Source: Halothiobacillaceae bacterium (GTDB taxonomy: Bacteria > Pseudomonadota > Gammaproteobacteria > Halothiobacillales > Halothiobacillaceae). Taken from it: DNA of 37,362 bases. Location of the stretch: contig JAFGUH010000005.1 in assembly GCA_016938615.1 (NCBI GenBank), positions 1-37,362 on the forward strand, given 5' to 3'. Shown one piece after another: positions 1 through 37,362 of the stretch; within the stretch, counting starts at the first letter, position 1; every line of letters starts with the position of its first letter. A model generated the notes under the pieces. That model saw only the letters and a list, made by a program, of their open reading frames with translations, had not been told where the DNA came from and made no database searches. The position numbers and the translations under genes were made by a program.

Positions 1-56
1 CTCTGCCCTCTGCCCTCTGCCCTCTGCCCTCTGCCCTCTGCCCTCTGCCCTCTGCC
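1..56. repeat. Heptanucleotide tandem repeat (CTCTGCC)8
   Basis: Eight uninterrupted copies of the 7-mer CTCTGCC (GGCAGAG on the other strand) are followed by a degenerate tail to about position 71. The array runs off the left edge of the window, so its total length is unknown. It ends right at the stop codon of the minus-strand folM-like gene, so it lies in that gene's 3' flank. A 7-bp unit is not a multiple of three and would shift frame if read through. Confidence 0.95.
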
Positions 57-71
57 CCCTCGTCTGCCCTC

Positions 72-806
72 TCAGTTCGCCCAACGTCGCCCCGTATCCA
101 GCCGGATCACCGCCTGGTTGATCAGCGGGCAGGCCATCAGGTAATCGATCGTCTGGCTGACCACGCCCGGACCGGGTTCGAAGGGCAGCAGGCGGCGCCG
201 GAGCCGGTTGCGTCGATATTCGGCGTCGTCTTCCGGGTGGAACATCAACAGGCCCGGGGCGATCGCATTGACCCGCGTGTGCGGGGCGTAGCGCAGCGCG
301 AGCGAGCGCACCGAGCTCTGGATGGCCGCCTTGGAGGCGATGTAGTGGATGTGGTCGGGCTCGCCCTCGTCGATGTGCGCGTCGGTCATGAACACCACCT
401 GCCGGTCGGCGTGGCCGTCGTCGCGCTCGCGGGCGGGCAGGGCGCGTTGGAGGTGTTCGGTGAGCTCGATCGGGGCGGTCACGTGCACGGTGTACATCGC
501 CGTGGCCAGGTCCGGGTTGGCGGCGACGTCCTCGTCGCGGTGCCAGATCGAGGCGTTGTGCACGATCAGGTCGAGCCGCTCCGTTTGCTCTGCTACTTGC
601 CCGGCGAACGCGACCAGCCGGTCGCGCGCGAGCAGATCGAGCTCCAGGGCGATCAGGCCCTGGTCGACGAGCGCGCGCAGCGCGTCCGTCTCGTGGCGAT
701 AGCTGCCGATGACCCGGTGCCCGGCGGCGAGCAGGTGCTCGGCGAGGTGGGCGCCCACCCGGCGGGTCACCCCGGTAATCAGGACGGTCTGGGGGTGGGA
801 GGTCAT
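72..806 (-). CDS. folM: FolM-like short-chain dehydrogenase (dihydromonapterin/dihydrofolate reductase)
   Basis: This is a 244-residue short-chain dehydrogenase/reductase. The N-terminal cofactor motif TGVTRRVG (residues 11-18) carries the Arg-Arg typical of NADPH-dependent FolM and pteridine reductases. NAS follows at 84-86, and the catalytic Tyr155-x3-Lys159 sits in YIASK. FolM reduces dihydromonapterin to tetrahydromonapterin and also has weak dihydrofolate reductase activity. The gene starts 4 nt after the folE stop on the same strand, so the two are probably co-transcribed and both act in pterin metabolism. That pairing is what favours FolM over a generic SDR. Its 3' end abuts a heptamer repeat array. 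The exact substrate is inferred from family and context. Confidence 0.8.
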   Translation of the reverse strand: MTSHPQTVLITGVTRRVGAHLAEHLLAAGHRVIGSYRHETDALRALVDQGLIALELDLLARDRLVAFAGQVAEQTERLDLIVHNASIWHRDEDVAANPDLATAMYTVHVTAPIELTEHLQRALPARERDDGHADRQVVFMTDAHIDEGEPDHIHYIASKAAIQSSVRSLALRYAPHTRVNAIAPGLLMFHPEDDAEYRRNRLRRRLLPFEPGPGVVSQTIDYLMACPLINQAVIRLDTGRRWAN

Positions 807-810
807 GGCA

Positions 811-1422
811 TCAGCCTCGGGCGACGAGTTGCAGGAATTCGTTGCGGGTGGCCGCGCTCTCGCGGAACTGGCCGGTCATGCGCGAGGTGATGGTCTCGGA
901 TTCGACCTTCTCGACCCCGCGCATCGCCATGCACATGTGCGCGGCGCGTACCTGCACGGCGACGCCGGCCGCGCCGGTGGCCGATTCCACCGCCTCGGCG
1001 ATCTGCTGGGTCATGTTTTCCTGGATCTGCAGGCGGCGGGCGAACAGATCGACGATGCGGGCGAGCTTCGACAGCCCCAGTACCTTGCCCTGCGGGAGGT
1101 AGCCGATGTCGACGTGACCGATTATGGGTAGCATGTGGTGTTCGCAGAGGCTGTAGAACTCGATGTTGCGCACTACCACCATCTCGTCGTTGTCCGACGC
1201 GAAAAGGGCATTGCCGATGGCCGACTCCAGTCGTTGGTCGAGCCCCTGGGTGAGGTAGAGCAGGGCCTTGGCCACTCGCTTGGGCGTGTCGACCAGGCCG
1301 TCGCGACTGGTGTCCTCGCCCAACTGGGCGAGAATGGTCTGGACCGCCGAGGCGATGGTGTCGATTCGGGCCGCGTCGGCACCGACCGGTTCGGGGAAAT
1401 CGTCCTCGTGCAGGGCTGCCAT
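811..1422 (-). CDS. folE: GTP cyclohydrolase I
   Basis: This 203-residue protein converts GTP to 7,8-dihydroneopterin triphosphate, the first step of folate and pterin synthesis. The zinc and active-site signature SLCEHHMLP places Cys93 and His96, and the third zinc ligand is Cys164 in [11 protein letters not shown]. Both match the classical FolE1 family, and the length is normal. The start codon ATG (1420-1422 on the complement) follows an AGAGAA-type ribosome site. A longer overlapping frame starting further upstream is a shadow. It is the first gene of a two-gene unit with the FolM-like reductase. Confidence 0.96.
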
Positions 1423-1574
1423 GTCGGGGTTCTCTTGGTAACACGATCGTAAATGTTGGCGGAGACTTTAGCAGGTGCCGGCGGGCCTGTCCGGTGCCGC
1501 CTCCGGCCCTAGGCCCGGTCGCTCTGGGCCCGGTCGCTCATGGCCTCGGTCGCCGGCCACCGAGGGCGCGGCGG

Positions 1575-1603
1575 TTGGTCGGCGACCGGCTTGCCGCTAG
1601 ACT
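1575..1603 (+). promoter_or_regulatory. Candidate sigma70 promoter for argS
   Basis: TTGGTC (1575-1580) and TAGACT (1598-1603) are separated by exactly 17 nt in the folE-argS divergent intergenic region, about 75 nt before the argS start. The -35 box matches the consensus only in TTG. The -10 box matches in four of six positions. This is a prediction by eye. Confidence 0.4.
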
Positions 1604-1676
1604 GTCGCGTTCCTTTTGTCGACGCCGATAGGCGGCGTCCGCGCCTCGTTTTCCAGATCAAGGGGTTTTCCCGTCC

Positions 1677-3440
1677 GTGAAGGCCGTAATCGAACACCGT
1701 CTCCAGGCCATCTGCCAGCAATTCGTTACCGAGGGCGATCTGCCCGCCGAGGTCTCGGTCAACCCGGTCTTGACCGTGCCCAAGGACCCGGCCCACGGGG
1801 ATTTTGCCAGCAACCTCGCCATGCAGCTGGCCAAGCCGATGAGGCAGTCGCCGCGCGCGATCGCCGAGCGCATCGTCGCGGTCTTTGCCGACGAGCCGGG
1901 TGTCGAGCGGGTCGAGATCGCCGGCCCCGGCTTCATGAACTTCTTCGTCGAGGCCGGCGCGGCGTTCGCGCTGATCGATCGCATCCTCGAGGAAGGCGAG
2001 CGCTTCGGTCGCTCGGATGCCGCGGCCGGCCAACGGGTGCAGGTGGAATTCGTGTCGGCGAATCCGACCGGGCCGCTGCACGTCGGCCACGGCCGGGGGG
2101 CGGCCTACGGCTCGGTGGTCGCGAACCTGCTCGAGGCGGTCGGCGCGGACGTCGAGCGCGAGTACTACGTCAACGACGCCGGTCGGCAGATGCACATCCT
2201 GGCGGCCAGTGTCTGGCTGCGCTACCTCGAGGTCCAGGGCGAGACCATCCAGTTCCCGTCGAACGGCTATCGCTCCGAGGGCTACATCCTCGACATCGCC
2301 CGGGCGCTGGCCGACGAGCACGGTAACCGTCTGGTGGTGGAGTCGGCCACGGTGTTCGCCGATCTGCCGGAGGATGCCCCGGTCGGCGACAAGGAACGCC
2401 ACATCGATGCGCTGATCGAGCGCATGCGCGAGCTGCTGGGCGAGACCGACTACCGGATCGTCTTCCGCGCGGCGCTCGATGCCATCCTCTCCGACATCCG
2501 GGCGGATCTGGCCGAGTTCGGCGTCACCTACGACCACTGGTACTCCGAGCAGAGCCTCGCCGATCGAGGGCTGGTTGAGCGCGCGATCGAGCGGCTCGAG
2601 GCCGAGGGGCATCTCTACGAGCGTGACGGCGCGCTGTGGTTCCGCTCGACCGATTTCGGCGATGACAAGGACCGCGTGGTCCGGCGCGACAACGGCCAGA
2701 CCACCTATTTTGCCTCGGACATCGCCTACCACCTCGACAAGTTCGATCGCGGCTTCGATGAGGTAATCGATATCTGGGGGGCCGATCACCACGGTTACGT
2801 CCCGCGGGTGCGTGCCGCACTCACCGCGCTGGGCAAGCCGGCCGACCGGCTGGTGGTCTCGCTGGTGCAGTTCGCGATCCTCTACCGCGGCGGCGAGCGG
2901 GTGCCGATGTCGACGCGATCGGGCAGTTTCGTCACCCTGCGCGAACTGCGCGAAGAGGTGGGTAACGACGCGGCGCGCTTTTTCTATGTCATGCGGGCGG
3001 CCAATCAGCATCTGGATTTCGACCTGGATCTGGCCAAGAGCCAGAGCAACGAAAACCCGCTCTACTACATCCAATACGCCCACGCGCGGGTGGCCTCAGT
3101 GCTGCGCCAGCTGCCGCTGCGCGGCTTCACCCACGAGCCGTCGGCCGGCCGCGAGGCGTATGCGCGACTGACCGAGTCCCACGAGCAGGCCCTGTTCAAG
3201 CGCCTGTCGCAATACCCGGCGCTGGTCGAGCGGGCGGCCAAGTCGCACGAGCCGCATCAGCTGGTCCACTACCTGCGCGATCTGGCCCAGGATTTCCACA
3301 GCTACTACAACGCGCATGCCTTCTTGCTGGGTGACGACGCGCCGTTGCGCAACGCCCGCCTGAACCTCGTGGTCGCCACGCGGCAGGTGTTGGCCAACGG
3401 CCTGGGGCTGCTGGGCGTCAACGCACCGGATGAAATGTGA
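1677..3440 (+). CDS. argS: Arginyl-tRNA synthetase
   Basis: This 587-residue class I aminoacyl-tRNA synthetase charges tRNA-Arg. The HIGH-type signature is HVGH at residues 135-138 ([10 protein letters not shown]). The second catalytic loop is MSTRSG around residue 411, the usual ArgRS variant in place of KMSKS. An N-terminal Arg-tRNA-synthetase domain and the C-terminal DALR anticodon-binding domain (HARV...[10 protein letters not shown]) are present, and the length is typical. The start is GTG at 1677, a few bases after AAGGGG. The gene lies divergently from folE and 16 nt ahead of a SPOR-domain gene. argS-ftsN adjacency is common in Gammaproteobacteria. Confidence 0.97.
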
Positions 3441-3456
3441 GGGGAGGTAGGCGACG

Positions 3457-4032
3457 ATGAGCAGCCCGGGTCGCAAGAAGGTCAACCGACCACGCACGTC
3501 CGGCAACCGCGGTGCGAAGTGGGCATTGCTGATCGCGCTCGTTCTGGTCGTGGCGCTGGTTGTGGTGCTCGCCCGCTTGACGGCCGACAGGAACAGCCAG
3601 TCGGCCACGGCCGAGGGCCCGCAGACCGACACGCGAAGCGTGAAGAAGGAGCCTGAGAAGGCCCCGGTCTCACCGGACGCGGAATTCCAGTTCTATACCC
3701 TCCTGCCGGAGCAGGGAAACCAGCCGCCGGCCACTACCCCGCCTTCGTCGAAGCAGGTTCCCGAGCCGCCCTCGTCGACGACCCTGGACGCCGAGAACGG
3801 CTACCTGATCCAGGCCGGGTCGTTCAACCAGGCCAAGGATGCTGAGGCACGCAAGGCCGCACTGGCGTTGCTGGGTGTCGAGAGCCGGGTCACCACGGTC
3901 ACCGTCGACCAGCGCCGCTACCACCGGGTGATCCTCGGGCCGTTGGCCGGCAAGGACGTGGCGGCAGTCCGCCGGCAGCTCGACGAGGCCGGTATCGAGA
4001 CGACTTCACCGCGGCGCGCCCCCGCTCGTTAG
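3457..4032 (+). CDS. ftsN: SPOR-domain, FtsN-like cell-division protein
   Basis: This is a 191-residue bitopic inner-membrane protein. It has a basic cytoplasmic tail (RKKVNRPRTSGNRGAK), one transmembrane helix at about residues 24-44, a low-complexity periplasmic linker rich in Pro, Ser and Thr, and a C-terminal SPOR domain (about 108-187, from GYLIQAGSF). SPOR domains bind denuded septal peptidoglycan, and FtsN activates septal synthesis. The ATG follows a strong GGGGAGG ribosome site just after argS, so the pair is probably an operon. The architecture and position fit FtsN. The short length and weak sequence conservation of such proteins leave other SPOR proteins possible. The stop codon TAG overlaps the 4-bp sequence flanking an IS-type end (see 4033). 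Confidence 0.75.
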   Translation: MSSPGRKKVNRPRTSGNRGAKWALLIALVLVVALVVVLARLTADRNSQSATAEGPQTDTRSVKKEPEKAPVSPDAEFQFYTLLPEQGNQPPATTPPSSKQVPEPPSSTTLDAENGYLIQAGSFNQAKDAEARKAALALLGVESRVTTVTVDQRRYHRVILGPLAGKDVAAVRRQLDEAGIETTSPRRAPAR

Positions 4033-4080
4033 GGAACCTCTGCACGAATGCCATACCGCTGAAGCGTGGCTTGTGCCGGA
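4033..4080 (+). mobile_element. Solo terminal fragment of an IS-like element (class B end)
   Basis: GGAACCTCTGCACGAAT begins at 4033, directly after TTAG (4029-4032). About 45 nt match the complement of 37060-37106, with common runs such as CGAATGC-AT-CCG-TGAAGCG. Past roughly 4080 the two copies diverge. No partner right end or transposase frame is seen between here and the next gene, so this looks like a decayed or solo end. The terminal 17 nt are shared with the structured elements at 15435 and 37111. The 4-bp YTAR-like flank suggests the IS5 superfamily, but this is inference. Confidence 0.6.
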
Positions 4081-4210
4081 AAAAGCCCGGCGTCGTTGCC
4101 CCGGCGATGCTCTCGGCATACAGTGGAGTGGAGGTTGAGAAGAGGCTGAGCGGGCGCGGTATGCCGGCGCGCGCGGGCGAGTCGTACGCGGTTGGATGTG
4201 AGGGTCGAGC

Positions 4211-6010
4211 ATGCATGTCGCGGGGTGGGCAAGCCGCGAGCCGCGTCGCCGCGGTGACGTGACCGGCCGGCAGCGCGCTGCGCGCTCGCCCGGACGGTGG
4301 TCATGGCGCCTGGTTGCCTGGTCTGTTTTCGTCGCATGCCTGGTCGTTGGTTCCCCGTTCCCTTCCGCGGGTCACGCCGGGGAGCGCCCCCTCGCCCGGG
4401 CGCAGTGGGCGACGACCACGCAGTCGCTCTCCCCGGCCGAGGCACTCGACCTCGACTTCCGGGCGATGTCGGGAGACACGCTCAATCTCGGCCCGTTTCA
4501 GGGCGATATCTGGCTGCGTCTTTGGCTTGACGGCAGCGAGATGGGCGAACGTCGATGGTTGTCGGTGCGCTGGCCCTACGCGCGTGATTTCCGGTTCTAC
4601 CTGGTCGGGTCGCGATCGGCGGACGGCAAGCCCTCGCTGCTCGAATGGCGCGAGGGCGCTCATCCCATCGGGCTGCCCGCGATACCCACCGATCCCGGGC
4701 GGCTGCTGCCGGCCTTCGACGGGAAGCGGCAATTTCTCTTGCGGCTGAGCGCAGACGGTCCCACGGCTATGCAGCTCACGCTGGATTCGGTCCAGACCGA
4801 GCGCAATCGGCTGCTCTCGCGCTACCTCCTTTTCGGCATTTATCTGGGTGCCATGCTGGGCATGGCCACCTACAGCCTCTTCCTGATGTTGGCGCTGCGC
4901 GAGCGCACCTATGCGGGCTACGCCGCGTTCCTCGCTGCCACCGTGCTTTATGTCGGGCTTCGGTATAACGTCCTCGGCCCTCTGCTTCCCGAGTTCTTGC
5001 ACTGGATGTCGCCGGCGCGGCAGGCCCAATTGGCCGTGGCGCTGATGGCGCTGTCCGGGATCGGTTTCGTGCGCCGCTTCCTGCAAAGTCCCCGCGACGA
5101 TCCCCGGGCCGACCGTGTGCTTCAGCTCCTCATGTTGCTGGCGCTGTCGACCGTGCCCGCCTCGGCCGCACTTTCGGGGGAGCTGTCGTCCCTCCTGGTC
5201 ATGGGCATGGTGGTGGCCACGGTGCTTGGCATCTTTTGGGCGGCCTGGCGGAGCATGGGGCGTGGCTTTCGCCCGGCCTTCAACCTGCTGATTAGCTGGT
5301 CGATGTTTGCCGTGGTGGTGCTGCTCTATCTGGCCATGTTGCTGGGCGTGCTGCCGTACTCGGCCGTGCTGACCCTGGGCCTGCCGCTGGGATCGCTCGC
5401 CCTGGCCCTTTTGTTGGCCTTTGCGCTCGGCAGCCGGATCCGTCACAAACAGCGCGAGGAGGCCGCGCTCGAGCGCGACCGCGACCGGTACCGGTTTCTC
5501 AGCGAGCGCGACGGGCTCACGGGGTTGTACAATCGCCGCGCGCTCGACCGGCAGATCGAGCAGGCGGTCGACGTCGCCCTGCGCGATGGTTCGCCGCTGA
5601 GCCTGGTGGTGATCGACAACGATCATTTCAAGGGCTACAACGATCGCTACGGTCACCTGGCCGGGGACGATGCGCTGCGCTGTCTTGCCCGGACGATGGC
5701 GGCCAATGTCCGGCAAGACGACCTGTGCTTTCGCTACGGCGGCGAGGAGTTCGTGATCCTGCTGCCCGGGCAGACAACGGTTCAGGCCATGGCCGTTGCC
5801 GAACGTATCCGCGAGGCCTATCGAACCGGCTCGGCGTCCGATTCGGGGCCCGGCGGCACGATCAGCCTCGGTGTGGCTGAGCTCCGTCCGGGCGACACGG
5901 CCACCAGCCTGTTGGCTCGCGGGGATGCCGCGCTCTACCATGCCAAGGAGCAGGGGCGCGACCGGGTGGAGCAGGCGCCCTGGGCCCTGCCGGAAACGCC
6001 CCCGGGGTGA
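4211..6010 (+). CDS. Membrane diguanylate cyclase with 7TMR-DISM sensor
   Basis: This 599-residue protein should make cyclic di-GMP in response to an extracytoplasmic signal. An N-terminal hydrophobic segment (about 32-50) is followed by a periplasmic 7TMR-DISMED2-type beta domain (about 70-190), seven predicted membrane helices (about 205-415) and a short helix leading into a GGDEF domain (about 430-590). The active-site motif is GGEEF at 510-514. The RQDD at 501-504, five residues upstream, is an intact RxxD inhibitory I-site, so product feedback is expected. ATG 4211 is preceded by GAGGG. GTG 4259 is an alternative that would trim 16 residues. The gene stands alone between an IS remnant and ilvE, and its ligand is unknown. 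Confidence 0.9.
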   Translation: MHVAGWASREPRRRGDVTGRQRAARSPGRWSWRLVAWSVFVACLVVGSPFPSAGHAGERPLARAQWATTTQSLSPAEALDLDFRAMSGDTLNLGPFQGDIWLRLWLDGSEMGERRWLSVRWPYARDFRFYLVGSRSADGKPSLLEWREGAHPIGLPAIPTDPGRLLPAFDGKRQFLLRLSADGPTAMQLTLDSVQTERNRLLSRYLLFGIYLGAMLGMATYSLFLMLALRERTYAGYAAFLAATVLYVGLRYNVLGPLLPEFLHWMSPARQAQLAVALMALSGIGFVRRFLQSPRDDPRADRVLQLLMLLALSTVPASAALSGELSSLLVMGMVVATVLGIFWAAWRSMGRGFRPAFNLLISWSMFAVVVLLYLAMLLGVLPYSAVLTLGLPLGSLALALLLAFALGSRIRHKQREEAALERDRDRYRFLSERDGLTGLYNRRALDRQIEQAVDVALRDGSPLSLVVIDNDHFKGYNDRYGHLAGDDALRCLARTMAANVRQDDLCFRYGGEEFVILLPGQTTVQAMAVAERIREAYRTGSASDSGPGGTISLGVAELRPGDTATSLLARGDAALYHAKEQGRDRVEQAPWALPETPPG

Positions 6011-6016
6011 TAGAAT
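6009..6016 (+). promoter_or_regulatory. Candidate extended -10 promoter element for ilvE
   Basis: TGATAGAAT, formed by TGA plus the -10 box TAGAAT (6011-6016), overlaps the 3' end of the diguanylate cyclase gene about 80 nt before ilvE. An identical nine-base motif lies upstream of yebC (27308-27315). No convincing -35 box is seen, as is common for extended -10 promoters. Confidence 0.4.
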
Positions 6017-6094
6017 CGCCGGCTTGCGCGCTCGGTCCTGCCCAGGGATCGACCGCCGCGTCAACCGGTTCACTGCTCTGCGAGGCGTACTGCA

Positions 6095-7030
6095 ATGTCG
6101 ATGGAAGACCGCGATGGCCTGATCTGGCTCGACGGCGAAATGGTCGAATGGCGCGAGGCCAAGACCCACGTGCTCACTCACACCCTGCACTATGGCATGG
6201 GCGTGTTCGAGGGCGTGCGCGCGTACAAGACCGAGCAGGGCACCGCGATCTTCCGCCTCGAGGACCACACCCGGCGGCTGCACAACTCGGCCAAGATCCT
6301 CGGCATGGCACTGCCCTACAGTGAAAGCCACCTCAACGACGTGCAGCGCCAGGTGGTGCGCGAGAACAACCTGGAGAGCGCCTACATCCGCCCGATGGCC
6401 TTTTACGGCTCCGAGGGCATGGGCCTGCGTGCCGACAATCTCAAGGTGCACGTCATGGTCGCTGCCTGGCACTGGGGTGCCTATCTCGGCGCGGAGAACA
6501 TCGAGAAGGGCATCCGCATCCGCACCTCGAGCTACTCGCGCCACCACGTCAACGTCACCATGTGCAAGGCGAAGGCGAACGGGGCGTACATGAACTCGAT
6601 GCTCGCGCTGCGCGAGGCCACGGCCGCCGGCTACGACGAGGCGATGCTGCTCGACACCCAGGGCTTCGTCGCCGAGGGCTCGGGCGAGAACATCTTCATC
6701 GTGCGTGACGGCGTGCTCTACACCCCGGACCTGACCGCCGCGCTCGACGGCATCACGCGCCGGACCGTCATCGCGCTGGCGAACCAGTTCGGCATCCCGG
6801 TGGTGGAAAAGCGCATCACCCGCGACGAGGTCTACATCGCCGACGAGGCGTTCTTCACCGGCACCGCCGCCGAGGTTACGCCGATCCGCGAGGTCGACGA
6901 CCGGCCGATCGGCAGTGGCGTGCGTGGCCCGATCACCGAGCGCCTGCAGAGCACCTACTTCGATCTGGTCGAGGGGCGTTACCCGCCGCTGGCGGACAAC
7001 TGGCTCGATTACGTGGAGGCACGCGCATGA
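6095..7030 (+). CDS. ilvE: Branched-chain amino acid aminotransferase
   Basis: This 311-residue class IV PLP aminotransferase carries out the last step of Leu, Ile and Val synthesis and the first step of their degradation. The PLP-binding lysine is Lys160 in AKANGAYMNS, the same number as in the E. coli enzyme, and the EGSGENIF cofactor loop is also present. Length is standard. The start ATG follows CGAGGCG. A second in-frame ATG lies two codons later. The stop overlaps the next gene's start (ATGA), so the zinc-ribbon gene is translationally coupled. The ilvE-zinc ribbon-LPS gene order is also seen in Pseudomonas. Confidence 0.96.
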   Translation: MSMEDRDGLIWLDGEMVEWREAKTHVLTHTLHYGMGVFEGVRAYKTEQGTAIFRLEDHTRRLHNSAKILGMALPYSESHLNDVQRQVVRENNLESAYIRPMAFYGSEGMGLRADNLKVHVMVAAWHWGAYLGAENIEKGIRIRTSSYSRHHVNVTMCKAKANGAYMNSMLALREATAAGYDEAMLLDTQGFVAEGSGENIFIVRDGVLYTPDLTAALDGITRRTVIALANQFGIPVVEKRITRDEVYIADEAFFTGTAAEVTPIREVDDRPIGSGVRGPITERLQSTYFDLVEGRYPPLADNWLDYVEARA

Positions 7031-7239
7031 ATCCCGATACCGCATCCCATCCGCAAGACTTCAAGACCCCCAACGCCGACTGCGTGATCGAGGTGACGCA
7101 GGCCGACCTGCCGATCTACTGCCCGCGCGAGGAAGAGGCCGTGTGGAATTCGCATCCGCGGGTCTACATCCACCTCGAGCACAAGGGCGACGAGGCCCGT
7201 TGCATCTATTGCAGCGCGGTCTACAAGCTGATCGACTGA
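7027..7239 (+). CDS. Small zf-CHCC zinc-binding protein
   Basis: This is a 70-residue protein of the zf-CHCC family, the fold found in mitochondrial complex I subunit NDUFS6. Probable zinc ligands are Cys32, His43, Cys59 and Cys62 (the last two in CIYC). Its start overlaps the ilvE stop as ATGA. Free-standing bacterial members have no assigned biochemical role that I know of. The conserved position beside ilvE and LPS core genes is known, but its meaning is not. Confidence 0.85.
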   Translation: MNPDTASHPQDFKTPNADCVIEVTQADLPIYCPREEEAVWNSHPRVYIHLEHKGDEARCIYCSAVYKLID

Positions 7240-7261
7240 TCCCGGCTCGACGCGGCGGGCG

Positions 7262-8248
7262 CTATTCTGTGCCCGTCACCCGCTCGCCGATCACCGCGGC
7301 CACCTCGCGGGTGTCGTCCACCGGCTGGTAGTCCCAGCGTGCGAGTCGGCCGTCGAAGGGGCGTGTCACCCGTTCCTCGCGCAGCTCGCGATGAAAGCGC
7401 GCCAGGCGCTTCGAGTAGCGGCCGAAATCGAACACGTACAGGGGCGTGCCGGTCGAGGCGGCTTCCGAGACCATCGAGGCGGAATCCCCGCTGACCACGA
7501 GGTAGTCCGCCAGGGCGAGAATGCCGAAGTAGGGGTTCGGCCCCTCGCCGCGCCACAGCTGATGTGGCACACCTTGGAGGGTTTCGGCCAGCACCGCCGT
7601 GTTTGCCTCCCCGGTGCGCCGCGATGGGGTGACGAGAATCGATCCGCCACTGGCCCGCGCCGCCTGCACAAGCTGCTCGCCGATCTGCCGGGTCTTCTCC
7701 GGCGTCAGGGTCATGGTGCGGTTCGAGCCGCCAAGCAGCACGCCGATCCACGGTCGCGGCAGCGCCTCGAAGCCGGTGCGGAATTGCTCGGCGGCCTGGT
7801 CGAGCTTGGCCCGGGTGACATGGTGGATCGCCCCGCGAGTGGGTAGCACGTTCGGCCCGCTCAGCCCGTCGTGGCGCGGCGGCACCACCAGATCGAAGTA
7901 GCGTGGCGGGATCAGCGGGTCTTGCACGTGCACGGTAAAGCACTGACCGCCACTGGCGCGGCGGATGGCGATCGAGGCGGCCGCACTGCGCCGCCCGCAG
8001 GTAATCAGTACGCGAGGCCAGGGCGAGGCGAGTCGGTCCGAGTCGGGCGAGAGCTTGCCCAGTGGATCGGGCACCCAGTGCATCGGCAGCCAGCGCCACG
8101 GTCGCGGCAGGGCGATGGTCTTCTGCACCACCGGCCAGCCGGTCCGCTCGGCGACGGCCTCGGCCAGCCCAAGGGCCTGGTTGGCCATGCCCGCCTCGCC
8201 GGTGGTGACGGCCCAGATTTCGTCGACGATGTCGGGAGATGTCGGCAT
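7262..8248 (-). CDS. Mitochondrial-fission-ELM1 family protein, copy 1 (putative GT-B glycosyltransferase)
   Basis: The frame is open further upstream, but the conserved sequence begins at MPTSPDIVDEIWAVTTGEAG, so the ATG at 8246-8248 is chosen, giving 328 residues. Family motifs are GEAGMANQALGLAEAV at the N-terminus, LGGSNR in the middle, VTPSRRTGE, and the C-terminal GDSASMVSEAASTGTP. The last resembles the nucleotide-sugar-binding half of GT-B enzymes. Bacterial ELM1-like proteins commonly sit in LPS or glycan loci, and a sugar transferase role is an inference. It diverges from the GT4 gene across a 73-nt gap. No strong ribosome site is visible. A paralogue lies at 11751. Confidence 0.75.
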   Translation of the reverse strand: MPTSPDIVDEIWAVTTGEAGMANQALGLAEAVAERTGWPVVQKTIALPRPWRWLPMHWVPDPLGKLSPDSDRLASPWPRVLITCGRRSAAASIAIRRASGGQCFTVHVQDPLIPPRYFDLVVPPRHDGLSGPNVLPTRGAIHHVTRAKLDQAAEQFRTGFEALPRPWIGVLLGGSNRTMTLTPEKTRQIGEQLVQAARASGGSILVTPSRRTGEANTAVLAETLQGVPHQLWRGEGPNPYFGILALADYLVVSGDSASMVSEAASTGTPLYVFDFGRYSKRLARFHRELREERVTRPFDGRLARWDYQPVDDTREVAAVIGERVTGTE

Positions 8249-8321
8249 GCGGGCATGATAGCCTGCGAACCCACCCTTTGACGCCGGCACCCATCCGGCA
8301 GACCGATCGAGGAGATCCCCG

Positions 8322-9485
8322 GTGACCAGCGGGAACCAGCCAGCCGCCCAGCCTGACCGGCGCCTGACCGTGGTGCAGATGCTGCCCGCCCTCGACGGTG
8401 GCGGGGTCGAACGCGGCACGATCGAGATCGCCGCGGCGCTGGTGCGCGAGGGGCACCGCGCCATCGTGATCTCCGAAGGTGGTCGGCTGGTCGATGAGCT
8501 CGAGGCACTGGGCGCGGAGCACGTCACTCTGCCGGTCGGACGCAAGTCGCTGCTCACCCTGCGCTATATCCGCACCGTGCGTCGGCTGCTGCGCGACGAG
8601 CGGGTCGACATCCTGCACCTGCGCTCGCGTCTGCCCGCCTGGATCGGCTACCTCGCCTGGAAGACGATGAACCCGGCCACGCGGCCGCGCCTGGTGACTA
8701 CCGTGCACGGGGCCTACTCACCGGGGCGCTACAGCGCGGTGATGACCAAGGGCGAGCGCGTGATCGCCGTCTCCGACAGCATTGTCGACTACATCCGTGC
8801 CAACTACCCGACGGTCGATCCCGAGCGGATCGTGCGCATCTACCGTGGCGTCGATCCGGACCACTACTATCCCGATTTTCGTCCCGATCCGGCGTGGGTG
8901 GAGCGGTTTTTCCAGGAAACTCCGCAAGCCAGGGATCGCTGGCTTCTGACCCTGCCGGGGCGCATTACCCAGATCAAGGGACAACTGGACCTGGTCGAGA
9001 TCGTCGCCGGGCTCAAGGCGCGCGGCGTACCCGTCCACGCCCTGCTGGTTGGCGGCGTGCATCCACGTCGACAGGACTACTGGCACCGGGTGCAGGCCGC
9101 GATCGAGGAAAGTGGGTTGGGCGAGGACATCACCTGGCTCGGTCCACGCGGCGACCTGCGCGAGATCCTTTCCATCAGTGACGTGGTGCTCTCCTTGACG
9201 AGCAAGCCCGAATCCTTCGGCCGCACGGTCACCGAGGCCCTGTCCCTGGGAAGGCCCGTGCTGGGTTACGATCACGGGGGGGTAAGTGAGCAATTGAGAG
9301 CAATCTATCCAAGAGGCTTGGTGCCACCGAGGGATCTCGGTCGGGCTATCGAATGTCTGTTGCATTTTCGTGCCAACGGAGCGCCGACTGTCTCGAAAAA
9401 TAATCCGTATACGATTGGTGAAATGAAAAATAGGACCTTGGGCGTATATCAAGAGCTTAACCACTCAAAAGGACCACGAGGATGA
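8322..9485 (+). CDS. GT4-family glycosyltransferase (LPS/surface glycan)
   Basis: This is a 387-residue GT-B retaining glycosyltransferase. The N-terminal acceptor domain starts VQMLPALDGGGVERG. The C-terminal Glycos_transf_1 domain contains PGRITQIKGQ, the conserved E-x7-E signature around PESFGRTVTEALSLGRPV, and a downstream GGVSE. The start is GTG 8322 behind AGGAGA. The likely role is adding a sugar to LPS core or O-polysaccharide, but the donor is unknown. Base composition changes sharply within the last 200 bp: 44 G/C of 60 at 8581-8640 but 29 of 60 at 9361-9420. This suggests recombination inside the gene. The stop overlaps the next start (ATGA). Confidence 0.9.
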   Translation: MTSGNQPAAQPDRRLTVVQMLPALDGGGVERGTIEIAAALVREGHRAIVISEGGRLVDELEALGAEHVTLPVGRKSLLTLRYIRTVRRLLRDERVDILHLRSRLPAWIGYLAWKTMNPATRPRLVTTVHGAYSPGRYSAVMTKGERVIAVSDSIVDYIRANYPTVDPERIVRIYRGVDPDHYYPDFRPDPAWVERFFQETPQARDRWLLTLPGRITQIKGQLDLVEIVAGLKARGVPVHALLVGGVHPRRQDYWHRVQAAIEESGLGEDITWLGPRGDLREILSISDVVLSLTSKPESFGRTVTEALSLGRPVLGYDHGGVSEQLRAIYPRGLVPPRDLGRAIECLLHFRANGAPTVSKNNPYTIGEMKNRTLGVYQELNHSKGPRG

Positions 9486-10840
9486 CCTTGCTCAGCACAA
9501 GTCGGCGTTATTTGGCAAGTGTGCCGTTGCCACATATTGAAAACCTCTGGGACAGGCTTTTATTCTTGTACCTATTGGCGGCTCCCTCTCTGATTTTTAG
9601 CACAAATATAGGGGAGCGCGTTTATCAAGATGTGCTTTTTTTGGGGATTCTTATTTACGCCATATTTAGAGGAAAGGCCGATTGGTCTCCGGCTGTCGTT
9701 TGGATATGGCTGGTCTGGATTGCATTCTGGTTATGGTCTCTTCTTACTGACTCGTTGCCCATTGGGGAGTTGGATGACGATGGATTTAAGGTGGCCGCGC
9801 TTCTCCTCTTGCTGCCTTGGCTGGTCGCCCTATCCAAGCGTGACTCGGCTCTGCTGGGTTTGAACTACGGTTTCAAGATAGCAGTGGTTGTCGGTGCGAT
9901 CACAGCCATGATTCAGGTGTTTTTGATTGGCCTTGGTCGAGCCCAGGGGGGCGATAACGCCAACATCTTCGCATTCATGTTGGCCATTTATGGTGTCTTC
10001 GCAGTGCATGACTCGTTAGTCAACCGGCGTCGCTCGCTCTATCTTTGGGTTGTGCTGGCTGCGACCGCGGTCGTTTTGTCTGGGAGCCGCATGACCATGG
10101 TGGCGTTAGCGGTAACGTTTCTTGTTATGTTCTGGTTCTACCGCGACCGTCTGAATTTGAGAAAAAACCTTTTGATCATCTTGGTTAGCGCTGTCACTCT
10201 TGTCTTGGTTGGTGGTGCTCAGGTGAAGGACCGTGCCGTTGATCTGGTTTTTACCATGGATGGAGGGAGCGAAGAGAACGATTTTTGGGCGGATTTCTTG
10301 GCAATGGATTTCACTATCCCTGCCGATGGGGATAGGGGAAGTTATTCAATGCAAGTGCGTGAAGAATTCCGATCATCCTTCGGTTATCGGCTAGTCTTGT
10401 GGAGAGTGGGGTGGGAGGTGTTCAAGGACAATCCATGGACTGGCGTGGGTAACCAAAAAGGTATCGACGAGATTGCCGATTACATCGGAGTTGGAGAAAA
10501 CTTTTCCGACAAGTTCAGTCATGTTCACAATACGTTTCTTCAACACTTGGTTGCAGGTGGGGCTCCCCGCTTGGGTCTGTTGCTGCTAGTTCTGTTGACG
10601 CCGCTCATCCTGCTTTGGAAGGCTGGGTGTCGTGACGCGATGTGGCTGGTCATGCTGGTTACTCTGGTGAGTGGGGTCGCCGGGTTGACGGCCGCGGTTT
10701 TCGAACTCTTTCAATTCTCGTTCCCCTATGCGTTGTTGCTCGCGTATGCCTTGGTTCTGTGTCCTGGGAAATCGAGTGCTCACAGGAGTGATATCTGCGC
10801 AGCCGGTGTGCCGAAAGCAGGAAGAGGGAAGGCAGGATGA
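9482..10840 (+). CDS. O-antigen ligase / polymerase family membrane protein
   Basis: This 452-residue polytopic inner-membrane protein has about ten hydrophobic helices and the Wzy_C/WaaL large-loop arrangement: a long polar segment around residues 255-350, then GVGN...HVHNTFLQHLVAGG. WaaL joins undecaprenyl-linked O-antigen to lipid A core, while Wzy polymerises the repeat units. Sequence alone does not separate them. The gene has much lower GC than its neighbours (24 G/C of 60 at 9601-9660), in line with transfer, which is usual for O-antigen genes. Both ends overlap adjacent genes by 4 nt, so it is embedded in one transcription unit. Confidence 0.85.
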   Translation: MTLLSTSRRYLASVPLPHIENLWDRLLFLYLLAAPSLIFSTNIGERVYQDVLFLGILIYAIFRGKADWSPAVVWIWLVWIAFWLWSLLTDSLPIGELDDDGFKVAALLLLLPWLVALSKRDSALLGLNYGFKIAVVVGAITAMIQVFLIGLGRAQGGDNANIFAFMLAIYGVFAVHDSLVNRRRSLYLWVVLAATAVVLSGSRMTMVALAVTFLVMFWFYRDRLNLRKNLLIILVSAVTLVLVGGAQVKDRAVDLVFTMDGGSEENDFWADFLAMDFTIPADGDRGSYSMQVREEFRSSFGYRLVLWRVGWEVFKDNPWTGVGNQKGIDEIADYIGVGENFSDKFSHVHNTFLQHLVAGGAPRLGLLLLVLLTPLILLWKAGCRDAMWLVMLVTLVSGVAGLTAAVFELFQFSFPYALLLAYALVLCPGKSSAHRSDICAAGVPKAGRGKAG

Positions 10841-11754
10841 TGCTCAAGGGCATTGGCAAGGAGTTCGAATGGTATTTGCGGCTGTGGCGCCTCGCTCCCG
10901 CCCTGCTCCGCCAATACGGAACCCTCAAACCCGACCGTGTTCGATTGCCGCGTTCTAGGCATGTCGTCTATATCGATACCGACGACCGGCGCGCGATGAA
11001 ACGCATCCTGCTGGACGCCGTTCGCGGGCGATACCCGATCAACCGTCGTTTCTGGGTCGATTTCGTGCAGGCCCTTGACCCGGGGCTGGCCCTGGATGTC
11101 GGCACGAATTACGGGGAGTGCGTGTTTGCCACCGACTACGGCGCGGGTACGCAGGTATACGCCTTCGAGGCCAACCCGACGCTCCACCAGTACCTGCAAC
11201 GCTCGAAAGAGTCTCACTCCAGCGCCGAACGCATCCATTTGGTGAACGCCCTCGTGGATGAGCGCCCCCGAGGGGCCGTGCCGTTCTTCGTCAACACGCG
11301 ATGGAGCGGGGGGTCGACCGCCGTCCAAGAGGTGGCCGAGGAGATTTCCGGGCGCCGTGAAGTTCGGGTCGAAACGATCAGCATCGACTCGGTGCTTGCC
11401 GATTGGATCGGCCAGGTGGATACGTTGGTGTTCAAGATGGACATCGAGGGCTTCGAGCCTTTCGCACTCAAGGGCATGGCGCGGCTGCTCGACTCGGTGG
11501 AGACGGCGGTGGGGTTCGTCGAGGTCGACCTGCGGTTTCTCGAAAAGTCCGGCTGGACCCCGGCGGCGTACGACGAGGCCGTGCTCGATGGCTTCCGTCT
11601 GTTCGTATCGGACGGTGACAGCGAGACCCGTTTCCGCGAGGTTCCCTCGCTGTCGGCGCACGTCCGTCACGACAGCCAGCTGCATTTCGACCTGCTGCTG
11701 ATCAAGGGGTGGCCGCAACGGTTACCGGAGGGCTGGGAGCTGGCGCCGGGATGA
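10837..11754 (+). CDS. FkbM-family SAM-dependent methyltransferase
   Basis: This 305-residue protein has a Rossmann SAM-binding start LDVGTNYGECVFA, an acidic loop AFEANP, and the FkbM-typical KMDIEGFEPFALKG followed by FVEVD. Family members O-methylate sugars or polyketides. In this glycan cluster a sugar hydroxyl is the likely target, perhaps capping or modifying an O-chain. Two ATG codons (10837 and 10840) follow an AGGAAGAGGG ribosome region. High GC resumes here after the ligase gene. Its stop overlaps the next start (ATGA). Confidence 0.88.
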   Translation: MMLKGIGKEFEWYLRLWRLAPALLRQYGTLKPDRVRLPRSRHVVYIDTDDRRAMKRILLDAVRGRYPINRRFWVDFVQALDPGLALDVGTNYGECVFATDYGAGTQVYAFEANPTLHQYLQRSKESHSSAERIHLVNALVDERPRGAVPFFVNTRWSGGSTAVQEVAEEISGRREVRVETISIDSVLADWIGQVDTLVFKMDIEGFEPFALKGMARLLDSVETAVGFVEVDLRFLEKSGWTPAAYDEAVLDGFRLFVSDGDSETRFREVPSLSAHVRHDSQLHFDLLLIKGWPQRLPEGWELAPG

Positions 11755-12788
11755 GCGTGGTCTGGATTGTCAGTGACGGGAATCCCGGCCACTTCAACCA
11801 GTCCCGTGCCGTGGCGGAGGCGGTGCAGGACGCGCGCGGCTGGACAGTGGAATGGGTGACCGTCCGGCCGCGCTATCGCGGGTTTTTGCGCCCGCTCGTC
11901 TATTCGTTGGTGAATGCGTTTGCCGGTCGGATGGGGATGGCGACGGCGCGCCGATTGGTCGCCATTGACGCACTGCCCGCCTCGCGGCCATCGATGGTGA
12001 TCTCCAGTGGCGGCGCGACCGCGGTGTTCAATGTGTTGGCGGCCAGTGCGTTCGGCTGCGCCAATTTCTTCCTCGGACGCCCGCCGCTTCGATTCGACCG
12101 TTTCAGCCGGATTCTCCTGTCAGAAGAGGCGGGGGATGAGCCCAACGTGGTTCGCCTGCCGTTCTTGCCCACGCCCGTCACACCCGAGCAGGCAGATCAG
12201 GCCGGCACGGCGCTCCGGCGAGAGCTCGACCCGGGCGATACGCCGTTGTGGGCGATGCTGATCGGCGGCAGCAGCCGCAGTCACCATTTCGAGCCCGATG
12301 ACTGGCGCGCCCTGGCCGCCGGCATGAATCGTCTGAGTGCCCAGTACGGCGGACGCTGGCTGATTACCACCTCGCGTCGCAGCGGAGAAACCGCCGAGTC
12401 GATACTCCGGCGGGAACTGGATCCAGCCTGCATCGCGGAGGCTACCTGGTGGGGCGAGCGCCCCCGGCCGGTGGTGCCGGCGTACCTGGGCGCGAGCGAC
12501 ATCGCCTTCTGCACGCAGGACAGCCTGACCATGCTGACTGACGCCATGGCCTCGGCGCGCCCGGTATTCGCCCTGTCGCCGAAACGCGTCGATTTTGGCG
12601 AAGGTGGCGGCATGTTCGAGGCGTATCTCGAACAGCACCAGGCGGAGCACCGGATACGCCGGTTGCCGATCGCGCAGATGGAACACGTCGATCCGGTGTC
12701 GCCACCGGGCTTCACGCCGATACACGAATCGATTCGCGACCGGATCTACGAGGGATATGTCAGGGATGTCCTGGATGCGAAACACTGA
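11751..12788 (+). CDS. Mitochondrial-fission-ELM1 family protein, copy 2 (putative GT-B glycosyltransferase)
   Basis: The ATG at 11751, overlapping the fkbM stop, gives 345 residues starting MSVVWIVSDGNPGHFNQSRAV. An upstream in-frame start at 11709 lies inside fkbM and is rejected. Matching blocks to the 7262 gene are an N-terminal G-x-x-x-Q-x-x-x-x-AEAV region, IGGSSRS, ITTSRRSGET and TQDSLTMLTDAMASARPV. Overall similarity to copy 1 is modest, so this is an ancient paralogue and not a recent duplicate. It is likely a sugar transferase acting with the flanking glycosyltransferases. No experimental function is known to me. Confidence 0.75.
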   Translation: MSVVWIVSDGNPGHFNQSRAVAEAVQDARGWTVEWVTVRPRYRGFLRPLVYSLVNAFAGRMGMATARRLVAIDALPASRPSMVISSGGATAVFNVLAASAFGCANFFLGRPPLRFDRFSRILLSEEAGDEPNVVRLPFLPTPVTPEQADQAGTALRRELDPGDTPLWAMLIGGSSRSHHFEPDDWRALAAGMNRLSAQYGGRWLITTSRRSGETAESILRRELDPACIAEATWWGERPRPVVPAYLGASDIAFCTQDSLTMLTDAMASARPVFALSPKRVDFGEGGGMFEAYLEQHQAEHRIRRLPIAQMEHVDPVSPPGFTPIHESIRDRIYEGYVRDVLDAKH

Positions 12789-12812
12789 GAACAGCCTGCC
12801 GGAGAACGGGGA

Positions 12813-13550
12813 ATGAAGCAGTTCATCTGCATGAAGTGGGGCAAGCTCTACGGCCCCGATTACGTCAACACGCTCTATCGCATGGTCTCGCGCAACGTGA
12901 CGGGACCCATCCGCTTCGTCTGCCTGACGGACGATGCCCAGGGAATCCTCCCCGAGGTCGAGACCTTTCCCTGTCCCGAGATCGACCTGCCGGCGCCTCA
13001 CAATAACCGTGGCTGGCGCAAGCTGAATCTCTACGCGCCCTCCGAGCGGTTGTTCGGACTCGAGGGCGACTGGCTCTATCTTGATCTCGACGTGGTGGTG
13101 ACGGGCAGCCTGGATCCTTTCTTCGAATATCACCCGGAAGAAGACTTCATCGTGATGCAGAACTGGACGCAACCGGGCTCGGGCATCGGCAACACCTCCT
13201 GCTATCGCTTCCGGGTCGGCAGTCATGCTTACCTGCTCGACGATTTGATCGAGCAGCAGGACGAGATTCTTTCCCGCTATCGGAACTCGCAGACCTACAT
13301 CTCGCGATCCATCCACCGGATCGACTTCTGGCCGGACGATTGGTGCGTACTGTTCAAGACCCACTGCGTGCCGCCCTTGCCGCAACGCTTCTGGAAGGAA
13401 CCGGCGCTGCCCGAGCGCGCGCATGTGGTGGCCTTTCCCGGCGTGCCCAACCCACATCAGGCCGTGCGTGGCGAATGGCCGGCGCCCTGGTACAAAAAGA
13501 GCTACAAGTTCATTCGCCCGGCGAGCTGGATCGAGCAGTACTGGCGGTGA
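12813..13550 (+). CDS. Putative GT-A-type glycosyltransferase
   Basis: This 245-residue soluble protein begins MKQFICMKWGKLYGPDYVNTLY. A metal-binding DxD-like motif LDLDVVV (residues about 91-97) preceded by WLYLD is typical of GT-A transferases related to GT8/GT32. RFVCLTDD at about 34-41 resembles the nucleotide-contacting strand of that fold. The start ATG follows GGAG...GGGGA. It lies 24 nt after the ELM1 gene and its stop overlaps the next gene's possible GTG start. Family assignment is by motif only. Donor and acceptor are unknown. Confidence 0.65.
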   Translation: MKQFICMKWGKLYGPDYVNTLYRMVSRNVTGPIRFVCLTDDAQGILPEVETFPCPEIDLPAPHNNRGWRKLNLYAPSERLFGLEGDWLYLDLDVVVTGSLDPFFEYHPEEDFIVMQNWTQPGSGIGNTSCYRFRVGSHAYLLDDLIEQQDEILSRYRNSQTYISRSIHRIDFWPDDWCVLFKTHCVPPLPQRFWKEPALPERAHVVAFPGVPNPHQAVRGEWPAPWYKKSYKFIRPASWIEQYWR

Positions 13551-13555
13551 CCGTG

Positions 13556-14446
13556 ATGGCCAGGTTCGAAGAGAAAGCCCGCGACGAGGGCGAGGAGCAC
13601 GGCGTGAAGGGGGGAGCTTGTGCCCGACCGGGGAACGTCCGCGTCGGCGTCGGCTTGCTCAGCTGGAGGGCGCCGGCGACGCTCGAGGCCACGCTGGAGA
13701 GTCATGTCTCCAAGGACCTGTTCTCGCTGTTCGACGAGCACCTGATCTTCTTCCAGGAACGCAGCGCCTCGGATATCGAGGTGGCGGAGCGCTTCGGCCT
13801 GCGGCACGACGGCAATTGCGAGAACACGGGGATCGTCGGCGGTGTGCGTGCCCTGGTCGAGCGGCTGGATTGCGAGTATCTCCTGCTGCTGGAGAACGAC
13901 GGTCCGGCCGTGGAGTCGCGGGAGGAGATCCGTCGCCAACTCGATGCGGCCCTGAGCGACATGGTTTCCGAACGGATTCCCGTCTTTCGCTTCCGCAGCC
14001 GGCGCGACCCAGGCGAGGGGCTGGCTTCGGTGGAGAAGTTCTATCGCTACTACGCCGACCGGGTGCCCGCACCGCACGGCCATTCGCCCCTGATGAGCCG
14101 CTTGCGCCGCCTGCTACGACCCGCCAAGGCGAGACGAATGCTGGGGGCATCGGCCTACGCGAACTGTCGGCCGGACGAGGTGTTCCCGGGCGTGTTCGAG
14201 CGCACCGCCTGCGGCAACCTCGTGGTCGATTCGCGCTACATAAACTGGACCAATCAGTCGGTGCTCGTCGACCGCCGCTGGATCCAGGAGGTCATCCTGC
14301 CCTACGTCGACGCCCACTCCAGCAACCGGCTGGTCAACGGCTTCTCCGATATCGAGAAGGAGCTCAACGGCGACTGGTGGCGGGAACAGGAATTCCCCGT
14401 CGGCCTGGTCCCCGGCGTCTTCACCCACCGGCGGCTCGACCGCTGA
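13556..14446 (+). CDS. Putative glycosyltransferase, GT2-like
   Basis: This 296-residue protein has a weakly recognisable N-terminal GT2-like strand VGVGLLSWRAPATLEATLES and a later CEYLLLLENDGPA, where LENDG is the probable donor-binding acidic motif. ATG 13556 is chosen. GTG 13547, which overlaps the previous stop as GTGA, is an equally plausible start and adds three residues. Longer extensions lie inside the upstream gene. It is the last plus-strand gene of the cluster and converges on lpxL with a 12-nt gap. The function is inferred from fold-like motifs and neighbours. Confidence 0.6.
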   Translation: MARFEEKARDEGEEHGVKGGACARPGNVRVGVGLLSWRAPATLEATLESHVSKDLFSLFDEHLIFFQERSASDIEVAERFGLRHDGNCENTGIVGGVRALVERLDCEYLLLLENDGPAVESREEIRRQLDAALSDMVSERIPVFRFRSRRDPGEGLASVEKFYRYYADRVPAPHGHSPLMSRLRRLLRPAKARRMLGASAYANCRPDEVFPGVFERTACGNLVVDSRYINWTNQSVLVDRRWIQEVILPYVDAHSSNRLVNGFSDIEKELNGDWWREQEFPVGLVPGVFTHRRLDR

Positions 14447-14458
14447 AAACCGCCCATA

Positions 14459-15361
14459 TCAGTCCGGTCGCCGGTACGGTGAAGGCACCCCGTCGGGCAG
14501 GGTCTTGAAGCGTCGGTGGCCCCAGAGGTACATCGCCGGGTGGCGGCGAATCTCGGCCTCCAGGCGTTCGACCAGCCGTCCGGTGTCGGCGACCTCGTCG
14601 CCACTGGGGACACCTTCCAGCGGCGGTTCGATCTCCAGTTCGTAGCGCCCGTCGAAGCGGCGGACGTGGTAGGGCAGGATCACGGCCCGACCCATGCGGG
14701 CGAGCATGGGCATGGCGGTATTGGTGGCCGCCGGCAAGCCAAGGAAGGGGATGAAGGCGCTGGTCTTGCCATGATAGTTCTGGTCCGGTGCGGTCCAGAC
14801 CACGTCGGCCGCGCGCAGGGCGCGCACCATGGCGCGGGTGTCCTCGCGGTGGATCAGTCCGGCCAGGTGCTTCTCGCGTCCCTGGTCGATCAGCGCGTCG
14901 AGTGCGGCCCGGTTGTTGGGACGGTAGACGGCGTGTACTGGGGCGTGGCGGGAAACGAAGTACACGCCCAGTTCCATGTCGGTGACGTGGGCGGCGTTGA
15001 GGATAACGCCCTGGCCTTTCGCGCGGGCTGCTTGCAGGTGTTCGAGGCCGAGAATCCGGTAGTCGGGCACGCGGTCGAGGTTGCCGAACCAGCCCCAGAA
15101 CCCCTCGCAGATGCCGGCACCGAGCCGTGCGAAATGCTCGTCGATGAGCGCCTCGCGCGCGGATTTCGTCCAGTCGGGGAAGGCGACCGCCAGATTGGCC
15201 TGCATGACATGTCGGCGCTTTTTCAGGAGGCGGGCCATTAGCCAGCCGATCCCGCTGCCCAGCGCCAGGCGACCACGTTGTGGCAGGGCCGCGATCAGTC
15301 GGGGCAGCAAGGAAAGAGTCAAGCGGGCGAGCCGCAGCTGTCGAGTGACGGGGGGCTTCAT
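14459..15361 (-). CDS. lpxL: Lipid A biosynthesis acyltransferase (LpxL/HtrB family)
   Basis: This 300-residue inner-membrane-associated acyltransferase adds a secondary acyl chain to Kdo-lipid A. The catalytic HX4E motif is His125-VTDM-Glu130, and the N-terminus has a hydrophobic helix and the KKRRHVMQANL segment usual for LpxL/LpxM. ATG 15361 is chosen. TTG 15367 would add two residues. A TAGAAT -10-like box lies on this strand at 15370-15375, so close that the transcript would be nearly leaderless. The family does not tell laurate from myristate or LpxL from LpxM. It is divergent from waaA, the Kdo transferase that makes its substrate. Confidence 0.9.
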   Translation of the reverse strand: MKPPVTRQLRLARLTLSLLPRLIAALPQRGRLALGSGIGWLMARLLKKRRHVMQANLAVAFPDWTKSAREALIDEHFARLGAGICEGFWGWFGNLDRVPDYRILGLEHLQAARAKGQGVILNAAHVTDMELGVYFVSRHAPVHAVYRPNNRAALDALIDQGREKHLAGLIHREDTRAMVRALRAADVVWTAPDQNYHGKTSAFIPFLGLPAATNTAMPMLARMGRAVILPYHVRRFDGRYELEIEPPLEGVPSGDEVADTGRLVERLEAEIRRHPAMYLWGHRRFKTLPDGVPSPYRRPD

Positions 15362-15434
15362 GGGCAAGTATTCTAAGGGATAATGACGACCATGCGCTTG
15401 TATCGCTCATCCCTCTGGACATCGTGTTGCCTGG

Positions 15435-15712
15435 AGAACCTCTGCACGAATAGCCAACGCCTCTGCGGGTCGCCAGGTGTCCAGATGCAAGGCGCAATGC
15501 GCCGCGCAATGACCGGCGCGATTGCCAAGCGCTGCAACGCCGCAGATTGGCGGCTGGCGACCGGCCCGGACGGGGCTCGTGGGTTTGCCCGCACGCCGCA
15601 AAGCCGTCTCTCGACGGGCCCGAGTTATTGCCTTGGGCCCGTCTTTGAGCAGGCGCCAGAAAAACGAACAAACTCGCGACCCAGAGGCGCCATTGATTCG
15701 TGCAGAGGTTCC
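15435..15712 (+). mobile_element. Class A structured MITE-like element, complete copy
   Basis: The 278-bp element has terminal inverted repeats: AGAACCTCTGCACGAAT at the left and the complement of GGAACCTCTGCACGAAT at the right, flanked by CTGG on both sides (15431-15434 and 15713-15716). Subterminal CCTCTGCGGGTCGC near the left is mirrored by GCGACCCAGAGG near the right. The inside holds GGTCGCCAG...CTGGCGACC and a 9-bp hairpin GACGGGCCC (15613-15621) / GGGCCCGTC (15635-15643). It carries no convincing coding frame. Its left half is about 90% alike to the complement of 37362-37240. It lies between lpxL and waaA and supplies nearly all of waaA's upstream DNA. Confidence 0.85.
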
Positions 15713-15726
15713 CTGGTGACCCCCGC

Positions 15727-16962
15727 GTGAGGCGTTGGCATTACCAACTTGCCCTGGTGGCCCTGGGCCCCTGGCTGGCCTGGGACGCCTGGCGACGGTG
15801 CCGGCGGGCGCCGCTCGGTCAGCGTCGCTGTTTCGAGCAATTCGGCCGCCTGCGTAACGGCCTGCCGAGCGGCGGGGTGTGGCTGCATGCGGTGTCCTTG
15901 GGCGAGACCCGGGCCGCGGCGCTGCTGGTCAGGGAGATGCAGGCGCGCTGGCCGGCGGTACCGATCGTGTTCAGCACAACCACCGAGACTGGTGCGGATG
16001 CGGCCCGGGCACTCGGGCTACCCCATTTCTACGCCCCCTACGACTACGCGCTTGCGCAGCGACGCGTGCTAAACCGTCTACGTCCGCGCGCGGTCGTCGT
16101 CATGGAAACCGAGCTGTGGCCCAACCTGGTCCGCGAGAGCGCGCATGCCGGCGTGCCGGTGATGATCGCGAACGCACGCCTGTCGGACCGGTCGCTGGCA
16201 CGCTACCGTCGCTGGGGTGGACGGTTGTTGCGCGAGGTCTTTGCGGGGATCGACCTGATCTGTGCCCAGTCGTCGGACGATCGCGAGCGCTTCGTCGAAC
16301 TGGGGGCGCGTCATGTACTCGATTGCGGCAATCTCAAGTTCGACCTGGCCGTCGCGGAGAGGGCCGCGCCGATCGCACCCGAACAGGCTCGCACCTGGCT
16401 CGCTGCCAGCACCCACCCGGGCGAGGAGGAGCAGGTGCTCGCGGCCCACGCACGGATCCGGGAGACGTACCCGGATGCCCGGCTCGTGCTGGTGCCGCGT
16501 CACCCCGAGCGGGCGGCGGAGGTGATGCGGCTGGTGGAGTCGAGCGGCCAGTCGGTGGCGCGCTGGCCTGCCGGACCCCGACGACCGAGCGTGGAGGTGA
16601 TCGACCGGGCGGGGGTGTTGGCCGCGCGCTTTTCCGAGGTGCCGGTGGTCTTTATGGGCGGGTCGTTGGTGCCGGTCGGCGGGCACAACCCGCTGGAACC
16701 GGCGGCGGTGGGGCGTGCCGTGCTGCGAGGGCCTCACGTGCAGAACTTTCGCGCGGTGTTCGCGACCCTCTCAGCCGCCGACGGCGAGCGACAGGTAGCG
16801 GATGCCGAGGCACTGGCCGCGGCAGTGATCGACTGTTTCGATGCCCCGGCGGCCTGGGAGGCGGCCGGCGAGAGGGCGCGCGCGGCGATCGCGGCCCACC
16901 GCGGCGCGGCCCGGCAGGTGGCCGCCCGAATGGCGCCATGGCTCGAGTCAGCCGGCAGGTAG
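15727..16962 (+). CDS. waaA: 3-deoxy-D-manno-octulosonic acid (Kdo) transferase
   Basis: This 411-residue inner-membrane GT30 enzyme transfers Kdo from CMP-Kdo to lipid IVA. Recognised segments are an N-terminal membrane anchor (HYQLALVALGPWLAWDAW), VSLGETRAA, the family hallmark METELWPN, NARLSDRS, VPRHPERA and the C-terminal GGSLVPVGGHNPLEPA. GTG 15727 is chosen because the family's conserved N-terminus begins there. The alternative GTG 15700 lies inside the terminal repeat of the mobile element. There is no clear ribosome site. The element ends only 14 nt upstream, so expression signals were probably altered or donated by it. Confidence 0.93.
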   Translation: MRRWHYQLALVALGPWLAWDAWRRCRRAPLGQRRCFEQFGRLRNGLPSGGVWLHAVSLGETRAAALLVREMQARWPAVPIVFSTTTETGADAARALGLPHFYAPYDYALAQRRVLNRLRPRAVVVMETELWPNLVRESAHAGVPVMIANARLSDRSLARYRRWGGRLLREVFAGIDLICAQSSDDRERFVELGARHVLDCGNLKFDLAVAERAAPIAPEQARTWLAASTHPGEEEQVLAAHARIRETYPDARLVLVPRHPERAAEVMRLVESSGQSVARWPAGPRRPSVEVIDRAGVLAARFSEVPVVFMGGSLVPVGGHNPLEPAAVGRAVLRGPHVQNFRAVFATLSAADGERQVADAEALAAAVIDCFDAPAAWEAAGERARAAIAAHRGAARQVAARMAPWLESAGR

Positions 16963-17198
16963 TCCCGGCGGGAATCGGCGTTCGCCCGGCCTGTCCCGGG
17001 CCGAGGGGCCGACGGGGCGAAGCACTCGGGCCTCGCCGGGCTCATACCGGTATTCCCTTGCAGCCGATGTTCACGGCCTGCGCCGAATTGGCAAGGGCCG
17101 GTTCCGCGGACTGACTCGGCGTCGATCAACCGGGCGCAAGCCAGTCCCCGCGCCTGTCGGCCCCGGGGCATGTCAGGCGCGATACCGATCGCGTCGCG

Positions 17199-18710
17199 CT
17201 ATTCGCCCTCGACAGTTCGTCGTGCCCGATCGAGCACGCGCTGCATCATTTCCGTTTCCACCGAACTCGCGCCTTCCCCCTTGGACGACTGGATCAGCGG
17301 GGCGATCAGGGCGTTGGTCTCCTGCTCGGTCAGCTGCTCGTTGATGGCCTGGAGATCGGCGGCGGTCAATTGGCCGGTATCGGCCTTGAGTTGCAGCAGG
17401 TTGTTGATGTAGCTGTAGCGCGCGTCAAGGTAATCGGCCATCGCCTGGAACACCCGCAACTCGGCGTTGAGCACGTCGACGATGGTGCGGGTGCCGACGC
17501 CGTAGCCGGCCTCGGTGGCGACCAGGCTGGTGCGTGCCGACTCGACCGCTTGCCGGAAGGCGGTGATTTCGCTGATCGAGTTCTGCACGCCGCGGTAGCT
17601 TTCCGAGGTTTGCTGGCGCACCTGGCGGCGCTGGCTGTCCAGGTCGAACTGGCTGCGCTGGTAGTCGAAGGCCGCCTGGCGCGATCGGGCGTTGATGCGG
17701 CCACCGGTGTAGATGGGCAGCTTCAGCTGGATGCCGACCTGGCCGTTGAGCGTCTCGTTCTGACCGGTGAACTGGCTGGGGCTGTCGTCATAGCCATAGC
17801 TGCCCTCGAGGTCTACGGTCGGTGCGCGCTGCGACCGGGCCACGTCGACGTTCTGTTGCGCGATCCGGGTGCCGACGATGGCGCTTTGCAAGCCGAGGTT
17901 CTGCTCGGCGGCAAGATCCATCCACTCCTCGGGCGAGGCCGGTTGCGGCGCGGTCACGTCGAGGTTGGTGCGGATGTCGTCGAGATCGGTCTCGGTTCGG
18001 CCGATGATGGTGGCCAGCGCGGCCTCGGCGTTGTTGAGCGCGTTGCGCGCCGAGATGATCTGGGCGGTCGCCTGGTCGTATTCCGACTGGGCGTCGGCCA
18101 CATCGGTCACGGCGACCAGGCCAACCTCGTACTGGCGCTGCGCGCGCTCGAGCTGCCGCTTGAGAGCGGTTCGGTTGGCCTTTGCCAGTTCCAGCTGCGC
18201 GTCGGCATTAAGTACCTGGAAGTAGGCCTGTCCCGTGCGCAGGATCAGGTCCTGGCGGGCCTGCTCGAAGTCGATCTCGGCCTGGCGGACCTGCAACTGG
18301 GCGATGTCGAGCTGCAGGTTTTCCGTCCGGTTGTAGATCGTCTGCGACAGGGTCAGTGCCAGGTTGCGTCCGCTGCCCTTGATCACGTCCTGACCGCCAG
18401 CGTTGCCGTCGATCACGCGGGTGTGCGTGTAGTCGACGCCTCCCGACCCCTGCAACTGCGGCAGCAGGTCCGCGCGCTCGATCGGTACGTTCTGCTCGAC
18501 CGACAGCCGCTGTTGTTGCGCCGAGCGCAATTGCGGGTCGTTCTGCTCGGCCAGGGCGTAGATGTCGAGGAGATCCTCGGCCAATGCGACGCCGCTCGCC
18601 ATGGACAGGCCCAGGCCGATGGCGGCCGACAGGGCTGCTCGGCGGAACGGCCGGGCGAGGCCGCGAGGGCCGCCCCGGCCGGGGACGGAGGCAAGGCGAC
18701 GGACTGGCAT
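17199..18710 (-). CDS. tolC: TolC-family outer-membrane efflux channel
   Basis: This 503-residue protein has a signal peptide (basic start, hydrophobic core about 27-44, probable cleavage after GVALA). Two OEP repeats follow. The sequence EDLLDIYALAEQNDPQLRSAQQQR is the typical mature TolC start, and long alpha-helical stretches are rich in Gln, Ala and Arg. TolC forms a trimeric outer-membrane channel for RND and MFS pumps and type I secretion. The ATG is preceded by GAGGGA. A MarR-like palindrome sits in the leader (18747-18758). The thiC-PCMT-tolC order matches Pseudomonas. No periplasmic adaptor or pump gene is adjacent. Confidence 0.93.
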   Translation of the reverse strand: MPVRRLASVPGRGGPRGLARPFRRAALSAAIGLGLSMASGVALAEDLLDIYALAEQNDPQLRSAQQQRLSVEQNVPIERADLLPQLQGSGGVDYTHTRVIDGNAGGQDVIKGSGRNLALTLSQTIYNRTENLQLDIAQLQVRQAEIDFEQARQDLILRTGQAYFQVLNADAQLELAKANRTALKRQLERAQRQYEVGLVAVTDVADAQSEYDQATAQIISARNALNNAEAALATIIGRTETDLDDIRTNLDVTAPQPASPEEWMDLAAEQNLGLQSAIVGTRIAQQNVDVARSQRAPTVDLEGSYGYDDSPSQFTGQNETLNGQVGIQLKLPIYTGGRINARSRQAAFDYQRSQFDLDSQRRQVRQQTSESYRGVQNSISEITAFRQAVESARTSLVATEAGYGVGTRTIVDVLNAELRVFQAMADYLDARYSYINNLLQLKADTGQLTAADLQAINEQLTEQETNALIAPLIQSSKGEGASSVETEMMQRVLDRARRTVEGE

Positions 18711-18746
18711 GGTGGGACTCCCTCGGACAATTGGCTGCGTAACTGA

Positions 18747-18758
18747 TTAGCCTGCTAA
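18747..18758 (-). promoter_or_regulatory. Palindromic operator candidate in the tolC leader
   Basis: On the tolC strand TTAGC-AG-GCTAA forms a perfect 5+5 palindrome 37 nt before the start codon, and the left half extends to ATAGTTAGC. This resembles MarR-family boxes (GTTAGC-N2-GCTAAC). The right half loses the symmetry beyond GCTAA. MarR control of efflux genes is well known, but no regulator gene is in the window, so regulation is inferred. Confidence 0.4.
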
Positions 18759-18943
18759 CTATTTGCACGATACCCCAGCGACCAACTGGCCGGCAAGGCA
18801 TGTTGCCACCGCCTGCGGCCCGCTGGCAGCCGGTCCGGACGTGCGTGCCTTTTTCGGTGGTCAGAGCTTAGCGCAGAACGGCCCCGGTTGAGAGACCGGA
18901 GCCGCGTGGTTCGATCTCGCCGCGTCGTGGCACGGGGCGAGCC

Positions 18944-19603
18944 TCAGAGCGAGAACGCCGGTTTGGGCTCGGCGCCGGCCAGGTAGGCCGTGCGGGTCTC
19001 GAACAGCGACTTGGTGTGGAACTGGCTCTCGGTGGTACGCGTGACCATCGAGACGGTCTGGATCGCTCCGGTGCCGGTAATCGCAAGCAATCTCCCGCCT
19101 ACGTTCAGTTGGCGCAAGCCGGCCTCCGGCATGGTGGCTCGCGCTCCGGTGAAGACAATCACGTCGAAGCGTTCGTCGCTGGCCCAGCCGTCGTGGGCGT
19201 CGCCGGTCTCCAACACCACGCGCTCGAACCCCAGTTCGGCGAGGCGATTCCTGGCGCGTTCGGTGAACTCGGGGAAGATGTCCACCGAGCGCACGCTATT
19301 GCCCAATGATGCGAGGCAGGCGGTGAAAAAGCCCGTGCCGGTGCCGATTTCGAGGACGCGCTCGTTCGGCTGGACCTGCAGGTACTGCAGGATGCGGCCC
19401 TCGACCACCGGCGGCAGCATGGTCTGACCATGGCCGATCGGCACGGCCACGTCGGCGAAGGCGTGGGCCCGCTCGGCATCCGGGGCGAAGCGCTCGCGCG
19501 GGACGTTGAAGAACACCTCCAGAACGCGCTTGTCGAGCACGTCCCAGGGGCGGATCTGCTGCTCGACCATGTTGAAGCGGGCCAGTTCGATGTCGGTGGG
19601 CAT
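18944..19603 (-). CDS. Protein-L-isoaspartate O-methyltransferase-like protein
   Basis: This 219-residue class I SAM methyltransferase belongs to the PCMT family. It has the N-terminal block NMVEQQIRPWDVLD, IGHGQTMLPPVVEGRILQ, and the SAM motif VLEIGTGTGFFTA. True PCMT enzymes carry GQTISQP, with the catalytic-region serine in TIS. Here it is GQTMLPP, so repair of isoaspartate is doubtful. The same variant is typical of the copy encoded between thiC and tolC in pseudomonads, as far as I recall. It is transcribed toward tolC with a 233-nt gap that holds no further gene. The start ATG has only a weak ribosome site. Confidence 0.8.
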   Translation of the reverse strand: MPTDIELARFNMVEQQIRPWDVLDKRVLEVFFNVPRERFAPDAERAHAFADVAVPIGHGQTMLPPVVEGRILQYLQVQPNERVLEIGTGTGFFTACLASLGNSVRSVDIFPEFTERARNRLAELGFERVVLETGDAHDGWASDERFDVIVFTGARATMPEAGLRQLNVGGRLLAITGTGAIQTVSMVTRTTESQFHTKSLFETRTAYLAGAEPKPAFSL

Positions 19604-19756
19604 GATGAGGCTCGTCGTCGGGAAAATTGGGTGCGCGGTAATTTACGGGTTTTCCCCTGCCCCGGCAACTTCCTGCGCGTGGTGGCGCGATCAATGCGGC
19701 CGGCTAAGTCACTGAAAGCGATGCGGGAACTTGTCGTTTGCCCTCCGCTGGGGTAG

Positions 19757-19805
19757 CGTGGCGAGCCTGAAGGCGTGGGTTCCAGCCCGGCTGGGATTCT
19801 CGCCA
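19757..19805 (+). other. Inverted repeat upstream of the TPP riboswitch
   Basis: GTGGCGAG...CTCGCCA bracket about 33 nt that contain an inner AGCC-C-GGCT palindrome. The structure lies just 5' of the thiC riboswitch, between it and the divergent PCMT gene. It could be a cruciform-type terminator or regulatory site. It does not fit a tRNA. Confidence 0.35.
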
Positions 19806-19810
19806 TCCGC

Positions 19811-21876
<2,066 letters not shown>

Positions 21877-21900
21877 ATCGTCTGGCCGCCGCCCCATATG

Positions 21901-21932
21901 AAAGCCCCCGGTAAAAACCGGGGGCTTTTTTT
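21901..21932 (+). terminator. Rho-independent terminator after thiC
   Basis: A 12-bp perfect stem (AAAGCCCCCGGT / ACCGGGGGCTTT) with an AAAA loop is followed by a run of T. The A-rich left arm means it may also stop the convergent DUF1328 gene transcript. Confidence 0.95.
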
Positions 21933-21953
21933 CGTGCGGCATCCGGTCTTCGG

Positions 21954-22118
21954 TCAGATCGGCGGTCGCCGACCCATCAGGAAGAACACGACGGCCAGGA
22001 TCAGGCCGACGACGAACAGGATCCAGGCGATCTGCGTCGCCGCGCCGGCGATGCCGCTCAGGCCGAGTACACCCGCGACAATCCCCACGATGAGAAAGAT
22101 CAGTGCCCAGGAAAGCAT
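21954..22118 (-). CDS. DUF1328 (YtjA-like) small membrane protein
   Basis: This is a 54-residue protein starting [19 protein letters not shown] and ending FLMGRRPPI. It has two predicted membrane helices (about 4-20 and 30-48) joined by GIAGAATQ, the signature of the DUF1328 family. The start ATG (22116-22118 on the complement) is preceded by a near-consensus AGGAGG ribosome site. The biochemical function is unknown. In enterobacteria YtjA-type genes are stress-induced. It is convergent with thiC, sharing the terminator region. Confidence 0.9.
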
Positions 22119-22351
22119 TATGCGACCTCCTTGATTGTCCGCCCGTTCGGCGCGATTGCCGTGCTTCTGGGCGGGGTCGGCGCACCTTGAGCCGACCGAT
22201 TCATGACGGCCATCGGTTTCGATGACCCGCTTTCACCTTTGTGAAGACGCTCGTTGCTTGCCTGAGTTCCGAACCCGGGTATGAATCGGCGGCGAGCGCC
22301 GGTCGTGGGCCTGCTAAGATCGCGGCCTTTCCGAACGCCGCCGGTGTGTCA

Positions 22352-23290
22352 ATGAGCGAACCAACCCCGGGTCCCGTCGAGGACCGCGAGATCCCCCGGT
22401 ATGCGCCGATCGCGCTGTTGCCGCTGCTCGCCTTGCTCCTGCTGGGCTTTTTCTGGGGATACAACTGGGTGGTGATGAAGGCCGTGCTGGTGGACGTCTC
22501 GGCGGCGTGGTTCGCCGCGCTGCGCACCGTGCTGCCGGCCCTGCTGCTGATCGCGATCCTGCCGCTCGCCGGCAAGCGCCTGCGCCCGCCACCCCTGTTC
22601 TATGCCCTGCCGATCGGCCTGTTCCAGACCGCCGGTTTCGTCGGTTTCATGATGTGGGCGCTCCAGTTCGGTGGCGGGGCGGGGGAGACCGCGGTGATCG
22701 TCTTCATGATGCCGCTGTGGCTGACCCTGATGGCGCATTTCGCCCTAAACGAACGGATCACGCGCGTGCAGTTGCTGGCGATCGGTCTCGCCCTGCCGGG
22801 GCTCGTGCTGCTGATCTCGCCCTGGGAGGCGGGGCTGATGCCGGCGGCGGTGTTGCTGGCCTTCGCCTCGGGATTCGGCTGGGCGTTGGGCGCGATCTGG
22901 CAAAAGCGCTACTACCACCGCTACCAGCCCGACCTGCTGAGCCTGACGGCCTGGCAGATGCTCTACGGCGGGCTGTTGCTGCTGGCGATCGCGCTCTGGG
23001 CCGAGCCCTTCGCCGTCGACCCGACGCCGAACTTCCTCTGGGCGCTGTTCTATAACGTGGTGCTGGCGGGCGCGATCGGCTGGCTGCTCTGGGTCTACTC
23101 CCTGCACCACCTGCCGACCTGGATCGCCGGTTTCGGGGCGCTGCTGGTGCCCGGCATCGGCGTGCTGAGTGCCTGGCTGGTGCTGGGCGAGACGCCGGGG
23201 CCGGTCAAGCTGCTCGGCATCGGCCTGATCCTGTCGGCGCTGTTGATCATCACGCTCTACCAGCGGCGGGCGTTCCGGCGGGCGCGTTGA
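22352..23290 (+). CDS. EamA/DMT-family transporter
   Basis: This 312-residue inner-membrane protein has ten predicted helices in two EamA repeats. The first is about 20-160 (LGFFWGYNWVVMKAVLVDVSAAWFAALR...). The second is about 170-305 and ends VLGETPGPVKLLGIGLILSALLIITLY. It is likely a metabolite or amino-acid exporter, and the substrate cannot be told. ATG 22352 is chosen. The upstream in-frame start at 22241 would add a non-conserved tail. A TAAGAT -10-like box at 22315-22320 may be its promoter. The stop TGA overlaps the 4-bp flank (TTGA) of a mobile-element remnant. Confidence 0.88.
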   Translation: MSEPTPGPVEDREIPRYAPIALLPLLALLLLGFFWGYNWVVMKAVLVDVSAAWFAALRTVLPALLLIAILPLAGKRLRPPPLFYALPIGLFQTAGFVGFMMWALQFGGGAGETAVIVFMMPLWLTLMAHFALNERITRVQLLAIGLALPGLVLLISPWEAGLMPAAVLLAFASGFGWALGAIWQKRYYHRYQPDLLSLTAWQMLYGGLLLLAIALWAEPFAVDPTPNFLWALFYNVVLAGAIGWLLWVYSLHHLPTWIAGFGALLVPGIGVLSAWLVLGETPGPVKLLGIGLILSALLIITLYQRRAFRRAR

Positions 23291-23390
23291 CGAACCTCTG
23301 CACGACGAGCCAACGCCTCTGCGGCTCGCGAGGCCCAGAGACAAGGTGCGCCGCGCGATCGCCGTCGCCATTGCCAGGCGCTGGACAGGG
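23291..23390 (+). mobile_element. Class A element, decayed left part
   Basis: CGAACCTCTGCACGA starts right after TTGA (23287-23290). The next 95 nt follow the left half of the 15435 element, including AGCCAACGCCTCTGCGG, GCGCCGCGC and ATTGCCA-GCGCTG. No right terminal repeat was found before the next gene. The remaining gap to 23647 has GC-rich low-complexity sequence with a repeated CCGTGCGGCT and no gene, and may be the decayed remainder. Confidence 0.75.
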
Positions 23391-23647
23391 TGGTCACGAT
23401 ACCGAGGCGGCCGGTGCAGCCCGGCCCGAGGGACGAGGGTCTCGGATGCGCCCGGCAACGCCGCCGGTGGACGTCTGGTGTCGGGCAAGCCCCGGTGAGG
23501 GGCGATTTGCCGAGGGCGTGCCCCTGCTGCCCCGGGTTCCCCCGTGCGGCTCCGGTTGCCCGTGCGGCTGCCGGATCACTTGTCGTTCGTGTCATGCTGG
23601 AGGGTCGCGATGGCGCGAGTGGCATAACCAAATCGGAGAGGTAATCG

Positions 23648-24391
23648 ATGGGCGAATGGCTCGAAGCGACCGTGACCGAAAAGATCCGCTGGAACGACGG
23701 CTTGTTTTCCCTGCGTTTCGAGGCGCCGCTGCCGGATTTCAAGGCGGGGCAGTTCGTTCGGGTCGGCCTGGATATCGAGGGTGAGCGGCTCGCCCGGCCC
23801 TACTCGCTGGTCAACGCCCCCGGCGAGACGCCCCACGAGATCCTGTTCAATATCGTGCCCGAGGGGCCGCTCTCGCCCCGTCTCGCGCGGTTGGAGGCGG
23901 GCGGTGCCCTGTTCGTGCATTCTTCGGTGACCGGCACGATGACGATGGAGCGTACGCCTGGGCATCGCCACCTCTGGCTGTTCTCGACCGGCACGGCCCT
24001 CGGACCGTTCCTCTCCATGCTAAAGACGGACGGGCCGTGGCAGCGCGCCGACCGGATCGTGCTGTGTCACTCGGTGCGTCGCGCGGCCGACCAGGTCTAT
24101 GACACGGTGATCCGCGAACTGCTAGAGCGCCACGGCAAACGCCTAACCTTCGTGCCCCTGGTCACGCGCGAGGTGGTGGCGGGCGCCCTGCACGCACGCA
24201 TCACCTCGGCGTTGGAGGCGGGCGACATCGAACGCATCGCGGGTATGGCGCTGCGTCCCGAGGATGCGCACGTGATGCTCTGCGGAAACTCGGACATGAT
24301 CGAGTCGGTCCAGCAGTGGCTCGCCGGGCGTGGCCTGCGGCGTCATCGTCGCCGTGAACCGGGAGACGTCACGATCGAAAAATACCACTGA
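23648..24391 (+). CDS. fpr: Ferredoxin--NADP(+) reductase
   Basis: This 247-residue FAD enzyme exchanges electrons between NADPH and ferredoxin or flavodoxin. FAD contacts are RPYSLVNAP (Arg50-Ser53) and the segment following GALFVHSSVTGTMT. The NADP domain begins LWLFSTGTALGPFLSML, and the C-terminus EKYH replaces the more usual EKYW, so the terminal residue is His and not Trp. The start ATG follows GGAGAGG. It stands alone between the decayed element and trpG. Confidence 0.93.
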   Translation: MGEWLEATVTEKIRWNDGLFSLRFEAPLPDFKAGQFVRVGLDIEGERLARPYSLVNAPGETPHEILFNIVPEGPLSPRLARLEAGGALFVHSSVTGTMTMERTPGHRHLWLFSTGTALGPFLSMLKTDGPWQRADRIVLCHSVRRAADQVYDTVIRELLERHGKRLTFVPLVTREVVAGALHARITSALEAGDIERIAGMALRPEDAHVMLCGNSDMIESVQQWLAGRGLRRHRRREPGDVTIEKYH

Positions 24392-24446
24392 AGCCGGGGG
24401 CAGCCGGAACGCGGTCGCGCCCCGCCTGCGGCCGACTCGCGTCGAC

Positions 24447-24452
24447 TATACT
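24447..24452 (+). promoter_or_regulatory. Candidate -10 box for the trpG unit
   Basis: TATACT, matching the consensus in five of six positions, lies 80 nt before trpG in a short intergenic stretch. No matching -35 is seen at normal spacing. Confidence 0.35.
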
Positions 24453-24487
24453 GTTCGCCCAGCGCTTACCCGGCGCACGCGGCCGGC

Positions 24488-24517
24488 GATCCTTGACGAT
24501 ATGATCCTTGACGATAT
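24488..24517 (+). repeat. Perfect 15-bp tandem duplication before trpG
   Basis: GATCCTTGACGATAT occurs twice head to tail, ending 15 nt before the trpG ATG. Each unit carries a -35-like TTGACG. A TTGACG (24493-24498) to TATAGA (24514-24519) pairing has a 15-nt spacer, shorter than usual. Confidence 0.95.
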
Positions 24518-24532
24518 AGAGGGGCAACCACG

Positions 24533-25137
<605 letters not shown>

Positions 25138-25141
<4 letters not shown>

Positions 25142-26370
25142 GTTCGTCGGCGGACGTCACCTCGCCGCGCGGGCGCCGTGCCGCGGTGCTGATCCTGGTG
25201 ATCGCCGGGCTGTTGATGCTCGCGCCGTTCACCGTCGATGCCTACCTGCCGTCCTTCCACGCGATTGCCGACGAGTTCGGCGTCGGCCAGGCGGCCATCC
25301 AGCAGACGCTGAGTCTCTACCTGGTCGCCTTCGCCTCGATGATGCTGTTCTACGGCCCGGCCGCGGACAGCTTCGGCCGCAAGCGCGTCATCCTGCTGGC
25401 CCTGCTGGTCTACGGGGGCATGACTATCTGGGCGGCGTTGTCCCAGAGCCTGTTCCAGCTGATCGCCGCGCGCGTGGGGCAGGGGCTGGCGGCCGGGGCG
25501 GGCGTGGTGATCGGCCGGGCGCTGGTGCGCGACCTGTTTGCGGGCGCCGACGCGCAACGGGTGATGGCCAACGTGATGCTGGTGTTCGCCGCCGCCCCGG
25601 CGGCCGCGCCCATCATCGGCGGCTGGCTGCACGAATGGTTCGGTTGGCGGTCGGTGTTTTGGTTCTTGCTGCTGTTCGCGCTCGTGCTGGTGGTCGCGAT
25701 CTGGCGACTGCTGCCGGAGACCGTCGCTCCGGAGGATCGGCAGTCGTTCGCGCCACGTTTCGTCGCCACGAGTTACCTGCGCGCCTTCTCCCACCCGCGT
25801 TACATGCAGTTGATCGTCGTGTTCGCGCTGCTGTTCGGCGGCATGTTCCTGTACGTCGCTGCCGCCCCAATGGTGCTGATCGACCACCTCGGCCAGAGCG
25901 AGGTCGATTTCTGGAAATTCTTCGTGCCGCTGGTGACCGGGCTGATCATCGGCAGTCGGCTCACCAACTGGCTGGCCGGGCGACTGAGCATGACCGCCAC
26001 CATGGCGCTGGGGCTGTCGATCAGCGGTGTGGCCGTGCTCTACAACCTGCTGCAGGTCCTCCTGCAGCCGGCCGACCAGGTCCACGGCGTATGGCTGACG
26101 GTCACGCCGATCACGCTCTACGTGATGGGCATGGCAACCGCCATGCCGGCGCTCAACATCACCGCGCTCGACTACTGGCCGGCCCAGCGCGGGTTGGCTT
26201 CGGCCTTGCAGGGGGCGACGCAGATGGCCTTCGCCGGCATTGTCTCCGGGGTGCTGGTCGCCTGGCTGGCCGACTCGCTGCTGGCACTCGCAACCGGCAT
26301 GGCGACACTTTACGTCGCGGCATTGGCGGTGTGGCTGTTCTGGTGGCGGACAGCCGATCCAAAGGTCTGA
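25138..26370 (+). CDS. Bcr/CflA-type MFS drug-resistance transporter
   Basis: This is a 410-residue, 12-helix MFS protein. Bcr/CflA marks are [19 protein letters not shown] in helix 1, [13 protein letters not shown] (the loop 2-3 MFS motif), [21 protein letters not shown] in helices 4-5 and PIIGGWL. Family members are proton antiporters for bicyclomycin, sulfonamides or small metabolites. The GTG start overlaps the trpG stop, giving translational coupling. A role in exporting a chorismate-derived metabolite is only a guess. A terminator follows. Confidence 0.88.
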
Positions 26371-26375
26371 AACAA

Positions 26376-26402
26376 AACGCCCGGCAACCAAGCCGGGCGT
26401 TC
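26376..26402. terminator. Terminator hairpin after the MFS gene
   Basis: AACGCCCGGC-AACCAAG-CCGGGCGTT forms a strong stem 6 nt after the stop. The A-rich upstream side and the TT downstream side could make it act in both directions. The T tract is short. Confidence 0.7.
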
Positions 26403-26488
26403 TGGAGCGTCATCCTGTGCGGCCTGACGCCGCCATGCATGCGGTGGGATTAAATGCCCATCCTGCCGACGTTCATGTCCTCGTCTTT

Positions 26489-27133
26489 TTATTCCCCGGT
26501 GGTCGGCGCCAGGATGGCGCCGTCCGCGCCGCCCTGGGCATCTGCGCCACCTTGGGCGCCACCTTGAACAACGCCCTGCGTGTCGTCCTGGATGCTGCCT
26601 TGGGCATCGCCTTGCGTGCCGCCCTGGATGCCGCCCTGAGCGCCGCCCTGCGTGTCGCCCTGGGCCCCGCCTTGGATACTGCCGTCCGCGCCGCCCTGGG
26701 CATCTGCGCCGCCTTGGGCGCCACCTTGAACAACGCCCTGCGTGTCGTCCTGGATGCCGCCTTGGGCATCGCCTTGCGTGCCACCCTGGGCGCCAACTCG
26801 GGCGTCGCCTTGCGTGCCGCCCTGGGCCCCGCCTTGGATACTGCCTTGCGTGCCGCCCCGGGCATCTGCGCCACCTTGGGCGCCACCTTGAAGAACGCCC
26901 TGCGTGTCGCCCTGGACACCGCCTTGCGTGTCGCCCTGGGCGCCGCCTTGAGCATCGCCTTGCGCGCCACCCAGGAGTCCGCCTTGACTGCCCCCCTGGG
27001 CCTCCACTTGAACCCCCACTTGGGCTCCACCACCCAGTTCCGCGCTTTGAGCTTGGGCGCTGCCCATGCCGATTATCGTTACCAATGCTGTGCTACCGAT
27101 GAGTGTCGTGATGGTTTTGGCTTCGAATTTCAT
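26489..27133 (-). CDS. Secreted Gly/Gln-rich tetrapeptide-repeat protein
   Basis: This is a 214-residue protein of unknown function. It has a signal peptide MKFEAKTITTLIGSTALVT with likely cleavage after SAQAQ. The mature part is almost only a period-4 repeat of the form xQG(G/D), for example GGAQGDTQGG, with Ala, Thr, Ile, Val and Asp as variable residues. There are no Cys, aromatic residues or catalytic motifs in the repeat. It is probably disordered or fibrous and extracytoplasmic. ATG 27133 is chosen because it starts a clean signal peptide after AAAGGTG. The frame extends to 27202. Other frames are also open across this region because the DNA repeats in multiples of 12 bp, but only this one has a signal peptide and ribosome site. 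Confidence 0.7.
   Translation of the reverse strand: MKFEAKTITTLIGSTALVTIIGMGSAQAQSAELGGGAQVGVQVEAQGGSQGGLLGGAQGDAQGGAQGDTQGGVQGDTQGVLQGGAQGGADARGGTQGSIQGGAQGGTQGDARVGAQGGTQGDAQGGIQDDTQGVVQGGAQGGADAQGGADGSIQGGAQGDTQGGAQGGIQGGTQGDAQGSIQDDTQGVVQGGAQGGADAQGGADGAILAPTTGE
26531..27000. repeat. 162-bp higher-order repeat within the Gly/Gln protein gene
   Basis: The start GCC(C)TGGGCATCTGCGCC recurs at 26531, 26693 and 26855, exactly 162 bp apart (54 codons). Copies 1 and 2 are nearly identical for about 90 bp, and copy 3 is more diverged and incomplete. Below this is a 12-bp periodicity matching the tetrapeptide. Confidence 0.9.
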
Positions 27134-27166
27134 AAAACACCTTTTCACGTCGTTCGTGGATGTCCC

Positions 27167-27184
27167 GGCATCTTTGTCGATGCC
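27167..27184 (-). other. Leader inverted repeat of the Gly/Gln protein gene
   Basis: GGCATC-TTTGTC-GATGCC is a perfect 6+6 inverted repeat 34 nt upstream of the Gly/Gln gene start. It could be an mRNA hairpin or a repressor site. Confidence 0.35.
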
Positions 27185-27307
27185 GCGAGCGGGAAATGCC
27201 ATTCGCTGGGTTCTGTGTCATCCGGCCGCGGCGAGAGTTCCTGATATCGTTCGCCTTTTCGTGACGGCCTTGGGGAAAGCGGGTTCCTCGGCATGACGGC
27301 GCGCAGT

Positions 27308-27315
27308 GATAGAAT
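27308..27315 (+). promoter_or_regulatory. Candidate extended -10 promoter element for yebC
   Basis: TGATAGAAT with -10 box TAGAAT (27310-27315) lies about 90 nt before yebC. The same nine bases occur upstream of ilvE. This is the only visible promoter for the long downstream gene run. Confidence 0.45.
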
Positions 27316-27402
27316 CCTCGGCAACGAGTCAATCAACGGGTGAGCCGGGCTCGCGCAGGGTTTTTCCCGGGCGAGCCCGGCCGGTAACAGCAAAGGTGGA
27401 GA

Positions 27403-28143
27403 ATGGCCGGTCACAGCAAGTGGGCGAACATCAAGCATCGCAAGGCCGCACAGGACAAGAAGCGCGGCAAGCTCTGGACCAAGATCATCCGCGAGATCAC
27501 GGTCGCGGCGCGCACCGGTGGTAACGCCGACCCGTCGGCCAACCCGCGCCTGCGCCTGGCCTGGGACAAGGCGCTGGGCGCGAACATGCCCAAGGACACC
27601 ATCGAACGCGCCGCCAAGCGAGGTGCCGGTGACCTCGACGGGCAGGATTTCGTCGAGGTCACCTTCGAGGGCTACGGCCCGGGCGGCGTGGCGGTCTACG
27701 TCACCGGCATGACCGACAACAACACCCGCACGGTCGCCGACGTGCGTCACGCCTTCTCAAAGAACGGCGGCAACCTCGGCACCGACGGCTCGGTTGCGTT
27801 CCTGTTCTCCCGGCTGGGCGTGCTCTACTACCCGCCGGGCAGCGACGAGGACCCGGTCATGGAGGCGGCGATGGAGGCTGGTGCCGAGGACATCGAGGTG
27901 TTCGACGACAAGTCGATCGAGGTCACCACCACCCCCGAGACGTACAGCGACGTCAAGCAGGCCATGATCGATGCCGGCCTGCCGCCGGAGGAGAGCGAGG
28001 TCACCATGCGGGCCTCGACCAGCGCGCCGGTGGAGGGCGAGAACGCCGAGAAGGTGGTCAAGCTGATCGACATGCTCGAGGACCTCGACGACGTGCAGGA
28101 GGTCTATCACAACGGTGAGATCCCGGAAGCGACCTATGCCTGA
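27403..28143 (+). CDS. yebC: YebC/PmpR-family regulator or translation factor
   Basis: This 246-residue protein starts [23 protein letters not shown], the invariant YebC N-terminus, and contains [14 protein letters not shown]. YebC-type proteins were described as DNA-binding regulators and, more recently, some as ribosome-associated factors easing proline-stretch stalling. The ATG follows AAGGTGGAG. The stop overlaps the ruvC start by 8 nt. yebC-ruvC adjacency is widely conserved. Confidence 0.95.
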
Positions 28144-28801
28144 CTCATTGGCAGGGAATCGCCCCACGCGGCGGGTGCTCGGCATCGACCCCGGCTCGCG
28201 CGTGCTCGGGCTGGCGGTGATCGAGTTCGCCGACGGGCGGGCGCGCTGCCTCGGGTTGTCGAGCCATTCCTTGCAGTCTCACGGTGATTTTGCCGCCCGC
28301 ATGGGCGGCGTTTTCGATGTGGTCTCCGAATGGATCGAGACCCACGAGCCGACCGAGTGCGCCATCGAGCAGATATTCATGTACCGCAGCGAGTCGTCCT
28401 CGCTCAAGCTCGCCCAGGCGCGTGGCGCGGCGCTGGCGGCCGTGGTGCGTCACGGCCTGCCGGTCGAGGAATACATGCCGGCGACGGTCAAGCAGGCCGT
28501 GGTCGGCAGTGGCCGGGCCGACAAGACCCAGGTCGCGCACATGATCCAGCGGCTGGCCGGCCTGGACGAGTTGCCCTCGGCCGACGGCGCGGACGCCGCG
28601 GCGGTCGCGCTGTGTCACTGCTACCGCAGCAACGCCTTCTCGGCGGTGGCCGGCAGCGGGGCGAACAGCGAGGCGCGCGAGATACTGCGTGAGGCGTCCC
28701 AACGTCGCTATCGCCGCCGCAGCGACTCGCGCGGCTGGCGCGACATGGACGCCGCGACACTCATGGCCCGCGCGGCGGGCAAGGCGGGAGGAAGGAAATG
28801 A
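28136..28801 (+). CDS. ruvC: Holliday junction endonuclease RuvC
   Basis: This 221-residue resolvase cleaves Holliday junctions in the RuvABC complex. Acidic active-site residues are Asp18 (LGIDPGSR), Glu in IEQIF, and the Asp pair in [15 protein letters not shown] 28136 is chosen. The frame extends to 28115 inside yebC. The protein is longer than the E. coli enzyme (173 residues). About 50 extra C-terminal residues, rich in Arg and Ser ([12 protein letters not shown]...GKAGGRK), follow the conserved core. The stop overlaps the ruvA start (ATGA). Confidence 0.95.
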
Positions 28802-29394
28802 TCGGACGACTCGCCGGGCGGGTGCTCTCCCGCAAGCCGCCGTTTCTGCTCGTGGACGTGCAGGGCATCGGCTACGAGGTCGAGGCGCCTATGTCGACCT
28901 TCTTCGCCACCCAGGGGCAGGACGACGTGATCCTGCACACCCACCTGGTGGTGCGCGAGGACGCACAGCTGCTCTACGGCTTCGCGACTACCCGCGAGCG
29001 CGATCTGTTCCGCGCCCTGATCAAGGTCTCCGGCATCGGTCCTCGCATGGCCGTCGCCGTGCTCTCGGGTATGTCCGAGGCGCAGTTCCGCGACTGCGTG
29101 ATGAACGACGACGTCACCGCATTGACCAAGGTGCCGGGCATCGGCAAGAAGACCGCCGAACGGTTGATCATCGAGATGCGCGACCGGCTCGACCGGCAGC
29201 CGGGCGGGGGAGCGCCGTCGGTGGCCGACGGCGAGCCGCCTGTCGATCGCCCGCGCGACGAGGCCCTGAGCGCGCTCGAGGCGCTGGGCTACAAGCCGGC
29301 CGAGGCCAATCGCATGATCGCCCGCGCCGAGAAGGAAGGCGCGGCGGATGCCGAGGCACTGATCCGCCTCGCCCTGCGACAGACGGTCAAGTAA
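28798..29394 (+). CDS. ruvA: Holliday junction branch-migration protein RuvA
   Basis: This is a 198-residue protein with an N-terminal OB fold ([28 protein letters not shown]), two helix-hairpin-helix motifs (SGIGPRMAVAVLSG and VPGIGKKTAERLI) and a C-terminal three-helix domain after a flexible linker (about 137-150) that contacts RuvB. Length is normal. The ATG overlaps the ruvC stop. Confidence 0.97.
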   Translation: MIGRLAGRVLSRKPPFLLVDVQGIGYEVEAPMSTFFATQGQDDVILHTHLVVREDAQLLYGFATTRERDLFRALIKVSGIGPRMAVAVLSGMSEAQFRDCVMNDDVTALTKVPGIGKKTAERLIIEMRDRLDRQPGGGAPSVADGEPPVDRPRDEALSALEALGYKPAEANRMIARAEKEGAADAEALIRLALRQTVK

Positions 29395-29397
29395 GCC

Positions 29398-30456
29398 ATG
29401 AGTGAAGGCATGGAAGACGCCCGCTTCGTCAGTTCCGAGCACCGCCCCGACGAGGAGGCGCTCGAACGGGCGCTGCGTCCGCGCCGGCTCGCCGACTACA
29501 TCGGCCAGCCGGCGGTGGTCGAGCAGATGGAGATATTCGTCCCCGCCGCGCGCAATCGCGGCGAGCCTCTCGACCACGTCCTGATCTTCGGCCCGCCCGG
29601 CCTGGGCAAGACCACGCTCGCGCACATCATTGCCAACGAGATGGGCGTGAGTCTCAAGCAGACCTCCGGCCCGGTGCTCGAGCGCCCGGGCGATCTCGCC
29701 GCGCTGTTGACCAATCTCGAGCCGGGCGACGTGCTGTTCATCGACGAGATCCATCGCTTGTCCTCGGTGGTCGAGGAGATCCTTTATCCCGCGATGGAGG
29801 ACTACCAGATCGACATCATGATCGGCGAGGGCCCGGCGGCGCGCTCGATCAAGCTCGACTTGCCGCCGTTCACCCTGGTCGGCGCGACCACCCGGGCCGG
29901 GATGCTCACCAATCCGCTGCGTGACCGCTTCGGCATCGTCCAGCGCCTGGAGTTCTACGAAGTCGAGCACCTGGTGCATATCGTCGAGCGCTCCGCGCGG
30001 CTCACCCAGCTGGATATGGACGGCGAGGGCGCCCGCGAGATCGCCGCCCGCTCGCGCGGCACCCCGCGGATCGCCAACCGGCTGCTGCGCCGCGTGCGCG
30101 ACTACGCCGACATCAAGGGCGGCGGTCGGGTGGACCGGGCGATCGCCAATGCCGCGCTCGACATGCTCAAGGTCGACAAGCGCGGCTTCGATCACCAGGA
30201 CCGCCGTGTGCTCGAGACCCTGCTGGAGAAATTCGACGGCGGCCCGGTGGGGCTGGACAACATCGCCGCGGCGATCGGCGAATCGCGCGATACCATCGAG
30301 GACGTGCTCGAGCCGTACCTGATCCAGCAGGGTTTCCTGATCCGCACGCCGCGCGGTCGCATGGCGACCCGCCAGACCTGGGAGCACTTCGGTTTCACGC
30401 CGCCGGGACGCTGGCCCGGCGACCAGCCCGACCTGCTAGCCGGAGAGAACACATGA
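29398..30456 (+). CDS. ruvB: Holliday junction helicase motor RuvB
   Basis: This is a 352-residue AAA+ ATPase with Walker A GPPGLGKT at 65-72, Walker [11 protein letters not shown], sensor 1 GATTRAG and the C-terminal winged-helix region (FGFTPPGR). It drives branch migration with RuvA. It begins 3 nt after ruvA and its stop overlaps ybgC (ATGA). Confidence 0.98.
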
Positions 30457-30866
30457 CGACCGACTCCGCCACGTTCCGCTGGCCGGTGCGGGTCTACTAC
30501 GAGGACACGGACGCGGGCGGCGTGGTCTACCACGCCCGCTATCTCAATTTCTGCGAGCGGGCCCGGACCGAATGGCTACGGGCACGCGGCTGGGAGCAGG
30601 ACGCGCTTCGGGATCAGCATCGGCTGGTCTTCGTCGTCGCCCGCGCCTCGCTTGAATATCGCCGGCCGGCACGATTTAATGACGCGCTCACCGTGACCTG
30701 CGAGGTAGCAAACCGACGCAGCGCCGTCGTCGACTTCGTTCAGCGAGTGGAACATTCCGCCGATTCCTCGGTCCTGTGTGAGGTGTCGGTGCGTGTGGTC
30801 TGCGTCGATACCGACAGCTTTCGCCCCAAAACCATACCCGAGCCGATCCTGGAGTCCTTCGCGTGA
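30453..30866 (+). CDS. ybgC: Tol-Pal-associated acyl-CoA thioesterase YbgC
   Basis: This 137-residue hot-dog-fold thioesterase has the 4-hydroxybenzoyl-CoA thioesterase signature [19 protein letters not shown], with the catalytic Asp in DTDAGG. YbgC hydrolyses acyl-CoA or acyl-ACP and is linked with phospholipid enzymes. It is first in tol operons. It overlaps both ruvB and tolQ by 4 nt, fusing the ruv and tol units as in Pseudomonas. Confidence 0.95.
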
Positions 30867-31540
30867 ATTCCGAACCATCCGTCGTCGAACTGATCACCGG
30901 GGCGAGCCTGCCCGTCCAGCTGGTCCTGCTCACTCTGTTGCTCGCCTCGATCGGCTCCTGGGCGCTGATCATCCACAAGGCGCGGGTCTACAAGCGCGCG
31001 GTCGGTGGCGTTCGCGAGTTCGAGCGCAGCTTCTGGGCCGGGGGCAGCCTCAACGAGTTCTACGACCGCATCTCCCGCGAGGCCCGTGCGCGCGAGGGCC
31101 ACGAGGCGATCTTCGAGGCCGGCTTTCGCGAGTTCCAGCGACTCCGCCAGGGCGAGGAACGACGCCACGAACACGTTATCGGCGGGGTCGAGCGCGCCAT
31201 GCGGGTAGCCGAACACCGGCAGCTCGACCAGCTCGAGGAAGGGGTGCCGTTTTTGGCCACGGTCGGCTCGGTCAGCCCCTACGTCGGCCTGTTCGGCACC
31301 GTCTGGGGCATCATGAGCGCCTTCATGAATCTCGGCGCGATGCAGAGCGCCACACTCGCCGCCGTCGCGCCGCCGATCGCCGAGGCACTGATCGCCACCG
31401 CCATGGGCCTGTTCGCGGCCATTCCGGCGGTCATCGCCTACAACCGCTACACCCAGCGCGTCGACTGGCTCGCCGGGCGCTACGAGAACTTCGTCGACGA
31501 ATTCCTGGGGCTGCTCCAGCGGCAGCTGGGAGGCAAGTAG
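30863..31540 (+). CDS. tolQ: Tol-Pal system proton-channel subunit TolQ
   Basis: This is a 225-residue inner-membrane protein of the MotA/TolQ/ExbB family with three helices (about 15-37, 132-154 and 165-190). The conserved region GSVSPYVGLFGTVWGIM, followed by AVAPPIAEALIATAMGLFAAIPAV, forms the ion path with TolR. The GTG start overlaps the ybgC stop. Confidence 0.97.
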   Translation: MNSEPSVVELITGASLPVQLVLLTLLLASIGSWALIIHKARVYKRAVGGVREFERSFWAGGSLNEFYDRISREARAREGHEAIFEAGFREFQRLRQGEERRHEHVIGGVERAMRVAEHRQLDQLEEGVPFLATVGSVSPYVGLFGTVWGIMSAFMNLGAMQSATLAAVAPPIAEALIATAMGLFAAIPAVIAYNRYTQRVDWLAGRYENFVDEFLGLLQRQLGGK

Positions 31541-31543
31541 GCC

Positions 31544-31993
31544 ATGGCGCGTCGCACGCGACGGGCACGCCGGATGGTCGCCGAGATCAACGTCGTCCCC
31601 TATATCGACGTGATGCTGGTGCTGCTGGTCATCTTCATGGTGACCGCGCCCCTGCTCCAGCAGGGCGTCGAGGTCGAGCCGCCGCAGGCCTCGGCCACGC
31701 CGCTTGAAGACAGCGACGAGCCGCCCCTGCTGATCATCGTCAACCGCGACGGCGAGTATTTCGTCAACAAGGCCGACAACCCAGATGCCCCGGTGAGTCT
31801 CTCGACCGTCACCGAGCTGGTCGCCGCCGCCCGCCAGGTCGACCCCGAGGGGCCGGTGCTGGTCAAGGGCGATCGCAGCTCGAACTACGACGCCGTGATG
31901 CAGGCCATGGTGGCGGCCCAGAAGGGCGGCGCGACCAAGGTGGGGCTGGTGACCGATTCGCGCCCCACCCAGCCCGACTCGGAGGAGCGCTGA
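31544..31993 (+). CDS. tolR: Tol-Pal system protein TolR
   Basis: This is a 149-residue ExbD/TolR protein. After a basic N-terminus comes EINVVPYIDVMLVLLVIFMV, a single helix with the essential Asp (YIDVMLVLL) that carries protons with TolQ. A periplasmic domain follows. It lies 3 nt after tolQ. Confidence 0.97.
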   Translation: MARRTRRARRMVAEINVVPYIDVMLVLLVIFMVTAPLLQQGVEVEPPQASATPLEDSDEPPLLIIVNRDGEYFVNKADNPDAPVSLSTVTELVAAARQVDPEGPVLVKGDRSSNYDAVMQAMVAAQKGGATKVGLVTDSRPTQPDSEER

Positions 31994-31996
31994 CCG

Positions 31997-33169
31997 ATGT
32001 GGCGGATGCTTACGCGGATGCCCGGAGCCGTGATCGTCGCGGTGTTGCTCCACCTGCTTCTTGCCTTGGCGATCGTGTTCAACCAGCTCTGGAAGCCGGA
32101 GCGGATCGAGCCCAGCGGCCAACAGGCCGATCAACCCACCATCGAGGCCGAATCCGTCTCCTCCGCGGCGATCGAGAAGCAGGCCGAGCGCATGCGTCAG
32201 CAGCGCGAGGCGCGCGAACAGGAAGTCAAGCAACAAACGCAGGCGGCCGAAGAGGCCGCCGCGGCACGACGGGCCGAACAGGCGCGTGCCGAGCAGTTGG
32301 CCGAGCTACGCAAGCAGCGCGAACAGGCGGCGAAGGCGGAAGCCGAACGCCTGGCCAGGCTCAAGGAGCAGCAGGCCCAGTTGGAGGCAGAGCGTCAGGA
32401 GGCCATGGAGGACGCCAAGGCGGCCCGCGAGGCCGCCGAGGCCGCGCGGGAAAAGGCCGAGGCCGAGCGCCGCGAGGCCGAGCAGGCCGCCCAGCGCCGC
32501 GCCGCCGAGGAAAAGGCGCGCCAAAAAGCCGAGGCGGCGAAAAAGGCGGCCGAAGAAAAAGCGCGCAAGGAAGCCGAGGCAGCCCGGAAAGCGGCTGAAG
32601 AAAAGGCTCGCAAGGAGGCCGAGGCGGCCCGTAAGGCTGCCGAGGAAAAGGCCCGCAAGGAAGCCGAAGCGGCGCAGAAGGCCGCTGAGGAAAAAGCGCG
32701 CAAGGAGGCCGAAGAAAAGGCGCGCAAGGCCGCGGAAGAGAAGGCGCGCAAGGCCGCGGAAGAGAAGGCGCGCAAGGAAGCCGAGGAGAAGGCCCGCCGC
32801 GAGGCCGAGGCGGCGCGCAAGCAGGCCGAGCGGGAGGCGCGCGAACGCGCGCTGCAAGAGCAGCTGGCCGCCGAGCAGCAGGCGCGCGCCGAGCAGGATG
32901 CGCTCAGTCGCTGGGGGGCGGCGATCAAGGCCAAGGTTCGCCGGAACTGGCAGCGCCCGCCTGGGGCCCAACCCGGCTGGACCTGCACCGTGACGGTCCG
33001 TCAGGACCGGGATGGCCGGGTCCGCAACGTCAGCGTGGAGCGTTGCGACGGCGATCGCTTGTTCGAGCGCTCGGTGGTTCAGGCGATCGAGGCGTCTTCG
33101 CCGCTGCCCAAGCCGGAGCTCGAATCGATTTTCCAGGAAGAACTCCGCTTCAATTTCAAGCCGGAATGA
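31997..33169 (+). CDS. tolA: Tol-Pal system protein TolA
   Basis: This 390-residue protein spans the periplasm. It has an N-terminal membrane anchor (AVIVAVLLHLLLALAIVFN), a long Ala/Lys/Glu/Arg helical domain II (about 55-300), and a C-terminal TonB/TolA-like globular domain (WGAAIKAKVRRNWQRP...EELRFNFKPE). The middle contains four near copies of a 15-residue unit, KAAEEKARKEAEAAR, also visible as 45-bp DNA repeats, and so may change length by slippage. It starts 3 nt after tolR. Confidence 0.95.
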   Translation: MWRMLTRMPGAVIVAVLLHLLLALAIVFNQLWKPERIEPSGQQADQPTIEAESVSSAAIEKQAERMRQQREAREQEVKQQTQAAEEAAAARRAEQARAEQLAELRKQREQAAKAEAERLARLKEQQAQLEAERQEAMEDAKAAREAAEAAREKAEAERREAEQAAQRRAAEEKARQKAEAAKKAAEEKARKEAEAARKAAEEKARKEAEAARKAAEEKARKEAEAAQKAAEEKARKEAEEKARKAAEEKARKAAEEKARKEAEEKARREAEAARKQAEREARERALQEQLAAEQQARAEQDALSRWGAAIKAKVRRNWQRPPGAQPGWTCTVTVRQDRDGRVRNVSVERCDGDRLFERSVVQAIEASSPLPKPELESIFQEELRFNFKPE

Positions 33170-33192
33170 CCGGTCAACCCGGGGTGACCCAT

Positions 33193-34506
33193 ATGACAGT
33201 ACTGGCCCTTTTGCATCGCTCGTTGCATCGCTCGCTCGCCGCCACGTTCCTTGTCGGGACGCTGGCGTTCGTCGTGCCGGCCCACGCCGCGCTCGAGATT
33301 GATATCAGCGGCGGCACCGAGACCGGCGTTCCGATCGCCGTGGTGCCGTTCGATCAGCCCGCGTCGGTGGATGACCTCGGGCAGATCGTCGCCGACGACC
33401 TCGCGCGCTCCGGCCTGTTCGCCCCGATCGATCGCCAGGCCATGCCGGGCCGACCCGCCTCGCCCGACGATCTGCGTATCGACGACTGGCGGGCAGGCAA
33501 GGCCCGCTACCTCGTGATGGGGCAGACCGAATCGACCGGAGACCGGCTCCAGGCGCGTTTCTTCCTCGTGGACGTCAGCTCCGGCGAGCGGATCACCGGT
33601 AGCCAGATCTCCGCGCCGGCCTCGGCGGCTCGCACGATCGCCCACCGCATCAGCGACCTCATCTACGAGGAACTCACCGGCGATCGCGGCGCGTTCTCGA
33701 CCCGGCTGGCCTACGTGACCGAACGCGGCGGGGTGGACGACAAGGTGTTCACGCTGCAGATCGCCGACGCCGACGGCGCCAACCCGCGCACGGTGCTCGA
33801 GTCCCCGTACCCGATCATGTCGCCCAGCTGGTCTCCCGACGGTGGCAAGCTGGCCTACGTTTCCTTCGAGGGGAATCGCTCGGCCATCTGGGTGCAAGAC
33901 CTATCCACCGGCGATCGCTACCAGCTCACCGATTTCCCGGGCATCAACGGCGCGCCCGACTGGTCGCCGCGGGGCGACAAGATCGCGGTGACCCTCTCCA
34001 AGGGAAGCAACCCGGATATCTACGTGATCGACGTCGACACCCGCCGGACCACGCGCTGGACCCGCTCCGGGGCGATCGAGACCGAGCCGACCTGGTACCC
34101 GGACAACCGCACGCTGGCCTTCACCTCGGATCGCTTCGGCCAACCGCAGGTCTTTCGCAAGACCCGTCCCGACGATCGGGCCCGTCGATTGACCTTCGAG
34201 GCCCCTTACGCGGCCGGGCCGCGCATCTCGCCCGACGGCGAACAACTCGCGCTGGTGGTGCGCGAGGACGGAGGGTTTTTCGTCGCCGAGCAGTCGCTGG
34301 CCGACGGCGACCGCAAGCTGCTGAGCCAGGGCGGCAGCGAGGAACGCCCCAGCTACGCGCCGAACGGCGCGATGGTGGTGTATGCGGCCCAGTCCGGGAA
34401 CGGGTCGGTGTTGAAGATTTCACCGGTGATCGGTGGCGAACCGCAGACCTTGCGTTACGATCGGGGCAAGGTTCGCGATCCGGTCTGGGGGCCGTTCAAT
34501 GACTAA
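33193..34506 (+). CDS. tolB: Tol-Pal system periplasmic protein TolB
   Basis: This 437-residue protein has a signal peptide (HRSLAATFLVGTLAFVVPAHA), the N-terminal TolB domain (EIDISGGTETGVPIAVVPF) and a C-terminal six-bladed beta-propeller with repeats such as SPSWSPDGGKLAYVS. ATG 33193 is chosen for its clean signal peptide and GGGGTGA. ATG 33166, overlapping the tolA stop, is the alternative. TolB normally binds Pal, but the pal gene is not next. The stop overlaps the cpoB start by 8 nt. Confidence 0.95.
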   Translation: MTVLALLHRSLHRSLAATFLVGTLAFVVPAHAALEIDISGGTETGVPIAVVPFDQPASVDDLGQIVADDLARSGLFAPIDRQAMPGRPASPDDLRIDDWRAGKARYLVMGQTESTGDRLQARFFLVDVSSGERITGSQISAPASAARTIAHRISDLIYEELTGDRGAFSTRLAYVTERGGVDDKVFTLQIADADGANPRTVLESPYPIMSPSWSPDGGKLAYVSFEGNRSAIWVQDLSTGDRYQLTDFPGINGAPDWSPRGDKIAVTLSKGSNPDIYVIDVDTRRTTRWTRSGAIETEPTWYPDNRTLAFTSDRFGQPQVFRKTRPDDRARRLTFEAPYAAGPRISPDGEQLALVVREDGGFFVAEQSLADGDRKLLSQGGSEERPSYAPNGAMVVYAAQSGNGSVLKISPVIGGEPQTLRYDRGKVRDPVWGPFND

Positions 34507-35539
34507 CAAAACGCTACACGATTCGATGACATCTCTGGCGCGCGTCCCCCGGGTGACGGGCGTTCTCGCCGGCCTGATCGCCTGTGCCCTGAGCGGGGCG
34601 GCCATGGCGCAGGATGCACCGGGCTGGCTCAACTGGGGCGGATCGAGCTCGGGCTCGGAGAGCTCGAACGACTCGGACCGCCCGACCGACGCCGCGACAT
34701 CCCGCCCGGCCGTACGCACGATGCCCGCCTCGCCGGTGCCCGTGACGGATGCCGGGCAGGGGGGCATGGCCGGGCCGCAATCGGGCCAGGCCGTGTTGCT
34801 GCAACGCCTGTTGCAACGCGTCGATACCATGGAGCGACAGTTGCAGGACGTGCGCGGCCAGCTGTCCGAGCAGGAACGTCAATTGGAGCGCCAAACCGAA
34901 GAACTGAAATCGCTCCGCGAGGCCGCACGATCGCCGAGTCCGGGTGCCGGTCCAGATGGCATGGCCCCGGGTGGCATGGCCCCGGGTGGCATGACCTCGG
35001 GCGGTATGGCTCCCGGTGGTATGGACTCGGGCGCACCGACCGGGACGGGCAGCGGGTCGAATTCCGCCGCCGGCTCCGGCGATGTCGACGGTGCGGCCGG
35101 GTCGACCGCGGGCGGCGCCGGCGCCGGTGCAACCTCGGGGGGTGGTGCCGCGAGTGACGACGAGCAGCAGGCGCTCTACAACGAGGCCTTCGGCATCCTC
35201 AAGAGCGGCGATTACGACGCCGCGGTGCAGGCCTTCCAGAAGGTGATCGATGCCAACCCGCAGGGCAGCTGGGCACCGAGTGCCTATTTCTGGAAGGGCG
35301 AGACCTACTACGTCAAGCAGGAATTCGATGCGGCACGCAAGTCCTACGCGGAACTGGTCGAACGCTTCCCCGACAGCCGCCGCGTCCCTGACGCGAAGCT
35401 CAAGATGGGTTACATCGCCCAGGAAAGCGGCGACCAGGAAGCCGCGCGGCGATGGTTTAAGGAGGTAGTGGCCGACTACCCCGATTCCCAGGCCGCAGGG
35501 CTCGCCGAGCAGCGGCTCTCGCGCATGGGGGGCGGATGA
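34499..35539 (+). CDS. cpoB: Cell division coordinator CpoB (YbgF)
   Basis: This 346-residue periplasmic protein has a signal peptide (cleavage after GAAMA), a coiled coil for trimerisation (about 98-143) and three C-terminal TPR units (about 221-340, from DEQQALYNEAFGILKSGDYDAAVQAF). CpoB links outer-membrane constriction to PBP1B and Tol. Between coil and TPRs lies a 75-residue low-complexity linker with GMAPG-type repeats at about 154-178 and a Gly/Ser/Ala run. E. coli CpoB is about 263 residues, so this form is longer. ATG 34499 overlaps tolB. Longer frames upstream lie inside tolB. Confidence 0.92.
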   Translation: MTNKTLHDSMTSLARVPRVTGVLAGLIACALSGAAMAQDAPGWLNWGGSSSGSESSNDSDRPTDAATSRPAVRTMPASPVPVTDAGQGGMAGPQSGQAVLLQRLLQRVDTMERQLQDVRGQLSEQERQLERQTEELKSLREAARSPSPGAGPDGMAPGGMAPGGMTSGGMAPGGMDSGAPTGTGSGSNSAAGSGDVDGAAGSTAGGAGAGATSGGGAASDDEQQALYNEAFGILKSGDYDAAVQAFQKVIDANPQGSWAPSAYFWKGETYYVKQEFDAARKSYAELVERFPDSRRVPDAKLKMGYIAQESGDQEAARRWFKEVVADYPDSQAAGLAEQRLSRMGGG

Positions 35540-36252
35540 GCGAGACCATCGCGGCGGCCACTCCCGCCCTCGATCAACTCGCGGGCGGCACGTCGCGCAC
35601 ACTGCGCATCACCGAGATCTTCCGCTCGCTGCAGGGTGAGTCCGACCACATCGGCTGGCCGACGGTGTTCGTGCGCCTGACCGGCTGTCCGCTGCGCTGC
35701 GTCTACTGCGATACCGCCTACGCCTTCACCGGCGGCGAGCGCATGAGCCAGGACGCGATCCTGTCGCGGGTGGCCGAGCTCGGCACGCGCCACGTCTGCG
35801 TTACCGGCGGCGAGCCGCTGGCCCAGCCCGGCTGCCCCGAACTGCTCCGGCAGCTGGCTGATGCCGGGCATGTCGTCAGTCTCGAGACCAGTGGGGCGAT
35901 GGACATTGCCGCCGTCGACCCGCGCGTGCATGTGGTCATGGACCTCAAGACACCCTCCTCCGGCGAGGTGGGGCGCAATCGCTGGGAAAACCTCGCCCAC
36001 CTCAAAACCGGCGACAAGATCAAGGCCGGCGACGAGATCAAGGTCGTTATCGGCTCGCGCGAGGATTTCGACTGGGCCATCGACCGGGTGCGCGAACACG
36101 ACCTGACCGGGCGGTTCACGGTGCTGTTCTCGCCCGTGTTCGAGGGCGTTGCGCCCAGGACGCTCGCCGAGTGGATTCTCGACAGCGGTCTGGCGATCCG
36201 CTTCCAGATGCAGCTGCACAAGCTGATCTGGGGCGACGAGCCGGGACGATGA
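35536..36252 (+). CDS. queE: 7-carboxy-7-deazaguanine synthase
   Basis: This 238-residue radical-SAM enzyme converts carboxytetrahydropterin to 7-carboxy-7-deazaguanine in queuosine synthesis. The cluster motif is C51-PLR-C55-VY-C58, a CX3CX2C form with Tyr before the last Cys. FRSLQGES upstream binds substrate. The ATG overlaps the cpoB stop. The tol-cpoB-queE-queC order is as in Pseudomonas. Confidence 0.96.
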   Translation: MSETIAAATPALDQLAGGTSRTLRITEIFRSLQGESDHIGWPTVFVRLTGCPLRCVYCDTAYAFTGGERMSQDAILSRVAELGTRHVCVTGGEPLAQPGCPELLRQLADAGHVVSLETSGAMDIAAVDPRVHVVMDLKTPSSGEVGRNRWENLAHLKTGDKIKAGDEIKVVIGSREDFDWAIDRVREHDLTGRFTVLFSPVFEGVAPRTLAEWILDSGLAIRFQMQLHKLIWGDEPGR

Positions 36253-36293
36253 GCTGGACCGATGAGTCGGGGCAATAGGCAGGACGGTCAGCG

Positions 36294-37016
36294 ATGACGA
36301 CGTTCACCCCGCAAGACGAACCGGCGGTCGTGCTGCTCTCCGGTGGCCTGGATTCGGCCACGCTCGCCTGGCAGGCTCGTGCGGACGGCTACGCACTGCA
36401 CGCCCTGAGCTTCGACTACGGCCAGCGTCACCGCGTCGAGCTCGAGGCTGCCGCCCGGGTCGCCGAGGCGGCCGGTGCCGTGCAGCACCGCACCGTCCGC
36501 ATCGACATGGGCGGGCTTACCGGCTCCTCGCTGACCGATAGCGACCAGTCCGTGCCCGATTACAACCCGGCTGACTCTCCGCAGGGTGCGTCGGGTCAGT
36601 CTCCGCGCCAGCCTACGGTCCCCAATACCTACGTGCCGGCCCGCAACCTCACCTTTCTCTCCTTCGCCCTCGGCTGGGCGGAAATGCTGCATGCCAGGCG
36701 CATCTACATTGGCGTCAACGCGGTCGACTATTCCGGCTATCCCGACTGCCGCCCGGCGTTCATCGAGGGGTTCCAGACGCTCGCGCAGCTCGCCACCGCC
36801 GCCGACCACCCCTTCGAAATCCATGCACCGCTGCTGCAGTTGTCCAAGGCCGAGATCATCCGCCGCGGACAGGCGCTCGGCGTGGATTACGGCCTGACCG
36901 TCTCCTGCTACCAGGCCGACCCCCATGGCCGAGCCTGCGGTCGCTGCGACTCCTGCCACTATCGCCGCCAGGGCTTTCTCGACGCCGCCGTCCCCGACCC
37001 GACCCGCTACGCCTGA
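36294..37016 (+). CDS. queC: 7-cyano-7-deazaguanine synthase
   Basis: This 240-residue PP-loop ATPase makes preQ0 from the QueE product. The PP-loop SGGLDS is at 16-21, and four zinc cysteines lie at 205, 215, 218 and 221 (in CGRCDSC). PNTYVPARN is also conserved. It lies 41 nt after queE. There is no strong ribosome site. It is the last gene of the run. Mobile-element ends begin about 70 nt later. Confidence 0.96.
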
Positions 37017-37059
37017 TTTCGCCGCCCGGAGCCATCGGTCCGGCGCACCATGGATCTGC

Positions 37060-37106
37060 CCGGCTCCAGGCGCGCTTCACCGGAATAGCATTCGCGCAGA
37101 GGTTCC
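37060..37106 (-). mobile_element. Solo class B element end, reverse orientation
   Basis: Read on the complement from 37106, the sequence GGAACCTCTGCGCGAATGC continues for about 45 nt in step with 4033-4080. Its interior past about 37060 has no match in the window, and no opposite end is seen. It faces the class A copy head to head across TTAA. Confidence 0.6.
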
Positions 37107-37127
37107 TTAAGGAACCTCTGCGCGAAT
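37090..37127. repeat. Perfect 38-bp palindrome at the element junction
   Basis: The terminal repeats of the class B and class A elements face each other: 17 nt, TTAA (37107-37110), then the exact complement of the 17 nt. It can extrude a cruciform and would be hard to replicate or assemble. Confidence 0.95.
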
Positions 37128-37362
37128 ATCCAATGCCTCTGGCTTACCGGCTTGTTCGTCATCAAGGCGCCGATTCGAAGGCGGGCTCATTGCCCGGCGA
37201 GGATCGGGAACACCGATGACGGGCAAGCCGGCAAGCCCCGCAGGGCGGGCCGCCAGGCGCCCACCTGCGGCGTTACAGCGCTTGGCAATGGCGACGGCCA
37301 TTGCGCGGCGCACTGCGCCTTGCATCTGGACGCCTGGCGACCCGCAGAGGCGTTGGATATTC
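37111..37362 (-). mobile_element. Class A structured element, cut by window end
   Basis: The element starts with GGAACCTCTGCGCGAAT at 37111. The far end, read on the complement, is GAATATCCAACGCCTCTGCGGGTCGCCAGG and closely follows the left half of the 15435 element, so the copy is inverted relative to it. The last 13 or so nt of the terminal repeat fall beyond the window. A nested central hairpin is visible: TGCCCGG (37191-37197) with CGGGCA (37220-37225), and ATCGG (37203-37207) with CCGAT (37213-37217). No gene is seen in this stretch. Confidence 0.85.

Follow-up and report, generated by a model that had tools for sequence, protein, structure and literature searches.

A MITE is commonly regarded as the offshoot of a single insertion sequence (IS), to which its ends bind it. 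Sequences of the REP/REPIN type form inverted hairpin pairs dispersed in many copies, in which they resemble the element analyzed here. REPs are described as 20-40 bp long with a GTAG or CGTC tag (PMC3733652, available part of the text); the element differs in having ~100-nt arms, terminal repeats and 4-bp duplications. MITEPsy1 of Pseudomonas syringae transposes in vivo, is probably moved by ISPsy2 of the IS5 family, and has well-conserved copies in one P. syringae genomospecies only, with similar sequences in other genera, according to the available part of its description (PMC3189936). It shares with the element a left end of the type GGAAGGTCTG, a 4-nt CTAG or YTAA duplication and the lack of coding sequence; it is 100 nt long, and a two-armed body is not mentioned in that part of the description (PMC3189936). 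The target of IS5 is given as YTAR (PMC10359306, partial text). IS of the IS5 group (NCBIfam NF033581) have the same GGAANNTCTG end type and YTAR target, and differ in encoding a transposase and in their size of ~1.2 kb; the exact ends of the element were not found on any of them in the genus. QMITE2 of Coxiella is also short and non-coding, with terminal inverted repeats and a very stable predicted fold, and differs in its 7-9 bp duplications and its sizes; a conserved core with differing ends across genera is not described in the accessible part of that review (PMC10969869).

The window analyzed here, a stretch of 37,362 nucleotides from a Halothiobacillaceae bacterium, is the whole of one contig (C198) of a 2.395-Mb genome assembled in 267 contigs (94.7% complete). 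Tandem CTCTGCC units occupy positions 1-60 at the left end, so both ends of the contig lie in repeats. A first-pass annotation had described a family of three structured elements in the window, and this family is real: the end motif, with up to three mismatches, was found 6 times vs 0.18 expected, a number reached in 0 of 100 shuffles, and the copies could be aligned (Table 1). The complete element at 15435-15712 has the ends AGAACCTCTGCACGAAT (left) and GGAACCTCTGCACGAAT (right, reverse strand); they are of the type GGAACCTCTGCRCGAAT, from which the left end departs by one base. Its arm 1 scored 86.0 bits (E 1.5e-17) against R1, a covariance model of one arm with 102 positions built from 21 host-family arms without their ends, this copy being one of the 21 training sequences.

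Table 1. Features of the element family in the window
Feature	Position	Strand	Remark
Whole element of 278 bp, composed of outer stem, arm 1, mini-hairpin, arm 3 and outer stem	15435-15712	+	predicted fold, z -6.8
Target duplication, left 4-bp copy, CTGG	15431-15434	.	
Target duplication, right 4-bp copy, CTGG	15713-15716	.	
Left terminal inverted repeat, 5' side of outer stem	15435-15464	+	
Right terminal inverted repeat, 3' side of outer stem	15683-15712	-	
Arm 1, ~100-nt hairpin with conserved GATGCAAGGCG and GCAACGCCGCAG	15465-15566	+	model R1
Inverted copy, ended by contig boundary	37111-37362	-	arm 1 at 37244-37345, minus strand, 102.3 bits (R1)
Decayed copy, left end and part of body, right end lost	23291-23517	+	157/234 identical
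Solitary element end that faces the 37111 copy over TTAA	37090-37106	-	
TTAA, a YTAR sequence separating two facing ends	37107-37110	.	
Isolated end immediately 3' of a stop codon, remainder decayed	4033-4049	+	best 108/178 identical

The other two copies had to be redescribed. The one at 37111 exists, inverted relative to the copy at 15435 and cut by the contig boundary; given this inversion, the reported conservation of about 90% in the left half and less in the right fits, since the best common stretch found by BLAST (positions 14-157) is 88% identical and the overall identity is 206/273. The copy at 23291 is present but decayed: its identity spans element positions 2-204, a right end with up to three mismatches was not found, and R1 gives no match in it. 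Two isolated ends had been overlooked, at 4033-4049 and at 37090-37106; the latter faces the 37111 copy, and the facing ends (37090-37127) form a perfect palindrome across TTAA. Facing ends 4 bp apart recur elsewhere (C34, C100, C23 and L223) and may arise when the duplicated YTAR beside one copy serves as the target of another. On another contig of the host genome (L228, G000:C102, about 1392-1505) six element ends of the GGAACCCCTGCACGACCAG type lie in tandem with a 19-bp spacing, possibly a by-product of end-to-end insertion.

The large genomic family that had been expected was found: the host genome contains 46 BLAST matches to the element and 285 end-motif matches with up to three mismatches (139 forward and 146 reverse, vs 4 and 5 in the backwards control). 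Elements with paired ends in the fetched loci measured 93 to 350 bp, most of them 265 to 280, and many had CTAG, TTAG, TTAA or CTTG on both sides. Matches occurred in 14 of 40 sampled genomes, namely the host, 9 of the 10 others of its genus, three of another genus in the family and, weakly, one outside it. Matches of the first scan in Thermoguttaceae (L090, L091, L096 and L102) and Marivivens (L089) and single matches in three genomes (G114, G123 and G217) lacked the fold of the element and were set aside as chance or another kind. The form GGAANNTCTGC was found in N. europaea only (1 of 81 genomes) in a family-wide scan around Nitrosomonas, and all 25 of its matches in viral contigs look like chance, with an end identity of 10-18 of 30 vs 23-30 of 30 in the 15 matches L140-L154. 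A working set of 116 elements was assembled with both ends and the arm motif, without duplicates or overlaps; the host and its relatives of the Guyparkeria/Halothiobacillus type supplied 109 of them, and other groups the remaining 7. The non-redundant alignment held 87 copies, 81 of them from relatives of the host (identity 41-95%, mean 73%).

Transposition of the element was assessed by its flanks and by empty sites. The flanking 4 bp were identical in 35 of the 116 elements (30%), vs 9.9% when flanks were mixed between elements. YTAR was found on the left of 61 and on the right of 53, CTAG being the commonest form; non-YTAR flanks also occur, such as CTTG, and CTGG in the window. The site upstream of waaA occupied by the element at 15435-15712 was empty in every one of the eight further congeneric genomes in which this region is present (L196-L203; the region was missing from L204, and G004 had no match). 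The site after a transporter gene occupied by the copy at 23291 was equally empty in 8/8 (L206-L213; G004 and G009 without match). Both comparisons thus gave the empty orthologous sites that the first-pass annotation had proposed as a check. Insertions common to close species also exist. No coding frame had been seen in the first pass, and none is open in all 87 non-redundant copies (each frame is open in 10 to 51 copies); a three-base pattern in column variability was likewise not found in these copies, and a hidden reading frame was ruled out. Together with the terminal inverted repeats, a defining feature of MITEs, the copies, empty sites, 4-bp duplications and lack of a common frame support the MITE reading of that annotation. 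The element is a non-coding MITE, every defining feature that could be tested having been found.

Other known classes were also considered. An assignment to REP/REPIN with RAYT was rejected, the ~100-nt arms not being 20-40 bp palindromes with the tag. A structured RNA family was rejected as well, with no Rfam match at the curated threshold on the elements scanned; the best scores came from a weak similarity of one arm to M23 RNA (27.7 bits at L335:242-289 and 24.1 at L339:1500-1547, vs a threshold of 41.2), and the tRNA and TwoAYGGAY matches lie in the flanks, outside the elements. The TwoAYGGAY motif (54.7 bits, threshold 43) is on a Guyparkeria contig at L105:259-328, ~7.3 kb from an element. 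Neither an Rfam family nor, among the titles and abstract openings listed, a publication describing the element was found.

The body of the element is predicted to fold into a fixed plan in which an outer stem encloses two inverted arms of ~100 nt with a tiny hairpin between them. Automatic parsing (outer stem, arms of 70-115 and 65-115 nt, middle hairpin up to 30 nt) recovered this plan in 94 of 116 copies vs 1 of 116 when the interior was shuffled and the ends kept. Seven members, three from Guyparkeria and one each from Nitrosomonas europaea, Thiomicrorhabdus chilensis, Salinisphaera and a betaproteobacterial MAG, are predicted to fold alike (z -6.8 to -15.2); Thiomicrorhabdus copies have one additional small hairpin. 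Across the 87 copies Watson-Crick pairing was seen in 0.864 of the stem cells; reassigning right halves among the copies lowers this value to 0.738, and sliding gives 0.24-0.29. Among nearest relatives both sides of a pair had changed 268 times vs about 68 expected. Pairing showed no correlation with mismatches in the target duplication (rho -0.01), so that decay after insertion is not seen.

The spread of the arm beyond the host family was determined with R1, which recognises arms in Nitrosomonas, Thiomicrorhabdus, Salinisphaera and others; none of 11 unrelated viral loci was matched at E up to 1. With a cut-off of E 1e-4, 66 of the 274 genomes sampled from the class Gammaproteobacteria gave a match, and these represent 55 of 221 genera. 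The best E was no higher than 1e-8 in 48 of the 274, host genus counted, and went down to 1e-16 in other genomes, these E-values being rough because the calibration was shortened; at least 14 copies were scored in the richest genome. Among 23 loci from other genomes (L330-L352) a second, inverted arm lies beside the first in 17, and the full two-armed plan was recognised by eye in the predicted folds of 16; in four of the 23 the stretch chosen had missed the element, and three (L341, L343 and L351) were ambiguous or cut. In an alignment of 61 arms, fitted to the structure and with 6 rows that are opposite-strand echoes of the same place, all 27 modelled pairs had changed on both sides, and the covariation score was 0.859 vs 0.202 when shuffled and at most 0.136 when slid. 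The arms also share motifs outside the stems, GCAAGGCG and GCAACGCC. In plasmid and phage records the sole match was a partial one, in the Azotobacter chroococcum plasmid pAcX50f. This folded body, common to elements of many other genera with other ends, was invisible in the first pass.

The outer stem of the elements in other genomes is also well paired, with a different sequence. The ends TGTACTGCGCC (L339), TGTCCTGTCAC (L342) and TACTCTTTCAA (L349) have CTAG or TTAA on both sides. TTAA flanks both sides of GGGCACCTCTATTAAT (L333, G163), and CTAG both sides of GGTCTGTTGACG (L376, plasmid pAcX50f), TGTACTGCGCCAC (G116), TGTCCTGTCACAC (G053) and TACTCTTTCAAGG (G228). The other side is one base off in three cases: TTAG by TGTCCCTTAACAG (G057), TTAG by TGGGCCAAGTGG (G039) and TTAA by GGAACCTCTGATCAATT (G225). 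Of 17 ends placed by hand, 9 had YTAR on the side that was read; a one-base shift of L331 and L332 would raise this to 11, and the other 6 (L330, L335, L337, L340, L344 and L350) had none there. The first 16 nt of 22 ends, five of them of GGAACCTCTGC types, had a mean identity of 0.36, vs 0.54 for the arms of 31 loci. Copies from the same genome usually have the same type of end (G116, G239, G089 and G288; 33 of 41 loci covered), and the type found in G225 and G089 resembles the ends of an IS in the host's family (L072, below). A further type, GAACCTGTT, was found in the viral contigs L378 and L381. Another viral contig (L380) has, near 5108-5164, a one-armed form with ends GGATGCTCTGCACGAAT and GGATGGTCTGCACGAAT and CTAG beside one of them. 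The MITE kind itself was already known; the conserved folded core across many genera with changing ends is new.

The first-pass annotation had looked to a transposase gene with GGAACCTCTGC ends as the partner. Such a gene was not found in the host genome, where a search for DDE_Tnp_1 (PF01609) at 94.7% completeness gave no match; only 1 of the 11 genomes of the genus has one. An autonomous copy was not found in 20 stretches of the host genome scanned around unpaired or distant ends, and in the two with an IS-sized end spacing (L217 and L218) the long frames look by eye like ordinary genes. In the same bacterial family, locus L072 is a 1.2-kb element with GGAAGGTCTGATCAAT ends, a TTAA duplication and a 331-aa IS5-group transposase. 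A related transposase was found at 15 viral loci. Three of them (L156, L157 and L158) have both ends of type GGAAGGTCTGA and YTAR flanks, identical on both sides in L156 and L158; five more have a left end of this type, and L165 has GGAAGGTGCG ends. A search of 369 genomes of the class for GGAANNTCTGC followed by the IS5 motif MLRIH, the C-ended IS5 pattern, gave a match in one (G157), whose IS is present in five copies of 1158 bp with the left end GGAACTTCTGC, a right end reading GGATGCTCTGAAC and a transposase of the NF033581 type. Its duplications are identical in four copies (TTAG, TTAA, CTAA and TTAA); the fifth has TTAG vs CTAG. The G157 IS and the element have only about 11 terminal bases in common, and the IS's own right end differs. 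In the viral contigs none of 12 matches to the pattern had an IS5-like frame of at least 150 aa on the pattern strand, and the PF01609 loci of Nitrosomonas and Salinisphaera, many of them at contig edges, had no paired ends of this type. The GGAANNTCTG(C) end is common to the element, L072, the viral IS and the G157 IS, but the following RCGAAT is not. The resemblance of the ends to those of the IS5 group, the YTAR target and the precedent of MITEPsy1 make an IS5-group transposase the likely mover of the element. One of the G157 copies (L238, 1501-2662) lies inside an apparent CRISPR array, with a repeat-like GTGTTCCCCGCGCACGCGGGGATGAACCG at its right flank.

Several other explanations of these data were weighed. 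The element could be an ordinary MITE, formed by internal deletion of one IS5 element and with nothing special about its body; its ends and target resemble those of IS5-group elements, as in the pair MITEPsy1/ISPsy2 (PMC3189936, available part). Its body has no open frame in common among copies and is recognised in 55 of 221 genera and between other ends, so that we regard this origin as improbable. The folds of other genera could instead have arisen independently from the inverted repeats of different IS, as the largely different ends of the various genomes might suggest. This is very unlikely, since the arms share motifs outside their stems and R1, built on host-family arms, detects the arms of other genomes with low E-values and none of the unrelated viral loci. 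A third alternative is that the selected unit is a structured non-coding RNA (a regulator, a terminator or an RNase III substrate) which transposition merely spreads. The very stable predicted folds and the strong covariation would agree with it, as would the finding that 49 copies lean to G-T and 23 to A-C on the canonical strand. So would the model-aligned arms, each read on its own strand, with 81 G-T vs 20 A-C and 37 arms leaning to G-T vs 5, in an alignment fitted to R1 and biased towards it. In the alignment of 87 copies, which is not fitted to the model, the bias is inconsistent: 104 pairs predicted on both strands gave 355 G-T vs 270 A-C cells, 44 pairs lean to G-T and 41 to A-C, and arm 1 leans to G-T (169 to 91) where arm 3 leans to A-C (96 to 73). 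This pattern does not look like selection on one transcript. The canonical strand is less stable on average, being the more stable one in only 32 of 87 copies, and the two arms are inverted copies, so that a transcript would read one sense and the other antisense. In the model-aligned arms the G-T excess is on each arm's own strand; the two arms lie on opposite strands, which fits a symmetric DNA better than one RNA. With the two sites empty in relatives and the lack of an Rfam family at threshold also against it, an RNA as the selected unit appears unlikely.

Pairing could also be the outcome of mutation, with template switching turning imperfect palindromes into perfect ones, and not of selection on the fold. 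The ends do change in concert, positions 4-6 being the same on both ends in 92 of 116 elements vs 25% if independent, and in orthologous insertions of 97-100% identity 1 of 22 changed cells was compensatory vs 0 of 53 in other pairs, numbers too small to carry weight. At 91-97% identity compensatory changes were rare in orthologous insertions, 3 of 85 changed cells vs 683 of 4523 in other pairs (10 interdependent pairs of insertions). These figures suggest upkeep of the pairing in the lineage that moves rather than within a resident insertion, yet pairing is unrelated to duplication mismatches. Arm lengths, junction and unpaired motifs are similar across genera, which palindrome repair would not enforce. 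Repair as the cause of the pairing therefore has a modest chance at best. Our preferred mechanism is that the core works as a DNA fold which aids transposition, with selection on this DNA form and not on a transcript.

We thus consider it probable that the element is a MITE moved by an IS5-group transposase, with a conserved fold and a lasting core whose ends are replaced to fit the available YTAR-specific transposases. That it belongs to a superfamily of structured elements which borrow transposases and combine a conserved core with exchangeable ends is well supported; the borrowing itself is suggested by the YTAR target and by one near match, that of the G089 ends (L346) to L072. An IS5-group transposase would act in trans on GGAANNTCTG ends, and insertion at YTAR would duplicate 4 bp. 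The two ends would make the ~30-bp outer stem around the two inverted arms and their tiny central hairpin, and the fold may bring the ends together, for instance when the strand is single or extruded. The core would then be the lasting unit, its ends being replaced to suit whichever YTAR-specific transposase is at hand. More tentatively, and with more doubt than confidence, the superfamily may be an ancient non-autonomous one in which the folded two-armed DNA core acts as a general adaptor that unites any matching ends and so exploits successive YTAR-specific transposases. If true, this would account for its occurrence in roughly one in four of the genomes sampled from the class, among them some in which no partner transposase was found. 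With ends that vary across genera and a body that persists, the body would be the unit that evolves, and the transposase a host that can be exchanged. The 102-position arm model offers a concrete object with which to study why certain non-coding transposons persist longer than their partners, and the family may underlie many unexplained intergenic repeats and draft-genome contig breaks in these bacteria.

Two further features of the window were observed outside the element family. A repetitive 237-aa frame rich in GGAQG (26489-27202, minus strand) appears by eye to be of low complexity and possibly encodes a secreted protein, and a TPP riboswitch (19806-19917, 60.1 bits) lies at the start of a thiC-like frame (19867-21876).
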